From: Chryseolinea sp. H1M3-3
Lineage (GTDB): Bacteria > Bacteroidota > Bacteroidia > Cytophagales > Cyclobacteriaceae
Assembly: GCF_029360725.1 (NCBI RefSeq)
Contig: NZ_JARKMY010000001.1
Span: 372,001-436,000 of the forward strand
DNA length: 64,000 nucleotides
Direction of reading: 5' to 3'
Below, piece by piece: positions 1 through 64,000 of this stretch (positions within the stretch are counted from its first letter, which is position 1; every line of letters starts with the position of its first letter). The notes under the pieces were generated by a model, which saw only the letters and a program-made list of their open reading frames with translations, was not told the origin of the DNA and ran no database searches. A program made the position numbers and the translations under genes.

Positions 1-500
1 TGTTTATCATCCGTGAGCAATATCGTTTTACTACCTGGAAATCCGTCGAAAGCAGCGTCCGATCGACATTCGATATTCGATGTTCCTTGTTCGTTATTCC
101 TTTCTGTTATTAAATGAACACCGAATATTGAACACCGAACAAGGAATGATGAAGTGTCTGACTTAACGTGCCCACCATAATGTTATCATCCGTGAGAAAC
201 ATCGTTTTACTACCTGGAAATCTATCGAAAGCAGCGTCCGATCGACATTCGATATTAAATGTTCCTTGTTCATTATTCTTTCTGTTATTCAATGAACACC
301 GAATAATAAACACCGAACAAGGAATGATGAAGTGTCTGTCTTAACGTTCACACGTTATAATATTTATCATCCGTGAGCGATATCGTTTTATTCCGTAGAA
401 ATCTCTCGAAGCAGCATCCGATCGTTATTCAATATTCGATATTCCTTGTTCGTTATTCCTTCCATTCCTTGCTCATTATTCCTTTTATTCCTTCTTCGAT
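1..500. repeat. Tandem repeat, about 180-bp unit, three copies (outer two incomplete)
   Basis: Three successive units begin near 1, 181 and 361, each opening with a TTATCATCCGTGAG-like segment and continuing through a shared block containing CGTTTTA, GAAATC, GAAGCAGC and CCGATCG. Within each unit a segment of the type ATTCGATATTCGATGTTCC is followed, after a short gap, by the partly complementary GAACACCGAACAAGGAATG, so a transcript could fold into an imperfect hairpin. The third copy diverges after about 100 bases into a run of ATTCCTT-type repeats. The first copy probably starts before the window. No convincing gene is present; the short open frames follow the repeat phase. The function is unknown. 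Confidence 0.85.
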
Positions 501-514
501 TTATCCACTAGAAT

Positions 515-988
515 CTATCCAAGTTCCTCAACCTCCCGCTGATAATCATACTGCAAGTCCTCCGGTAACTGAGCCAATACTGCTTTAATTTTTTTTACCT
601 GTTGTTCATTCATATTGTATAACACGGTACTCGAACGCAACGGTATCCCTGCTTCCTTTACTTTCATGCAAAAATGTAATCGCAGTTCGAGTTCAGTTTT
701 TTTGTTCCCGGAATACTTGATCTGCTTATTGGTAAATCTTAAAATCTTACGCAGACTTTTTTTGATGAAATAAACATTACCGGTTGGTAGCGAACGAAAC
801 ATGTCATCCATCTCAGCTTTGACGTGAGTTATATATCCATCCTCATCATGTCCTTCAAACAACAGGTACGTTAGCAGCTCTTTGTTCTCTTTTTTATATT
901 TTGCCAGACGCATACAAAGCTCTTGAACGGTTTTTGAATCCAGTTCGGCCAGTTCGCGTTTGATCTCATTTATGGATGCTGCTTTCAT
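515..988 (-). CDS. Conserved hypothetical protein, 157 aa
   Basis: I do not recognise a named family. The protein is soluble, Lys/Glu-rich and predicted mostly helical, with no signal peptide, membrane segment or metal motif. It opens MKAASINEIKRELAEL and contains a very basic middle (FIKKSLRKILRFTNKQIKY). The start lies 10 bases after the stop of the upstream epimerase gene on the same strand, so the two are probably cotranscribed. The composition and the basic helix would allow nucleic-acid binding, but that is only a guess. It is likely a real gene because of its tight operon spacing and ordinary codon use. Confidence 0.7.
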   Translation of the reverse strand: MKAASINEIKRELAELDSKTVQELCMRLAKYKKENKELLTYLLFEGHDEDGYITHVKAEMDDMFRSLPTGNVYFIKKSLRKILRFTNKQIKYSGNKKTELELRLHFCMKVKEAGIPLRSSTVLYNMNEQQVKKIKAVLAQLPEDLQYDYQREVEELG

Positions 989-998
989 TTGCGTTCAT

Positions 999-1871
999 TC
1001 AATAAAACTTTACCTTCCAGGAACGCGTCCATAGTTCCTCCCTGCCAATCTTCTCAATACCTTCTTTGGTAGTTAACTGCTGATCATGGTTTTCGGAGTC
1101 TGCAAGACCACACCACGGTTCAATACAAACAAAGCTCGCCTGCTTCGCGGCCCATATGCCAAGGTATGGAAAACCGTCAAAACTAAAATCCAATCCGTGG
1201 GCATGACTGCCTGACCGAATGGAGACAATATTCGATTTTAAGTTTTTAAAAACTAAGGCATCTTCTTTGAAAAGATCATGATGTAATTTCAGAATGGCAC
1301 TGTTATTTAAAAATGGCGTAGGCTGCTCTTTAATCAGTCCTTCCGCATTGATCGGCCACCGCGGCGCATTCTCAGTCTCACTAAATTCCAGGTAGTAATC
1401 TTCGTATGCTGTTCCCGCCGTTAGCGGAACTTTGAAGGCAGGATGACCTCCAATAGAAAAATACATTAACTCCCGGCCTTTGTTCCGCACCTCGTAGGTA
1501 ACTTCCAACGAATCGCCCATCACTTGATATATCACTCTCAGCTCAAAACCGAAAGGATATTTCTCGCTTGTGGAGTCTGTGCTTGACAATGAAAAAACCA
1601 CAAGATCTTTCTTCTGTTCTACAATGCCGAAAATTTGGTCGCGGGCAAATCCATGGCGACTTAAGGAATAAATTTTTTCCTGGTACAAATAAATGTTTTC
1701 TTTTAGGGTTCCTACAATCGGAAATAAAATAGGTGAAGTCTTTCCCCAAAAGGCCGGATCACCGCTCCACATATATTCTAGTCCGGTCAGCTTGTTTACA
1801 ACGCTTTTTAACTCGGCTCCCTTTGCAATTATTTCTACCTGCAAATAGTCATTTTCTAAAAATGCATTCAT
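999..1871 (-). CDS. Aldose 1-epimerase family protein (LacX-like)
   Basis: The 290-aa product matches the galactose mutarotase-like beta-sandwich fold of the LacX branch of aldose 1-epimerases, which act on the anomeric carbon of sugars. Family-typical stretches are the N-terminal KGAELKSVVNKLTGLEYMW, the FPIVG segment, the RHGFARDQ stretch with the His expected in the active site, and YFSIGGHPAFKVPL with a second His. The C-terminal CIEPWCGLAD segment is also characteristic. There is no signal peptide, so it should act in the cytoplasm. The sugar substrate cannot be inferred. The 157-aa hypothetical gene follows 10 bases downstream. Confidence 0.88.
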   Translation of the reverse strand: MNAFLENDYLQVEIIAKGAELKSVVNKLTGLEYMWSGDPAFWGKTSPILFPIVGTLKENIYLYQEKIYSLSRHGFARDQIFGIVEQKKDLVVFSLSSTDSTSEKYPFGFELRVIYQVMGDSLEVTYEVRNKGRELMYFSIGGHPAFKVPLTAGTAYEDYYLEFSETENAPRWPINAEGLIKEQPTPFLNNSAILKLHHDLFKEDALVFKNLKSNIVSIRSGSHAHGLDFSFDGFPYLGIWAAKQASFVCIEPWCGLADSENHDQQLTTKEGIEKIGREELWTRSWKVKFY

Positions 1872-2102
1872 TTAAATGTCGGATATTTTTTTTTCGCTAT
1901 ACTACAACCATTAATGGAATAGTGTCATACTATTCAAGCCAATATTTGTAATCTCAAAGAAGATTACTGCGCAGCGGCACAGCTACAACTACCGATCAAA
2001 GTTAATTTCACACGGAGTGAATGTTTTCACTGTGCATTGTGTCCGAAGTTTTCCATATTTAGTAATGCGTTTATTATCCAGTACAATTTAAAAACCGAGC
2101 CC

Positions 2103-3233
2103 ATGAACAGAAGAGACTTTATCGCAACGACAAGCATGGCTGCTGCAGCCTTAAGTTTGGCACCCGACGTATTAGCCGCTTCGAAAAAAAATAAACTTCC
2201 CCGATGGAAAGGTTTTAATCTTTTGGACTTCTTTTCTCCCAATCCAAACAATGCTAGACAAGGAACCTCGGAAGATCACTTTCGGTGGATGCAAGATTGG
2301 GGATTTGATTTCGTCAGGATACCCATGGCCTATCCAGCATATCTCAACATCGATAGAACTAAAAACATCACACCGGCGGATGTATATAAAATTGACGAGC
2401 AAGCAGTGGATCGTATTGACAACCTGGTTACGATGGCGCATAAATACAATATGCATGTGAGCCTTAATCTTCATCGTGCACCAGGATATTGTATTAACGC
2501 AGGATTTTACGAACCCTACAATTTGTGGAGAGACCAGGAAGCACTCGATGCCTTTTGCTTCCATTGGAACATGTGGGCCAAACGTTATAAAGATATTTCT
2601 TCAAAAAAGATAAGTTTTGATTTGGTCAACGAACCGAGTATGCGCGAAGACATGAATGACCAACATTCAAAACGGAGTACGGTTCCTGGTGACCTTTATC
2701 GCAAAGTTGCTAAGGCCGCAGCGGATGCTATCCGCAAAGAAAACAAAAAACACCTTGTCATTGCCGACGGAAATAATGTTGGCAATACCGTAATTCCCGA
2801 AATTATTGATCTCGACATTGCACAAAGTTGCAGAGGATACAACCCTGGAATTATTTCACACTATAAAGCGCCTTGGGCACATAAAGATCCTGCTAATCTG
2901 CCCGAACCAAAGTGGCCCGGCCAGGTAGGTGAACAATACCTCAGCAAAAAAATGCTGGAAGATTATTACAAGCCCTGGATTGAGCTGACAAAAAAAGGTG
3001 TGGGTGTTCACTGCGGCGAATGTGGCTGTTGGAATAAGACACCGCACGAAGTTTTTCTGGCCTGGTTCGATGACCTGTTAAGTATTCTGCATGAAAACAA
3101 AATTGGATTCGCACTTTGGGAATTTGCGGGTGACTTCGGCGTTCTGAACTCCCGTCGAGAAGATGTCGTCTATGAGGATTGGCATGGACATAAACTGGAC
3201 CGTAAGCTTTTGACGCTTCTACAAAAGTATTGA
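2103..3233 (+). CDS. Exported glycoside hydrolase family 5 (cellulase-like)
   Basis: The 376-aa product starts MNRRDFIATTSMAAAA, a twin-arginine-type signal with likely cleavage near DVLA, so it should be exported folded. The mature part has the GH5 barrel layout: RWKGFNLLDFF near the N terminus, FDFVRIPM, the acid/base Glu in DLVNEPSM (E177) and the nucleophile Glu in HCGECGCWN (E306), followed by the late GFALWEFAGDFG segment. GH5 enzymes cleave beta-1,4-linked glucans or mannans with retention; the exact substrate is not readable. I chose the ATG at 2103 over an in-frame codon 66 bases upstream because the Tat signal begins exactly there. It stands alone on this strand between two leftward operons. 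Confidence 0.9.
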   Translation: MNRRDFIATTSMAAAALSLAPDVLAASKKNKLPRWKGFNLLDFFSPNPNNARQGTSEDHFRWMQDWGFDFVRIPMAYPAYLNIDRTKNITPADVYKIDEQAVDRIDNLVTMAHKYNMHVSLNLHRAPGYCINAGFYEPYNLWRDQEALDAFCFHWNMWAKRYKDISSKKISFDLVNEPSMREDMNDQHSKRSTVPGDLYRKVAKAAADAIRKENKKHLVIADGNNVGNTVIPEIIDLDIAQSCRGYNPGIISHYKAPWAHKDPANLPEPKWPGQVGEQYLSKKMLEDYYKPWIELTKKGVGVHCGECGCWNKTPHEVFLAWFDDLLSILHENKIGFALWEFAGDFGVLNSRREDVVYEDWHGHKLDRKLLTLLQKY

Positions 3234-3283
3234 CGATGTCTCACAAAGACACAGTTAGGCTACAGCATGCGAAGTGGCTAGTG

Positions 3284-3574
3284 CTACTCGATTCCTTCCA
3301 CAAGAATCAACTTTGACTTCGACGCGGATTGTCGAATGGCCTTTGCTGGTGCATATGCGGCAGATGACCACCAGTCTTTTGCTTTTTGTTTGCTGGGAAA
3401 TTCGATAATAACAACCCGACCTGGATCCCAATCACCTTCAAGCGTTTCCACAGCTCCGCCACGGGCAATGAATTTTCCCCCGAAAGGTTGTAACGAGGCC
3501 GGTGTTAATTTCTTATAATCTTCGTAAACGACTGGATTCGTGATGGTCACATCCACTATGATGTATGCTTTCAT
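3284..3574 (-). CDS. DUF1330 family protein
   Basis: The 96-aa product has the features of DUF1330 proteins, small ferredoxin-like alpha/beta dimers: N-terminal AYIIVDVTITNPVVYEDYKK, the central GGKFIARGGAVETLEGDWDP and the conserved VIIEFPSKQKAKDWWSS stretch. The biochemical role of the family is not established; structural relatives are small-molecule-binding or monooxygenase-like dimers. There is no signal peptide. It has its own spacing from both neighbours and no obvious operon partner. Confidence 0.9.
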   Translation of the reverse strand: MKAYIIVDVTITNPVVYEDYKKLTPASLQPFGGKFIARGGAVETLEGDWDPGRVVIIEFPSKQKAKDWWSSAAYAPAKAIRQSASKSKLILVEGIE

Positions 3575-3644
3575 TTGATGAATAAATAAAACCTTCCCGT
3601 AAGTTTAGAAACTTTCAGGAAGGTTTGGATTGCGAAACCAAATT

Positions 3645-4637
3645 TTATTTAGCCGATGCGTCGGCTGCTGGTGAAAACTTAACAACCGTATTTGAAATTG
3701 GCTTTACCGTTTTCAGATAAGTGTAAATCGCAGAAAGATCATTTTCGCTCATATGAGCATACATGGTCCAGGGCATCGGAGTATTAAAGTCATTAGGGCC
3801 GGTAGAAGGAATGGTATACGCCGAATCCGCATACTGTTTGAAACGCTCAATAAATTGCTCGCGTGTCCATTTGCCTATTCCTGATTCCGCATCTTGCGTC
3901 AAATTTGCCGAACGAACCACAGCACCATTAGGGAATTGAAATTCGCGTCCGCCGCTATAAGCTTGTTCTTTGATAATTTGACCCTTGTCGACCTGGGTAT
4001 GACATTCGATGCAAGCGGCTGCATTTGAAAGATAAGCACCATAGGCCAGCTGGTCCGTTGTGTCAGGCTTGGATTGAAAATTTGCGGGCTGCGGGATTGT
4101 ATTGATAATGATATTCATAGGAAAATCCGAAACGGATTCTGGAATCGTACTCTCGATTGGTTCCAGGCTTCGGATGTATGCAATGATGTCATAAATATCT
4201 TCGCGATCCATTCTACCATAATATGGGTACGGCATAAGCGGAAACATCGCTCTTCCTTCCTTTGTCACACCTGTGGTGATCACTCTGAAGAGTTCACCGT
4301 CAGTATATCGTTTTATTCCGAAGGGAGTTATATTCTTCGCATAGTATACCCCTGGCAACCCGGCATTCTGATCAAACCGGTCACCCCCCTTACCTAACGT
4401 GCCTTCCGTGGGTGGCCCGGAAAATTTACTCCAATCTCTGACCGCATGACAATCCATACACACCGTTACGGAGTGTGCCAGATATTTTCCACGCGCAATT
4501 CGTTCCGGGGTGATCTCAATAGTGAGTTCTTCAGGTTCACCTACATTAGGAAGGGCAGTTTTAACATAGGCGATAATTGATCCAATCAATACAATAATGC
4601 CCAATAGGACAAAGCCTAAAATCTTGACGAGTTTCAT
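3645..4637 (-). CDS. Membrane-anchored di-haem cytochrome c
   Basis: The 330-aa product has one N-terminal membrane segment (about residues 5-25) and two c-type haem sites, CMDCH at 60-64 and CIECH at 209-213, each in its own cytochrome c domain. Candidate axial Met residues lie in MFPLMPYP and near TPMPWTMYAHM. The layout resembles the cytochrome subunits that accept electrons from periplasmic alcohol, aldehyde or gluconate dehydrogenases, but no such dehydrogenase is adjacent, so the partner is unknown. The ATG at 4637 directly precedes the hydrophobic anchor; a GTG 33 bases upstream would add an unneeded polar leader. Confidence 0.88.
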   Translation of the reverse strand: MKLVKILGFVLLGIIVLIGSIIAYVKTALPNVGEPEELTIEITPERIARGKYLAHSVTVCMDCHAVRDWSKFSGPPTEGTLGKGGDRFDQNAGLPGVYYAKNITPFGIKRYTDGELFRVITTGVTKEGRAMFPLMPYPYYGRMDREDIYDIIAYIRSLEPIESTIPESVSDFPMNIIINTIPQPANFQSKPDTTDQLAYGAYLSNAAACIECHTQVDKGQIIKEQAYSGGREFQFPNGAVVRSANLTQDAESGIGKWTREQFIERFKQYADSAYTIPSTGPNDFNTPMPWTMYAHMSENDLSAIYTYLKTVKPISNTVVKFSPAADASAK

Positions 4638-4755
4638 AGGAAAGTGGTTTGGTTTGGTCTGGTTAACCACGAAGTTAATTCAAAAAAACCACCACTAAAA
4701 AAGTGACTCAAAAATAAATTTGGCCCCACGTACTTCCATAATTCTAAAACGATGC

Positions 4756-6093
4756 TTAGGCAAGCCTCGGTTTGTAGCTATGGCGGATTGCTTTTTTTGC
4801 AAGTGGAACGTGTTGAATTTCGGCGGCCGTAATTTTTTGAAGAATAACCGACAGAATCAAGCTGAAAAGCACAAAAGCAACAAATAATATAAACCCAGGC
4901 TGCAACGAAGTTTCATTGGTGGAGATACTGGCCAATGATTCCGTTTTCATATTCAGATTTGTAAGCTGACTGTCAAGGATGCCCTTGAATCCGATATAAG
5001 CCATAAAAATTGCCACAACATTCACGTCGGCCATACTCCACTTACCTGATTTGAAAGCAAAGAATTGGATCACTTTATTGGTCCGCCACTTTTCATTTCC
5101 CAATAAATAAAACTTTGTGGCTAATAATTTTCCTACCGGAAAAACTATGCTGAATAGCAGTATAAGTATGCCCACAACTGCAGAATCAAATTTGCCGGTC
5201 TCAATCAAAATGCGAACTACATCTACAATACTTTTACTTTGAAAAAATATCACCTGGTCATGAAAGGAAATTTTCTCCCCAATAAGCAAAAAGCTCAACT
5301 CTTTGATGCGGGCATCTATCTCAATCATTGGCGAAGTGAGCCCAACAAATAAAATAATAAACGTTAATGATACAGAAAGTACAAACAGACCTGTATGCAG
5401 TGTTTTTTGATTTCTCAATACCCACCACATTACCAAAAAGAATAACATGATTCCCAACATCACATAAGTGAAAAAATATGTTTGTTCTTGAAGATCATCT
5501 AGGATAGCGGTAGCTGTACCGTTAAAACTCGCGACATCTGGCGAATCATATTTTGCGAGAATACTGTCACTTCGGCTGATGTCATTAGCACTATCGTATG
5601 TGATTGTCCCAAACTCCTCCAGCTTGCTGCGAGCAATAAACTTCATCTTCTCCTTATTCTTTGGTTTTTTCAATTCTTTCACAATGGTCTCTGAAAATTC
5701 AGGCACACGTGCATGAATCTTTTCTTCATTTACCAATGCCTTGACAGCGAACTTTTTGATTTTGCCACCAATGGTTTTTTGTTTCTTGTCAACCAGGCTG
5801 TCGGCTTTATCTATTACAGCATGCAACACTTGTGAAACCTCATATTTTAGAGCTTTCTCCTGCTCGGGTGTAAATTCAAAATCATCGATGCGATGTGTAA
5901 CAACATTAACGATGTGATCGCGCCAGGCGTTTACAGAAAGTATTCCGTAGGTAATGTTATTGAGGATGCTATAATCCTTTTTTATATCAGCACGTTGGCC
6001 TGATAGCGTATGAACTTGGAACCCGCTCCAGGCAGCAAGGGCCAAAAGAATCACTCCAAAGAAAATTAAGAGTGAACGTTTTAGAATGGTCAT
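4756..6093 (-). CDS. PqiA-like (paraquat-inducible protein A) membrane protein
   Basis: The 445-aa product has an N-terminal membrane helix (MTILKRSLLIFFGVILLALAAW), a long charged region to about residue 200 and several C-terminal membrane helices. The C-terminal part, with SIVDVVRILIETGKFDSAVVGILILLFSIVFPVGKLL and the FAFKSGKWSMADVNVVAIFMAYIGFKG stretch, matches the PqiA domain, which in other bacteria works with MCE-type lipid transporters at the envelope. Neither pqiB nor pqiC is adjacent. I placed the start at the ATG at 6093; a TTG 15 bases upstream is less likely. Confidence 0.8.
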   Translation of the reverse strand: MTILKRSLLIFFGVILLALAAWSGFQVHTLSGQRADIKKDYSILNNITYGILSVNAWRDHIVNVVTHRIDDFEFTPEQEKALKYEVSQVLHAVIDKADSLVDKKQKTIGGKIKKFAVKALVNEEKIHARVPEFSETIVKELKKPKNKEKMKFIARSKLEEFGTITYDSANDISRSDSILAKYDSPDVASFNGTATAILDDLQEQTYFFTYVMLGIMLFFLVMWWVLRNQKTLHTGLFVLSVSLTFIILFVGLTSPMIEIDARIKELSFLLIGEKISFHDQVIFFQSKSIVDVVRILIETGKFDSAVVGILILLFSIVFPVGKLLATKFYLLGNEKWRTNKVIQFFAFKSGKWSMADVNVVAIFMAYIGFKGILDSQLTNLNMKTESLASISTNETSLQPGFILFVAFVLFSLILSVILQKITAAEIQHVPLAKKAIRHSYKPRLA

Positions 6094-6233
6094 AAAGTAA
6101 TTTCTCAACCATACGATTACAATCTATATGCCCTGAAAAACAATTTGAAATCGGTTCCTAGCAACGGATTACACAGCGCAATTGGGGAATTATTTACTCA
6201 ATAAGGAAAAAGATGAGAACATACGGACTCATT

Positions 6234-8954
6234 TTACGATAAGCTACCCAATTTTTTTAAGGCCTTTTCGATATTTATTCCTTTGTCCAGTACTCCCTTA
6301 AAAAGGTCTCCCTCGCTTTTTATTCGCTCCATTGCATTGCGGATATTAAAATCTCCGATCTTCAGACCTTTCTTAACCTCCTCCCAATGCAACGGCATAG
6401 ATACTGAAGCGCCGGGTTTAGGCCGTAATGAATATGGAGCCGCGACCGTGGCTTGCGGACGATTTTGAAGAAAATCGAGATACATCCTTCCATTCCTTTC
6501 CGAAATTTTCCTTTCAATGGTTGTTAATTCCGGGAGCTGTTTTTGAATCCAGGTTACAAGGGCTCTGGCGAATTCCTTAGACTCCTCATACGTATATTTT
6601 GCTTCTAACGGAATGTACACGTGCAGTCCGGTTGATCCGGATGTTTTGCAAAATGATTCGACACCGATGGCATCCAGCAACTCTTTGGTTACCTGCGCTA
6701 CTTCTATTACTTCGTCGAATGTGTTTTTCTTGTCCGGATCCAAATCGATGATACACCAGTCGGGATGGTCTGGGGCTTGCGTTCGGCTGCTCCATGGGTT
6801 CATCTCGATACATCCCAACGACGCGATATACAATAGGCTTGCTTCATCTGTGCAGACTAAAAAATTTTTCTGACGGTCATCCCCTTCACTAAAATATTCA
6901 TAGGTATTAATCCAGGAAGGCACTTTTCCAGTTACGTCCTTTTGGTAAAAACTTGGACCATATATTCCGTTAGGAAATCGATTAAGTGTTTGCGGGCGGT
7001 CTTTCATATAAGGCAACATGTAAGGAACTACTTGATAATAGTAATTCAGCATATCACGTTTGGTCGTTTTTTCCTCGGGCCAGAATATTTTGCTCAAGTT
7101 TGTAAACTTCAAGTCATGACCTCCTACATTTCGTACCTGGGTTTCATCCGTGGGATTCAACAATGTTTTACGGTCTTGCTTCCTGGGTGCTTTAAGTATT
7201 GATTTACGCGTTGGCTCTGCTTCTTCAGCAAGGACGTCGGCGATGGGGACAGGATTCTCGCGCACTACATCCCTGGCTTCTTTATCCTCGCGCAGTCCCT
7301 TAAAAGACGGATGACGCATAGAGCCATCGTTGGTGGATGCTCGGTACGTCACTTCTGCAACCAATTTTGGTTTTACCCACACCACTGCTGCTTTCGGGGG
7401 ATTAGGACGGAACCTGGAAGGCTTATTATATTCCGGTACCTCTTTAAATGGACATTTCTTCGTTTCAAGCGGTTTAAGTTTTTCCAGCAATTCCGTTTGC
7501 ATTTTCGCATTGAATCCAGTTCCTACAGGTCCGATAAAAATCAGCTCGTTATTTTCATAAACTCCCAACAGCAAAGCACTGAATTTTTTATTGGTGTTCT
7601 CATTTTTAGTATAACCTGCAATGACCGCTTCCTGGTGCTTTTCCGTCTTTATTTTTAGCCATTCGCGCGAACGTACATTAGGAGTGTAGAGACTGTTATT
7701 TCTTTTTGCGATGATACCTTCTAATCCCATTTTATCTGCCAACTCAAAAAATTCAGTTCCCGTCACCGTGAAATTTTCACTCAGACGCAATACATCATTG
7801 TCAGGGAGTATCTTCTCCAAAATTGCCCGGCGCTCTTTTAATGGAACCTGGGTGAGATCATATCCCTCCAACCACAAAATATCAAACAAATAATAAACAA
7901 GTTGTCCGTCCGCCTCGCTCCGCCAAACCTGTAAAGCATTAAAATCAGGAACGCCCTTTTCATTTAAAACGGTAATCTCTCCATCCAGTACAACATTTAT
8001 ATTCCAATCCTTTAGCTGATCATAAATAGGATAGAATTTTTTGTTGAAGTCTTTATTGTTGCGCGACCGTATCTCGACACTGCCTTCATGGATATAACTC
8101 AATGTCCGGAATCCGTCCCATTTAACTTCATACGACCAATCAGCTTCATCAAATGGTTTATCGACCAACGTTGCAAGCATCGGCTTTACATCTTCCGGCA
8201 TTTTTGATTTAACTTTTTTGCTTACATCTTTCAGAATATCCTTAGCATCCATATTTTCTTCTTCACCTTTTGATTTTAGCCGACGTCCCGATCCCTTCCT
8301 TTTTGTGGTCTTCTTGGGCGTTCGTACCGCGCGCTTGACCGATGAAGAAGATCGATTGCTTTTCCACTGGTTTGCATTTTTATTGGTCGCCATACGTTCA
8401 ATAGTTTTTCCGGACACCACTGATTTATCTTTTTCCCGAATATCCATTTCAGTTGCGTATTTGTCGCGATGCTTAATAAGCAACCAGGAATTTTCACCTC
8501 TGCCCTTCGTTCTAACCAATGCAAATTCTCCTTTGAGCTTTTTACCATGCATCCGGATTTTCATGGATCCGTTTTGAAAAGCCTTCAATAAATATTTCTC
8601 TTGGGAAGATTTTTCCCCAACATCCTCCACAGGCTCATATGTACCTTCATCCCAAATTATTACGGTTCCCGCACCGTAGTTGCCTTCCGGAATGATACCT
8701 TCGAAATTTTTGTAGTCAAAAGGATGATCCTCAACCAACATAGCTAAACGTTTGTCAGCCGGGTTTAATGAGGGCCCTTTGGGTACGGCCCAGCTTTTTA
8801 AAACGCCTTTTAATTCAAGCCTAAAATCGTAATGGAGCCTGGAAGCATCGTGTTTTTGAATTACAAACTGCAATTTTTCACCAATGGCTTTCCCTCCGGT
8901 AGGTTCCGGTGTTTCTTCAAACGACCGCTTCTTCTTATATTCAGTTAGTCCCAT
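6234..8954 (-). CDS. ligD: ATP-dependent DNA ligase D (PE-ligase-polymerase)
   Basis: The 906-aa enzyme belongs to bacterial non-homologous end joining. Domains in order are a 3'-phosphoesterase (about 5-165, with HDASRLHYDFRLEL and FEGIIPEGNYGAG), a basic linker, the ligase (about 255-560, adenylated Lys278 in EVKWDGFR) and the primase-like polymerase (about 620-900, with IDLDPDK and the KTSGSTGLHVYIPL stretch). The PE-LIG-POL order differs from the POL-first mycobacterial enzyme. LigD normally needs the end-binding protein Ku, but no Ku gene lies in this window. The 70-residue Lys/Arg/Ser linker (about 185-255) could bind DNA. Confidence 0.97.
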   Translation of the reverse strand: MGLTEYKKKRSFEETPEPTGGKAIGEKLQFVIQKHDASRLHYDFRLELKGVLKSWAVPKGPSLNPADKRLAMLVEDHPFDYKNFEGIIPEGNYGAGTVIIWDEGTYEPVEDVGEKSSQEKYLLKAFQNGSMKIRMHGKKLKGEFALVRTKGRGENSWLLIKHRDKYATEMDIREKDKSVVSGKTIERMATNKNANQWKSNRSSSSVKRAVRTPKKTTKRKGSGRRLKSKGEEENMDAKDILKDVSKKVKSKMPEDVKPMLATLVDKPFDEADWSYEVKWDGFRTLSYIHEGSVEIRSRNNKDFNKKFYPIYDQLKDWNINVVLDGEITVLNEKGVPDFNALQVWRSEADGQLVYYLFDILWLEGYDLTQVPLKERRAILEKILPDNDVLRLSENFTVTGTEFFELADKMGLEGIIAKRNNSLYTPNVRSREWLKIKTEKHQEAVIAGYTKNENTNKKFSALLLGVYENNELIFIGPVGTGFNAKMQTELLEKLKPLETKKCPFKEVPEYNKPSRFRPNPPKAAVVWVKPKLVAEVTYRASTNDGSMRHPSFKGLREDKEARDVVRENPVPIADVLAEEAEPTRKSILKAPRKQDRKTLLNPTDETQVRNVGGHDLKFTNLSKIFWPEEKTTKRDMLNYYYQVVPYMLPYMKDRPQTLNRFPNGIYGPSFYQKDVTGKVPSWINTYEYFSEGDDRQKNFLVCTDEASLLYIASLGCIEMNPWSSRTQAPDHPDWCIIDLDPDKKNTFDEVIEVAQVTKELLDAIGVESFCKTSGSTGLHVYIPLEAKYTYEESKEFARALVTWIQKQLPELTTIERKISERNGRMYLDFLQNRPQATVAAPYSLRPKPGASVSMPLHWEEVKKGLKIGDFNIRNAMERIKSEGDLFKGVLDKGINIEKALKKLGSLS

Positions 8955-9111
8955 ACGTGCCTATTATAAAATTTTATGCCAATGAGTGATCGATCTAATC
9001 TTAAAGATTTTTTGAATTTTAAAAAGACCATTTAATGTAAGTTCTATCCAAAATCTGATCGGATTAAATTGCGCATGTTCAGTAACATTGTGGCTGCTAA
9101 TTTTTAATCTG

Positions 9112-9294
9112 ATGAAAAATCTGACTGTCTTTGCCCTCGTGCTGGTTAGTATACTCGGCGTTCTTTATATCGGCGCCAATGGATTGATGCAACAATACGC
9201 ATGGGGACCGTTTTTTATATTTATTGGCGCCTGTGCCACCATCGGTTTTACAATCGATATATTTAATCACTTCCGCCCCAAAAGAACACGTTAA
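9112..9294 (+). CDS. Small two-helix membrane protein
   Basis: The 60-aa product, from the ATG of MKNLTVFALVLVS, has two hydrophobic segments (about 3-20 and 28-48) and ends with a basic tail, FNHFRPKRTR, as expected for a small inner-membrane protein. I do not recognise a family. Starting at 9088 would add eight residues; the chosen ATG opens directly into the first helix. It precedes the SemiSWEET gene by 84 bases on the same strand. Confidence 0.6.
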   Translation: MKNLTVFALVLVSILGVLYIGANGLMQQYAWGPFFIFIGACATIGFTIDIFNHFRPKRTR

Positions 9295-9378
9295 AAGTTT
9301 GTAACTGCCGCGAAATCCACTCCTATTTGCTGGCCTGGATTTTTTTAATGGCATAATTTTTAGATCATCCATGATCCT

Positions 9379-9654
9379 ATGGATGATACTACCCTTACAA
9401 AAGTTATCGGTATAGCGGCTGGCATATTTACTGCGATATCACTACTGCCCCAGATTGTGAAAGTGATTAGAGAAAAGAAATCACAAGACATATCGATCTT
9501 CTATCTTTTGGTTTTGCTTTCGGGATTAATCCTGTGGACAATCTACGGCTTTCGAAAAGACGACATCCCTATCATCGCCACGAATATCTGTTCCATGGTG
9601 CTTAATATTGCGATGATTGTATTGGGTATGTTATATAAGAAAAAGAATGTTTAG
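9379..9654 (+). CDS. SemiSWEET family sugar transporter (PQ-loop)
   Basis: The 91-aa product has three membrane helices and the Pro-Gln motif in AISLLPQIVKVIREKKSQDIS, the hallmark of the SemiSWEET/MtN3 family. These form homodimers that move sugars such as glucose or sucrose down their gradient across the inner membrane. The length is typical of the bacterial family. The second helix contains the SGLILWTIYGF stretch and the third the conserved Asn of ATNICSMVLNIAMI. The substrate is not known. Confidence 0.93.
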   Translation: MDDTTLTKVIGIAAGIFTAISLLPQIVKVIREKKSQDISIFYLLVLLSGLILWTIYGFRKDDIPIIATNICSMVLNIAMIVLGMLYKKKNV

Positions 9655-9705
9655 TCAAAGGAGCGTGTGCTCCACGAAGATGAATTCAAAAATTCCTAAT
9701 ATTTT

Positions 9706-10896
9706 TTAATGAACCATTCTGCCATCTTTAATCCATACTTCGTCTCCAATTGTTAAGGTTGCATCCGTAAAAAAATTCCACCGCACGTATCCGCCGCTAA
9801 TTTTCCCGCCAAGCTCCGTATTATCCCCTAGCGACAAACGTATTACGCCGGCACCATATCCATAATACGGAATCCACTGCGGACCTATTTCAGGAACGCC
9901 AAGCCACGGATTAAACCCAACAGCCATTTCGCGAAAATATGAAGCAGAAGGCCCCGCCTTTTCTAATTCGGAATGCACCGCCTCTAGGCCTTTGTTGGCT
10001 TCCACTTTAACGACTTTTCCTGCCTGGAACTCCATCAACAGACCATCTACCATTGAACCTCCCCACATCATGGGAGGAAATGCAATTTTGCCAGATACAC
10101 TTTCTTCAAGTGGTGCAACTCGTATGGCACCAGCGGGCAATTCCATTTCACGGTCAATAAGATTACGGGCAGCTTCACTCCTTTTCTTTGATGCATCACC
10201 ATCCTGTCTCGTAACAGGACGTTCACCAATCATGAATTGAATATCCGTACCCGCAGGTGTTGTGATCCGTATCTTGTTGCTACGCGCTGCTTTTTCAAAT
10301 GCAATTTGTTGCGCTGACAATTTCTGATAATCCGTTTGAAGCAAAGCCGTCTGATATAATTGATCAAGTTGTTCAGATCTGGGGAGTATCCCGCCATTCA
10401 TCCTGTAAGCACCAGCCCAATGAAAATGAATTGTTCTGCCGCGTCCGCTACGCAATACTTTTTGCATGGCTGCGTATGGCGCATGCGTAGTGTCTGAGCC
10501 CGGAAGCATAATTCCTAAATCAATGGTCATGAAATGATCGGCGAGCGCTTTGCCCGATTTCCCTGACGCTTGGCGGGTAAAATCAGTTACCCATTCCTCC
10601 GGCAAGTCGGCCGTGACGCTGAAAGTCCCCAGGTATTCTGCTTTTGCACCGATGATCTTGCGTTTCAGTAGCAGGGAAAGTGTATCGAATAAAGCAGGAT
10701 TTGCGACCAGGATTACGCGCTCGCCGGGTTGCAATGCAGCACGTTCAATGATCATATCGGACAACGCCTCGTAATTTAATTTCAATTCGTCAGAAGGTAC
10801 GCTCTCCTTCGTTTCAGTGATCGTTTCCTTGGAAGGTTGACAGGCACTACTTAATAAAATTAAAAGGAAGCAAATCCTGGGCAAAATATTCTTCAT
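9706..10896 (-). CDS. Lipoprotein related to aminopeptidase T (M29)
   Basis: The 396-aa product begins MKNILPRICFLLILLSSAC, a lipoprotein signal with the lipid-attached Cys in LSSAC, so it is membrane-anchored outside the cytoplasm. The rest resembles the two-domain M29 metallopeptidase fold: MIIERAALQPGERVILVANPALFDTL, then VSGKIAFPP and LLMEFQAGKVVKVEANKG. The family's usual C-terminal His-x-Asp metal ligands are not obvious; the equivalent stretch reads FFTDATLTIGDEVWIKDG, so peptidase activity is uncertain. The ATG at 10896 is preferred because it opens the signal peptide; a start 21 bases upstream is possible. Confidence 0.65.
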   Translation of the reverse strand: MKNILPRICFLLILLSSACQPSKETITETKESVPSDELKLNYEALSDMIIERAALQPGERVILVANPALFDTLSLLLKRKIIGAKAEYLGTFSVTADLPEEWVTDFTRQASGKSGKALADHFMTIDLGIMLPGSDTTHAPYAAMQKVLRSGRGRTIHFHWAGAYRMNGGILPRSEQLDQLYQTALLQTDYQKLSAQQIAFEKAARSNKIRITTPAGTDIQFMIGERPVTRQDGDASKKRSEAARNLIDREMELPAGAIRVAPLEESVSGKIAFPPMMWGGSMVDGLLMEFQAGKVVKVEANKGLEAVHSELEKAGPSASYFREMAVGFNPWLGVPEIGPQWIPYYGYGAGVIRLSLGDNTELGGKISGGYVRWNFFTDATLTIGDEVWIKDGRMVH

Positions 10897-11103
10897 ACTG
10901 TGGGGATAGATGCTCAAGATAAGAATGAAATTGATTATTTGAGAACCACGAAGGCAACCATTGAATCAGAAAAAACATGGGTTAATAAGGTCAGGAACGA
11001 ATTCAATTTATTGTTTGAATACATCCTGCAAAGAATACGGCAGGCCTGATTAACTAACGATGCAACTACCGGTAATCGGTTTAAAACTTGCAACCGGTCT
11101 GCC

Positions 11104-11835
11104 ATGGAAGGTCCGTCATTGGTTATTCTTAAGGAGCAACTACAACCGTTTAAGGGGAAAAAAATCCGGAAGGCATCGGGTTCAACAACGCGCGTTGAAA
11201 CAAATAAGCTTGTTAATCAAAAGATCATTGATTTTAAATCGTGGGGTAAACATTTCCTTATTGAATTTGAAACATTCTTCCTTCGGATTCATTTCCTGAT
11301 GTTTGGAAGCTATCGGATTAATGAACAGAAAGAAGCGAAGCCACGTTTGCACTTTGAATTCACAAAGGGCGAACTAAACTTTTATACTTGCTCTGTAATA
11401 AGAATTGATGAAAGCGTCAACGATGTATACGATTGGTCGGCCGATGTCATGAATGATCAATGGGACCCCGCTAAGGCCCGAAAGAAAATAAAAAAATTCC
11501 CCCTAGCGACGGTCAGCGATATTCTACTGGACCAGAATATCTTTGCTGGGGTAGGAAATATTATAAAAAACGAAGTGCTTTTTCGAATCCGTGTTCATCC
11601 GGAAACAACGGTTCAAGCTTTACCTCCACGGAAACTTACCTCGTTAATTACAGAAGCAAGAAATTATAGTTTTGACTTTTACGAGTGGAAAAAAATATTT
11701 CAATTGAGAAAGCACTGGCTCATTTACACCAAGCGGAAATGCCCCTCCTGCAAAGGTCCGGTAATTAAACGATACACCGGGATAACCAAAAGGAGAAGCT
11801 TCTTTTGTGAAAAATGTCAACAACGGTATGAATAA
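11104..11835 (+). CDS. Fpg/Nei-family DNA glycosylase without Pro2
   Basis: The 243-aa product matches the formamidopyrimidine-DNA glycosylase/endonuclease VIII family, which removes oxidised bases. It has the N-terminal beta domain, the helix-two-turn-helix region with LLDQNIFAGVGNIIKNEVLFRIRVHP, and a C-terminal zinc finger with Cys pairs in CPSCKGPVIK and CEKCQQ. The start reads MEGPSLVILKE rather than the MPEGP or MPELP of classical enzymes, so the catalytic N-terminal proline is absent. The upstream codons in this frame do not supply it. It may be a repair enzyme with altered chemistry or a DNA-binding relative. Confidence 0.85.
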   Translation: MEGPSLVILKEQLQPFKGKKIRKASGSTTRVETNKLVNQKIIDFKSWGKHFLIEFETFFLRIHFLMFGSYRINEQKEAKPRLHFEFTKGELNFYTCSVIRIDESVNDVYDWSADVMNDQWDPAKARKKIKKFPLATVSDILLDQNIFAGVGNIIKNEVLFRIRVHPETTVQALPPRKLTSLITEARNYSFDFYEWKKIFQLRKHWLIYTKRKCPSCKGPVIKRYTGITKRRSFFCEKCQQRYE

Positions 11836-11842
11836 AATATAT

Positions 11843-13192
11843 TTATTCCACGACACTAAGCATTAACTTCTCTACGGCATCCTTCACATATTCACCATTA
11901 CCCGGCCCGTACCAATTCATCAGCTGCGTTTCATAGTGATCAATATCATAATATTCTTCGGGCGTAAGGTATCCAATATACCCTCCGTTAAAACTTGTTA
12001 CGATGGGAAAGACATTCTTTGAAGTAGCCAGAGCATCAATTGCAAAATTAAATTCACCGGAAAAATCGCCAGGTGTGCTAAGAAAAACAATATCTCCAAT
12101 TCTCAGCACGGAAAGAAATGATGGGTATTCTCCAAACCCGACACGGAATAACCAGGGACGCAACCGCCAATCATGAAGAACTTTAGGCTGCGGTTCGCTC
12201 AGTTCTAATGGTACGCGGTACATTTCGATCGTTGAATTTTTTACTTTCCACCCTGGTTCCTGAGACTGAATTTTCTTTGAAATCTGTTCCGCCATCCAAT
12301 CCACGCAACTCCATCCGGCCTCAGGCGCTGCAGGGCCGTGGCTTCCTACTGCTCCTGCCATAAACATGGCTAAAGCATATCCGTCTTTCTCTAAAATGTT
12401 GGTTAACTTACCCGGGTAGTCTCCGGATAGTTGCAAGTCACGAGAAAATAAACAAGTCGCATGCGCGGTGTAACTCAGAAATAATAATTTACTACTGTCG
12501 CTTCTTTCTACTTTTAAGAATCTTAACATAGGATCAACGGGGCCGCCATCGGTCACCCTATTGTAAACACCTTCAGGCATTGCTACCGAATCCATTTTAA
12601 TAGTAGCAGGAAGCATATTCTTCGTAGCCTCGTGAATACTGATTTTAATTTTATCCGTAATGAAGCGGACAACTGAATCTTGATAAGTGCCATAGAGGAC
12701 CGCAGTTGCTCCCTTTGCCCAATTGCCAATACTGTTATGTGAGTGCGTTGCGCCAAGATATGTATTGTCCAGACTGAAATCGATGCCTGGCAGTTCCTGT
12801 TCCAGTCTTGCAGTAACTGTTGGTGGAATGATCAGCAAGTCTGCACTAACTATGGCTACACGTTTTGTGCCGTTGTCAATAACCATGGCTCTCACGTAAA
12901 TAGAATCATGAATGGATTTATAATGTTTCCCAAAACGTTTGCCATAACCTGCGGTAGCGAGCGGACCAGGTGGTGTTAAATTAACTTTACTAAATCCTAT
13001 AATAAATCCGCTATCGACCGGCACCGGGTCCTGATCTGCTGAGTCTATTTTTTCGCCCATCCTTTCCAATAAACTTTCATAATCCACATTCGTATCTGTA
13101 GGAGCAATTCCTACAACAGCGAAGATGAGGATCAGCACAAACAGGGAAGCCAACATGATTCCGACAAATCGCAGAAGCTTTTTTATGAGCAT
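11843..13192 (-). CDS. Neutral/alkaline non-lysosomal ceramidase-like hydrolase
   Basis: The 449-aa product has one N-terminal membrane segment (about 5-28) and then a region like the zinc-dependent neutral ceramidase family. Family features include GFSKVNLTPPGPLATAGYG, the DLLIIPP segment, the metal/catalytic stretch GATHSHNSIGNW, a second His in YTAHATCL, and the SGDYPG motif containing the candidate active-site residue. The family releases fatty acids from ceramides, which fits a group that makes sphingolipids, though many environmental members are uncharacterised. The chosen ATG lies nine bases inside a TTG-started frame. It is convergent with the glycosylase gene seven bases away. Confidence 0.82.
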   Translation of the reverse strand: MLIKKLLRFVGIMLASLFVLILIFAVVGIAPTDTNVDYESLLERMGEKIDSADQDPVPVDSGFIIGFSKVNLTPPGPLATAGYGKRFGKHYKSIHDSIYVRAMVIDNGTKRVAIVSADLLIIPPTVTARLEQELPGIDFSLDNTYLGATHSHNSIGNWAKGATAVLYGTYQDSVVRFITDKIKISIHEATKNMLPATIKMDSVAMPEGVYNRVTDGGPVDPMLRFLKVERSDSSKLLFLSYTAHATCLFSRDLQLSGDYPGKLTNILEKDGYALAMFMAGAVGSHGPAAPEAGWSCVDWMAEQISKKIQSQEPGWKVKNSTIEMYRVPLELSEPQPKVLHDWRLRPWLFRVGFGEYPSFLSVLRIGDIVFLSTPGDFSGEFNFAIDALATSKNVFPIVTSFNGGYIGYLTPEEYYDIDHYETQLMNWYGPGNGEYVKDAVEKLMLSVVE

Positions 13193-13361
13193 AGGTCGCA
13201 AGATAATTAGTCAGATGGATTTATTGGCTAAAGTCTACCGTTAAAAGCACTTCTATGAGGACAGATCCAAGTCGCCTGCATCCTTAACTTTCCCCTTTTA
13301 CTGCTAAACCAATACACGCCAACCAACTTTTAAGCATAACTTTACAGTAAACGATTATTGT

Positions 13362-16300
13362 ATGAACACAATCGCTAATAAAATAGCGTCGTCCGAAAAA
13401 AAAACTGACCTCTCGGGCCATCCTGCACCGCAGCCTTATAAAACAAAAAATAAAGTTCGGATTGTTACGGCCGCTAGCTTGTTCGATGGACATGACGCCG
13501 CTATTAACATCATGCGGAGGATTATCCAGGCGACTGGCGTAGAGGTTATTCATTTAGGTCACGACAGAAGTGTAGAAGAGGTTGTGAATACTGCAATCCA
13601 GGAAGATGCACAAGCGATCGCCATGACAAGCTATCAGGGCGGACACAATGAATACTTCAAATACATGCATGACTTGCTAAAGGAAAAGGGAGCGGGACAT
13701 ATCAAGATTTTTGGTGGTGGCGGCGGCGTGATCTTACCAGAGGAAATAAAAGCGTTGACCACGTATGGCATCACAAGGATTTACTCACCAGACGACGGAA
13801 GGGCTATGGGACTGCAGGGAATGATCAATGATTTGGTTGAGAAAAGTGATTATCCGCTGGGTGACACATTAACGGATGAATTGGATCAGTTGTCGTCCAA
13901 AAATCCATTGGCCATTGCACGGCTGATCTCTGCTGCGGAAAATTTTTCAAACACCCATCAACGGGTTTTTGAGGAAATCAAAACACGGGCTGAAAAATCC
14001 TCTACACCGGTGCTCGGTGTAACCGGAACAGGTGGCGCTGGAAAATCTTCTATGGTAGATGAAATTGTTAGAAGATTTCTATTTGACTTTAAAGACAAAA
14101 CCATCGGATTAATTTCCGTTGATCCTTCCAAGCGAAAAACAGGCGGTGCATTATTAGGCGATCGAATTCGGATGAATGCCATCAACAATCCCCGCGTGTT
14201 TATGCGGTCGTTAGCCACCCGACAAAGTAATCTTGCACTCTCCGCCTATGTCAGGGAAGCGATTCAAATTCTTAAGGCAGCAAAATATGATTTAATAATT
14301 TTAGAAACATCGGGTATCGGGCAAAGCGATACGGAAATTCTGGAACACAGCAATGTATCGCTATATGTAATGACACCGGAATATGGTGCGGCAACACAAT
14401 TGGAAAAAATTGATATGCTTGATTTCGCCGATGTGATCGCACTTAACAAATTCGATAAACGTGGTTCATTGGATGCTTTACGCGATGTAAAGAAACAGGT
14501 ACAGCGCAATCACCAACGTTGGGATCAGAAGCCCGAAGAAATGCCCGTATTTGGAACTATTGCCTCTCAGTTTAACGATCCTGGAACAAATCAGCTTTAC
14601 CTTCACTTAGTCGATGTCTTAAAGAAAAAAACCGGCATCGGGTTAAATTCATCTTTTCAGGCAACCCATGAGATGTCGGAAAAAGTTTTCGTTATTCCGC
14701 CTAACCGTACACGTTACCTAAGCGAAATTACAGAAACAAATCGCAAGTACGATGAATGGGTAAATCACCAATCGGAAATAGCAGAACGATTTTATGCCAT
14801 TCAAAAAACGATGGAGCTTGTTGATCCTGAAAATGCTTCCTTAAAAAAAGATTTACAGAACGAGTTGCAGAAGATAAGTCAGGTTCTTGATCATAAAAAC
14901 CTAATCCTCCTTCAACAATGGCCCGAAAGGCAGAAGAAATACAAAGACGATGTTTATAAATTCAAGGTGCGCGAAAAAGAAATCGCCATTAAAACACATA
15001 CCGAATCACTTTCGCACATGCAGGTACCAAAGGTATCCCTTCCACGATACCGCGGCTGGGGCGATTTGCTTCGCTGGATACTTCAGGAAAATGTTCCTGG
15101 CGAATTTCCCTTTACAGCCGGTATTTATCCTTTTAAACGTGAAGGTGAAGATCCTACAAGAATGTTTGCTGGTGAAGGTGGACCTGAAAGAACGAACAGA
15201 AGGTTTCATTATGTAAGCCTGGCGATGACCGCAAAACGTCTGTCCACCGCCTTTGATTCCGTAACACTTTATGGAAATGATCCGGACTACAGGCCCGATA
15301 TATATGGCAAGATTGGTAACGCAGGCGTCAGCATTTGCTGCCTGGACGACGCCAAAAAACTTTACAGCGGATTTAATCTTGTCGATCCAAAAACGTCTGT
15401 ATCCATGACCATCAATGGCCCGGCACCAATGCTATTGGGATATTTCATGAATGCAGCGGTCGATCAGCAATGTGAGATATACATTCATAAGGATGGCCTG
15501 ACAGACGAAGTAAAAAAACGTATCCATGAACTTTACGCAGGCAAAGAAAAACTTCGTCCCTCCTACCAGGGCCATTTACCCACAGGCAATGATGGCTTGG
15601 GACTAATGCTCTTAGGTGCCACGGGCGATCAGGTTCTTCCATTAGAAGTTTATAACAACATTAAAACCGATACATTATCGCAAGTACGCGGTACTGTGCA
15701 AGCCGATATTTTGAAAGAAGACCAGGCACAAAATACATGCATTTTCTCAACTGAGTTTGCGCTTCGGCTGATGGGCGACGTTCAACAATATTTCATTGAC
15801 TGGAATGTGAGAAATTTTTATTCAGTTTCTATTTCAGGATATCACATTGCGGAAGCCGGTGCTAATCCCATCACGCAACTTGCCTTCACATTGGCAAATG
15901 GCTTTACCTATGTAGAGTATTATTTGAGTCGTGGAATGGATATCAATGGATTCGCACCTAATCTTTCCTTCTTCTTCTCCAACGGAATTGATCCGGAATA
16001 CGCAGTCATTGGGCGTGTAGCCAGGCGGATATGGTCTAAAGCCATGAAACACAAATACAAAGCCAATGAACGATCGCAAATGTTGAAGTATCATATTCAG
16101 ACTTCAGGCAGATCGTTGCATGCACAAGAAATAGATTTTAACGACATCCGCACTACGCTGCAAGCACTGTATGCGATCTACGATAATTGCAATTCGCTGC
16201 ATACAAACGCCTATGATGAAGCGATCACCACACCCACTGAGGAATCTGTCCGCCGAGCGATGGCCATACAGCTCATCATCAATAAGGAACTTGGGCTCGC

Positions 16301-16787
16301 TAAAAATGAAAATCCATTACAGGGTTCTTTTATTATCGAAGAATTAACTGACTTGGTGGAAGAGGCTGTTCTTTCGGAATTCGATCGCATCACGGAACGT
16401 GGGGGTGTACTCGGAGCGATGGAAACCATGTATCAGCGCGGGAAGATCCAGGAGGAAAGTTTGTATTACGAAACGCTTAAACATACCGGCGAATTCCCAA
16501 TCATCGGCGTAAATACATTCCTGAGTTCAAAGGGTTCACCAACAATATTACCGCGCGAAGTAATCCGCGCGACCACGGACGAAAAAGAATATCAAATTAC
16601 CATGCTGAAAAACCTTCATGCTTTCCAGGCCGAAAAGGCCACAGAAAAACTGCAGCAGGTACAGGATGCTGCTATACAAAATAAAAACATCTTCTCCGCA
16701 CTCATGGAAGCAACAAAAGTATGTTCATTAGGAGAGATAACAAAAGCACTGTTTGAAGTCGGTGGCCAATACCGGAGAAATATGTAA
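13362..16787 (+). CDS. icmF: Fused isobutyryl-CoA mutase IcmF
   Basis: The 1141-aa product fuses the three parts of an adenosylcobalamin acyl-CoA mutase. An N-terminal B12-binding domain has [12 protein letters not shown] with the cobalt-ligating His44. A MeaB-like GTPase chaperone follows (Walker [13 protein letters not shown] at 219-230, [13 protein letters not shown]). The C-terminal mutase barrel contains [19 protein letters not shown] and [13 protein letters not shown]. This order is that of IcmF, which interconverts isobutyryl-CoA and n-butyryl-CoA, or pivalyl- and isovaleryl-CoA. Substrate-defining residues cannot be judged here. About 30 residues precede the B12 domain. No cobalamin riboswitch was seen upstream. 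Confidence 0.95.
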
Positions 16788-16829
16788 GCCGTACACCGAC
16801 GGCATATCAGCATGCCTATACGCAAATAG

Positions 16830-17666
16830 TCAACGTTTAATCACATACGTCCAGATTGGGCAATCCACGTGATTCACCACGCCTTCCGCGACACTTCCTT
16901 TGAGAAGATGGCTCAACCCTTTTCGGGCGTGCGTACCCATGGCAATCATGTTTGCATTCATCCAATGCGTGAATTTGATGATTCCGGTTTCTTTATTGTT
17001 GGCTTTGAAAACGTCAATGGTGTAATCCTTGAGCATGAAGCGTTTTGCAAATTCATCCATCTGACGTTTTACAACGGTGTGGTCATCTGCTTTAGTGGAA
17101 GTATCGATCCACACCATGTGCAGTTTCGCCTTTAATATGTGCTGAAGTTCCTTCACGTGCATCAATAAATCTTCCTGGCCTTCTTCCATGGAGTTCGGAA
17201 AAACGATATGCTGCAATTCAGTAATTGAAACTTGCCGCTTTACTGCGATTACCGGGCAACTTGCGTTACGCACAACTTTTTCGGCCGTAGAACCGATCAA
17301 CACTTCCTCCAGTCCGCTTACGCCTTTGGTTCCCATTACAATGAGGGTGATCTTGTAACTCTCCAGATAATCTAGTATGGAGGGAACAACAGGACCGTAT
17401 TCAATTTTTGAAGTCAGGAAAAGATGTTCTTTAGCGAAATCTCTTTTAAGCGCTGCAAATTTCTCTTCGGCGCGCTCGCTTAATTCTCTCAGCAAGGTCT
17501 CATCAAAGGATGGCATAGGAGTCAGCACGTCATCATGCATTATGGGAAGTTCTATGACGTGCAACAAATGCAATTCCGCACCTGACACATGGGCCATGTC
17601 AACGGCTAACCGAAACGCATGGATAGCTTGCTCAGAAAAATCACAAGGAATAAGAATTTTGTTCAT
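16830..17666 (-). CDS. Tandem universal stress protein (UspA family)
   Basis: The 278-aa product contains two Usp domains, about 1-145 and 150-278. Both carry the nucleotide-binding signature: GTKGVSGLEEVLIGSTAEKVVRNASCPV in the first and GTHARKGLSHLLKGSVAEGVVNHVDCPI in the second. Such tandem proteins are cytoplasmic, bind ATP or related nucleotides and rise under starvation or stress; the precise target is unknown. It is convergent with icmF and separated from it by 42 bases. Confidence 0.93.
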   Translation of the reverse strand: MNKILIPCDFSEQAIHAFRLAVDMAHVSGAELHLLHVIELPIMHDDVLTPMPSFDETLLRELSERAEEKFAALKRDFAKEHLFLTSKIEYGPVVPSILDYLESYKITLIVMGTKGVSGLEEVLIGSTAEKVVRNASCPVIAVKRQVSITELQHIVFPNSMEEGQEDLLMHVKELQHILKAKLHMVWIDTSTKADDHTVVKRQMDEFAKRFMLKDYTIDVFKANNKETGIIKFTHWMNANMIAMGTHARKGLSHLLKGSVAEGVVNHVDCPIWTYVIKR

Positions 17667-17793
17667 AGGAGTCAGCCAGGTTCATAAAAAGCCTATGCTA
17701 ATATAAGAGTTTATGTTCGAAATCGATTTGAGTGACGCAGAGGTTAAGAAGGAGTTACAAGTTACCCACTGACAGGAAAGTTCGAGTCTTGTC

Positions 17794-18630
17794 TTACTGA
17801 TAACAATAGGTTTTCAGGTAGTCTGCTACATCATCAATACCTGCATCGAACGCTTTAGTCAGACAACGGCATCCTTCTTTTACCTGATCTGTTTCCACGA
17901 GGGCAATGCCTTTGTAAAATAAGAAGGTTGTATTGGCAGGGTCCGCCTGTAAACCGTTGTTGATGAAGGTTAGCGCTAAAGGATAAGCCTCCTCGTCGAG
18001 ACAGACCGATGCAGCGTAAATATAGGCCTGAATAAAAGTTGGATCATCTTTGATCACTTCATCAAAGATAATCAACGCGCTATCTGGATTTTCAAGGTAG
18101 TAGTAAGTAAGTCCTAAATAGGATTTTAGTTCAGGGCTGGCTTGATAGCCCAGCAACTTACGGATGTCTTTTTGTGCTTCTGCATACTTCTGAGATTCCA
18201 TTAATACCGAAGCCCTCCATTGAAGCATCTCGGGATTGTCAGGATTTAACAATAACAAATCATTTAGATCGTCGAGTTGTGCTTCATAATTTTCTACCGC
18301 CTGGTTGATGTACGCACGCAACAACTTAGCTTGTGGCTGTGGGTACTTTTCGATCAATGTATTTATATCTTGTAAGGCCTCCTCAAAACGTTGAAGACCA
18401 TAATAGCACACAGCCCGCTTATGATAAAGCTGATATTGTTCTTCTGTCTCGGGTTTGGATTTCTCGAGGAGGCTGTTGTATAAATTCAGCGCACTTTGAT
18501 AATCTTGTCGCTCAACCAAGCTATCTGCCTCGATCTCTATGGCAGACTGTTGGGCGACGGAAAAAAAAGAACTCATCACCAGCATGATGATGAGTCCTGA
18601 ATATTTACTTGCGAGAATTGTCTTTTGCAT
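17794..18630 (-). CDS. Exported TPR-repeat protein
   Basis: The 278-aa product starts with a signal peptide (hydrophobic core about 9-25, likely cleavage after SVAQQ). The mature part consists of tetratricopeptide repeats, visible as repeated A-L/Y-P/D helices such as LYHKRAVCYYGLQRFEEALQDINTLIEKYP and PELKSYLGLTYYYLENPDSALIIFDEVIKDDP. TPR arrays mediate protein binding; the partner is unknown. The gene lies directly downstream of typA on the same strand, 27 bases after it, so cotranscription is likely. Confidence 0.85.
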   Translation of the reverse strand: MQKTILASKYSGLIIMLVMSSFFSVAQQSAIEIEADSLVERQDYQSALNLYNSLLEKSKPETEEQYQLYHKRAVCYYGLQRFEEALQDINTLIEKYPQPQAKLLRAYINQAVENYEAQLDDLNDLLLLNPDNPEMLQWRASVLMESQKYAEAQKDIRKLLGYQASPELKSYLGLTYYYLENPDSALIIFDEVIKDDPTFIQAYIYAASVCLDEEAYPLALTFINNGLQADPANTTFLFYKGIALVETDQVKEGCRCLTKAFDAGIDDVADYLKTYCYQ

Positions 18631-18657
18631 GGTGAAGCGTTTAACTTCTCATGACCG

Positions 18658-20463
18658 CTATCGGTTATAGCGTTTCCGTTCGTTTTCCGTCAGGTAAATT
18701 TTTCGTAAACGAATCGACTTTGGTGTTACCTCAACATATTCATCCGACTGAATATATTCCAACGCTTCTTCCAATGAGAATCTTATCGGAGGCGCAATGC
18801 GCATTTTTTCATCTGCACCCGAAGCGCGCATGTTGGTGAGCTTCTTAGTTTTTGTAACATTTACCACGAGGTCACCACTTCTGCTGTGTTCCCCTATTAC
18901 TTGTCCTTCATATACCGGCTCACCATCCCCTACAAAAAACTTACCGCGATCCTGCAAGTTGTTCAAGCTGTAAGCAATGGCCTCGCCTTGTTCCATAACA
19001 ATCAATGAACCATTGATACGTCCGGGGATTTCACCACGGTAGGGCTGATACTCTTTAAAACGATGTGTTACGATCGCCTCACCTGCAGTAACGTTCAATA
19101 AATAATTTCTTAGTCCTATGATACCGCGTGAAGGAATCATAAACTTTAAAATCATGCGATCACCTTTGGGCTCCATGTTAAGCATTTCACCCTTACGTTG
19201 TGACACTGTTTCAATAGCTTTTCCGGCATCAGATTCAGGAAGATCGATGGTTAGTTCTTCCATAGGCTCACATTTCACGCCGTCGATTTCTCTAAAAATT
19301 ACCTGCGGCTGACCAATTTGTAACTCGTATCCTTCACGGCGCATCGTTTCAATCAGTACCGACAAGTGAAGTACGCCACGGCCAAATACCATAAAACTAT
19401 CAGCAGAGCCGGTGTCCCCTACGCGAAGTGCCAGGTTCTTTTCCAATTCCTTGTCAAGCCTGTCTTTGATATGGCGGGAGGTTACAAATTTTCCCTCCTT
19501 ACCGTAAAAAGGCGAATTATTAATAGTAAAAAGCATGCTCATTGTAGGCTCATCGATGGAGATCGTTTTCATGCCTTCCGGTTTTTCAGGATCGGCAACA
19601 GTGTCGCCAATTTCAAAACCTTCGAGTCCCACCAGCGCGCAAATTTCTCCCGCCTTAACTTCTTCTACCTTTAATTTTTCAAATCCTTCGAAAACATAAA
19701 GGTCTTTTATACGCGATTTTACAATAGCTTTTGTTTCGCGCTTAACCAAGGCAATTTGTTGCCCCGATTTTATAGTACCGCGATGTACACGTCCAATAGC
19801 AACACGACCGATGTATGAAGAATACTCCAAAGACGTGATTAACATTTGCGTACTACCTACTTCGATGGCAGGCGCCGGAATATGTTCGATGATACCATCC
19901 AGCAATGCGGTGATATCTGTGGTTGGGTTCTTCCAGTCTGTACTCATCCACCCTTGTTTGGCAGATCCATAGAAAGTGGGAAAATCCAATTGATATTCTG
20001 TAGCATCAAGTTGATACATCAGGTCAAATACCTGTTCGTGTACTTCATCTGGTGTACAATTTTTCTTGTCTACTTTATTGACAACAACAATTGGTTTCAA
20101 TCCCAGCTGAAGAGCCTTTTGAAGCACGAAGCGTGTCTGAGGCATAGGGCCTTCAAAGGCGTCTACTAACAGCAAGCAGCCGTCGGCCATGTTTAGAACG
20201 CGTTCTACTTCTCCTCCAAAATCACTGTGTCCAGGGGTGTCAATTACATTAATTTTGTAATCCTTATAACGTACTGAAACGTTTTTTGCCAGAATAGTAA
20301 TACCCCGTTCCCGTTCCAGGTCATTGCTATCCATAATCAACTCACCCGGGGTTTCATGATCCTTAAAAAGCTTCCCCGCCATCAATAATTTGTCTACTAA
20401 TGTGGTTTTACCGTGGTCTACGTGGGCAATAATCGCAATGTTCCTTATCTTACTAACGTCCAT
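18658..20463 (-). CDS. typA: Ribosome-associated GTPase BipA/TypA
   Basis: The 601-aa product is a translational GTPase of the BipA family, which helps 50S assembly and growth under stress. It shows G1 [15 protein letters not shown], switch [17 protein letters not shown]4 NKVDKK, and the EF-G-like domains ending in the BipA-specific C-terminal domain ([33 protein letters not shown]). The length and full domain set are normal. It acts in the cytoplasm on ribosomes. Confidence 0.98.
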
Positions 20464-20592
20464 AAATCCTCAAATCCTCTTATTTTTTTGAATTGAGGCG
20501 CAAAGATAGAACAATTAATTGGCTTATGCTTGCCGCCACAGAAAGAAGTGAAGTAGGATGCCACAGTGGCCCCTTAAACACATAAACACTCG

Positions 20593-21486
20593 CTACACTC
20601 TAAACCTCAAAAAAGTCCCCATCGGCAAATCCTTTTCATGCTTGGATTTTAAATAGAATTCGCCGTATTCCTCTTCCTTGAAGTCGAAATAGGTTTTAGC
20701 AATATTTAATCCCACCAAAGGTGACAAACCAATCGCATACATGCTCAGAATGAAAAAGCTTTTTTGTTTTTCCAGCACCTGACTGCTCATATAAATAAGT
20801 TCATCCAGTTGCTCTTGTAATGTCCATTTTTCGCCTTCGGGGCCGCGGCCATACGGCGGTGGATCCATGATGATGCCATGGTATTTGTTGCCACGTTTCA
20901 CTTCGCGTTTAACAAATTTAAAAGCGTCTTCATATACCCAGCGAATATCCTTCAGGTTATTAAGTTGCATGTTGTGTGCAGCCCAATTTATACCGGGCCG
21001 GGATGCATCACAATGAATTACTTCAGCCCCTGCCGTGCGTGCTACAACGGATGCGGCACCTGTATAAGCAAAAAGATTAAGCACCTTCGGTTGTTTTACC
21101 GTCCACGTGTTGATGGTATCAAAAATAAAATTCCAGTTGCTTCCCTGCTCAGGAAATATTCCAACATGTCCGAACCCGGTAAGCGCCAGGCGTAAAGTAA
21201 TTTTAAGCGTGTTATAGCGATAGGAAATATTCCAGCTCTCCGGCATAGCAGGATTTTTTGACCACCCTCCTTTAACATCGTCAGTGAACCGGAATTTATC
21301 TTTTTGTTCACGCACGAATTTGGCATGCGCCAATTTTTTCCATTCTTGTTCACTTAGGGATTTTTTCCATAACGCCTGTGGCTCGGGCCGAATCAGAATG
21401 TATTCCCCAAATCGCTCGAGTTTCTCAAAATTACCAGCATCGATGAGTTCGTAGTCGGTCCAGGAAGAAGGATGTAAAAGTTTCAA
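20593..21486 (-). CDS. RlmI-like class I SAM methyltransferase
   Basis: The 297-aa product has an N-terminal half rich in aromatic and charged residues and a Rossmann methyltransferase domain: SAM-binding NLFAYTGAASVVARTAGAEVIHCDAS, then the catalytic-loop motif IMDPPPYGRGP. This layout resembles RlmI/YccW-type rRNA (cytosine-5) methyltransferases, but the RNA target is not known and the N-terminal PUA-like part is not clear. No ATG precedes the conserved region; the TTG of TTGAAACTTTTACATCC is the likely start. Confidence 0.8.
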   Translation of the reverse strand: MKLLHPSSWTDYELIDAGNFEKLERFGEYILIRPEPQALWKKSLSEQEWKKLAHAKFVREQKDKFRFTDDVKGGWSKNPAMPESWNISYRYNTLKITLRLALTGFGHVGIFPEQGSNWNFIFDTINTWTVKQPKVLNLFAYTGAASVVARTAGAEVIHCDASRPGINWAAHNMQLNNLKDIRWVYEDAFKFVKREVKRGNKYHGIIMDPPPYGRGPEGEKWTLQEQLDELIYMSSQVLEKQKSFFILSMYAIGLSPLVGLNIAKTYFDFKEEEYGEFYLKSKHEKDLPMGTFLRFRV

Positions 21487-21579
21487 GTTTCTGATTTAAG
21501 GTTCAAAGTTAAAAGAAACTTAGATTTGAAGTTTACAGCGCGAACGTTGAACTTCGAGCTTTCAATCCAAACCATTTGA

Positions 21580-22386
21580 ATGCATCCGCTCATCACCAGT
21601 GTTCAGAATCCGAAGATCAAAAACATTCTTGCGTTGGAAAAAGCAAGGGAGCGTAATAAACAAAATCTCTGCGTGATCGAAGGTATAAAGGAATTATCGT
21701 TAGCAGTGGCAGGGGCATATAAAATCTCCAGTGTGTTTTATTGCCCGGAGATTATCGAATCGGACGAGGTTCAAACGATTGTAAAAGACGACCAACTTTT
21801 AATTCCTGTACAACAAAATGTTTTTAGTAAACTTGCTTACCGGGAAAGCACCGGAGGAATTATTGCCTTGGCCGAACAAAAAAAACATGCATTGGAAACT
21901 CTGGAACTAACGCCGAAGCCACTCTTATTAGTCTTAGAAGGCGTTGAGAAGCCTGGAAACCTGGGAGCAGTTTTACGCACTGCGGATGCGGCCGGTATCG
22001 ATGGAGTTATCATTTGTGACCCGCGCGTAGATTTCTATAACCCGAACGTCATCAGATCAAGCGTTGGGTGTGTATTTACCAATCAGATCGCATCGGCAAC
22101 CTCAGCCGAAACAATAGCGTGGCTAAAGAGAAAGAATATTGCAATCTTCTGCACTTATTTGAAAGCCTCCAAACCTTACGATGATGTTGATTACACACCA
22201 GCGACGGCTATCGTTATGGGTACAGAATCCGTAGGATTGTCGGATAGTTGGGTGGAGAATGCAAACGAAAATATAATTATTCCCATGCAAGGAAAAATAG
22301 ACTCGATGAATGTTTCAACTGCAGCTGCTGTGGTCATCTTTGAGGCCAGAAGACAGCGTGGATTTAAAGAAAAACGCTATTCATAA
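21580..22386 (+). CDS. TrmH/SpoU family RNA 2'-O-methyltransferase
   Basis: The 268-aa product has the SPOUT knot motifs of TrmH-type enzymes, which methylate the ribose 2'-OH of rRNA or tRNA: motif 1 in EGVEKPGNLGAVLRTADAAGIDGVI, motif 2 in AIVMGTESVGLSD and motif 3 in IIPMQGKIDSMNVSTAAAVVIFEARRQR. The N-terminal 90 residues form the substrate-binding domain that begins HPLITSVQNPKIKNILAL. The RNA target is not identifiable. It is divergent from the methyltransferase gene upstream. Confidence 0.94.
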   Translation: MHPLITSVQNPKIKNILALEKARERNKQNLCVIEGIKELSLAVAGAYKISSVFYCPEIIESDEVQTIVKDDQLLIPVQQNVFSKLAYRESTGGIIALAEQKKHALETLELTPKPLLLVLEGVEKPGNLGAVLRTADAAGIDGVIICDPRVDFYNPNVIRSSVGCVFTNQIASATSAETIAWLKRKNIAIFCTYLKASKPYDDVDYTPATAIVMGTESVGLSDSWVENANENIIIPMQGKIDSMNVSTAAAVVIFEARRQRGFKEKRYS

Positions 22387-22451
22387 TTATTTTTAAATGA
22401 ATATCCATCATGCAAAGCAATTTTATAAATTTATGATTGGGAAGTTAACAA

Positions 22452-24779
22452 ATGGATAGGGTTCCATTATCAAAGAAATATGGGGCGGAAGAAAACATGA
22501 TAAATACGTTGGCAGAAGCGTATCGCCTGCAAGAAGCTATTATCAGTGCCACTGAGCTTTCGGTCATTTCTACGGATACGAAAGGCATTATTACGAGCTT
22601 TAACCGGGCCGCAGAAGATCTGTTAGGGTATTCTGCTGCAGAGATGATCGGCAAGGCGACACTCGTCATGTTACACGACAGTATTGAATTAATTGAACGC
22701 GCCAGCAAGTTATCGGACGAATTGGGAATAGATGTCGAGCCTAACTTCGAAGCCCTTTCATTCAAGGCTCAGCTCCTCAGAAGTGCTGACCGCGAAGAAT
22801 GGACTTATATTAGAAAAAACGGCACGAAATTCCCTGTAATGTTATCCATCACCGGATTGTGGGATGATAACGGTAAGCTTACTGGCTATGCAGGTATCGC
22901 AGCTGATATAACGGAACAACGTCGCCTACAGAACCAGTTCAGAAAATCAGAAGCGCATTTAAGCGCACTCGTTAATTCGTTGGATGATATTGTTTTTGAA
23001 GTTGATGAAGATGGTCGATTCGTAAACGTGTGGGCAAAAAACGATGACGATTTATTTTATCCTCGATCAAAAATTCTAGGCAGAACATTTCAGGAAGCAC
23101 TGGGCGAAGAATTTTCAAAACCCCTGGAAGCTTTAAGGGTAAAAGTGATGACTACCGGGCAGTCTGACAGCTATGAATACAAATCTATCATACCTGGCTC
23201 TAACAGGTGGTTCAACGCAAAATATGCCATCGTTCACGAAAACGGCAAGCCCACGAAAAGACTAACCATTCGCATTGAAGATATTACAACCCGGAAAGTA
23301 GCCGAGAGCAAATTGATTAAAAGCGAACAAAAATTCAGATCCCTTACGGAAAATATTCCTGGTGTCATTTATCTCAGAAAAAATGATGAAGCCTATTCGA
23401 TGATCTACCTCAACTCAAGGGTTGAAGAATTAACGGGATTTGAAGCCAGTCAGTTTTTATCAAGCAAACTTAACTTCAGCGACTTATACCATCCGAATGA
23501 TCAAGACAGAATCCGTATAGAAATTGAACATGCAGTTGCTGAAAAAAGAAACTTCAGTATTGAATATCGGATTCGTCACAAAACTGATACCTGGCGCTTT
23601 GTAAAAGAAGATGGTATGCCGGTAATCCAGGAAGATGGAAGTATTACCATTGAAGGATTTATCATCGACATCACTGCGCAGAAAAATGCTGAAAAGGAAT
23701 TGTTAAAGGTCGCGAAAGAAAATTATAGACTGTTCAACACTTCCGTTAATTTAAATGCAATCTCAGGTTTTGATGGATACTTTAAAAAACTAAGTCCTGC
23801 TTGGGAACAACTTCTTGGCTGGACGGATCAGGAACTGAAAACCAACCGCTTCGTGGAATTCGTTCACCACGACGACGTACCGGCTACAGAAGAAATGCTC
23901 AAATACATTTCTGAGGGGAACGACCTTCACCATTTTGAAAATCGTTACCGCTGCAAAGATGGTTCTTACCGCTGGCTGTTGTGGAGTTCCGCTACGGATG
24001 TTAAGAACCAACTGATGTATACATCGGCCATTGATATTACAGAACGAAAAAAATCCGAAGATGAACTGCTTCGTTCTAAACAAAGCTTGGAAGCTATTGC
24101 CGTAAAACTTCAGGAACAAAATAGACAGCTAGATGAATTTGCACATATCATTTCGCACAATCTGCGGTCACCCGTCGGCAATATTAAAGCGCTCATCAGC
24201 CTGCTTGACGCCAACAGCAGTTTGCTTGACTATCAACAAATTTTTGAAAAAATAAAGACCGTTTCCAGTAACCTCGGTGAAACCATGAACGAACTCATGG
24301 AGACACTGAAGGTTAAGACCGATACGGATATACCACGTGTTGAAATTAGATTTAAAGAAGTGTTCGATAAGGTCATTCAGTCATTGGAAGGCGAACTGAT
24401 TCAGCAAAGCGCTTCCATCACCTTTGACTTCAACGATGCCCCAAAAATATATTACTCCAAAGCATACCTTGAAAGCATATTCCAAAACCTGCTGACCAAT
24501 GCTTTAAAATACGCTTCGCCTAAACGGAAACCTGAAATAAAAGTAACTACCTCAACCGTTGATACAGGTATCGAACTGCGCGTACAGGACAACGGTTTGG
24601 GCATAGACATGCAACGTCACGGAAGCAAATTATTTGGCCTTCACAAAACGTTTCATGTACATCAGGATGCCAAGGGCGTAGGACTCTTTCTTGTCAAAAC
24701 TCAGGTTGAAGCGTTAGGAGGATCAATCTCTGCGGAAAGCGAAGTGGATCAGGGTACCACTTTTATCATTCAATTTTAA
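22452..24779 (+). CDS. Multi-PAS sensor histidine kinase
   Basis: The 775-aa product has four PAS domains, about residues 25-150, 160-280, 290-410 and 415-530, with PAC-type ends such as GYAGIAADITEQRR and FIIDITAQKNAEKE. A short coiled coil leads to the dimerisation domain with phospho-acceptor His569 in AHIISHNLRSPVGN, then an ATPase domain with NLLTNALKYASP (N box), DNGLGIDM (G1) and GVGLFLVKTQVEALGG (G2). No membrane segment is seen, so it should be cytoplasmic. No response regulator is adjacent; it is an orphan kinase. The ligand is unknown. Confidence 0.92.
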   Translation: MDRVPLSKKYGAEENMINTLAEAYRLQEAIISATELSVISTDTKGIITSFNRAAEDLLGYSAAEMIGKATLVMLHDSIELIERASKLSDELGIDVEPNFEALSFKAQLLRSADREEWTYIRKNGTKFPVMLSITGLWDDNGKLTGYAGIAADITEQRRLQNQFRKSEAHLSALVNSLDDIVFEVDEDGRFVNVWAKNDDDLFYPRSKILGRTFQEALGEEFSKPLEALRVKVMTTGQSDSYEYKSIIPGSNRWFNAKYAIVHENGKPTKRLTIRIEDITTRKVAESKLIKSEQKFRSLTENIPGVIYLRKNDEAYSMIYLNSRVEELTGFEASQFLSSKLNFSDLYHPNDQDRIRIEIEHAVAEKRNFSIEYRIRHKTDTWRFVKEDGMPVIQEDGSITIEGFIIDITAQKNAEKELLKVAKENYRLFNTSVNLNAISGFDGYFKKLSPAWEQLLGWTDQELKTNRFVEFVHHDDVPATEEMLKYISEGNDLHHFENRYRCKDGSYRWLLWSSATDVKNQLMYTSAIDITERKKSEDELLRSKQSLEAIAVKLQEQNRQLDEFAHIISHNLRSPVGNIKALISLLDANSSLLDYQQIFEKIKTVSSNLGETMNELMETLKVKTDTDIPRVEIRFKEVFDKVIQSLEGELIQQSASITFDFNDAPKIYYSKAYLESIFQNLLTNALKYASPKRKPEIKVTTSTVDTGIELRVQDNGLGIDMQRHGSKLFGLHKTFHVHQDAKGVGLFLVKTQVEALGGSISAESEVDQGTTFIIQF

Positions 24780-24800
24780 TAACAGCATGTCATAAAAAAA

Positions 24801-24818
24801 GGACGGATGATTCCGTCC
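24801..24818. terminator. Probable bidirectional terminator
   Basis: The stem GGACGGA/TCCGTCC is preceded by a run of A and followed by TTAAATTT, so it could terminate the histidine kinase gene on the plus strand and tRNA-Ala on the minus strand. Confidence 0.75.
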
Positions 24819-24830
24819 TTAAATTTCTTG

Positions 24831-24904
24831 TGGAGCATATCGGAGTCGAACCGATGACCTTCACACTGCCAGCGTGACGCTCTAGCCAGCTGAGCTAATG
24901 CCCC
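24831..24904 (-). tRNA. tRNA-Ala (anticodon GGC)
   Basis: On the minus strand the cloverleaf reads acceptor GGGGCAT/ATGCTCC, D stem GCTC/GAGC, anticodon stem TCACG/TGTGA around the loop CTGGCAG (anticodon GGC) and a T arm with TTCGAAC. It is 74 nt; the 3' CCA is not encoded, as is common in Bacteroidota. Confidence 0.95.
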
Positions 24905-25373
24905 AACAAAGTGCGCAAATATAGGTGAGATTCGAGGATTGGAAAATTAAAAGATTGGAAAATTGGAAGATTCAAAACGAAGGTCAGCTTTGTACCAATG
25001 CTTCATTCATTAATTTAAATTGAGTCTAAGCCCTTTTTTTGATAATTTCCCTTGCAGCAATTCCAGCGTCCATGACGCTGATGATAACATTGATTCAGAA
25101 AAATACGCGAATGAAGCGTGGCTGTAAGATGAATGTAAGATGACTGTATGATGGTTGAATTTAACCCGAAGCTACTCCTTACCTAACCCAAAGCTACCCC
25201 CCCAACCTCAGTGAACCTTTCAACTGTCACCCGTTTGTTCCAAGATTTTGTGTTCAACGCCAACATTTAGCCCCGAGGTTTGAGCAAAGATTTCAAGATC
25301 TTCCAATTCACGGTGTTTCAATCGTTAGAGCATCCATTTTTGGGGCCGTCGAACTTTCTAACCAGAATTACCG
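24905..25373. other. Intergenic stretch, no gene seen
   Basis: Some 470 bases between tRNA-Ala and the helicase promoter hold no convincing gene. Short direct repeats occur: GATTGGAAAATT three times near 24935-24975 in variant forms, and TGTAAGATGA-type units near 25124-25150. AT-rich start and C-rich middle; no structured RNA was recognised. Confidence 0.6.
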
Positions 25374-25381
25374 TACCTTTG
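25374..25381 (+). promoter_or_regulatory. Bacteroidota-type -7 promoter element
   Basis: TACCTTTG matches the Bacteroidota -7 consensus TAnnTTTG exactly and lies 22 bases before the helicase ATG. A clear -33 TTTG element was not seen. Confidence 0.55.
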
Positions 25382-25403
25382 CCGCTTACTTTAATAAATT
25401 TTA

Positions 25404-27119
25404 ATGAAATCTTTTGAAGCCTTGGGTCTTTCCAAGGGATTAGTAGAGTCGGTTCAACAAATCGGCTTTGAAATACCAACCCCCATACAAGAAAAAGCCA
25501 TTCCGATTCTGTTGAAAGGAAATCGCGATTTTGTGGGTTTAGCACAAACTGGAACGGGTAAAACAGCAGCTTTTGGGTTGCCTTTGCTGGAATTAATCGA
25601 TGCCGATAGCCGGAACACCCAGGCATTGGTTTTGGCACCAACCCGTGAATTGGGTCTGCAGATCACAAGCGACCTGGAGAACTTTACGGAAAAGTTTAAG
25701 CCATTCAATATTGTAGCGGTTTATGGAGGTTCAAGCATTAGTGAACAGATCAGGAAGGTAAAGAGAGGTGCACAAATCATTGTGGCAACTCCTGGAAGGC
25801 TGATCGATCTGATCGATCGTAAAGCTATCAATCTTAGTACTATACAATATGTTGTGTTAGATGAGGCAGACGAAATGCTGAACATGGGATTTAAAGAAGA
25901 TCTGGATAAGATTCTTTCTTTTACACCCGATACCAAAAGCACCTGGTTATTTTCAGCCACCATGCCCCGCGAGGTAAAGTCAATCATGAAAAACTACATG
26001 AGCGATCCTTATGAGCTAACCGTGGGAGAACAAAACACAGGCAACGTAAATATTGAACATCACTATGTGATGGTGCAGGAGAAAGATAAGTATCTCGCCT
26101 TAAAAAGAATATTGGATGACAATCCCGAAATTTTTGGATTGATCTTTTGCCGTACCCGGATCGACACACAGCGTATAGCCGAAATGTTAATGAAGGATGG
26201 TTATAATGCTGATGCCTTACATGGTGATCTTACCCAGCAGCAACGCGATCGCGTTATGCTTAAATTCAGAAACCGTTCACTTCAGATTTTGGTTGCTACC
26301 GATGTGGCTGCCCGTGGTATTGACGTGGAAGACATTTCGCATGTTATTCATATGAACATGCCCGATGAAATGGAATTTTATACGCATCGGAGTGGTCGTA
26401 CAGCACGCGCCGGAAAGAAGGGTATCTCAATTGCCATGATCTCTCGCAGAGAACTAGGTCGTGTAAAACAGCTTGAAAAAACTTTGAAGTCACCCTTTAA
26501 GAGGATGATGGTTCCAACAGGGCCGCAGGTTTGTCAAAAACAACTGATTGCCCTCATGCATAAAGTACGTGAGGTAAAAGTGAACGAGGAAGAGATCGGA
26601 GAATTTTTACCTGCCGTTTATGAAGAGCTGAAAGATTTAACAAAACAGGAATTGATCAAACGTTTCGCGTCGATCGAGTTCAACCGTTTTCTGGATTATT
26701 ATCGTAATGCACCTGATCTGAATCTCGATGACCGGAAAGCAAGTGATAGCGACGGCGATCGGTACGTCACTGGCAGTCGGTTCTTCATCAATCTCGGCAA
26801 AATGGATGGCCTGGATGCCGGCAGCATGTTAAGCTTTATTGAAGATGTGAGCGGCGTAAACAGAAAATCGATTGGCAAGATGGAACTGAAAGGCGCTTAT
26901 TCTTTCTTTGAAGTGGAAAAGGATAAAGCAGACCTTTTGTTGAGTGAGTTCAAAGGTGGTGTCGAATTTAAAGGACGACAAGTTCGGGTAGAAATGACAG
27001 AACGAAGAAACTCCGGCCCGAGAAAAGAATCGTCTTCAAGAGATTTTAAAAGAGGCAGAACATCCGGAAGCACGTTCAAAGGTTCCAAAACTACGGAGCA
27101 GAAACGCAGAAGATACTAA
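25404..27119 (+). CDS. DEAD-box RNA helicase with DbpA-type C-terminal domain
   Basis: The 571-aa product has the complete helicase core: Q motif region PTPIQEKAIP, Walker A AQTGTGKTAAFGLPL, PTRELGLQI, TPGRLIDL, DEADEML, SATMP, ATDVAARGIDVE and HRSGRTARAGKKG. Residues about 470-555 form a DbpA-like RNA-binding domain (RFFINLGKMDGLDAGSMLSFIEDVSG), and the tail is rich in Arg, Lys and Ser. Relatives (DeaD/CsdA, DbpA) remodel RNA in ribosome assembly and the cold response. Whether this one targets 23S rRNA cannot be told. Confidence 0.95.
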   Translation: MKSFEALGLSKGLVESVQQIGFEIPTPIQEKAIPILLKGNRDFVGLAQTGTGKTAAFGLPLLELIDADSRNTQALVLAPTRELGLQITSDLENFTEKFKPFNIVAVYGGSSISEQIRKVKRGAQIIVATPGRLIDLIDRKAINLSTIQYVVLDEADEMLNMGFKEDLDKILSFTPDTKSTWLFSATMPREVKSIMKNYMSDPYELTVGEQNTGNVNIEHHYVMVQEKDKYLALKRILDDNPEIFGLIFCRTRIDTQRIAEMLMKDGYNADALHGDLTQQQRDRVMLKFRNRSLQILVATDVAARGIDVEDISHVIHMNMPDEMEFYTHRSGRTARAGKKGISIAMISRRELGRVKQLEKTLKSPFKRMMVPTGPQVCQKQLIALMHKVREVKVNEEEIGEFLPAVYEELKDLTKQELIKRFASIEFNRFLDYYRNAPDLNLDDRKASDSDGDRYVTGSRFFINLGKMDGLDAGSMLSFIEDVSGVNRKSIGKMELKGAYSFFEVEKDKADLLLSEFKGGVEFKGRQVRVEMTERRNSGPRKESSSRDFKRGRTSGSTFKGSKTTEQKRRRY

Positions 27120-27127
27120 GCACGAAT

Positions 27128-27178
27128 TTGAATATTGAGTGTTGAATTTTTAGAGGATGCAACACTCAATATATTCAA
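27128..27178. terminator. Long inverted repeat between convergent genes
   Basis: A 17-base arm TTGAATATTGAGTGTTG pairs with CAACACTCAATATATTCAA (one bulged pair), around a 15-base loop. The right arm overlaps the stop codon of the protease gene. Its place between convergent genes suggests a shared terminator, though it lacks a strong U run. Confidence 0.55.
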
Positions 27179-28107
27179 TGCACTTGTTTTAACTCCAATG
27201 GAGCAATCGTAAAATTCAGCATTTCAGTATGTCGTATCACTGAAATATCTACGATGGTCAGTATTTCTTTTTTTGCTAACTCCTTAAATAATTCATGGGT
27301 GCTGTTGACAGGATGCCCATTGAAATTAATGATGATATCACCTTCCTGAAGTTGTGACCGCGAAGCTGGAGATTCGGGTTCAATGCGTGTAACAAACAAT
27401 CCTCTCTTATTCGATAAATTGAAATGCTGCTTTACCTTGGGATTGATATTGACCTCCTGTAGCATAATGCCCACGTATGCCTTGAACACTTTACCATGAT
27501 GGATGAGTTGTTCTGCAATCTCCTTTGCTGTGTTGATATCAACAGAAAAACTTAAGCCCTGAGCTCCCTGGATCATGGCTGTATTGACGCCAATGACGTC
27601 TCCATCTGTTGTGATCATCGGGCCACCCGAATTACCTGGATTAAGTGCGGCATCCGACTGGATAACATTATCCACCAATTTTCCCGATTGCGTTTGCAAC
27701 GTTCGTCCCAACGCGCTTACCACACCCGTTGTGACAGTATGCTGATACCCGTACGGATTTCCAATCGCGATTACAAACTGGCCAATCTGGAGTTGTGAAG
27801 CATCACCCAATTTAGCGACTGAATAACCTTCCGTATAGATTTTTAATATGGCCAGATCGGTATCAGGGTCTTCACCGATAATGATTCCTTCAATTTCATT
27901 TTCATTAAGCAAACTCACCATAATTTTTTCTGCACCATGCACCACATGGCTATTGGTGAATACAAGCCCATCTGACGAAAAAATAAAACCTGATCCCGAA
28001 CCTGCGGGTCTGAGTTTACCTTTTACAGTTTTAAATACATTGATTTTGACTACCGCATTTTTTGTTTTCTCCACGGCATCAATAATCATTTGAGAAAATG
28101 CGTCCAT
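27175..28107 (-). CDS. HtrA/Deg-like serine protease without signal peptide
   Basis: The 310-aa product has a trypsin-like domain with the full catalytic triad, His54 in TNSHVV, Asp84 in DTDLAIL and Ser160 in GNSGGPM, followed by one PDZ domain (about 210-300, RGLFVTRIEPESPASRSQLQEGDIIINFNG). Periplasmic HtrA proteins carry a signal peptide or membrane anchor; here the ATG at 28107 leads directly into MDAFSQMIIDAVEKTKNAVV, so the enzyme is predicted cytoplasmic. A TTG 15 bases upstream adds only MKKNI. Role: probably protein quality control. Confidence 0.9.
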   Translation of the reverse strand: MDAFSQMIIDAVEKTKNAVVKINVFKTVKGKLRPAGSGSGFIFSSDGLVFTNSHVVHGAEKIMVSLLNENEIEGIIIGEDPDTDLAILKIYTEGYSVAKLGDASQLQIGQFVIAIGNPYGYQHTVTTGVVSALGRTLQTQSGKLVDNVIQSDAALNPGNSGGPMITTDGDVIGVNTAMIQGAQGLSFSVDINTAKEIAEQLIHHGKVFKAYVGIMLQEVNINPKVKQHFNLSNKRGLFVTRIEPESPASRSQLQEGDIIINFNGHPVNSTHELFKELAKKEILTIVDISVIRHTEMLNFTIAPLELKQVH

Positions 28108-28363
28108 AATATTCTTTTTCAATCATAGACAAATTATTGCCCACTTTATTGTATGGCAATTTTGTCTGGGCCTTAGCGGAGAGATAACGCCAGTATGGCC
28201 GAACACTATGCCTGGTCGGGTCTTTTTAGCCTCATCAAATGAAGGTATGTCGTTCGGCAAAACGGTCCGCGATTTTGTTCTACGATACACCCTTTTCTGA
28301 CGGCTTTCAGCATTTAGCTTTTCACTTTAACATTAAAACGTTTAGATTCGCACCAGTTTTTTT

Positions 28364-28438
28364 CGGGGCGTAGCGCAGCCCGGTTAGCGCACCACGTTAG
28401 GGACGTGGGGGTCGGATGTTCGAATCATCTCGCCCCGA
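28364..28438 (+). tRNA. tRNA-Pro (anticodon AGG)
   Basis: The acceptor CGGGGCG pairs with CGCCCCG, with the C1-G72 pair and A73 typical of tRNA-Pro. D stem GCGC/GCGC; anticodon stem CCACG/CGTGG around TTAGGGA, giving anticodon AGG followed by G37; T arm GGATG/CATCT around TTCGAAT. The encoded A34 is unusual, since most bacteria read CCU with G34 or U34 tRNAs. Confidence 0.93.
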
Positions 28439-28442
28439 CTTC

Positions 28443-28480
28443 GCCCGCCATAGCTTTAGCGACGGCGGGCTTTTTCTTTT
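28443..28480 (+). terminator. Rho-independent terminator after tRNA-Pro
   Basis: GCCCGCC pairs with GGCGGGC around a 14-base loop, followed by TTTTTC and TTTTT. It sits 4 bases after the tRNA. Confidence 0.85.
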
Positions 28481-28675
28481 TATAGAAGATGTTTGCAGGT
28501 GATTAAATACTTGCTTTACGTCTAATAATGCGATGTTGGAATAATTAACTCGCCTTCATTTCGGTTAGCACCGAATGGTCTCGGAATAATTGGAATTGCT
28601 AAATAGCGAGAGACATACGCAAAACTTCCGTTTTCTACTGGAGACGTCGTCCGCGACTAAGGACTGCAAGCCGAC

Positions 28676-29341
28676 TCACTTTTTCTTCTTATTCTGCTTC
28701 AACGAACTAAAAAACTTCGCCCAGTTGAAAACATTCAGGAACGGGTTGGTAACGGGTTGGAATCTGCTATTGGCTGAATTAGCCCACTGATCTAAATAAT
28801 ATCGTTGATTTTGATAGCCATCCATTGGGGTAGTTTTGACCATCAACGCCAATAATTCTTCATTAAAATTACGCTTATCGATGCCGCTATTATCCATCGG
28901 CATATTCATCGCTAACACCGCCTGCTTAAAAACTTCTTCCGTCGGGAAGGGCACAATCGTCACTTCCTGCAAAAATGTAGTGTCCTGCACCAGCGTTATA
29001 ATTATGGTTTGATATTCCGGCGAATTCATGGGTACTGTAAAATATTGCCGGTCATACCCCACCGCACTGATAACCAACTCATCGCCTTCGAGAACAGGCA
29101 TTGAAAAGAAACCCATGCCATTGGTGGTCGTTCCCCTGCCAGCTTTCGGCACATAAATATGGACCCCCGGAACAGGAATTCCAGAAACACTGTCCTCTTC
29201 CAGCACTACGCCGGACAACTGAATAACACGCTTCTTTTGCTGTGCTTTTCCTGGAACAGCCGCACAAAAAACGATTAATAGTAGACTCGTTACGAATACT
29301 AAAAACTTCACATTTCCTTTTATAATAACTCCGGCATTCAT
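28676..29341 (-). CDS. Exported protein with CarboxypepD_reg-like domain
   Basis: The 221-aa product has a signal peptide (hydrophobic core LVFVTSLLLIVFCAAVPGKA) and then a carboxypeptidase-regulatory-like beta sandwich: IQLSGVVLEEDSVSGIPVPGVHIYVPKAGRGTTTNGMGFFSMPVLEGDELVISAVGY. This module is common at the N terminus of Bacteroidota outer-membrane proteins, but no TonB barrel follows; the remaining 110 residues are of unknown fold and end in KKKK. It is probably periplasmic or outer-membrane associated. The ATG at 29341 is preferred to a TTG nine bases upstream. Confidence 0.85.
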   Translation of the reverse strand: MNAGVIIKGNVKFLVFVTSLLLIVFCAAVPGKAQQKKRVIQLSGVVLEEDSVSGIPVPGVHIYVPKAGRGTTTNGMGFFSMPVLEGDELVISAVGYDRQYFTVPMNSPEYQTIIITLVQDTTFLQEVTIVPFPTEEVFKQAVLAMNMPMDNSGIDKRNFNEELLALMVKTTPMDGYQNQRYYLDQWANSANSRFQPVTNPFLNVFNWAKFFSSLKQNKKKK

Positions 29342-29385
29342 GGATTTCAAATATACAGAGAAGCACTAAAAGCGCCTAATTTCTC

Positions 29386-29393
29386 TACCTTTG
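29386..29393 (+). promoter_or_regulatory. Bacteroidota-type -7 promoter element
   Basis: TACCTTTG, an exact TAnnTTTG match, lies 24 bases before the ArsR-type gene start. The -33 element is not clear. Confidence 0.5.
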
Positions 29394-29417
29394 ACAGTTC
29401 ACACATAGGATGCCAAA

Positions 29418-29807
29418 ATGCGACTGAAAAGTTTTAATCTAACTCTGGGAGCACAAATATTTAAAGCCTGCGCCGATGAGTCACGTCTTCGGATCCTGGG
29501 ATTAATTGTGACGAATGGCGAAATGTGTATTTCGGATTTAGAAAAAATCCTGGATTTTACGCAGGCCAAAACCTCCCGGCATCTAATTTATTTAAAGAAT
29601 TCTGGCATTCTGAGCGCCCGCCGGTATAACCATTGGGTCTTTTATCAGATCAAGGACAGCGTAGCCGATATTATTCAACAGGTATTTCAATTTTTACGTA
29701 AAGACGCGCAACTAACCCAGGATCAGAAAATCTACCAAACTTTATTCACCAATAGAGAGTTAGCAATTAATAAGCTACAAATTCAGGAATGGCAAAAAGT
29801 GAAATAA
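29418..29807 (+). CDS. ArsR-family winged-helix regulator
   Basis: The 129-aa product has the ArsR-type winged helix: KACADESRLRILGLIVTNGEMCISDLEKILDFTQAKTSRHLIYLKNSGILSARRYNHWVFYQIK. The metal-binding ELCVCDL box of metal sensors is replaced by EMCISDL with a single Cys, so classical arsenite or zinc sensing is not indicated. Its end overlaps the next gene by 19 bases, so it is translationally linked to the YjjG-like phosphatase. Confidence 0.9.
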   Translation: MRLKSFNLTLGAQIFKACADESRLRILGLIVTNGEMCISDLEKILDFTQAKTSRHLIYLKNSGILSARRYNHWVFYQIKDSVADIIQQVFQFLRKDAQLTQDQKIYQTLFTNRELAINKLQIQEWQKVK

Positions 29808-30523
29808 AAACTAGTAACGGATCATCCGTAAAAAAATACAACTGCATTTTCTTTGACCTGGACCATACGCTTTGGGATTATGAAACTAATTCCCGGGAAA
29901 CGTTAGAAGAGCTTTACCTGCAGTATAATCTTCAGGCAAAAGGAATTGACACGTGTGATCAATTTACAACACATTTTACCCTAGTAAATACCAGGCTTTG
30001 GGAATTGCTGGACAAGGGCGCCATTACAAGTGATGTGATCCGCAAGCAGCGCTTTAAACAGATCCTTGAAAATTTTTCTATCCGGGATGAAAAACTGTGC
30101 GAAGACCTCTCCCATGACTATATCAAGGAAAGCCCAAAAAAAGGAAAACTGATGCCCTATGCGCTGGAGGTATTGGATTATTTATCAGCGCATTATGACC
30201 TGAGTGTCATCACTAACGGCTTTGATGAGATTCAACAAATGAAGTTACAATCCAGCAACCTCGTTTCCTATTTTGATCACATCATTACCTCACAGCGGGC
30301 TGGGTCTCGAAAACCTTCATGCGAGATATTTAATTTTGCGCTAAGCTGCCACGGCATAAAAAATCATCAGGCAATTATGGTAGGCGATAACCTGGTGACC
30401 GATATTGGTGGGGCCTGTAGTGCGTATATCGATGCCGTATTTTTTAATCCCGAGAAGATTACGCACGATGGCCACAGTGCGTATGAAATCAGTTGCCTTT
30501 CAGAACTTAAAAGATTTCTTTGA
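29789..30523 (+). CDS. YjjG-like HAD 5'-nucleotidase
   Basis: The 244-aa product belongs to the HAD hydrolases. Motif I is FFDLDHTLWDYETNS with the nucleophilic Asp, motif II is VITNG, the motif III Lys is in SRKPS and motif IV is MVGDNLVTDIGGA. The length and the LWDYETNS signature fit the YjjG/YfnB branch, which dephosphorylates non-canonical pyrimidine nucleotides. The gene overlaps the upstream regulator by 19 bases. The exact nucleotide substrate is not known. Confidence 0.87.
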   Translation: MAKSEIKTSNGSSVKKYNCIFFDLDHTLWDYETNSRETLEELYLQYNLQAKGIDTCDQFTTHFTLVNTRLWELLDKGAITSDVIRKQRFKQILENFSIRDEKLCEDLSHDYIKESPKKGKLMPYALEVLDYLSAHYDLSVITNGFDEIQQMKLQSSNLVSYFDHIITSQRAGSRKPSCEIFNFALSCHGIKNHQAIMVGDNLVTDIGGACSAYIDAVFFNPEKITHDGHSAYEISCLSELKRFL

Positions 30524-30547
30524 ACCATTAATACAGTAACACAACGT

Positions 30548-32185
30548 ATGGCAAACGGATTTTTCAATGTTCCTTTTCCCAAAAATGAACCGGTATTAAA
30601 TTATGCACCTGGAAGCAAGGAACGAGTTGCTTTGCAACAAGCCCTTCGCGATGCCCGCGCTAAACAATTGGATATCCCTATGTACATCGGCGCTGACGAG
30701 GTGCGCACAAATTCAAAACAAAGGTTAGCGCCGCCTCACGATCACCAGCATACGTTAGGATATTTTCATGAAGGCGACCGAGAACACGTGGTCCAAGCAA
30801 TTGATGCTGCCTTAGCGGCAAAATCATTGTGGAATAATCTAAGCTGGGAGAACAGGGCTAGTGTTTTCTTAAAAGCCGCCGATTTACTTGCTGGTCCTTA
30901 TCGCGCTATTATCAACGCTGCTACGATGTTGGGTCAATCCAAAAATTGTTACCAGGCTGAAATTGACAGCGCTTGTGAATTAATAGATTTCTTGCGTTTC
31001 AATGTATACTACATGGCCCAGATCTATCACGAGCAGCCCGAATCTTCTCCGGGCGTCTGGAACCGGATTGAGTATCGTCCCTTGGAAGGATTCACATTTG
31101 CGCTTACACCATTTAATTTTACTGCCATCGCTGGTAATTTACCCACCAGTATGGCTATGATGGGCAATACTGTTATTTGGAAACCTGCTTATACGCAGAT
31201 TTATTCCGCGAATGTTATCATGACGGTTTTGAAAGAGGCTGGCCTGCCGGATGGCGTTATCAATTTGATTTATGCAGACGGCCCGACCGTTGGTGATGTA
31301 ATTTTCAATCACCGCGATTTCGCAGGCATTCACTTTACTGGAAGCACAAAAGTGTTTCAGCAGATCTGGCAAACAATCGGAAAAAATATTCAGGCATACA
31401 GGTCATATCCAAGAATCGTCGGGGAAACCGGCGGTAAGGATTTTATAATCGCCCATAGTAGTGCACATCCAAAAGAGTTGTCGACGGCAATGGCACGGGG
31501 CGCTTTTGAATTTCAGGGTCAGAAGTGTTCCGCAGCATCGCGATGCTACATCCCTTCATCAATATGGGATGAGGTAAAAAATTACCTGCTTGAAGATTTG
31601 AAGAGCTTTAACATGGGAAGCCCTGAAGACTTCGGGAACTTCATCAACGCCGTGATTGATGAAAAATCCTTCAATTCCATCACCCGTTACATTGAAGAGG
31701 CAAAAAAGAATCCTGTAAATGAAATCATCGCAGGCGGAAAATATGATAAGTCCAAGGGATATTTTATTGAGCCTACAGTAATCGTTTCAAAAGATCCATC
31801 CTCTGTCACGATGTGCGAGGAAATCTTCGGACCGGTCCTCACCATTTACATTTACCAGGATGAGAATTTTGAACAGACTTTGGAATTGGTCGACAACACA
31901 TCACCGTATGCGCTTACCGGATCCATTTTTGCGAAAGATCGTTACGCTGTAGAATTAGCCACAAGGAAATTAACGCAGTCTGCAGGTAATTTCTACATTA
32001 ACGATAAGCCTACTGGTGCAGTGGTTGGCCAGCAACCTTTTGGCGGAGCAAGGGGATCAGGGACGAACGATAAAGCAGGGGCTAAAGTAAATTTGTTGCG
32101 TTGGGTCTCTTTGAGAACCATCAAAGAAACTTTTGTCACGCCAAGAGATTATCGCTATCCTTTTTTGGAACCGGACAAGGCATAG
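30548..32185 (+). CDS. pruA: L-glutamate gamma-semialdehyde (P5C) dehydrogenase
   Basis: The 545-aa product is an aldehyde dehydrogenase of the P5CDH branch, which oxidises glutamate semialdehyde to glutamate with NAD+ in proline catabolism. Diagnostic parts are HDHQHTLGYFHEGD near the N terminus, RPLEGFTFALTPFNFTAIAGNLP, the NAD-binding FTGSTKVF, the Glu of GETGGKDF and the catalytic Cys327 in FEFQGQKCSAASR. The C-terminal GQQPFGGARGSGTNDKAG loop is also typical. No proline dehydrogenase is in the window, so the first step is encoded elsewhere. Confidence 0.95.
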   Translation: MANGFFNVPFPKNEPVLNYAPGSKERVALQQALRDARAKQLDIPMYIGADEVRTNSKQRLAPPHDHQHTLGYFHEGDREHVVQAIDAALAAKSLWNNLSWENRASVFLKAADLLAGPYRAIINAATMLGQSKNCYQAEIDSACELIDFLRFNVYYMAQIYHEQPESSPGVWNRIEYRPLEGFTFALTPFNFTAIAGNLPTSMAMMGNTVIWKPAYTQIYSANVIMTVLKEAGLPDGVINLIYADGPTVGDVIFNHRDFAGIHFTGSTKVFQQIWQTIGKNIQAYRSYPRIVGETGGKDFIIAHSSAHPKELSTAMARGAFEFQGQKCSAASRCYIPSSIWDEVKNYLLEDLKSFNMGSPEDFGNFINAVIDEKSFNSITRYIEEAKKNPVNEIIAGGKYDKSKGYFIEPTVIVSKDPSSVTMCEEIFGPVLTIYIYQDENFEQTLELVDNTSPYALTGSIFAKDRYAVELATRKLTQSAGNFYINDKPTGAVVGQQPFGGARGSGTNDKAGAKVNLLRWVSLRTIKETFVTPRDYRYPFLEPDKA

Positions 32186-32196
32186 GTAAGAAAACA

Positions 32197-32224
32197 AACC
32201 CTGCTTCAATGCAGGGTTCGTTTT
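32197..32224. terminator. Terminator between convergent genes
   Basis: AACCCTGC pairs with GCAGGGTT around TTCAAT, then CGTTTTCT; A-rich on the other side, so it may work for both P5C dehydrogenase and the CreD gene. Confidence 0.85.
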
Positions 32225-32238
32225 CTCAGACATTATGG

Positions 32239-33651
32239 TTAGGCCACCGCTTCGCGATACCATTTTATTTTTCTTGAGAAATACATCAACAAGCTTACGA
32301 TCAGGAATAGCCCTAAGCTTCCCAATAGCAATGAGAAATCCTGTTGAAGGATGATGATGAAAATAAATGAGTAAAATGTGATCAGCAACAGGGAGAAAAC
32401 CAAACTGAGCTTTTTCGAAGGGAGAAATGTGGTAGAATATAGGCTAACCAGAATAACCGTAGCGATGGAAGAAATGATGTAAGCAATATTATAACCGACG
32501 TGTTCTGAAAAACTAAGCAGCAGTGTATAATAGATGATTAACGCGACGCCTATCAGGATATATTGAAAGGGATGAATTCGAACCTTTTGGATGATCTCCA
32601 CAAGAAACAGGGCAATAAAAGTTAAAAGGATTACAAGCACTCCGTACTTTGAGGTCCGCATACTTTTTTGATATTGGTCTACAGGTATTAACAATTTGAC
32701 TCCGAAGTCTGCGCCGCTAAGCTCTTGATTACTGTCTGCCCATTGCTGCGAAAAAGCACGATTAAAATGCAATATCTTCCAGGCTGCAGTAAATCCTTCG
32801 TTAGTTATTTCGCGGGAAGCTGGTAAAAATTGTCCGTCAAAACTTGGGTCAGGCCAAGGTCCTTGAAGTTTTACGGAAGTGGTTTTGCCTAAAGGAACAA
32901 AATCTAATCGGTTACTACCTTTTAGTTTTAACTTCATGGAGACTTGACCGACAAATGCATCGGCGTTATCCCAATTTAATTTCGCCACGATACCACTACT
33001 GGAAGGGAGGTTTTCTTTTGGTTTATAAAGGGCAGCCAAATTTTCATCTTGTCGTCCCCTAACCGTGAAACCGATATTGTTGGAAGGTTCAAGTGTAAAG
33101 GGCTTATCTGCGAGGGTAAGGATGGGGTTGTCGCTAATCCCCCGAAGGTCTGTGATGCCATACGTGATATAGGCACCGTTCCATAGCACCATATCTTCAG
33201 GAATAGAAAGTTTTTTAAAATCAGGTTTATTGAAATTTGCAGCGATCGATAGCGAAGATTCATAAACCACGGCATCAAAAATACCCCGGTGCAATATTTC
33301 AGGGTTAACATTTCCATTAATAGTTAAATCCTCGGGGAGGAAAAATGCTTTTTCAATATGTTCCCTGATTTCTTTACCGTCTTTTCCACGATCGATAATT
33401 TCATGTTTACGATAAGGTACTACCAATACGGGGCCAGAGATCGATTGACTTCCGGACCATTTTTCGGCTACTTCCTGAATAACCTCTCCCGCTCTGGATT
33501 GTCGCTCCTCGATTAAATCTTGAATCGATCCGGAAGGAATCAAGAGGATTAAAATTAAGATTCCGATGGAAAAGAGTTTAATCATGATAGATTCCTGGAT
33601 CCATTTATTGAACCGATCTAATAAATTCGTTGGTTGTGTAATTGCTTCCAT
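32239..33651 (-). CDS. creD: CreD-like inner-membrane protein
   Basis: The 470-aa product has an N-terminal membrane helix (SIGILILILLIPSGSIQDLI), a large periplasmic domain to about residue 330 and a run of about five C-terminal helices, which is the CreD layout. The conserved stretches RQSRAGEVIQEVAEKWSGSQSISGPVLVVPY and KYGVLVILLTFIALFLVEIIQKVRIHPFQYILIG are characteristic. In enterics CreD is the target of the CreBC regulators and affects envelope integrity and colicin tolerance; no CreBC pair is present here. The molecular activity is unknown. Confidence 0.92.
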   Translation of the reverse strand: MEAITQPTNLLDRFNKWIQESIMIKLFSIGILILILLIPSGSIQDLIEERQSRAGEVIQEVAEKWSGSQSISGPVLVVPYRKHEIIDRGKDGKEIREHIEKAFFLPEDLTINGNVNPEILHRGIFDAVVYESSLSIAANFNKPDFKKLSIPEDMVLWNGAYITYGITDLRGISDNPILTLADKPFTLEPSNNIGFTVRGRQDENLAALYKPKENLPSSSGIVAKLNWDNADAFVGQVSMKLKLKGSNRLDFVPLGKTTSVKLQGPWPDPSFDGQFLPASREITNEGFTAAWKILHFNRAFSQQWADSNQELSGADFGVKLLIPVDQYQKSMRTSKYGVLVILLTFIALFLVEIIQKVRIHPFQYILIGVALIIYYTLLLSFSEHVGYNIAYIISSIATVILVSLYSTTFLPSKKLSLVFSLLLITFYSFIFIIILQQDFSLLLGSLGLFLIVSLLMYFSRKIKWYREAVA

Positions 33652-33983
33652 ATTTTGTTAAGTATTAAAGATTCCATTGTCAATCGGCCTACAATTGTGG
33701 GGCTTTATCCTTACAGTGAAGGGCCCTATTAACGCTGGCCGTATAAAGTACTTTGTGATACAAAGCGCACAGACAAAAAAAAATCCCCCGATCGTGACCG
33801 TAGCGTAGATATGTAGCGAATCTTTCCAATCAAAAGTACTTTGTTGTTCAAAGTTACTTGAACGCAGGCGAGTTCGCAAGGTTTAAATCAGTAATTATTA
33901 AAACATAATGGAATAAAATTTCCACCGATTTTGGAAATTTCCAGTCCAACTCCTTAATATTGCACTCCCTTTTGAAGGGTAAT

Positions 33984-34057
33984 TCCTCCTTAGCTCAGCT
34001 GGTTAGAGCATCTGACTGTTAATCAGAGGGTCCTTGGTTCAAGTCCAAGAGGAGGAG
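33984..34057 (+). tRNA. tRNA-Asn (anticodon GTT)
   Basis: The acceptor TCCTCCT pairs with AGGAGGA and G73 follows. D stem GCTC/GAGC; anticodon stem TCTGA/TCAGA around CTGTTAA (anticodon GTT); T arm CTTGG/CCAAG around TTCAAGT. It is 74 nt with no encoded CCA. It marks the left border of the accessory region. Confidence 0.96.
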
Positions 34058-34067
34058 CCTGATAATC

Positions 34068-34102
34068 AGCCACTTACATGTTAGTACTGTAAGTGGCTTT
34101 TT
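34068..34102 (+). terminator. Terminator after tRNA-Asn
   Basis: An 11-bp stem AGCCACTTACA/TGTAAGTGGCT closes a 9-base loop and is followed by TTTTTC, ending the tRNA transcript. Confidence 0.88.
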
Positions 34103-34104
34103 CA

Positions 34105-34122
34105 TTTGCACGTTATTTGCAC
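34105..34122. other. Putative integrase arm-type sites near tRNA-Asn
   Basis: Two direct copies of TTTGCAC start 11 bases apart (34105 and 34116), one helical turn, just past the tRNA terminator. Paired short direct repeats next to a tRNA 3' end are the usual layout of tyrosine-recombinase arm sites, so this is probably the attL side of an element inserted in the tRNA. No integrase with this partner site was identified in the window. Confidence 0.5.
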
Positions 34123-34771
34123 TTTTCTATTCAATAGCATCGCCCCCTAAAACTATCCTACAACATTCCGTCTTCCGGCATATGGGCCGCCCCCTGTCAC
34201 TTTTCCGTCTTGCCCTAATTTGTTATTTTCGTCAATGGAGATCACAGAAGACCTTTTACACAACTCTTGGACACGATAGCCATGAGCCTCGTGGAGCAGC
34301 ACGATGATCACGTGTCGGAGTTTTATAGTGATGCCTGAACCAGAGATCAAGCGGAGAATTTTTTTTTTGCAGACAGAATCTCATCCGGACACGTTCGGTC
34401 TTCCTGTTGAAGAGTTTCGTTCCAACATTTCGGATACTTGATTTAAGCCTAATCTTCCGACCTTAGGTTCTTTCTAGGAACAGATTGCATTTAAAACATT
34501 CGAAAGTTCGCCGTCTTGGGATGGAGGATTAACCAAGCGGGCATTGTAATGCATTGGTTGATTTATCCGGTAGCTTTTGCGGCAGGCCATGCGTTGTAAT
34601 CATCTCTAAACCTGAACTGCCAGTGAACAGGATAGTAGTTTTTGCATGGATAATTTTGGATAAATTCCCACGGAACGTTTGACGTATGGCTCATATGATT
34701 TTCGTCGGTAAAACATGCTATCTGACAAAAAAGCGTTGAGTTCTTTGTAGTTGGCACTTTGGGTGCGCGCA
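34123..34771. other. Intergenic stretch, no convincing gene
   Basis: About 650 bases between the putative attachment border and the HEPN-motif gene. Two short leftward frames of 65 and 69 codons have no recognisable similarity, and the sequence reads like decayed DNA typical of island borders. No structured RNA or repeat was recognised. Confidence 0.5.
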
Positions 34772-35314
34772 CTATTTTAGCTTATTTGGCTCTACACCGT
34801 ATGAGCTTGCAATTGCTTCAATGATTTTTTCCCAATCATCGAGAATTGCACAAATTTGTTCGAAGTTCTTTTCATTGTTTAAGTTTAGTACTCGCGTCCC
34901 ATCATCATCTCCTGCTTTTGTTGGAAATGTGAGTGCGTCAAATTTTGCTAACCTACTTACGCTTTTTGTAACAAAAAGAATGTTTTCCCTATGGTACGAG
35001 AAGTCCGCATGGGAAATAAAATCCCGAATTTCGTTGAGCGCATACAAATTTTCAACGTGTTGTTTGTCTTTCTTTTCAACTTCAGGAAACTCTGGCAAAA
35101 ACTTGTCAATTATAAAGGCAAAAGTATTTTTATGCCAATCAAGTCGTAGACTGGCATGCTTAGGAGAAATTGTTCCTGTGTTGAAATCTTTTTCAAATTC
35201 CGGGTTATTCTTTAACAAAATAAGATCAATTAACCTCTTCTCGAGCCAAATAGATCTGATGAGGATTTCGCCCGCCCTTTGAAATGTCTTGTTATTGGTG
35301 TAAAGGTTAGCCAT
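34772..35314 (-). CDS. Hypothetical protein with HEPN-type R-x4-H motif
   Basis: I do not recognise a named family. The 180-aa product is helical and carries LNEIRDFISHADFSY, an Arg-x4-His motif like the catalytic motif of HEPN ribonucleases (Arg97 and His102 from the chosen ATG). The surrounding pattern, two long helices each side, also fits HEPN. It is the last of three leftward genes after the PHP/ABC ATPase and the HNH nuclease, 108 bases beyond the latter. A TTG start 30 bases upstream is possible. An RNA-cleaving effector is an inference from the motif and context. Confidence 0.65.
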   Translation of the reverse strand: MANLYTNNKTFQRAGEILIRSIWLEKRLIDLILLKNNPEFEKDFNTGTISPKHASLRLDWHKNTFAFIIDKFLPEFPEVEKKDKQHVENLYALNEIRDFISHADFSYHRENILFVTKSVSRLAKFDALTFPTKAGDDDGTRVLNLNNEKNFEQICAILDDWEKIIEAIASSYGVEPNKLK

Positions 35315-35422
35315 AGTCGGTCGTAATTTTACAAACTTAGCCAAATACAGGGAATTGCATATAACGTCGTACGCATTTTCACATAAGTGGCTTACAACTG
35401 TGGCCCCTTTTTTAGGTTTACG

Positions 35423-35818
35423 TCATGACCTGCAATGGTATTTCCCAGCTTCTGCTGGAAGAGTATATTTCTTTTTACCTGATGGCAGGTTCTCTACAAA
35501 ACCCCCTTCGAACTGACTTACTTTTCCTTTATTTCCTCCTCCATGATCTGTCTTCTGGGAACTGCAATTTGGGCATAACAATTGAAGGTTTTTTGTTCTG
35601 TTGTCGCCGTTGACACCGTTCTTGTGGTCTAGGATCAACACAATCGGCTTTCCGTTCCACGTCAACGGCGGATTGTGCAGTGTACAGTCAAGATTATCAC
35701 ACCGCAAAGGAATTGCCGTTGCCTGCTCCGACCTCCATCTTATATACAATCGCTTAACAGTCGACTGCGCCTGTCGACCCTGCTTGTAAACGAGTACTTC
35801 ATCGTAAGCTATGCTCAT
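35423..35818 (-). CDS. HNH endonuclease family protein
   Basis: The 131-aa product has an HNH core with a zinc-binding frame: Cys pair region RCDNLDCTLHNPPL, then the beta-beta-alpha motif ILDHKNGVNGDNRTKNLQLLCPNCSSQ with the catalytic His of LDHKNG and the Asn of RTKNLQLL, and the second Cys pair CPNC. An N-terminal helix-rich segment (residues 1-40) resembles a short DNA-binding helix-turn-helix. It starts 19 bases after the stop of the PHP/ABC ATPase gene, so the two are probably cotranscribed. Confidence 0.88.
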   Translation of the reverse strand: MSIAYDEVLVYKQGRQAQSTVKRLYIRWRSEQATAIPLRCDNLDCTLHNPPLTWNGKPIVLILDHKNGVNGDNRTKNLQLLCPNCSSQKTDHGGGNKGKVSQFEGGFVENLPSGKKKYTLPAEAGKYHCRS

Positions 35819-35837
35819 CGCTACCTTAAAAAGTGAA

Positions 35838-38800
35838 TTACAGCCTTACACGTAGTCGTTTTGCTCTTTCTTTAAACGCTTCCTCCCCCCCTTCCAAAAT
35901 CTCGCACACTTGTTTTCGAATCTCATCGTTCTCTATCCCTCCACTTACATAATTAATTAGTGGTAGTTGATTTTGTCTATGATCGCCGCAGTTGGCAACA
36001 ATCACCTGATCAGCGTCTGTGTTGACGACCAAGTTTGCGTTGTGTGTAACAATGATTATCTGTCTTCGAAGTTTAGCCGATCTAAACCTCGGAACAAGCT
36101 CATCAAATATCGATTTAGGGTCTAAGTTTTCTTCTGGCTGGTCAATAATCAGAGGGCGAAAATCATCCTTGTCGATCGCTAGATATAGAAGCAACAGTAC
36201 TATTCCGCGAGTTCCGGATGAGAGTTGATGTATGTTTACGCCGTCATATTGAATGCCATACTTAATTGAAATATGTGAGGTGTCAAAGAGCCATGCTGCT
36301 ACTTTGTTTGCCCACTCTCTATAAGATGCACGATCAGTCTTTTCAATTGGAGAATGTTCTTCCAGAGATTTCCTATGGATATCAAGAAAGCCATTCATTG
36401 CTTTGGAAACATCGTCTGCCGTCCCTTGCTCCCACGCAGGAAGTAGTTCTTTTTGAACAACTTCTCGAAGAGCACCTTTCCCTCGAAAAATTGTACCTTT
36501 CCTTAGATCAAGAAGAGCCTCACCGGCGGCAGCCCATGAGTCGAGATCGGCCTTACGTTGAACATTAAATGTAAGTTTCCCAAGAGCCCCGTCTTCCTCC
36601 TGAAGGTTTTCCATCAAAGGCTTATACAACTCCGTAAGAATTTGCTCGTGTTTCAAGAGCGTATCGAAAACGCCCTTATAAGACTGCTGTCGTAACTTTA
36701 GCAGGTGCGTTATCTTTTCATCAGCCTTTCCGCAATCTTCAATTTCTTTCTTTAGAGAAACGACGGTGGCTTCATCCTTTGCAATTTTTTCAGAAAGCTT
36801 TTTAAACTTTAACGAATTTTCTTCGTCTACCCCAATCAATTTCTGAATTTGGGATTGTTTTTCTTGTAGTTCATTGAAAGTATCCCTTGATAGATCTTCA
36901 ACATTACTAAAATCACTTTGCTGACCGGCCGGAGTTTCAGCGCCTTTTATTGTCTGAACGTTAATACTCGCCTTGGTAATTTCTTGTTTCAACAACCCTA
37001 CCACATCGCCCTTGTGTTCTAATTGGAAATTTTCCCACTGCAAATCGGTCAACCCAGTCATCGAATGTTTTTCTTTTAAATTTCGTAAAGCATTCGGCAT
37101 GCCAGTTTTTATCAACCCTTCAATGTAATCATTGAGAATTGTCAGGGCAGAGTGTTTTCTGGTCGCAGCATCTAGCTTAACTCTTGCCGCATCGAGCGCG
37201 GTTGAAATTTTCTGATGTTGTTTTACCCTCTCTTCCGAATTTTTACCAATGAACGTCTGTCTATCACGCTTATCGTTCTCAATGGTTTTAGTTTTTTCAT
37301 CGAGGGACTTTTGCAGGTTAGGGATTTGGTTCTTCTTTTCGCGCCAGCTATTTATTTCAGATGTATAAATTTCAATTTCCCGTTCATAGTCACAGCGTAA
37401 ATTGATCACGCTTTCGGACTTTAGCCCAACTAACTCCGAAAATGATGTTGCACCCATTCTATTTTCAGCAATATGCGCTTCAAAAATAACACGCTCAATT
37501 TCATCCATTAGCTCATCGGTTAAACCTTCAGCAGAGCATAGCTGGTCGACAAACTGTTGGGACAAATATTGAACTCTCACACTATCTATTCCATTATGCG
37601 AGGCAACATATTGAGACAGTGGAGAACTACTTTGCTCACCAACCAACCAATTCAATTCGACAATTTCATCCGCGAAAAGATCTTTAGCTCTCATAATAAA
37701 CGACCGGTCATTTGTCTTCGGCATTGCCGAATATCCTGCGACAGCAATCAGATCGGCTAAAGCAGTTTTACCAGATCCTCGCGCACCGATTATTGTGGTT
37801 AATCCTGGATTCAGCCTTAACGATGAGGTGGTAAGCCACTCCGCATTTTTTATATTAATTGCCTCTATTGTATAAGAAGGCATGCTGCCTGCAGGAGGGC
37901 TGGAACCAATAAATGTGCGTATTTCTGGCTCAATACAAGCTTGACGAAGTGACTCAAATCTTAAATCACCTTTTATCCAACTATATCGGTTGTGAGAAGG
38001 TACACCTACATTATCATTATCATGAGCATCAGAGCCATGAAGGCAGGGTTTGCATCCATTCCACTTGTCCGACAATTCTTGCTTCGTAGCCGCGCCCTGA
38101 CCAAGCCAGAATTTCCTCTGGTTTTCGTTTGAAGAAAAAATAATATGGGACGTTCGCTCTAATTCTGTTCTTAACGATGCAAAGGCGGCATCATCCTTTA
38201 ATCCTGGTGTTCCATCCCCGCTGCTTCCAGAAATTGCTATTAAAATGTTTTTCTTCGCCCATGCCGTATTGTTATAGTTTTCATGCAGCTGTTCATAATT
38301 AACTTTGAACTGGTTGACCCCGATTTCCAATGCTTTTCTATCGTCAGTTACTTGTGGGCTATGCTTTCTGCCTAGTTTCTTTAAGTCTTCCGCATTGCAG
38401 TTATAGGCATCGTCGCCTATCTTGTATGTCAGCCTATTGATGAACCTTTTGATTTCAACAACGTGATTATCGTCTTCTTGGGATACGAGCAAGTGAGCGT
38501 TAATTGGTTTTCCCTTCGCAGTCTCTATGCTGAATCGTAATTCAATATTTGGGAAAATAAGGTCGACTTCGGATAATCTTCCTTTACTTTTTTCATCAAT
38601 GACTCTCTCGTATAAATCAAGGAGGTAATAATCGGTTACGCCCAGTGCTCTAATACGTGGATTAGAGTTCTCAATTTTAGTAAGAAAATCCTCCCACGGA
38701 TCGTCCCCATTAAACTGGTTGTTTAGAACAGTCCCGGGCGCATGGATGTGTGGTTCCCATCGATGCCAGATCGATCCCCGAGGGTTTTGTGTGTTCACAG

Positions 38801-38849
38801 GGGGCGTCAAAGTTTCTTTCGGAGTGGCCGACATTTTTCCCATATGCAT
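35838..38849 (-). CDS. PHP-domain/ABC-type ATPase (TrlF-like)
   Basis: The roughly 1000-aa product joins a PHP metal-dependent phosphoesterase to an SMC/RecF-like ATPase. The PHP part (about 30-290) shows RWEPHIHAPGT (H34, H36), ALGVTDYYLLD and CLHGSDAHDND. The ATPase shows Walker A GARGSGKTALADL near 350, a long coiled-coil region (about 480-800), the signature-like LSSGTRGIVLLLL, Walker B LIIDQPEENLDP and the His switch IIVTHNAN. Databases call such proteins TrlF-like; I know of no established function. ATGs at 38849, 38843 and 38834 are all possible starts. It diverges from the Res/Mod genes across a 254-bp gap. Confidence 0.85.
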   Translation of the reverse strand: MHMGKMSATPKETLTPPVNTQNPRGSIWHRWEPHIHAPGTVLNNQFNGDDPWEDFLTKIENSNPRIRALGVTDYYLLDLYERVIDEKSKGRLSEVDLIFPNIELRFSIETAKGKPINAHLLVSQEDDNHVVEIKRFINRLTYKIGDDAYNCNAEDLKKLGRKHSPQVTDDRKALEIGVNQFKVNYEQLHENYNNTAWAKKNILIAISGSSGDGTPGLKDDAAFASLRTELERTSHIIFSSNENQRKFWLGQGAATKQELSDKWNGCKPCLHGSDAHDNDNVGVPSHNRYSWIKGDLRFESLRQACIEPEIRTFIGSSPPAGSMPSYTIEAINIKNAEWLTTSSLRLNPGLTTIIGARGSGKTALADLIAVAGYSAMPKTNDRSFIMRAKDLFADEIVELNWLVGEQSSSPLSQYVASHNGIDSVRVQYLSQQFVDQLCSAEGLTDELMDEIERVIFEAHIAENRMGATSFSELVGLKSESVINLRCDYEREIEIYTSEINSWREKKNQIPNLQKSLDEKTKTIENDKRDRQTFIGKNSEERVKQHQKISTALDAARVKLDAATRKHSALTILNDYIEGLIKTGMPNALRNLKEKHSMTGLTDLQWENFQLEHKGDVVGLLKQEITKASINVQTIKGAETPAGQQSDFSNVEDLSRDTFNELQEKQSQIQKLIGVDEENSLKFKKLSEKIAKDEATVVSLKKEIEDCGKADEKITHLLKLRQQSYKGVFDTLLKHEQILTELYKPLMENLQEEDGALGKLTFNVQRKADLDSWAAAGEALLDLRKGTIFRGKGALREVVQKELLPAWEQGTADDVSKAMNGFLDIHRKSLEEHSPIEKTDRASYREWANKVAAWLFDTSHISIKYGIQYDGVNIHQLSSGTRGIVLLLLYLAIDKDDFRPLIIDQPEENLDPKSIFDELVPRFRSAKLRRQIIIVTHNANLVVNTDADQVIVANCGDHRQNQLPLINYVSGGIENDEIRKQVCEILEGGEEAFKERAKRLRVRL

Positions 38850-39103
38850 TCAATCAACGTTGCTCTTATTATCAAAAAAGGAAATCAAACAGTTGCGAAG
38901 GATAGAACTATTGCACTGGTCCAGCTAATTGTGCAATTTACTATTTTGTTGAATATCAGCATAATCGATCTTGACCCTCAACTATCTTCCTATAGCCTTG
39001 TGGGAGATAAAAGCATTCAAGATCACCGTGATTTAAATGGTTGTAAATAATAGGCTAAAATTTAATTTGCGGATTCAATTTCATTTTGGGCACACGTTAC
39101 GTT

Positions 39104-42100
39104 ATGACTAATCTCTTTTTTGAAAGACCGATTCTAAACTCGCCTTATGAATTTCCTGCACGTCATTGGGAACTGGATGAGCATGGTCAGCCTACGCAGA
39201 AGATCTTAGAGAAACGTCGCGCAGCAGAATTCATTACACCTATCCCTAAACCTCGTAAGCGTAAGAACACGGCTCAAGAGCAATTGATATTCGATGAGGG
39301 TAAGGGGCTTTCCACGAAGGACCAACAATACGATCCAACATCGATTATAAACCTGTTACGCCAGGAGGTTTCCAAATGGCGGAGTCTGCCTAATCCGAAT
39401 GACTGGAATGTTACACCAGAAACGGCACGACTATTACAGCATTGGCGCAGTCATAACTTTAGCAGTATCAGACCATTTTTCTGCCAAGTGGAAGCTGTCG
39501 AGACGGCTATCTGGCTAACCGAAGTGGCACCCAGTTCTGGCAAAACTGGAAAGAACCTAATTGAACATCTTGCTAATGCTAATAATGATGCCAACCCTGG
39601 CTTAATGAGGCTTGCTCTTAAGCTTGCCACAGGGGCGGGTAAAACAACGGTCATGGCTATGCTAATCGCATGGCAAACAATTAATGCTGTAAGACGGCCC
39701 CAAAGTCAAAAATTTACGCGTGGCTTTTTAATCGTTGCGCCTGGTCTGACTATTAAGGATCGTTTACGTGTGCTCCAGCCTAATGACCCGGACAGCTACT
39801 ATTCGAGTCGCGAGCTGGTACCGAGCGATATGATTGACGACTTGCAACGGGCAAAGATTGTCATTACAAACTACCATTCCTTTAAGCTCCGAGAGAAGAT
39901 TGAGCTTTCAAAAGGTGGACGATCACTTCTACAAGGTCGTGGAGAGGAACTAAATACGCTTGAAACCGAAGGACAGATGATACAACGCGTCATGCCGGAT
40001 TTGATGGGACTAAAGAACGTCTTGGTCATTAATGATGAAGCGCATCACTGCTATAGAGAAAAGCCAGGAGCTGAAGAAGAGGATGAAGACCTGAAGGGTG
40101 ATGACAAGAAAGAGGCTGAAAAAAACCGAGAAGCGGCAAGATTATGGATTTCGGGTATCGAAGCAGTTAGTCGAAATTTAGGTGTCGCTCGTGTTATTGA
40201 TCTTTCGGCCACACCGTTTTTTCTTCGAGGGTCCGGTTATGCAGAAGGTACATTGTTCCCTTGGACAATGAGCGACTTTTCCTTAATGGATGCAATTGAG
40301 TGCGGAATTGTTAAACTACCACGCGTGCCGGTTGCAGACAATATTCCGGGTTCTGAAATGCCGATGTTCCGTAATCTCTGGGAACATATTAGAACTAAAA
40401 TGCCGAAGAAGGGACGAGGGAAAGGACAAGAACTCGATCCCTTAAGCCTTCCTCCACAGTTGCAAACGGCACTTGAAGCGTTGTACGGGCACTACGAAAA
40501 AACCTATCAGCTTTGGCACAAGGCTGGAATCAAAGTTCCGCCATGTTTTATTATTGTTTGCAATAACACAGCCACTTCGAAACTCGTCTACGATTATATA
40601 TCAGGCTTTGTTCGAAAGAATGAAGACGGCTCAGAAAGTTTTGTAAATGGGCGACTCGAATTATTCCGGAACTTTGACGAGAATGGAAATCCTTACGCAA
40701 GGCCAAATACACTTCTTATTGATAGCGAACAGTTGGAATCTGGCGAAGCCTTGGACGATAATTTCAGGGGTATGGCGGCAGACGAGATCGATCGTTTCCG
40801 TCGTGAAATTATTGAACGGACTGGTGATGCCAGACAAGCAGAAAATTTAACGGATCAAGATCTTCTTCGAGAAGTGATGAATACTGTTGGACGTCATGGA
40901 CGATTAGGAGGTTCAATCCGCTGTGTTGTATCCGTGTCCATGTTGACTGAAGGATGGGATGCAAACACTGTAACGCACGTCCTAGGAGTTCGGGCATTTG
41001 GCACTCAACTTTTGTGCGAACAGGTTATTGGTCGCGCTCTACGTCGTCAGTCCTACGATCTTAATGAGGATGGATTGTTTAACGTCGAATACGCAGATGT
41101 GTTAGGCATTCCGTTTGACTTTACTGCGAAGCCGGTCGTAGCGCCACCACAACCGCCGCGTGAAACGATCCAAGTCAAGGCAATCAAGCCGGAGCGAAAT
41201 GCACTTGAAATTCGCTTTCCTCGTGTCGTTGGCTACAGAGTAGAATTACCTGAAGAAAGGCTTACAGCAGAATTCAATGAAGACTCGGTTATGGAGCTGA
41301 CACCTGATCTAGTCGGTGCAACTGAAACTCAAAATTCCGGTATCATCGGCGATAAAGTTGATTTGAATTTAGTTCATACCGGTGATGTTAGACCATCTCA
41401 AGTTTTGTATGAACTCGTCTCACATCTAGTGTTAACCAAATTCCGTGATCAAGGCGAAGAGCCAAAACTATATTTGTTTGGCCAGTTGAAACGTATTGCA
41501 CGACAGTGGCTCGATGGTTATCTAGTTTGCAAAGGTGGGACATATCCGGCGCAGCTAAAATATAAAATGCTTGCTGACATGGCGTGTGAAAGAATCACAG
41601 CAGGAATCACCAAGGCATTTGCTGGCGAACGCCCGATGAAAGTGCTGCTGGACCCTTACAACCCAATTGGCTCCACAATGCATGTAAATTTCAATACGTC
41701 CAAAACAGATCGTTGGGAGACAGATTCGCGTAGGTGCCATATAAATTGGGTGATCTTGGATAGCGACTGGGAAGGCGAGTTCTGTCGTGTCGCTGAATCT
41801 CATCCTCGTGTAAAAGCCTATGTCAAGAACCACAACTTGGGCCTTGAAGTGCCGTATCGCTTTGGATCAGAAATGCGAAAGTATCGACCGGACTTTATCG
41901 TATTGGTAGATGATGGTTATGGAGACAGCAATCTCCTGCATTTAATTGTCGAAATCAAGGGTTATCGCCGCGAAGATGCGAAAGAGAAAAAATCAACAAT
42001 GGATAGTTACTGGATACCGGGCGTGAATTACAGCAGACAGCATGGACGTTGGGCCTTTGCAGAGTTTACGGAAGTGTATCAAATTCAGGCCGACTTTAAT

Positions 42101-42154
42101 CAAAAGGTGGAGCAGGAATTCAATAAAATGATTGAGTCAGTGTTAGCAAAGTAA
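39104..42154 (+). CDS. Type III-like restriction subunit (SF2 helicase plus PD-(D/E)xK nuclease)
   Basis: The 1016-aa product has an SF2 translocase: Walker A LATGAGKTTVMAM (about 175-182), DEAH-like VINDEAHHCY, motif III LSATPFF, motif V-like region with VSVSMLTEGWDANTVTHVLGVRAFGTQLLCEQ and motif VI VIGRALRR. The C terminus (about 920-960) has YRPDFIVLVDDGYG...LIVEIKGYR, a PD-(D/E)xK nuclease. This is the arrangement of type III Res subunits, though it is diverged from classical EcoP15I Res. The ATG at 39104 is preferred to a TTG 18 bases upstream. Mod follows 15 bases downstream. Confidence 0.9.
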   Translation: MTNLFFERPILNSPYEFPARHWELDEHGQPTQKILEKRRAAEFITPIPKPRKRKNTAQEQLIFDEGKGLSTKDQQYDPTSIINLLRQEVSKWRSLPNPNDWNVTPETARLLQHWRSHNFSSIRPFFCQVEAVETAIWLTEVAPSSGKTGKNLIEHLANANNDANPGLMRLALKLATGAGKTTVMAMLIAWQTINAVRRPQSQKFTRGFLIVAPGLTIKDRLRVLQPNDPDSYYSSRELVPSDMIDDLQRAKIVITNYHSFKLREKIELSKGGRSLLQGRGEELNTLETEGQMIQRVMPDLMGLKNVLVINDEAHHCYREKPGAEEEDEDLKGDDKKEAEKNREAARLWISGIEAVSRNLGVARVIDLSATPFFLRGSGYAEGTLFPWTMSDFSLMDAIECGIVKLPRVPVADNIPGSEMPMFRNLWEHIRTKMPKKGRGKGQELDPLSLPPQLQTALEALYGHYEKTYQLWHKAGIKVPPCFIIVCNNTATSKLVYDYISGFVRKNEDGSESFVNGRLELFRNFDENGNPYARPNTLLIDSEQLESGEALDDNFRGMAADEIDRFRREIIERTGDARQAENLTDQDLLREVMNTVGRHGRLGGSIRCVVSVSMLTEGWDANTVTHVLGVRAFGTQLLCEQVIGRALRRQSYDLNEDGLFNVEYADVLGIPFDFTAKPVVAPPQPPRETIQVKAIKPERNALEIRFPRVVGYRVELPEERLTAEFNEDSVMELTPDLVGATETQNSGIIGDKVDLNLVHTGDVRPSQVLYELVSHLVLTKFRDQGEEPKLYLFGQLKRIARQWLDGYLVCKGGTYPAQLKYKMLADMACERITAGITKAFAGERPMKVLLDPYNPIGSTMHVNFNTSKTDRWETDSRRCHINWVILDSDWEGEFCRVAESHPRVKAYVKNHNLGLEVPYRFGSEMRKYRPDFIVLVDDGYGDSNLLHLIVEIKGYRREDAKEKKSTMDSYWIPGVNYSRQHGRWAFAEFTEVYQIQADFNQKVEQEFNKMIESVLAK

Positions 42155-42169
42155 GAACCTGAGGAAGTT

Positions 42170-44977
42170 ATGGCAAAAAAAACACCAGTTGCGAAAACTG
42201 TCGAAGCATTGAAGCACGATGAGGCTAAACGCAAAAATATCCCCACTGCCGAATATCAATCTGTTCTTCAAAAGGAAGAACAAGATCCTATACGGGTCTC
42301 TTATGAACGCAGAAATAGAGATCTTGATCCTCAATTAGTGTGGCGTGGCAAGGATGAGCAAGACTGGAGTGAGCTAGTCGTCCATGCTCCACCGCTTTAT
42401 ATTCAAGAGAAAATTCATCCGAAGGTGTTGATCGATGATTTGCTGCGACAAACGAAGGAGCAAGAATATATGTCGGGCCAAATCATGGCCGATCTTTTTT
42501 CTGATTTCAATGGTATCCCCAAAGGCGTTGATAGGACGGAATTCTATCAGCATGATCAGAATTGGTCGAATAGAATGATCTTGGGCGATTCCTTACAGGT
42601 CATGGCAAGTTTGGCCGAGCGCGAAGGATTAAGAGGAAAGGTTCAGTGTATTTATTTTGATCCACCTTACGGGATTAAATTCAATAGTAATTTCCAATGG
42701 AGTACAACTAGTCGTGACGTAAAGGATGGGAATACAAATCATATTACACGGGAGCCTGAGCAGGTTAAAGCGTTTAGAGATACATGGCGCGACGGTATTC
42801 ATTCCTACCTAACCTACTTGCGTGATCGCATGACAGTTGCGCGAGATTTGTTGACTGATTCAGGTTCTATTTTTGTACAAATTGGTGATGAGAATGTCCA
42901 TCGTGTTAGAACGCTAATGGATGAGATATTTGGCGAGAGCAATGCGATCTCTCTAATCTCATATCCTACTTCCGTTGGTTTGGGTTCGCAATTCGTTGAG
43001 AATGTAAACAATTATATCGTATGGTATGCCAAGGATCGAGAAGCCGCGAGTGGAAAATGCAAGCAGCTATATAAACTTCTTGAAAGAGGTGAGGCGGGTG
43101 CGACGCGTTATTCTAAGATACTTGATGATGATATGAGAGTACACGAAGTATCAAAACTATCTGAAAGTGAGCTTAGTCAGATAATAGAAAATGGAGGACA
43201 CTTCTTCACGGATCAAGGATTGACGTCACGTTCTGCTTCCTCAACCACTCTGTTTGAAGTTATCCATCATGGTCGAGGATATAAACCAACCGCGGGTGGG
43301 TGGCGAACTTCCCAAACCGGAATGAACCGAGTTCAACTCGCAGATAGAATATTAAAGACGTCCTCAAAAATTCGTTTCAGAAAGAACTTTGATGACTTTG
43401 GGGCTCTCTCTACAACAAACAACTGGGATGACGTATCAGGCGGAATTCAAACAAGAAATGATCCAAAAGTGTATGTTGTTCAGACGGCAACAAGTATAGT
43501 CCAAAGATGCATACTTATGGCGACTGATCCGGGTGACTTAGTTCTTGACCCTACCTGTGGTTCTGGGACAACCGCCACGGTTGCAGAACAGTGGGGACGG
43601 CGATGGATAACGGTTGATACTTCGCGAGTGGCATTAGCGTTGGCACGGACTAGGATTATGGGAGCTCGCTATCCATTCTACATTTTGGCCGATTCTAAGG
43701 AAGGTCAAGTCAAGGAGGCCGAGCTAACTCGTAGCACGCCGAGTTCGCAAAGCGTCCATGGTAATATTCGACATGGATTTATCTATGAACGTGTGCCGCA
43801 TATCACATTAAAGTCAATTGCTAATAATTCTGAGATCGAGGTGATTTGGGGTAAGTGGCAAGACAAACTTGAACCCATACGAGCAATGCTCAACAAGACG
43901 TTGAAACAGAGTTGGCACGATTGGGAAATTCCGAGGGAGCCAAGTGAGAAATGGTCCGTTGAAGCAAAGAAATTGCACGACGAATGGTGGAAGGCCAGAA
44001 TTACCCGACAGAAGGAGATTGATGCGTCAATTGCAGCAAAGGCAGAGTTTGAGTATTTATTTGATAGGCCTTACGAGGACAAAAAGAAAGCTCGTGTTGC
44101 CGGACCGTTCACAGTAGAAAGTTTATCACCCCATCGAACACTTGGTGTTGATGAGAACGACGAATTAATTGATCCGCTAAAGCAAAATGTGATGGCTGGT
44201 AGCGACCGCGACAGTTTTGCAAATATGGTGCTTGAAAACCTTAAGACAGCTGGTGTCCAACAAGCTCATAAAGAAGACAAAATCGCTTTTTCATCAGTTG
44301 TAGCCTGGCCTGGAGATTTAGTTTGTGGTGAAGGAAGATACCTTGAAGGCGACAAAGAAAGAAGGGCTGCTATATTCATCGGCCCGGAATTCGGAACTGT
44401 GCTTCGAGCAGATCTCGTGTCCGCCGCTAGAGAAGCTGGCGACGCTGGTTTCGATGTATTAATTTCTTGTGCATTCAACTATGAGGCGCATACAACTGAA
44501 TTTAACAAACTTGGAAGGATTCCGGTGCTTAAGGCACGAATGAACGCCGATCTTCATATGGCCGATGATCTTAAAAACACAGGTAAAGGAAATCTTTTTG
44601 TCATCTTTGGTGAGCCCGATATTAACATTATCAAAGCAAAAGATGATCATATCCAAATTAAGGTAAACGGCGTCGATGTCTTCGATCCAAATACAGGTAA
44701 AGTTCGAAGCGATAATTCAGAAGGGATAGCTTGCTGGTTTATCGACACTGACTATAATGAAGAAAGTTTTTTTGTGCGTCATGCATACTTCCTTGGTGCG
44801 AATGATCCATACAGTGCTTTGAAGTCTACCTTGAAGGCTGAGATCAATCATGAAGCATGGGAGTCCCTTAACAGTGACATCTCGAGACCATTCCCTAAAC
44901 CAAAAACTGGTCGCATTGCCGTTAAAGTTATCAATCACCTCGGTGATGAAGTGATGAAAGTGTTTAAGATCGACTGA
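42170..44977 (+). CDS. Site-specific DNA methyltransferase (beta class, Mod)
   Basis: The 935-aa product is an N6-adenine or N4-cytosine DNA methyltransferase. Motif IV IYFDPPYGIKF (DPPY at 164-167) comes before motif I VLDPTCGSGTTATVAEQWG (about 459-475), the beta-class order used by type III Mod proteins. The intervening 290 residues hold the target-recognition region. An additional C-terminal half (about 500-935) of unknown fold is longer than in most Mod subunits and may contact Res or the helicase. It has an AGGAAG ribosome site and overlaps the next gene in TGATG, so translation is coupled. Confidence 0.92.
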   Translation: MAKKTPVAKTVEALKHDEAKRKNIPTAEYQSVLQKEEQDPIRVSYERRNRDLDPQLVWRGKDEQDWSELVVHAPPLYIQEKIHPKVLIDDLLRQTKEQEYMSGQIMADLFSDFNGIPKGVDRTEFYQHDQNWSNRMILGDSLQVMASLAEREGLRGKVQCIYFDPPYGIKFNSNFQWSTTSRDVKDGNTNHITREPEQVKAFRDTWRDGIHSYLTYLRDRMTVARDLLTDSGSIFVQIGDENVHRVRTLMDEIFGESNAISLISYPTSVGLGSQFVENVNNYIVWYAKDREAASGKCKQLYKLLERGEAGATRYSKILDDDMRVHEVSKLSESELSQIIENGGHFFTDQGLTSRSASSTTLFEVIHHGRGYKPTAGGWRTSQTGMNRVQLADRILKTSSKIRFRKNFDDFGALSTTNNWDDVSGGIQTRNDPKVYVVQTATSIVQRCILMATDPGDLVLDPTCGSGTTATVAEQWGRRWITVDTSRVALALARTRIMGARYPFYILADSKEGQVKEAELTRSTPSSQSVHGNIRHGFIYERVPHITLKSIANNSEIEVIWGKWQDKLEPIRAMLNKTLKQSWHDWEIPREPSEKWSVEAKKLHDEWWKARITRQKEIDASIAAKAEFEYLFDRPYEDKKKARVAGPFTVESLSPHRTLGVDENDELIDPLKQNVMAGSDRDSFANMVLENLKTAGVQQAHKEDKIAFSSVVAWPGDLVCGEGRYLEGDKERRAAIFIGPEFGTVLRADLVSAAREAGDAGFDVLISCAFNYEAHTTEFNKLGRIPVLKARMNADLHMADDLKNTGKGNLFVIFGEPDINIIKAKDDHIQIKVNGVDVFDPNTGKVRSDNSEGIACWFIDTDYNEESFFVRHAYFLGANDPYSALKSTLKAEINHEAWESLNSDISRPFPKPKTGRIAVKVINHLGDEVMKVFKID

Positions 44978-47052
44978 TGGAATTTCGTATAGCCGATACG
45001 TTCACAGATAGTCTTGCTCGTCTTACAACGGACGAGCAAAAGGCTGTGAAAATCACGGTTTTTGATCTGCAACTTAATCCAGCCAATCCAGGAATGAGTT
45101 TTCACAAGCTGGATAAAGCAAAAGACAAAAATTTCTGGTCCGTTCGAGTCAATCGGGATATTCGAATAATTGTCCACAAAAGCGAATCCAGTCTGTTGAT
45201 TTGTTATGTAGATCATCACGACAAAGCTTACGACTGGGCTGAACGCCGAAAATTGGAAGTTCATCCTAAAACAGGTGCTGCCCAGTTAGTCGAAATTAGG
45301 GAGACTGTTAAGGAAGTCTTTGTCCCTGTTTACGTTCAAGAAGAAATAAAAACGTCAGCCGTAAAGCAGAAGCTTTTTACCGACTTTACCGATGAAGCAC
45401 TTCTTACCTACGGTGTGCCAACGGAGTGGCTGAACGATGTTAGGGATGTCAATGAAGATACACTGCTAGAACTTGTTGATCACCTACCCTACGAGGCTGG
45501 TGAAGCTTTGCTTGAACTGGCAACAGGCGGAATGCCGCAAGTGGTGAAACCGGTAGAGAAGGGTGAAGATCCATTTACTCATCCAGATGCTCTCCGCAGA
45601 TTCCGTGTGATGAGCAATCTTGAGGAACTTGAACGAGCGCTAGAATTTCCTTGGGATAAATGGGCGATATTCTTGCACCCGGATCAAAGACAATTGATCG
45701 GAAAGAATTTCTCTGGGCCTGCCCGTGTTTCAGGTTCCGCTGGAACAGGCAAGACGGTAGTCGCTCTGCATCGAGCGGTGTTTCTCGCACGGGCTAACCC
45801 GGATGCCCGAGTCTTACTAACGACCTTCTCCGAAATTTTAGCAAACTCCCTGAAAGTAAAACTACGTCGGTTAGTAGTTAACGAACTGCCTCTTGCGGAA
45901 AGAATAGAGATATTTCCAATCGATCAAATTGGAGTACGCCTTTACAAAGCGAATATCGGAACACCAAAAATTGTAACACGAAAGCAAATACTCGCGTTAT
46001 TGAGCAAAGCTTCTTCTGAAGTAGAGGCTAATAAGTTTAGTCGGACATTCTTTTTATCGGAATGGGAACAAGTTGTTGATGCGTGGCAATTGACGACGTG
46101 GGAGAATTACCGAGATGTCAAACGGTTGGGAAGGAAGACCAGGCTGCCAGAGCAACAACGGCAGATTCTGTGGACAATCTTCAGTAAAGTTATTCAGCAG
46201 TTAAAGAAGGATGGATTAATAACCTATGCTGGAATATTCAATGAACTTGCCGACTTCTTTTCTCAAAGTCAAAAATCTCCTTTTGACTTTGCTGTCATTG
46301 ACGAGTCCCAGGATATAACAGTATATCATTTGCGTTTCCTGGCAGCTCTTGGTAGAAATAATCCAAATGCGTTGTTTTTCGCAGGGGATCTGGGTCAACG
46401 TATTTTCCAACAGCCATTTTCTTGGAAGTCCCTCGGCGTTGACGTTCGTGGAAGATCGACCACCTTAAAAGTGAACTATCGAACATCTCACCAAATTAGA
46501 ATGCAATCAGACCGCTTGCTTTCCCCTGAGGTAACAGATGCCGATGGCAATATTGAGAAACGTAGTAATACCGTTTCCGTTTTCAACGGACCTCCTCCAA
46601 TAATTAAAACGTTTTCAACTAGCGCTGAAGAAATAGAATTTGTCAGTGACTGGGTTTTAAAGCTTCGACAAGAAGAGGTTTTCGCGCATGAGATCGGAGT
46701 GTTTGTTCGGTCCTCCAATCAGCTCAATCGTGCTATTGATGCGATAGGAAAAACTGGTGTTCCGTATAAAGTCTTAGATGAATCCGTCGAGGCAATCAGT
46801 GGACAGATACCGATATGCACGATGCACCTAGCCAAGGGGTTAGAATTCAAAGCTGTAGTAGTGATGGCTTGTGATGATGAGGTTATCCCCCTTCAGGAAC
46901 GTATTGAAACTGTTGCAGACGACGCAGATCTGGAAGAAGTCTATAATACGGAACGTCACCTTCTGTATGTAGCATGTACGCGCGCTCGTGATCAGCTTCT
47001 ACTCACTAGTGTAGAACCATCCTCCGAATTCCTGGACGATTTGAAACAATAA
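44977..47052 (+). CDS. RelE-like domain fused to UvrD/Rep-type SF1 helicase
   Basis: The 691-aa product begins with a RelE/YoeB-like fold (about 1-97): EFRIADTFTDSLARLTTDEQKAV, then FWSVRVNRDIRIIVHKSESSLLICYVDHHDKAYDWAERR. An SF1 helicase follows: Walker A GSAGTGKTVVALHRAVF (252-268), Walker B FAVIDESQDITVYHLRFL, VNYRTSHQIR, and VACTRARDQLLLTS near the end. It is shorter than full UvrD, and no separate nuclease domain is evident. Its start overlaps the Mod stop by one base, tying it to the restriction-modification operon. The RelE-like part could act on RNA or serve only as a binding module. Confidence 0.88.
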   Translation: MEFRIADTFTDSLARLTTDEQKAVKITVFDLQLNPANPGMSFHKLDKAKDKNFWSVRVNRDIRIIVHKSESSLLICYVDHHDKAYDWAERRKLEVHPKTGAAQLVEIRETVKEVFVPVYVQEEIKTSAVKQKLFTDFTDEALLTYGVPTEWLNDVRDVNEDTLLELVDHLPYEAGEALLELATGGMPQVVKPVEKGEDPFTHPDALRRFRVMSNLEELERALEFPWDKWAIFLHPDQRQLIGKNFSGPARVSGSAGTGKTVVALHRAVFLARANPDARVLLTTFSEILANSLKVKLRRLVVNELPLAERIEIFPIDQIGVRLYKANIGTPKIVTRKQILALLSKASSEVEANKFSRTFFLSEWEQVVDAWQLTTWENYRDVKRLGRKTRLPEQQRQILWTIFSKVIQQLKKDGLITYAGIFNELADFFSQSQKSPFDFAVIDESQDITVYHLRFLAALGRNNPNALFFAGDLGQRIFQQPFSWKSLGVDVRGRSTTLKVNYRTSHQIRMQSDRLLSPEVTDADGNIEKRSNTVSVFNGPPPIIKTFSTSAEEIEFVSDWVLKLRQEEVFAHEIGVFVRSSNQLNRAIDAIGKTGVPYKVLDESVEAISGQIPICTMHLAKGLEFKAVVVMACDDEVIPLQERIETVADDADLEEVYNTERHLLYVACTRARDQLLLTSVEPSSEFLDDLKQ

Positions 47053-47054
47053 CG

Positions 47055-47518
47055 ATGTCTAAAACGAACTCAACTCAATTCCGTCATCACGCCAGCTTTG
47101 GAAAGAGAATGGAGTATTTCGTTTTGGGTCGAATGCTAAAGGAAGGCATTGATTTATATGTTCCACTTGTTGATGATTTTGGAATTGATGCTGTATAAGA
47201 AAGCGTGACGGAACATTTATTGAAGTGCAGATAAAAGCACGTTCAGACGAAGTCAAGTTTGGAGATGCTGCACTTTTCGCTGCTATCACTCACGAGATAA
47301 GAAGCAACTATTTCTTTGTTTTTTATTCAGCACGGATGGACAAGACATGGATACTATCTTCCGAAGAATTTTGTACAGAAAGTGTATTAAACAAGAGTGG
47401 TAAAAATATCGGAAAGCGCTCGATTTGGTTTAATGGTAAGAGTACGAAGAGCAATACGGAGCAGGCTAAAACCGGGTATGATAAGTACCTTGATCCTGAT
47501 TTTATGAGGTTTAAATGA
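47055..47518 (+). pseudogene. Frameshifted Mrr-like PD-(D/E)xK nuclease gene
   Basis: The ATG two bases after the helicase stop opens 47 codons (MSKTNSTQFRHHASFGKRMEY...VDDFGIDAV) that end at TAA at 47196. One base out of phase, the protein resumes at once as IRKRDGTFIEVQIKARSDEV and runs to 47518. Joined, GIDAVIRKRDGTFIEVQIKA forms the D-x(n)-Q-x-K core seen in Mrr-type nucleases and related PDDEXK proteins. A single-base deletion near 47193-47197 explains the break. It could be a true pseudogene, a programmed frameshift or a sequencing error. Joined length would be about 154 residues. Confidence 0.85.
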
Positions 47519-47562
47519 ATGCGGATTCCAAATGACTTTAACTAGCGTGGTTGAATCACCCA

Positions 47563-48372
47563 ATGGGCAAGAAGAGAATAAATATTCCGGAGACGATTGC
47601 AACTGAAATACAATTCCTTTCAGATAGGACGTGCTGCGTCTGTAACATACGTGGGAATACAATTCAATTGCACCACCTCGATGAAGACCCGTCTAATAAT
47701 AATATTGAGAACATCGCCGTACTTTGCCTTGAATGTCATGCCGAAAGTCAAATAAAGGGTGGTATAGGGCGGAAACTCGATGCCAACCAAATCAAGCGTT
47801 ATCGGCATGATTGGATACAGCGAGTACAAGAAAGGAGAAAACGAGCTGATGAGATCGCGTCAATTCGTAGCGTGACGGGAACCGTACGATCACTTTTAGA
47901 ACAAGAGCATTTGAATGTAAGTGATGATTATTTTACTAATGATGATCCGGAATTGCTCGAAAAATATCTCAACGAAATAATAGTTGTTCACAAAGCGCAA
48001 CTCACAATAGCTCAAGTTGAGTGGGACTCGGGCGTTAATTCCCGAATGACTAACGGTAGCTATACTGTCATTGATTTTTATTCTGAAGTTTTGATCGAGC
48101 TTGCAACATTTTATCCAAAGTGGCATTTCAATAAACAATCACCAAGTCATTTTTTTAGCGAGCTAATATCATCCAGGTTTCAATGGCATCGATCTATGCT
48201 TGAACCAGGGGGTAGCGGAACAGGCGGCACTATCATTTCGACCATGGCTGGGGGAGGGGTTATGGATGATCTCAGCAGAATGATAGTTGACATGGTGAAT
48301 GCATTATTGTTTTCATATGACCTTGATAGAAAAATTGATTTTCTAAATTGGAAAAATAGTTGGCTTGACTAG
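47563..48372 (+). CDS. HNH-motif protein with C-terminal helical domain
   Basis: The 269-aa product starts MGKKRINIPETIATEIQFLSDRTCCVCNIRGNTIQLHHLDEDPSNNNIENIAVLCLECHAESQIK, an HNH fold with Cys pairs CCVC and CLEC, His of LHHLD and Asn of NNIENI. The remaining 180 residues (no known domain) include a Gly-rich loop, GGSGTGGTIISTMAGGG, and a possible helical pair. An upstream TTG would add four residues; ATG is preferred. It lies in the rightward operon 44 bases after the frameshifted gene and could be a nuclease effector or a modification-dependent endonuclease. Confidence 0.82.
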   Translation: MGKKRINIPETIATEIQFLSDRTCCVCNIRGNTIQLHHLDEDPSNNNIENIAVLCLECHAESQIKGGIGRKLDANQIKRYRHDWIQRVQERRKRADEIASIRSVTGTVRSLLEQEHLNVSDDYFTNDDPELLEKYLNEIIVVHKAQLTIAQVEWDSGVNSRMTNGSYTVIDFYSEVLIELATFYPKWHFNKQSPSHFFSELISSRFQWHRSMLEPGGSGTGGTIISTMAGGGVMDDLSRMIVDMVNALLFSYDLDRKIDFLNWKNSWLD

Positions 48373-48408
48373 CTAACAGTCCGATGCACTAACTCACTTT
48401 TAAATCAT

Positions 48409-49227
48409 ATGACGCCAAGGCAGAAAGAAATAGGCGACAAACTTTTACAATTTCTTGCCAGAAAAGGCCAGGCAAACACAGATGAATATTTCCATCATTT
48501 GACGAGGGAGTGCCAGTTTAACGACTGGAGTGATCAAGGCGCAATTGGAATGGTCAAGGCAGAATTATTAACACTGGATTTGATCGAACAATTAGGACAG
48601 GTCGATAACTACATTAAACTCACGCCATATGGAGTAATGGCAGAAAAAACCGGAATTGCACAATGGATGGCACGAAAACAATTTCGCCAAGAAAGAAATA
48701 TAACGAGCAAAGAAAAGCGAATCGCCATTCTGAAAGGCCTATACGAAAGGAAATTTGATGGAAAAATTTATGACCTCCGACCTTTCTTACCAACAGCAAC
48801 TTTGACTGAGTTGTATCAAATCGCGAAAGCACTAGAAAATGATGGCCTGATAAAAATGGTTGCGAGTAAAGACAGCGTTCATGGAGAAATTACCTTAAGC
48901 GGAGTCGAAGTTATCGATGCTGAGGAAACAGACCTGGCGTATCAGCCAAAAGATAAGTTTAATCCTGATGAGTCGCGAACACTCAAGGCAAAAATCGACG
49001 AACTCGGCGACCGGTTATCCAGAATGGAGGTCGGTCAGCAAATCACCTATGACGATTTGATCCATGAATTGGAGGAACTCAAAAAGCTAGTGGATGTATT
49101 GGGCAAAAAGAATTGGCTGCAAATATTAAAGGGAAAACTAGTGGATGCTGGGTTTGGGGTGATAGCTGATCAAGTGAGTGAACTAATAATTGAAATTTTT
49201 AAGGAAGAGAAGTTCTTGAAAAACTAG
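48409..49227 (+). CDS. Hypothetical protein with winged-helix-like segments
   Basis: I do not recognise a family. The 272-aa product has two stretches that look like winged helices, about 1-85 (KEIGDKLLQFLARKGQANTDEYFHHL...LTLDLIEQLG) and 95-160 (KRIAILKGLYERKF...LTELYQIAKALENDGLIKM), then a coiled-coil region (about 185-235) and a short helical end. It may regulate or dock DNA-binding partners. It lies 36 bases after the HNH gene and is the last gene of the rightward operon. Confidence 0.7.
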   Translation: MTPRQKEIGDKLLQFLARKGQANTDEYFHHLTRECQFNDWSDQGAIGMVKAELLTLDLIEQLGQVDNYIKLTPYGVMAEKTGIAQWMARKQFRQERNITSKEKRIAILKGLYERKFDGKIYDLRPFLPTATLTELYQIAKALENDGLIKMVASKDSVHGEITLSGVEVIDAEETDLAYQPKDKFNPDESRTLKAKIDELGDRLSRMEVGQQITYDDLIHELEELKKLVDVLGKKNWLQILKGKLVDAGFGVIADQVSELIIEIFKEEKFLKN

Positions 49228-49362
49228 CCTGTTATTCAGTGAACTTCCTTTAGCTATTAATGGTTTGTGCGTCGAATTATTTTGTTTAGTTAGGGTAATT
49301 AATCGTTTCGTCGTTCCAGACAATATATGAATTTCATCATTAAGGAAGACCGGCAAATATTG

Positions 49363-50472
49363 TTATTGCATTTCGACAAGTAAATAATTTGTACTTCGTC
49401 CACCCGACGAGTCCTTAACTAAGATTCCTTGATCTACAAGATCGTTGATGTCACGAAGCGCAGTATCTGATGAAGTCTTCGTGATCTTCGCCCATTTCGA
49501 TGTATTGAGTTTCCCTTCGAAACCGTCCAGAAGTTTATTGAGCATCAGCCTTTGTCTCTCGTTTAACGGTGTCACCGCATGCTTATCCCAGAAATGAGCT
49601 TTCTTCATTACGCCAGCGAGTGTTTCCTCGGTGCTGCTTAGCGCTCGGTCTAAGCAAGAAAGAAACCATTCAAGCCAAGCTGTTATATCGAGCGTACCTT
49701 TTTGAGTTGCCTCAAGCATATCGTAATATGCTTTTCTTTCTCGCTGGATTTGTGCTGACATACTGTAAAATCTTTGATGTGTATTGTCGGCTCGTGCTAG
49801 TTGCATATCAGTTATCGCTCTGGCTATACGCCCATTGCCATCGTCAAAGGGATGGATCGTCACGAACCAAAGATGTGCGACACCAGCCTTTAAAACCGGG
49901 TCCAGGTTCATATCACCATTGAACCACTCAATAAATTTTGACATTTCTTGATCAAGCAAGTCGGCACCCGGCGCTTCAAAGTGAACACGCTCACAGCCTA
50001 AGGGCCCAGAAACAACTTGCATCGGCCCATGGCTGTTATCTCGCCATGCACCCACTGTGATTTTATACATGCTGCTTCGCCCGGTAGGAAAAAGTGCAGC
50101 ATGCCAACCAAATAAGCGTTCATCCGACATCGCTTTAATATAATGCTGGGTTGCATCAAGCATCATCTCCACGACGCCCTCAACATTACGATCAGCCTGA
50201 ACCAGACCGCCAATATCCATGCCCAATCGGCGAGCGATCGAGGATCGAACTTGATCAGGGTTAAGTATTTCGCCTTCGATTTCACTGGACTTGAGAACGT
50301 CGAGGGTTAAGGTTTGCAAGACCGCTTCCGCCTGGAGGGAAAATCCCAGACCTTCCATCCTTCCAAGTAGTCGTCCCTGACGGTGCCTTACAGCAGCTAG
50401 AAAATGGGCAAGGTGCTCCTTGTCCCATTTGAAAGAGGGCCATTCGGCAATTTGGTGTATATAACGAGTCAT
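49363..50472 (-). CDS. Fic-domain protein with DUF4172 and winged helix
   Basis: The 369-aa product has a DUF4172-type N terminus, a Fic domain with the catalytic motif HPFDDGNGR (about 207-215), and a C-terminal winged-helix-like region (about 310-365, LNTSKWAKITKTSSDTALRDINDLVDQGILVKD). The N-terminal SSEIEGE matches the (S/T)xxxE(G/N) inhibitory helix of class II Fic proteins, which blocks ATP binding. Fic enzymes usually transfer AMP to a protein hydroxyl; the target is unknown. The ATG at 50472, right next to an operator, is preferred to one 30 bases upstream that would begin inside it. Confidence 0.9.
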   Translation of the reverse strand: MTRYIHQIAEWPSFKWDKEHLAHFLAAVRHRQGRLLGRMEGLGFSLQAEAVLQTLTLDVLKSSEIEGEILNPDQVRSSIARRLGMDIGGLVQADRNVEGVVEMMLDATQHYIKAMSDERLFGWHAALFPTGRSSMYKITVGAWRDNSHGPMQVVSGPLGCERVHFEAPGADLLDQEMSKFIEWFNGDMNLDPVLKAGVAHLWFVTIHPFDDGNGRIARAITDMQLARADNTHQRFYSMSAQIQRERKAYYDMLEATQKGTLDITAWLEWFLSCLDRALSSTEETLAGVMKKAHFWDKHAVTPLNERQRLMLNKLLDGFEGKLNTSKWAKITKTSSDTALRDINDLVDQGILVKDSSGGRSTNYLLVEMQ

Positions 50473-50475
50473 TCG

Positions 50476-50545
50476 CCGCACATTATGCGGTAAATGTAGC
50501 ATTGATTCACCGCATTGTCAACAACTTTTTCCGCACATTATGCGG
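50476..50545 (-). promoter_or_regulatory. Fic promoter with two palindromic operators
   Basis: Reading leftward, TTGACA (50521-50516) and TACATT (50498-50493) are separated by exactly 17 bases, a sigma70-type promoter. The palindrome CCGCACATTATGCGG occurs twice: at 50476-50490, over the likely start point and 3 bases before the fic ATG, and at 50531-50545, upstream of -35. A half site CCGCA lies at 50510-50514 between them. The C-terminal winged helix of the Fic protein is the obvious candidate repressor. Confidence 0.75.
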
Positions 50546-50802
50546 TGAATAGTGGGCTTAATCGCCGCAAGCCGAGGTTGGAATAAAGATTTTGTCCCAA
50601 GGATGCTACAACCGTTTCAGGGAGATTTGAGAAACGATTATAGCGACGATATTGGCAAACCTTTTTCATAGGGTCAATTTATTGGTCGAAGGAAAGGACA
50701 TCTCCCTAAATCTCCTAGGCTAGTACTAGATCAATTGGATGGCACGAAAAAGATATTGTAAATTGGAAAGCAAGCACAATTAGACAAGAGGGATAAATTG
50801 CA

Positions 50803-51303
50803 ATGTCCTTACAAATACGAATTCAAGCGGACGATTTTTTTAAGGCTTATCATGCGTTAGAGAAAAACAGCAATAGTGATACTATGGCAGTTATGGGACC
50901 AGGCATTGTATGTTTATCTTTTTCGGTCGAGCTTTATCTTAAGGATCTTCATTTTGCGCTAACAGGAAAAGCGCCGCGCGGCCACGACGTCTATAAACTT
51001 TTTGAAACGCTACCAGCAGAGACTCGACAAGAAATCTTTACTCACAAATCTATTAGTAAAAATCCTTTTATGACCAGGGGTAATATGTTCTCGATCCAAT
51101 ATCATAGTCGAGCCTATAGTGCGTACGAGAGGTTTATTGATCAAATGAAAACAATAAGTGATGGCTTTGAAAAATGGCGCTATTCCTATGAAAGCTGCAC
51201 GCTAAAATATGATTCTTACTTTGCCATCGCTCTTATAGAGGCAATTAAATCAACGGCAGATAGTATACGACAGCAGCCCTTTAAGAAACGAGCTAGCGAA
51301 TAG
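50803..51303 (+). CDS. HEPN-like domain protein
   Basis: The 166-aa all-helical product opens SLQIRIQADDFFKAYHALEK and contains FSVELYLKDLHFALTGKAPRGHDVYKLFETLPAETR, the pattern common to HEPN-like proteins (Glu-x-x-Leu-Lys helix followed by a G...HD...L..LF turn). A clear R-x4-6-H catalytic motif is not visible, so it may be a non-catalytic HEPN partner. The next gene, an HNH-motif protein, starts 23 bases downstream, suggesting a two-gene unit. Function unknown. Confidence 0.75.
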   Translation: MSLQIRIQADDFFKAYHALEKNSNSDTMAVMGPGIVCLSFSVELYLKDLHFALTGKAPRGHDVYKLFETLPAETRQEIFTHKSISKNPFMTRGNMFSIQYHSRAYSAYERFIDQMKTISDGFEKWRYSYESCTLKYDSYFAIALIEAIKSTADSIRQQPFKKRASE

Positions 51304-51326
51304 AGTCGAACATTAACGCAACTTCT

Positions 51327-52595
51327 TTGGAACAGATTTATACTTACAAATTCTCGCTCCTTTCACTCTCCGGTGAAGTTAATCTTCAAGTCTCATCTTC
51401 CAACGGTCCGGGAATCGAAACATTCATGGATGACTTTCGCATAATATTTTCCAGACAAGACAGCGAAAGTGGAGGCTTTATTATCAATGCATTTCAGGTC
51501 TACTCACCCGAGATTGAGAAAAAGATCAACGAGCTGATCGAAAAGTATGGTGAAATTGATCCGACCATTAATAAAATACCTGCATACTTCCGGAAACTTA
51601 AGGCAAACGAAAATTTTGTTTTTGTCCCCCCTGGCTATGGGATTGATCAATCTCATAGAATATTGTTATACAATTACCTAAAACACTTAGAAGAAGGTGT
51701 GCCGTTTGAACCCTTACAAGCGGCAACAGATAGTTTATTCAAAGAGATTTTTGCAAAGTACGATGTGAATTCATTCGGCGATAAACGAATATCGATTGGT
51801 GAGCCTGACAAGAAAAAACGCGTATGCCGATTTTGCAACAACAAACGAGTTCCGCTAACTTTTAAGAATAAAGCACATGCAATCTCTGAAGGCTTAGGCA
51901 ACAAAACCGTTGTACTAAACGATGAATGTGATGGATGCAATTCAGAATTCAGCAAGAACACTGAGCAGGACATGATCCAGTATTTGTCATTGTACCGGAC
52001 GTTCTTCGGTGTAAAGGGAAAGGGTGGAACAAAGAAATTCTCTGGCACGAATTTCAAAGTCGACGACGAAGGGGTAGCAATATTCAGCATCCTTGAAGAA
52101 GAGCGGAAAGGAAATGATCCTTTAGATCAAGTCGTATCGATAAATACGGACAACCCGATCGTCTTACAGAATATCTATAAAACGCTCTGCAAGTACTTTC
52201 TTAGTGTGATCGACACAAAATATCTGAAGCATTTCCAAGGGACAATTGACTGGATCAATGGGGAAAGGCAGATTGATCGCCTTCCAGTGATTGCTGAAGT
52301 GGTAACGTATCATTTTTTTTCGTCGCAGCCAAAGCTGCTTACATATATCAGGAAAGAGAACAACAGCGACATCCCTTTCGCTGTTGGCGAATTCCATTTC
52401 ACCTGCATTGTCTTTGTCTTTATCATACCGCTATGCGATCAGGACAGTTCTCAATATTTGGAAGACGACTATAAGAAGTTCTGGGATCTCTTTCACCATT
52501 ACAACAAAAGTAAAGGCTGGTCCTTCAAAGATTACTCCAGTCAGAAGGCGGCAAAATTCTCGTTTCGCGTGAAATTTGAAAAGTCCGACGTGTGA
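51327..52595 (+). CDS. HNH-like protein with Cys-rich zinc frame
   Basis: The 422-aa product has in its middle (about 165-215) CRFCNNKRVPLTFKNKAHAISEGLGNKTVVLNDECDGCNSEFSKNTEQ, an HNH-type frame with Cys pairs CRFC and CDGC, His in KAHAIS and Asn in CNSEFS. The flanking parts have no recognised domain. No ATG is near; the TTG at 51327 is the probable start because the next in-frame Met lies at about residue 32. It is linked to the HEPN-like gene 23 bases upstream. Confidence 0.78.
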   Translation: MEQIYTYKFSLLSLSGEVNLQVSSSNGPGIETFMDDFRIIFSRQDSESGGFIINAFQVYSPEIEKKINELIEKYGEIDPTINKIPAYFRKLKANENFVFVPPGYGIDQSHRILLYNYLKHLEEGVPFEPLQAATDSLFKEIFAKYDVNSFGDKRISIGEPDKKKRVCRFCNNKRVPLTFKNKAHAISEGLGNKTVVLNDECDGCNSEFSKNTEQDMIQYLSLYRTFFGVKGKGGTKKFSGTNFKVDDEGVAIFSILEEERKGNDPLDQVVSINTDNPIVLQNIYKTLCKYFLSVIDTKYLKHFQGTIDWINGERQIDRLPVIAEVVTYHFFSSQPKLLTYIRKENNSDIPFAVGEFHFTCIVFVFIIPLCDQDSSQYLEDDYKKFWDLFHHYNKSKGWSFKDYSSQKAAKFSFRVKFEKSDV

Positions 52596-52973
52596 TTATG
52601 ATTTATGGATTAAAATCTGATCGTTTCTGATAGATCAAAGTCTTCCCGCATTTTACTGGAGTTATCAGACCCTCAGTTCGAAATGAATAATGAATAAATG
52701 ACTCGTTTGAGGGATCATCCAACTTCGGTTTGCGTATAACGGATTGTGAAGCGTAGGATTAATATCAGGTATTTAAGGCTAGGTAGAGTCGTTTGCTTTC
52801 AGCCTGATGATTTGGAAAGGGTTAGGCATGATTTTCACGCTTCTTCTAATGCGGAGGCGTCATTTTACATTTTGAATGTTCCTTTTTTGTAAATTTAGAT
52901 TGGTACTGTACTGACGTTGGGAAAAAACTGAGTGACCATTTAATTTCATTATCCTCCTAAGCATTTAGATCGT
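52596..52973. other. Intergenic stretch, no gene seen
   Basis: This AT-rich gap of about 380 bases ends with the upstream region of the next membrane protein gene. I see no terminator hairpin, tRNA or repeat of note. Confidence 0.5.
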
Positions 52974-53768
52974 ATGGACAAATTTGACCTGACTGAAAGT
53001 TTGCGAATTTATATCCCAGGCGTTTACTGTACGACCATTACCAATTACTTAGCAAACCTCAATTTAAGTCCCGGGGGCATAGGTGTTTTAGCAATATTTG
53101 TTGGTCTTTTCATCCATTCATTTGGATTTGCTGAGCGGTTCAAATCGACCTATATAAAATATGGCCATCGTTTTATCTTAAAGACGCACCGTCATAACAT
53201 GTTTGTCGAGAGGGCAGAAATTTTTAGGCAAAAGTTCAAAAATTCCAGGGCAGAGTACGAGGTATTGAAATATTTGCAAACGTGTGAAACGGACTCTTTT
53301 GACCGATCTGTAAATGTACTATCACAAACGCTCATGGCATTCGACGCAGGCAGGCATCATATCCAGGAAAATAAAGAAATGCGCCTTCAGAGCACGTTGG
53401 GTTACATGAAATTTCTTTTAGGATTGATATCATTTGTGGCATTTGTTCTTTGTATCGTCCCGTACATATTTGATTTTAGAATCAGCTATTATAAATCAAT
53501 ATTTTATGCCGGGTATGAGTGGTTGGACTTGTTTATACTGTTTTTTCTCTTTCTACTTTTTATTCATGGGGCAATCAGAGCGAAACAGCGATCGTTGGAT
53601 TTCGAAAAGAGGCTTTATTTGAATTATACGGCAGAAGACATTAAGCAGCTGGAATTTTTAGTTCTATTTTATTTGCGTCAGAGGGCTATAAATTCATTGA
53701 CAAATTCTAATTCGGAATTGGACAACGGGGCTAATCTGGCAAAAACAGCGGCTCCTACGAGTAGCTAG
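52974..53768 (+). CDS. Hypothetical membrane protein
   Basis: The 264-aa product has three predicted membrane segments, about 35-50 (GIGVLAIFVGLFIHSFGFA), 145-165 (FLLGLISFVAFVLCIVPYIF) and 182-205 (LDLFILFFLFLLFIHGA), with a charged cytoplasmic-type region of about 90 residues between the first and second. I do not recognise a family. It stands alone between the HEPN/HNH pair and the first attachment-like site. In defence islands such orphan membrane proteins are often effectors, but nothing in the sequence proves this. Confidence 0.7.
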   Translation: MDKFDLTESLRIYIPGVYCTTITNYLANLNLSPGGIGVLAIFVGLFIHSFGFAERFKSTYIKYGHRFILKTHRHNMFVERAEIFRQKFKNSRAEYEVLKYLQTCETDSFDRSVNVLSQTLMAFDAGRHHIQENKEMRLQSTLGYMKFLLGLISFVAFVLCIVPYIFDFRISYYKSIFYAGYEWLDLFILFFLFLLFIHGAIRAKQRSLDFEKRLYLNYTAEDIKQLEFLVLFYLRQRAINSLTNSNSELDNGANLAKTAAPTSS

Positions 53769-53953
53769 GTGCGTATTGTATAGATACCAGTTGGTAATAA
53801 GATGACCAAATTTAATCCATTTTCGAAAATTGATTAAGTGAATTGATGCTATTAACAGCTGTGCCTATCGTTCTAAGATAACACCTTCGAATGGCCCTCT
53901 ACCCTTGGCGATTTTCTAAACTGTTCTTGCATTAACTCAGCTTACCAGCTATA

Positions 53954-54202
53954 GTAGCACCGTAGTAGCACCGAGAAATTTTCGGAGTCAGAAACTTTCA
54001 TCTATCCCTTTGAAGTGGAATGATCTGCAGACATAGGCTGGTTAGGTTCGAATCCTCTCTACCCGACCATTGAATCTATATATTTCAAATACTTAGCTTA
54101 AAAATAGTCACATTGCTCTAATCAAAAATTTCATTTAAAATCAGGTGTATATAAAGTACTGGGATGGGCTCCCTATTTGAAAGGTAGCACCAAAGTAGCA
54201 CC
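53954..54202. other. Attachment-like site A (arm pair, tRNA-end core, arm pair)
   Basis: A direct pair of GTAGCACC starts at 53954 and 53965, a second pair at 54184 and 54195, each with 11-bp period. Between them at 54047-54071 lies a 25-bp core beginning TTCGAATCC and ending CTACCCGACCATT, the T loop, T stem, acceptor strand and CCA of a tRNA. The same arrangement recurs at 58649-58889. No full tRNA is present. It looks like an attachment site of a tyrosine recombinase, with both arms. Confidence 0.8.
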
Positions 54203-54268
54203 AAATCTGATCTGTTACGCAAACTCCAAGTATTTCAAAGCGATTCACACAGGGTAGAGTGGTAAAAG

Positions 54269-54874
54269 ATGACTGAAGCGATTTTTGGTTTTCTTGGTGT
54301 ATTGATTGGCTCAGGTATTACTTGGTTTCAAACTGTTTGGGTGAGAAAGCAAGAGCTGGAACGAAGTGCCAGATACCTTGCAATTCGCATTGCATGCATT
54401 CTTGATAAATATGTTGAGGACTGTGCTGCTGTGGTCAGAGATGACGGGCTGTCTTACGGACAGCGCAATGTAGAAGGATGTTTGGAACCGCAAATAAAAG
54501 CACCAGGTCCTCCAGTTTATCCAGCTGATGTTGACTGGAAAAGCATTGATCATGAGATGATGTATAAGATTCTGTCCTTTCCTTCGGATGTTGAGGGAGC
54601 CGAAGGAATCATTAGCGCAGCTGGAGAGGTTGCAAGCCCCCCTGATTATGAAGAGTGGTTTGAAGAACGTGCATTTTGGTATGCGCAGTTTGGATTAGCA
54701 GCGCACGCGTTGGCAGGAGATTTGTCTAAAAAATACGATATTCAAAAGAAAACTTATAAGGACTGGAATCCTGTAACAGAACTTAAAAAGGAGTTGGAGA
54801 AACTTCATCAAAGACGCGGGAAAAGATTTGAGAAGTATAAGCAACAAGTAGATAAAGTTTTAAAATCAGTATGA
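54269..54874 (+). CDS. Hypothetical protein with one N-terminal membrane segment
   Basis: The 201-aa product has an N-terminal membrane helix (about 3-21, AIFGFLGVLIGSGITWFQ) followed by a soluble, Glu/Lys-rich domain of unknown fold with a coiled-coil-like C terminus (LKKELEKLHQRRGKRFEKYKQQVDKVL). No family recognised. Its stop overlaps the start of the Abi_C gene (ATGA), so the two are translationally coupled. It is the first gene after attachment-like site A. A membrane-tethered partner for the Abi_C protein is a reasonable inference. Confidence 0.72.
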   Translation: MTEAIFGFLGVLIGSGITWFQTVWVRKQELERSARYLAIRIACILDKYVEDCAAVVRDDGLSYGQRNVEGCLEPQIKAPGPPVYPADVDWKSIDHEMMYKILSFPSDVEGAEGIISAAGEVASPPDYEEWFEERAFWYAQFGLAAHALAGDLSKKYDIQKKTYKDWNPVTELKKELEKLHQRRGKRFEKYKQQVDKVLKSV

Positions 54875-55701
54875 GTTCGTTGACAGCCAGAGAAAAAGCA
54901 CGATTGGAAAAGTTATTCGATATGGCCGGTGGCTATGTACTACACTTTTCTGACTCAACAATTGCTACATTCTTTTATGATGCTGTTGATATCGATATTC
55001 ATGATGAAAAGTACTGCGGCAACGGCCGTTCCAAGGCTAAAAAGCTCCGTGAGTTTTGGCGATTAGAAAATGATTATTTAGTAGGGAAAGCTACGCAAGC
55101 AATGATTGAAGAGGCAGAAGAAAAGTTGTTTTCTTCATCCTCGTTCTTGACCAGTGTCGATAGAGAAGCGGAGCAAGAAAGGAAACAGCTAATTGAGCCT
55201 TGTAAAGCAATTGCTACTCGTCTCCTGTCTGGCCAAGTGAACTTGGACCACCTAAAAAGCACTGCAACAACCTTTGATGCAAAACATTTGGCTGAACAAA
55301 TCCGCAGAATTGAAAGCTCTATCAACGATGATCCGGCATTAGCAATAGGGACAGCCAAAGAGCTAATTGAAACTTGCTGTAAAACTATTCTTGCTGAGCG
55401 TGGCAAGCCTGTTGCAGGCACGCCAGATATTCCAACTCTCACCAAGGCAACATTAAAAGAACTTAACTTGGTTCCAGAGGGTATAAATGAGCAAGCACGT
55501 GGTAGTGATGTTATTAAGCGACTACTTCAAAATTTGGGGACTATTGGTAATGGTCTTGCTGAATTGCGTGGTCTGTATGGCACTGGGCACGGAAAAGATG
55601 GGAGAGCCACTGGCTTGATGGCACGACATGCTAAGCTGGCTGTTGGTGCCGCGGCGACATTAACTACATTTCTGTTTGATACACATAAGGAGACTCCATG
55701 A
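54871..55701 (+). CDS. Abortive infection protein with Abi_C domain
   Basis: The 276-aa product ends in an abortive-infection C-terminal domain (about 150-270): ALAIGTAKELIETCCKTILAERGK, GLAELRGLYGTGHGKDG and LMARHAKLAVGAAATLTTFLFD, a pattern that is HEPN-related and common in phage-defence proteins. The N-terminal 110 residues have an unknown fold. It overlaps the membrane-protein gene by four bases. Abi proteins stop growth or kill the infected cell; a trigger is not known. Confidence 0.85.
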   Translation: MSSLTAREKARLEKLFDMAGGYVLHFSDSTIATFFYDAVDIDIHDEKYCGNGRSKAKKLREFWRLENDYLVGKATQAMIEEAEEKLFSSSSFLTSVDREAEQERKQLIEPCKAIATRLLSGQVNLDHLKSTATTFDAKHLAEQIRRIESSINDDPALAIGTAKELIETCCKTILAERGKPVAGTPDIPTLTKATLKELNLVPEGINEQARGSDVIKRLLQNLGTIGNGLAELRGLYGTGHGKDGRATGLMARHAKLAVGAAATLTTFLFDTHKETP

Positions 55702-55768
55702 GAGCTATCGGTGGAGGTTCCGCTTTCTAGTGCCTTTATAAGAATTACTATATAAGGCCATCAGCATT

Positions 55769-57796
55769 CTATTTAACAATTTCGCCGACAATGTGCTTTA
55801 TCTCGTCGGTATAAATGCTTTTAACGGATAACCAAGAAGCTAAACTGTCACAAAAACTGATCATTGCGTTTAAGTCTTTTGAGCTAGTTTTTGTATACTC
55901 CTCTATAGCTCCCATCTTTAGCACGAAAATGTTATTTGCATATAGACTATCAATCTTTACATCGACATCGGAGCGACGTAGTCGTACTTCATTGACGACT
56001 TCGCGTTTTTGCAACTCACAAAGCTTTATATAATAGTCGAGTAAAGGTTTCCAGAGAGACCTCTTTGGCTTTTTCAAGAATTCGGTATCAGATGCGAGAG
56101 TGCGATGCAGGAATTCAAGTCTTTGCAGCTGAGGCTCCGCTAAGCTATCAAGTTTTGCTTGTTTCAGAACGCCTTCAACGGCGTCTTTCTCATTTTTCGG
56201 AATTATAGTCTGCCCTAAGACTTCTAAATTGAAAACATTATCAAAATCAGCAACAAAGTAGACTTTAAGGCCGAACCCTTCGAAGAATAGCTTCCATTTT
56301 TTGAAATTCCCTTTTCCGCCAATATCCAATATCGCGACTTCTTGCGATAAATTTGGCGCTAACTCTTGAAAGACTGCCCGAAAAAAATAACGATCAGTGT
56401 CTCCTTCAACGAGTATTACCTTTTTTGCAAAGAAGGCGTACGTTGATCTTGTATTATCTAGAATCTTGATGAGTGTCTTTTGATCAGATCTCAAGGTAGG
56501 GGATCTAATTATCGTATAGTTGTCGTCGTCAAGGGCGAACCGCTTCACTCGATCTATTGTCTTTGAGCTAATTAAAGCTTCGGAATGCGTGACAATTATA
56601 TACTGGCAGTTCTGTTCAGAATTCAATTTTTCAATGATGTCCAGATATTCATGCTGGAATTGATAATGTAAGTGAATTTCAGGCTCATCGATAATTACAA
56701 CACCACCTTTGAGTTGGCCACGGCCATACGCTTCAAAAATCAAATGAATTATTGCTTTTTGACCTGCACTGAGACTGTTTATATCTCGAAGGATTTTATT
56801 TCTCTTTGTATCAATTAGATGGAACGTATAAGACCAATTTGATTTTTTAATAAGGCTTATTTCTACTTTTAAATTTATTAGGGAAAGTTTTTGGTTAATT
56901 AAAAGCAGGAACGGTTCTTGATTAGCAATTCTCGTAGCTTCTTGATTATTCACGTTTGTAAATATGAGATCATAATGCCGCTCGGCAATTCTTAGGCGAA
57001 CAAGATTGAAAATTGGTGGCTCTGCTTGCTCGTTTGAGTTGGCACTTTTTCTAAACTCATTTCGTCTAATTTCTTGAATTTGGTTGGCTGCCTCTTTTGA
57101 TAGTGAAACTAAAGGTGTAAAGCTGTGATAGTTTCTGTAGCTGCTTATTAGGGTAAATGACTCGTGTAAGTTAGGTAGTTGGTCATTTGTATGATCTTGA
57201 TTATAAATTTCTATGAGTCGCTTGTAGAAGTCATACCGAACCAGATATTGAAATCCTGGATCACTTTGATTGCCGGTGGTAAATGAGAAAGTCTTATTTG
57301 AATCATTCAGTGTGATTTCAATTGTAAAGGTCTTAGTACTGTATCTAAAGTCCAGAGTGCCTAATCCAGAATATAGTCCGGATGCGGCATCCAGCTTACC
57401 TTTGTTCTGCTCAAGTATAGTTAAATTGTTCTCGTCAATGTCGTCTAGCGTAATTTGTAATATGATCTTCTGTGGCTGATTTTCAGTGTTCCAATTGGGT
57501 TCGAGCCTAAAGCCTTGAAAGCTGTCGTTGTGGTTGTATGCGTGGATTATTTGCTTTTTTTCGTTAGAAACGATGTCATCTTTTTGGGTGTATAATTCTG
57601 TATTGATGTTATAGGGGACAAAGAGAACCTTTTTAAAAATGAAGTTTATTACTTCTAGCGCAGTTGATTTGCCGGCGCCATTTTGTCCTATAAGAATATT
57701 GAGGCCACTATCAATCGTTATTTTTGGAGCTAGCGAGACATCATCATAATGTCTGAAGCTCAACACATTTGAAATTTGGAGATAGTCGATTTTCAT
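55769..57796 (-). CDS. OLD-family ATPase/TOPRIM nuclease
   Basis: The 675-aa product has an ABC-type ATPase (Walker A IGQNGAGKST at 36-45, signature SLSAGQKA at 341-348, Walker B VVIIDEPEIH with D370 and E371, His404 in VTHSE) and a C-terminal TOPRIM domain (VEGDTD with Glu464, VADFDN with Asp517 and Asp519). This is the OLD nuclease layout. No UvrD-type helicase is adjacent, so it is not an obvious Gabija (GajA/GajB) pair; class 1 OLD is more likely. It converges with the Abi_C gene, 67 bases apart. Confidence 0.93.
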   Translation of the reverse strand: MKIDYLQISNVLSFRHYDDVSLAPKITIDSGLNILIGQNGAGKSTALEVINFIFKKVLFVPYNINTELYTQKDDIVSNEKKQIIHAYNHNDSFQGFRLEPNWNTENQPQKIILQITLDDIDENNLTILEQNKGKLDAASGLYSGLGTLDFRYSTKTFTIEITLNDSNKTFSFTTGNQSDPGFQYLVRYDFYKRLIEIYNQDHTNDQLPNLHESFTLISSYRNYHSFTPLVSLSKEAANQIQEIRRNEFRKSANSNEQAEPPIFNLVRLRIAERHYDLIFTNVNNQEATRIANQEPFLLLINQKLSLINLKVEISLIKKSNWSYTFHLIDTKRNKILRDINSLSAGQKAIIHLIFEAYGRGQLKGGVVIIDEPEIHLHYQFQHEYLDIIEKLNSEQNCQYIIVTHSEALISSKTIDRVKRFALDDDNYTIIRSPTLRSDQKTLIKILDNTRSTYAFFAKKVILVEGDTDRYFFRAVFQELAPNLSQEVAILDIGGKGNFKKWKLFFEGFGLKVYFVADFDNVFNLEVLGQTIIPKNEKDAVEGVLKQAKLDSLAEPQLQRLEFLHRTLASDTEFLKKPKRSLWKPLLDYYIKLCELQKREVVNEVRLRRSDVDVKIDSLYANNIFVLKMGAIEEYTKTSSKDLNAMISFCDSLASWLSVKSIYTDEIKHIVGEIVK

Positions 57797-57938
57797 TTTA
57801 ATTCACTCAACGGGGTCTATATGAATTAGAGTACAATACTGAATTCTAGGATGCTTTTATAGTGGTAATTCAATACGATATTTTATTATCATATTGATAT
57901 TAATCTAATAATCTGTTGTGCAGCGAACAACAAATCTA

Positions 57939-57970
57939 TTGAAATCTCTTGTGTAGTGTGATACACTACA
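57939..57970 (+). promoter_or_regulatory. HigBA promoter with overlapping operator
   Basis: TTGAAA (57939-57944) and TACACT (57962-57967) are 17 bases apart. The 19-base palindrome TGTAGTGTGATACACTACA at 57952-57970 covers the spacer and -10 box, as expected for autorepression by the antitoxin. The expected start point, about 57974-57975, coincides with the toxin ATG at 57975, so the transcript may be leaderless. Confidence 0.75.
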
Positions 57971-57974
57971 AAGT

Positions 57975-58253
57975 ATGAGTCGCTTTAAGGATCAGGCAAC
58001 CGAGGATCTTTGGGAGGGTAAGCCTGTCCGAAGGCTGGATAGGGGCGTCCGTAAGCAAGCGCAACGCCGACTTCAGATTTTAATCGCTGCTGTCAGTCTA
58101 GATGATTTGAAAGTACCGCCGAGCAACAAATTGGAAGCATTGAAAGGTGACCGGAAAGGCTACCATTCAATCCGTGTGAACGCGCAGTACAGGCTATGCT
58201 TCAAGTGGGCTGAAGATGAAGCAACTGAAATTGAATTTGTGGATTATCATTAA
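57975..58253 (+). CDS. higB: RelE/HigB-type toxin
   Basis: The 92-aa product fits the HigB branch of the RelE superfamily, ribosome-dependent mRNA endonucleases: FKDQATEDLWEGKPVRRLDRGVRKQAQRRLQIL, then KLEALKGDRKGYHSIRVNAQYRLCFKW and the terminal EIEFVDYH. The toxin precedes the antitoxin, which is the HigBA order. The antitoxin ATG is 10 bases after this stop, behind a strong AGGAGG. Confidence 0.92.
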   Translation: MSRFKDQATEDLWEGKPVRRLDRGVRKQAQRRLQILIAAVSLDDLKVPPSNKLEALKGDRKGYHSIRVNAQYRLCFKWAEDEATEIEFVDYH

Positions 58254-58263
58254 GGAGGAAACG

Positions 58264-58596
58264 ATGGCAAAGAGAGATGTATTTCCGGATCATCCAGGCA
58301 TTATTCTTAAGGAAGAGTTCTTGGATCAGTTGAATATTAAGCCAGGCACTCTAGCTGCGGCAATTGGCGTATCGAGAGATCGTATTAGCGAAATTGTTAA
58401 GGGAAAGCGTGAAATAACTCCCGATACGGCTCTTCGTTTAGCTGCCTTTTTTGACATGTCACCGGACTTCTGGATGAACTTGCAGAACCACTATGATTTA
58501 GTTATGGCTGAAAGAAAGTTCAGTGTAAAAGTAGTGAGGGCAATTAAACTGCGTAGCAGATCTATCATACGTCCGCAGGTTGAGCAGCGCGCGTAA
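58264..58596 (+). CDS. higA: HigA-type HTH antitoxin
   Basis: The 110-aa product has a Xre-type helix-turn-helix: PGIILKEEFLDQLNIKPGTLAAAIGVSRDRISEIVKGKREITPDTALRLAAFFDMSPDFWMNLQNHYDL, the VapI/HigA pattern. It should neutralise the toxin and repress the shared promoter at the palindrome. The start at 58264 is fixed by AGGAGG 6 bases upstream; a longer frame would run through the toxin end. The strong Shine-Dalgarno site is unlike most genes of the left half. Confidence 0.94.
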   Translation: MAKRDVFPDHPGIILKEEFLDQLNIKPGTLAAAIGVSRDRISEIVKGKREITPDTALRLAAFFDMSPDFWMNLQNHYDLVMAERKFSVKVVRAIKLRSRSIIRPQVEQRA

Positions 58597-58648
58597 ATTA
58601 ACGGAGGAGTTACATTTGGCGTTGCTTTAACCGAGCTTATTTGCTAGG

Positions 58649-58889
58649 GTAGCACCACGGTAGCACCGGCAAAAAGGATAGACTAAAAACTTCGAATTAT
58701 TCCATTGAAGATAATTGATTTGAGCTATTTGGGCTGGAAACCTTCGAATCCTCTCTACCCGACCATTTTCCAGACCTTATCTGACATTATCAATCATTAT
58801 TCTTCAATTGGTTAGACGATTTTTTGTCTTACCCAGAGTACTTCAGTGCTATCCCAAATCAACCGAAAAGGTAGCACCAAAGTAGCACC
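58649..58889. other. Attachment-like site B (arm pair, tRNA-end core, arm pair)
   Basis: Direct GTAGCACC pairs start at 58649/58660 and 58871/58882, each with 11-bp period, around a 25-bp core at 58743-58767 identical to that of site A. The right pair ends 14 bases before the integrase ATG. Site A and B cores are 4,696 bases apart in the same orientation. Distances from core to the flanking pairs (94 and 128) are similar to those of site A (93 and 137). Confidence 0.82.
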
Positions 58890-58903
58890 GGAATGGAGAC
58901 ATA

Positions 58904-60040
58904 ATGTTAAAGACCCGAATCAATTTAACGAAAGAGTATCTCGATAACTACAGCATTCCCAAGCATGGCCGGGTCTATCTATACGATACCAAGGAACGTG
59001 GTTTGGTAGCACAGATCACAACGAAAGGCGGAATCAGCTTTTACCTTTACAAAAAGGTCCATGGAAGACCCGAGAGATTTCTACTCGGTCGTTACCCCGA
59101 TACACCGATTGCCAAAGCCCGAACCAAAGCTTTGGTATATAAAACCATGATTGCCGAAAAGAAGAATCCGCGCCTTGTTGATCCTTCCTTGCGCGGCGAA
59201 ATGACCTTTGGCCAACTGTTCGATAAGTATTTGACGCTTTATAGCAAGCCGCATAAAAAGTCGTGGGAAAAGGACGAGAAAGAAATCAATCGTTACGTCT
59301 CACATTGGAAGAACCGGAAGTTGTCATCCATTACAAACGATGAGGTAACAAGACTTCACAAAAAGATAGGTTCTGATAACGGGAAGTATCAGGCTAATCG
59401 CCTCCTGGAACGAATACGTTCAATACATAACAAAGGAATTCGATGGGGAAATTGTTTAACCAATCCCGCCATTGGTATTGACCGCTTTCCTGAAAAGTCC
59501 AGAGACCGATTTATTCAGCCAGATGAAATGCCACGCTTTATCGAAGCACTGTCACAGGAAAAGAATAAGACCGTGCAGGACTATTTCTGGATTTTGCTCC
59601 TTACGGGCGCACGGCGAACCAATGCAATCATGATGCGTTGGGAGGATCTCAACTTTAACCAGGGCGTTTGGCTTATCCCTGAAACGAAAAATGGAGAATC
59701 CGTTACCGTCCCGCTTGTGACCCGGGCTGTCGAACTGCTGAAATCAAGACAAAAGATTAGCGAGTGGGTCTTCCCAAGCGTCAACGACAAAAGCAAACCA
59801 TTTGATCCGGAAAAGGGCTGGAGGCGAATTCTGAAGCGATCAGGCCTCAAAGATCTTCGCATCCATGATCTTCGTAGAACCTTTGGTAGCTATCAGGCAA
59901 TCAGTGGAACTAGTCTGCAGATCATCGGAAAAAGTTTAGGGCATAAATCTCAAGAAGCGACAAAGGTGTATGCCCGGTTGAATCTTGATCCTGTTAGGGC
60001 GTCGATTGAAAAAGCTACCGAAGTTATGTTTGGACGATGA
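58904..60040 (+). CDS. Tyrosine recombinase (phage/island integrase)
   Basis: The 378-aa product has an N-terminal arm-binding domain (about 1-85: YLYDTKERGLVAQITTKGGISFYLYKKVHGRPERFLLGRYP), a core-binding domain (about 100-190) and the catalytic domain. All active residues are present: Arg237 in LTGARRTN, Lys262 in TKNGES, His321 and Arg324 in RIHDLRRTFG, His347 in SLGHKSQ and Tyr356 in KVYARL. It follows attachment-like site B and is the obvious recombinase for both sites. The gene is intact. Confidence 0.96.
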   Translation: MLKTRINLTKEYLDNYSIPKHGRVYLYDTKERGLVAQITTKGGISFYLYKKVHGRPERFLLGRYPDTPIAKARTKALVYKTMIAEKKNPRLVDPSLRGEMTFGQLFDKYLTLYSKPHKKSWEKDEKEINRYVSHWKNRKLSSITNDEVTRLHKKIGSDNGKYQANRLLERIRSIHNKGIRWGNCLTNPAIGIDRFPEKSRDRFIQPDEMPRFIEALSQEKNKTVQDYFWILLLTGARRTNAIMMRWEDLNFNQGVWLIPETKNGESVTVPLVTRAVELLKSRQKISEWVFPSVNDKSKPFDPEKGWRRILKRSGLKDLRIHDLRRTFGSYQAISGTSLQIIGKSLGHKSQEATKVYARLNLDPVRASIEKATEVMFGR

Positions 60041-60418
60041 GGAAGAGCTATCGGTAGGATCAATCGCTAAGCGCGAAGGTTCGCGCGCTGGTAAGGCGTG
60101 GACCATAGAATATTTTCTTGGAAGAATCTGCTCAATTTTTTACTTTCATTACAGATTCCTCGACCCACCCGATCCGACGCGATCACTAGCCCACGTGGAA
60201 TCAAGGTGTTTTGCAAATTTATCTTAGGAGAATCTAAGTCACATGAACGTAGTTGGGATACTTCTCCTTGCTTGTTGATGTTGTTAATATTGACCAATGC
60301 CTTGCATAAGCCGATGTTGGGCGTACATTGAAGCCTTCAGACTTTTTTAGACGACGTCCAATCCGGCATAGGCTATTTTACTTTAGTAATTATAAATTGT
60401 CAGAACTCACTTATTACT
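60041..60418. other. Intergenic stretch, no gene seen
   Basis: About 380 bases. A near-perfect hairpin AGCGCGAA-GG-TTCGCGC at 60071-60090 lacks a U run; it could be a terminator remnant for the integrase. The rest is AT-rich and short frames give no recognisable protein. Confidence 0.5.
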
Positions 60419-60976
60419 ATGGCGATACGCAAGACTAACGTTATCTTATTTTTGATTGGGATATCTCTCCTAATCATTCAAGTCATCTGGATTTTCTATG
60501 ACTTCGACGACATTGTACAAGCCTTTGCAATTTTACCCGACGACTTTGATTACGGTTATAGTAGCGCACAATTTTCAGAGGAAGTGAAAGCACTTCTGAA
60601 AGATGGTAATCAAAAAGTCATTGCCAATAGGGAGAGTTACAGCACCTACTTTTTTTGGCATGAGATAGCTGGTTGGCTAAGCTTTGCTATGACGGCCAGC
60701 ATAACTATCGTGACTGGTAGTTTTAGCCTAAGGCAACCGAGCACTGATACACAGGATAGCAACAAGCCTGGACGATTTTACTTGTTGGGTTTTTTAGCAG
60801 CAGTGGCGTCGGTTTGTACTCTGCTTTCATCAAAACTTAATGATGGCGCAATGCTGCATAAGTCAAAAGCCCAAGAGTTGGTAACTGAGATAGCATCGCT
60901 AACGGAAAAATTAAAAAACGATCCGAGCCAAGAATCGAATATAATTCTTGAACTGCGTAACCTCATAGTAGAATGA
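60419..60976 (+). CDS. Hypothetical membrane protein
   Basis: The 185-aa product has three predicted membrane segments: about 8-27 (VILFLIGISLLIIQVIWIF), 85-105 (AGWLSFAMTASITIVTG) and 122-140 (LLGFLAAVASVCTLLSS), with a short soluble C terminus. I do not recognise a family. Its stop overlaps the start of the next gene by four bases (ATGA), so it is coupled to the zinc-protease lipoprotein. It could anchor or be a substrate of that protease. Confidence 0.7.
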   Translation: MAIRKTNVILFLIGISLLIIQVIWIFYDFDDIVQAFAILPDDFDYGYSSAQFSEEVKALLKDGNQKVIANRESYSTYFFWHEIAGWLSFAMTASITIVTGSFSLRQPSTDTQDSNKPGRFYLLGFLAAVASVCTLLSSKLNDGAMLHKSKAQELVTEIASLTEKLKNDPSQESNIILELRNLIVE

Positions 60977-62013
60977 CGAGATGGACGACATTAGTATTAT
61001 TTACCCTATTTTCAGGATGCAAATCAGGTGATACCGAAAACGAGTATCCCATGGATTTTCTGGGATTTCGCGACGCTACAACTACAAGAGCCCTCGTAGT
61101 GAAAGCAATTAATAGAGCAAACGAAATTTTACAATACAAAGGAAAGTATGTCTTAATTCCCAGTTGGATCGCCACAGGATTTGTTTCGGACAGTACACCA
61201 GGGGAACGAATAACTGTCTATCTTCTTCGGCCTAAAGGTCAATTTTCCACTCACGAGAAAGAAAAAACTGTACTCGATAGTTTTTCAGCAGTCATTAAAG
61301 GTACGCAACCAAATCCCCAAGCGATTGATTGTCCAGACACCAGCGAATGCGTTCATGAAATGTATAAAGGTTCAAACATTGGAAAAGTTGTCGCGAATAT
61401 ATTGAGTCTACATGCGACTTTACAGCTTGCGAAAATAAAAGTAGATCGTAACTACGTCGCATTAATTGATGGAGACGTACAACGGTTCCAGCTATTATTT
61501 GGAAAAGGCCTGGAGGGCGAACAAGCCGTTCCGTTTTTTGAGTACTTTCTTGCAATAATACTATTACATGAAGTCGGGCATCTTGATCAATCTTTTCAAT
61601 TGGATTCGTTGGCTTTACCTGCAGAAGCAAAACTTATTTATAATGATTACTTGAGTTTTTTAAACGATGCCAAAAAAGAAGAAGCGCGAGCTGATGCGTA
61701 TGCGTCGAATGCAATAGTGGAAGTCGGCGGACTCGATACCGCGACAATTGCGCTATACATCCCCTTTCAAGGAGTACTTGCCTACGGCTATTACTTGTTC
61801 GATAAATCCCAGGGTGGTATCTGTCGTCACTATTTTGATCCTACAGAAGAACATCCAAATTTTGAAATGCGATATCGAGCGATGTATTTAATTCTTCAAC
61901 CTGACTCAAGAATAGTCCAGAATCTGATGAGTAATTACCTTCTAAACCGCCGGGCCATAATGAACAAGACCTATACGTCAGAGAACAAAGAATGTACAAT
62001 ATTATCTCGGTAA
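60973..62013 (+). CDS. Lipoprotein with HExxH zinc-protease motif
   Basis: The 346-aa product has a lipoprotein signal (TTLVLFTLFSGC, lipid-attached Cys16), so it is exported and anchored. Its active site is LLHEVGHLDQ (His199, Glu200, His203), with the candidate third ligand in KKEEARADAYA (Glu236/237 or Asp241), an arrangement of gluzincin/M48-like metallopeptidases. No known family was recognised beyond this. It is coupled to the upstream membrane protein gene. A protease acting outside the cytoplasm, possibly on that partner, is an inference. Confidence 0.8.
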   Translation: MTRWTTLVLFTLFSGCKSGDTENEYPMDFLGFRDATTTRALVVKAINRANEILQYKGKYVLIPSWIATGFVSDSTPGERITVYLLRPKGQFSTHEKEKTVLDSFSAVIKGTQPNPQAIDCPDTSECVHEMYKGSNIGKVVANILSLHATLQLAKIKVDRNYVALIDGDVQRFQLLFGKGLEGEQAVPFFEYFLAIILLHEVGHLDQSFQLDSLALPAEAKLIYNDYLSFLNDAKKEEARADAYASNAIVEVGGLDTATIALYIPFQGVLAYGYYLFDKSQGGICRHYFDPTEEHPNFEMRYRAMYLILQPDSRIVQNLMSNYLLNRRAIMNKTYTSENKECTILSR

Positions 62014-62323
62014 GGCGAGGTGGTTGCAAAGTTTACCGCAGGGACGATTCCTTTCGAATTTTCTCCCTTTGCTGCATTCTTTTTAAATACCAATGGATCT
62101 TAAACTTGCTACCGCTGATTGAGCGATGATGAGGTGCTTGCCAGGTTCCGAGTAGCCACCTTTCCCCTACAATTGACGGTCGTTGTCTTTTTGTAAGGCG
62201 AGCTATCGACTAACTTTTATAGTAAGCAGCGCTTAGGAAAATGTCTGATGAAACAAATGATAACGACCCGCATGGCGAAGCTTGAATTTCAATATATTAA
62301 TGGTTTCAAAGGAAGCATGACGC
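62014..62323. other. Intergenic stretch, no gene seen
   Basis: About 310 bases between the lipoprotein and first DUF2958 gene, without recognisable genes, repeats or terminators. A GGAAG stretch 12 bases before the next ATG may serve as its ribosome site. Confidence 0.5.
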
Positions 62324-62749
62324 ATGGCTTATCGATTTTTACCGGATAGAATTCACCGAACCCTAATATCAAACGGATGTCTTCAACTTGATCAGGTAGA
62401 CGAGCTTTATCCACCGTTAAAACTATTCGCTCCTGACGACACTGGAATATGGCTCATCGTCAAAGTCATGAAACATAATCCTAACATCGGCTATGGCTTA
62501 ATCGATATCGGACAGGGCAATCCCCACCAAGGGTATATCGATCTTCAACTGCTGGGAGGCGTCCGAGGAAAAATGGGATTGCCAATTGAACGTGATGTAG
62601 ACTTTGTTGCTAAATACCCACAATGGGTATATGTTACAGCTTCAACTTTCGATGGGAAATACACTGAAAACGAGACCATATTGTCAGGCGTCTTCGCACT
62701 TAAAACCATTTCGCCGACAATTGTCTATCCAAAACCATCTCTCAACTAA
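62324..62749 (+). CDS. DUF2958-family protein (diverged copy)
   Basis: The 141-aa product has the DUF2958 pattern: YPPLKLFAPDDTGIWLIVKVMKHNPNIGYGLIDIGQGNPHQGYIDLQLLGGVRGKMGLPIERDVDF. DUF2958 proteins are common on conjugative elements and plasmids but have no established function. It is more diverged than the second copy downstream: it lacks the WLLTELDPEDPDIAFGLCDLGMG form. The two lie in tandem, suggesting duplication and drift. Confidence 0.85.
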   Translation: MAYRFLPDRIHRTLISNGCLQLDQVDELYPPLKLFAPDDTGIWLIVKVMKHNPNIGYGLIDIGQGNPHQGYIDLQLLGGVRGKMGLPIERDVDFVAKYPQWVYVTASTFDGKYTENETILSGVFALKTISPTIVYPKPSLN

Positions 62750-63044
62750 TCCTATTTGGCCCTATGCAACTTACTTGTTGATGCTGTTGCCTAGATAAAA
62801 TATCTTCGTTAACCCTATCGATAGTATCTTTTTACAAACCGTTAAAGACAAATAATAGCCATTTCGCCGTGGCCTTTCGTCGTGTTGTTTTATACAGGTC
62901 ACTTTGCCGATAACGGTTATTACCCAATCAAGAATTTTCGCCTCGCTGCCGCGATTCCCCGCTAAGCAAATTCCTGTTGGTCACGCGCTCTTTTTATCGG
63001 CGTTGCCATTCCCTGTTAACAACACTAACAGAAAGGCAATTGAA

Positions 63045-63413
63045 ATGATGTTATTTACTTCTCAACAAAAACAGAAACTTCTTTTCAATGGAAGAGAAGA
63101 GAACAGAGGGAAAGACCATCATCCCGTAGTCAAGCTGTTTCTTCCTGGCACGGCTTGCACTTGGCTCTTGACGGAACTTGATCCGGAAGATCCGGATATC
63201 GCTTTCGGCCTGTGCGACCTGGGCATGGGATTTCCTGAGCTCGGTTCGGTTTACCTGCCTGAACTTCTCGAACTGCGAACGCCCTTCAAAGTTGAACGTG
63301 ATCTTCACTTCGACGGTGAGTATTCGATCAGTGTCTATGCACGAGCGGCATCCGCCGTCGAGTGCATTACCGAAGACCCGATCCGTCTTAAAGCAGCCGC
63401 GTTAAAACCATAA
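63045..63413 (+). CDS. DUF2958-family protein
   Basis: The 122-aa product carries the canonical DUF2958 core: HPVVKLFLPGTACTWLLTELDPEDPDIAFGLCDLGMGFPELGSVYLPELLELRTPFKVERDLHFDGEYSISVYA. A frame from 62904 would add 47 residues, but its first part is unlike the family; the ATGs at 63045 and 63048 (MMLFTSQQKQKLLF) match the usual start. A strong terminator follows. The family is typical of integrative conjugative elements. Confidence 0.92.
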   Translation: MMLFTSQQKQKLLFNGREENRGKDHHPVVKLFLPGTACTWLLTELDPEDPDIAFGLCDLGMGFPELGSVYLPELLELRTPFKVERDLHFDGEYSISVYARAASAVECITEDPIRLKAAALKP

Positions 63414-63419
63414 CATCCA

Positions 63420-63451
63420 AAAGCCCCGCTCACACAAGCGGGGCTTTTTAT
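63420..63451 (+). terminator. Rho-independent terminator
   Basis: AAGCCCCGC pairs with GCGGGGCTT around TCACACAA and is followed by TTTTTA, directly after the second DUF2958 gene. Confidence 0.93.
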
Positions 63452-63769
63452 GAATTCATAATCAGACGCAACTTATGCCGGGCAAAAGCGACATTTATTC
63501 TATTAGGTCTTGTGACTATCGTCCTTGCGGTTGTGTTGGGCGTAAGTGGTAGCTTATAATGCGTACACTTTTAATCATCGAGCTCTTGAGATAGGTTATG
63601 GCATATCATACATCACAACTCATGCGCTAACATTATTTGTTATTATTATATGCCCATTTAATTGACATTTTCTTACCTCACTATTAATACAAAATTGGTG
63701 TTTAGCAAAGTCATGCGACACGATTCACTGACAAAATATTCATTTCATTTTTTACATGGAGGCTTGCCG
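63452..63769. other. Intergenic stretch before the HTH gene
   Basis: About 320 bases without a recognisable gene. A frame from 63662 runs into the HTH gene, but its first 36 codons do not look like part of it. A GGAGG ribosome site at 63760-63764 serves the HTH start. Confidence 0.55.
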
Positions 63770-63964
63770 ATGAAAGGCAAAAACGAATCAGAACAACTCC
63801 TCAATCGAAAAGAAGCTGCACGATATCTGAATGTCTCGCCTGGAACCTTGGCCGTCTGGGATTGTACAAAGCGATACAATCTAAAGCCGCTGAAGGTTGG
63901 GCGATCTGTTCGTTATCGTAAATCGCATCTCGACAAATTTCTTGAGGGTCAACTGACGACCTGA
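63770..63964 (+). CDS. Excisionase/AlpA-like helix-turn-helix protein
   Basis: The 64-aa product has the MerR-like HTH_17 fold of excisionase-type DNA-binding proteins: LLNRKEAARYLNVSPGTLAVWDCTKRYNLKPLKVGRSVRYRKSHLDKFLEGQ. Such proteins control integrase-driven excision or start of conjugative-element transcription. The ATG of MKGKNESEQ is preceded by GGAGG, unlike the earlier in-frame codon. In many proteobacterial integrative elements a gene of this kind precedes the replication initiator; what follows lies outside the window. Confidence 0.88.
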   Translation: MKGKNESEQLLNRKEAARYLNVSPGTLAVWDCTKRYNLKPLKVGRSVRYRKSHLDKFLEGQLTT

Positions 63965-64000
63965 CAAGAAACGGGGAAGGAAAGTTGTTCGAGAACTTTC

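What the first reader, a model, noticed from the sequence alone, without database searches (positions are those of the whole stretch)
49363..50545. Fic protein likely to repress its own promoter
Two perfect copies of CCGCACATTATGCGG bracket a sigma70-type promoter (TTGACA, 17 bases, TACATT), with a half site between, and the Fic protein ends in a winged helix. This gives a simple self-limiting circuit. The sigma70-like promoter also suggests origin outside Bacteroidota.
Basis: partly seen in the sequence, partly recalled or inferred. Interest (0 to 1): 0.6.

Follow-up and report, generated by a model that had tools for sequence, protein, structure and literature searches.

The report
Fic toxin-repressor with conserved operator array
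A bacterial Fic (AMP-transferase) gene in a phage-defence island sits behind a six-part DNA binding array that recurs before its relatives in nine phyla and varies together with the protein's own DNA-reading helix, so the toxin very probably switches off its own gene; copies of the same array parts without the gene also turn up in phage genomes.

Summary
In detail: two perfect CCGCACATTATGCGG copies (50476-50490, 50531-50545) flank TTGACA-17-TACATT on the minus strand. They are part of a larger structure. The unit is an 11-bp half-site, TGCGGNGAWTA; three form a module (> N9 < N5 >, counting 10-mers), and two modules 55 bp apart cover the promoter and the fic start codon. At least three half-sites stand before 77 of 79 named relatives, against 1 of 800 control stretches; trained on Bacteroidota alone the matrix finds 51 of 55 others. 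In 50 fic-bearing genomes, 38 of 39 exact operator pairs lie at such fic genes. Recognition-helix residues 335 and 339 rank first and second of 296 columns in covariation with half-site positions 5 and 6; a sister-pair test is weaker. Self-repression is well supported but binding is untested. Origin outside Bacteroidota is not supported. Close precedents are CccR (proven Fic autorepressor) and CbFic2 (same domains, sequence preference unknown). Unexpectedly, exact operator pairs and modules occur in many viral contigs without fic; phage decoys are possible but untested.

The parts
49363..50472 (-). fic gene, 369 aa: DUF4172 domain (4-85), Fic domain (118-225, HPFDDGNGR, inhibitory SSEIEG) and C-terminal winged helix (305-365)
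   Evidence: Pfam DUF4172 E 2e-34 and Fic 3.2e-15; PADLOC SoFic 1.6e-46; AlphaFold model; best fold 8cil, TM 0.83-0.90
50559..50569 (-). half-site 1 (distal module, TGCGGCGATTA)
   Evidence: PWM from 79 other loci, 16.6 bits
50541..50551 (+). half-site 2 (distal module, TGCGGTGAATA)
50525..50535 (-). half-site 3 (distal module, weak, TGCGGAAAAAG)
50504..50514 (-). half-site 4 (proximal module, TGCGGTGAATC), in the -35/-10 spacer
50486..50496 (+). half-site 5 (proximal module, TGCGGTAAATG), overlaps the -10 box
   Evidence: PWM 13.6 bits
50470..50480 (-). half-site 6 (proximal module, TGCGGCGAATG), includes the fic start codon
   Evidence: PWM 15.5 bits
50493..50521 (-). fic promoter TTGACA-17-TACATT
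   Evidence: position conserved in relatives
50470..50569 (-). whole operator array: two modules, 55-bp period

Best explanation
A solitary class II Fic toxin (DUF4172-Fic-wHTH, matching the SoFic phage-defence model) represses its own promoter. Its C-terminal winged helix reads an 11-bp half-site, TGCGGNGAWTA. The dimer, joined through the DUF4172 helix, grips inverted half-sites; three half-sites at fixed spacing make a module, and two modules about 5.2 helical turns apart cover the upstream flank of the -35, the -10 box, the start of transcription and the start codon, so bound Fic shuts out RNA polymerase and keeps the toxin scarce. Shown here: the array, its conservation, its specificity for fic genes in fic-bearing genomes, its covariation with the recognition helix, and the predicted fold. 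Inferred: binding, repression, dimer occupancy, and (from CbFic2) that DNA binding favours the dimeric, deAMPylating and hence harmless state.
For: Unbiased 8-mer count: TGCGGAGA in 56 of 79 upstream stretches, 2 in controls of one stretch per locus. At least 3 half-sites in 77 of 79 named loci against 1 of 800 control stretches. Cross-validation between phyla: 51 of 55 and 23 of 24, controls 0 of 550 and 0 of 240. Consensus-free geometry: inverted N9 pairs in 91 of 106 loci against 60 of 525, 34-bp direct repeats in 72 of 106 against 20 of 525. Specificity: 38 of 39 exact operator pairs in 50 fic-bearing genomes lie at such fic genes, one of them decayed; the strict pattern finds nothing in 24 of the 50. 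Covariation: residues 335 and 339 rank 1-2 of 296 columns for half-site positions 5 and 6 among 86 TGC-type loci, and 1-2 for position 5 after reduction to 74, 57 and 39 sequences; examples CSKDTAIRDI with TGCRAC 4 of 4, CSHDTALRDI with TGCGTA 2 of 2. A divergent clade (ATATRD-type helix) uses TGAG or TGAC half-sites in like geometry. No widely shared neighbour gene. Catalytic motif in 104 of 105 and inhibitory motif in 105 of 105 proteins.
Against: No binding or expression data. The sister-pair test gives p 0.028 for residue 335 (rank 16 of 249) and p 0.43 for 339 (rank 139), so part of the covariation may be shared ancestry; for position 6 residue 335 falls to fourth at the strictest reduction, and for position 7 it leads only before strong reduction. 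Two of 79 loci lack three half-sites (L076, L111). Six of 13 exact pairs in 296 genomes of the same phylum are not at a fic 5' end, and many viral copies have no fic nearby, so something besides autoregulation may use the site. Which half-sites one dimer spans is unknown. The DNA-bound-is-harmless step rests on CbFic2 with random DNA.
Confidence: 0.87

Rival explanations
1. Another regulator, coded elsewhere in the host or the element, binds the array and controls fic.
For: Exact operator pairs exist without any fic nearby in viral contigs and at a few bacterial places, three of them about 130-260 bp downstream of genes that I read as AbiEii (L118, L123, L448).
Against: No neighbouring gene is shared by more than 5 of 80 fic loci; the array follows fic through nine phyla; its bases covary with the Fic recognition helix more than with other Fic columns. 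A regular-expression search found no Fic-like recognition helix in the 56 orphan loci, but it is weak: it also missed the divergent DUF4172-Fic in L246 and L316.
Confidence: 0.07
2. The array is bound by Fic but mainly to tune the enzyme (DNA-induced dimer, deAMPylase state, local sink), with repression a by-product.
For: CbFic2 is proposed to change from AMPylation to deAMPylation on DNA-induced dimerisation (PMC10628234; section 13 and the first of two parts of the Discussion read); six half-sites is generous for simple repression.
Against: The proximal module sits on the -10 box and near the start codon in most loci, the classical place for a repressor; the cccR promoter rises 3.3-fold in the deletion (PMC9755527).
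Confidence: 0.05
3. The repeats are a DNA or RNA structure (recombination site, hairpin, REP-like element) that only happens to lie before fic.
For: Perfect inverted repeats with a 7-9 bp centre resemble crossover sites (recalled); orphan copies exist.
Against: The third half-site at N5, the narrow range of distances to the start codon, promoter overlap and covariation with the wHTH are unexplained; only two places in the host genome.
Confidence: 0.01

Closest known systems
CccR of Yersinia pseudotuberculosis (Fic + C-terminal HTH, PMC9755527; abstract, passages and Discussion read)
   Same: Class II Fic with C-terminal HTH, shown by footprint, EMSA and reporter to repress its own promoter through inverted half-sites near -35 and -10; dimer needed.
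   Different: Different half-site (AGATAATCAT, one inverted pair with N26). Here six half-sites, N9/N5 modules repeated at 55 bp. In the window the gap between half-sites 2 and 4 is also 26 bp, perhaps by chance. CccR is a T6SS effector; that was not examined here.
CbFic2 of Coxiella burnetii (PDB 8cil, PMC10628234; abstract, passages, section 13 and part 1 of the Discussion read)
   Same: Same DUF4172-Fic-wHTH architecture, 42-43% identity in the structural match, TM 0.83-0.90; DNA binding reported.
   Different: Random DNA was used and its authors call for work on a specific sequence; binding outside the HTH contributes. Its promoter was deliberately not fetched here.
SoFic / EcSofic anti-phage Fic (PADLOC SoFic; PMC12249575, passages read)
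   Same: PADLOC SoFic model matches (1.6e-46); class II Fic in a defence island.
   Different: EcSofic has a 47-aa antitoxin AS1 downstream; the 57-aa frame at 49183-49356 has no counterpart better than E 0.69 in 105 loci. Promoter control of Sofic was not seen in the passages read.

Membership tests
DUF4172-Fic-wHTH proteins (CbFic2 type) | N-terminal DUF4172, Fic domain, C-terminal winged helix | tested here: met
   Pfam hits, model, 8cil best fold
DUF4172-Fic-wHTH proteins (CbFic2 type) | Intact HPFx[DE]GNGR motif and class II inhibitory [ST]xxxEG | tested here: met
   HPFDDGNGR and SSEIEG in the window protein; 104 of 105 and 105 of 105 in the set with relatives
SoFic anti-phage defence system | Match to the PADLOC SoFic model and defence-island setting | tested here: met
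   OLD/Gaj-like, Abi_C, PDC-S67, ZorE-like and helicase neighbours
SoFic anti-phage defence system | Protection against phage | not testable with these tools
   needs plaque assays
Fic-HTH autorepressors (CccR-like) | Operator half-sites overlapping own promoter | tested here: met
Fic-HTH autorepressors (CccR-like) | Direct binding and repression | not testable with these tools
   only indirect: covariation and specificity
Type II toxin-antitoxin (Fic/Doc with separate antitoxin) | Adjacent conserved antitoxin gene | tested here: not met
   no neighbour of 80 aa or more shared by more than 5 of 80 loci; the one small frame tested has no counterpart. Other small genes under 80 aa were not compared

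The most novel reading that the evidence does not exclude
Phages carry the toxin's operator without the toxin as DNA decoys. Incoming, replicating phage DNA would bind Fic and hold it as the dimeric deAMPylating form, disarming an abortive-infection enzyme; a DNA counterpart of RNA decoys known against ToxIN (recalled). For it: at least 120 viral stretches with the exact N9 pair and 69 with N10, against 6 for N7 and 4 for the reversed pattern; 72 of 80 fetched N9 loci are not near fic; the 11th base, not required by the search, is A or G in 124 of 132 arms; 56 of 80 three-part modules have no Fic start within 400 bp; in one phage exonuclease family the module arose in place by point changes, including synonymous ones (ATA 10 of 11 against 1 of 48; GCG 11 of 11 against 3 of 48). 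Against it: N10 is common in viral contigs but hardly above control at fic loci (19 of 106 against 59 of 525); orphan pairs exist in bacterial genomes too; some viral orphans may be relics of lost fic; hosts are unknown.
Probability: 0.15. Interest if true: 0.9.

Novelty: new variant of a known kind. Interest (0 to 1): 0.63.

Why it matters
It gives a concrete predicted operator, with a partial reading code between helix residues 335/339 and half-site positions 5-6, for a Fic family in which DNA binding has been measured but whose specific sequence was left open (PMC10628234). It makes three questions testable: whether defence Fics without an antitoxin gene are kept quiet by self-repression, whether operator DNA changes their catalytic direction, and why phages carry the operator alone.

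Tried and rejected
Rejected: the 15-bp palindrome as the binding unit; origin outside Bacteroidota; the 57-aa downstream frame as an AS1-like antitoxin; a promoter recognised by consensus alone; a shared regulator gene next door.

Led nowhere or unresolved: what the orphan viral operators do. I gave 82 of 109 listed neighbour frames to the family searches; they are mixed phage genes (DNA polymerase, helicase loader, RusA, endonuclease VII, baseplate), no family in more than 3 of 82. Outside called genes lie 24 of 66 orphan N9 pairs, 16 of 56 N10 pairs and 27 of 44 three-part modules, against about 15% of random positions (crude gene calls); no promoter-side bias was seen. Some are probably relics, since similar phages carry fic beside the same module (inferred by eye). 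N10 loci were not checked for fic.

Rows dropped: L109 (no upstream DNA) from the 80 named loci; L024, L009, L017, L020, L019 from the loci (no motif or start found, or too little upstream); of 106 loci, four without a module, eight off register and L035 (stop in frame), leaving 93; L132, off register in the TGC set, was taken out. One search examined 80 of 83 stretches (those listed). In some searches 50 records or genomes were given per call, not all that I had.

Full report
Observation. In the whole host genome the relaxed palindrome and a relaxed operator pair occur only here. The ATG of the listed ORF (50502) lies directly upstream of the -10 hexamer; relatives start at the residue matching ATG 50472.

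What the DNA unit is. The unit is TGCGGNGAWTA. It comes as > N9 < N5 > (10-mer counting), twice. Among the 79 named loci, 60 of 65 scored module distances are 52-56 bp (which looked only at 38-62 bp); in a divergent clade they are 44-45 bp. In the window the half-sites start at 50559, 50541, 50525, 50504, 50486 and 50470. The proximal module overlaps the -10 box; in loci that I classed as non-Bacteroidota the N5 gap is purine-rich (consensus aa.gg, ribosome-site-like) and the -10 region reads ATAAT, in Bacteroidota TATATTT.

Is it more than chance. A family search fetched 80 named loci, capped; the tree tool labels them as ten phyla, many being metagenome bins. An unbiased 8-mer count gave TGCGGAGA in 56 of 79 upstream stretches (control 2). 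A matrix found at least three half-sites in 77 of 79 (misses L076 and L111, the latter the only Nitrospinota row, so nine phyla), against 1 of 800 control stretches. Because it was trained on the same loci, I repeated it across phyla: 51 of 55 and 23 of 24, controls 0 of 550 and 0 of 240. Without any consensus, inverted pairs at N9 stand in 91 of 106 loci (60 of 525 controls; neighbouring odd spacings score likewise because they share the same centre) and 34-bp direct repeats in 72 of 106 (20 of 525).

Who reads it. In 93 of 106 loci the half-site consensus, found by geometry alone, was compared with every Fic column. For positions 5 and 6, residues 335 and 339 rank first and second among 86 TGC-type loci (296 columns); both lie in the predicted recognition helix 335-347. 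Among all 93 they rank second and first for position 5, and first and third for position 6, of 315. Other positions are less clear: position 3 only separates the two clades, and positions 4, 7, 9 and 10 give mixed ranks. After thinning to 74, 57 and 39 sequences position 5 keeps 335 then 339; position 6 keeps 335 first twice and then fourth. A disjoint sister-pair test (42 pairs) supports 335 weakly (p 0.028, rank 16 of 249) and 339 not at all (p 0.43). The divergent YNWQ clade, with ATATRD-type helices, uses TGAG- or TGAC-type half-sites with the N9 spacing. Other Fic-HTH subfamilies show other upstream repeats, some no better than shuffles. No neighbour frame of 80 aa or more within 1.5 kb is shared by more than 5 of 80 loci.

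Specificity. In 50 of the fic-bearing named genomes there are 39 exact N9 pairs in 26 genomes; the strict pattern finds none in 24. Of the 39, 34 are at the known fic (my matching of coordinates), 4 at second copies of such a fic, one decayed, and 1 (L448) beside a gene that I read as AbiEii. In 296 genomes of the window's phylum there are 13: 7 before a DUF4172-fic (the window's included), 1 just after one, 1 at a decayed copy, 1 before another Fic near AbiE-like genes, and 3 elsewhere (gene names there by reading); the reversed pattern has none.

The protein and its setting. The model (pLDDT 89.9) matches CbFic2, 8cil, with TM 0.83-0.90. Catalytic and inhibitory motifs are intact. PADLOC calls it SoFic. 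Around it lie a DNA methylase (by reading), a UvrD helicase, an AbiJ/Abi_C gene, PDC-S67, an OLD-like gene, a ZorE-like HNH and, below Pfam cut-offs, HEPN and HNH_5 matches. Relatives are on 433 plasmid records at E 1e-20 (422 with at least 80% cover); named phages hold only 5 partial matches at E 1e-10.

Mechanism. Negative self-regulation: Fic dimers on the modules block the promoter. CccR shows the principle experimentally (PMC9755527). Whether DNA-bound Fic is also catalytically reversed, as proposed for CbFic2 (PMC10628234), is inference.

Host 16S rRNA: Pedobacter 83% and Sphingobacterium 82% over full length, Bradyrhizobium 75%, among 16 genomes, one without a match. GC of fic is 47% against 42% for the window, so transfer within this mobile family is possible, but nothing points outside Bacteroidota.

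Unexpected: orphan operators. Of 80 fetched N9 loci 8 are within 400 bp of a fic start. The three-part module occurs in 83 stretches; of the 80 examined, 24 lie near a Fic match (two of these only 24% identical) and 56 do not, though in 3 of these a Fic match lies further off. 50 orphan-bearing records, some fragments, were searched whole: 4 hold any Fic. The unforced 11th base follows the Fic matrix (A or G in 124 of 132 arms for N9, 107 of 112 for N10). Against a simple link to Fic, N10 is hardly enriched at fic loci (19 of 106 against 59 of 525). In a phage exonuclease family the module lies in coding sequence of the same length in relatives lacking it; 11 of 59 distinct sequences have at least two half-sites, and their codons differ towards the operator at synonymous sites too; these 11 were chosen by half-site score and are related, so this is one case, not eleven. 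Decoy, relic and unknown-regulator readings remain open.

Novelty. Searches for Fic with operator, autorepression, palindrome, own promoter or DUF4172 (listings, some cut to the first 10 or 20) showed CccR as the only Fic autorepressor that I recognised and no DUF4172-Fic operator; the library is open-access only, so this is not proof of absence.

Noticed in passing
viral loci L159-L238, L283-L341, L345-L413: Exact Fic operator pairs or three-part modules in many viral contigs without fic; far above reversed and N7 controls.
   Followed up: partly
L118, L123, L448; L291, L336, L339: Operator pairs about 130-260 bp downstream of genes read as AbiEii in three bacterial loci, and modules beside AbiEi-type genes in three viral loci.
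   Followed up: no
L172, L301, L307 and homologues L451-L530: A 44-bp Fic operator module lies inside a phage exonuclease gene and seems to have arisen by point changes without indels.
   Followed up: partly
L149, L151-L155, L157: Other Fic-HTH subfamilies have their own, different repeats upstream, some at shuffle level.
   Followed up: no
window 42170-57796: Defence island: methylase (by reading), UvrD helicase with a HigB-like N-terminus, ZorE-like HNH, weak HEPN and HNH_5 matches, PDC-S67 plus Abi_C, OLD/Gaj-like ATPase.
   Followed up: no
L295, L305, L326: Three-part operator module about 110 bp from a BrnT-like toxin frame (name recalled from the sequence, not from a search).
   Followed up: no
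L246, L316: A three-part module 15 bp beyond the 3' end of a divergent DUF4172-Fic gene (34% identity) in viral contigs; L117 has a pair just after a fic too.
   Followed up: no
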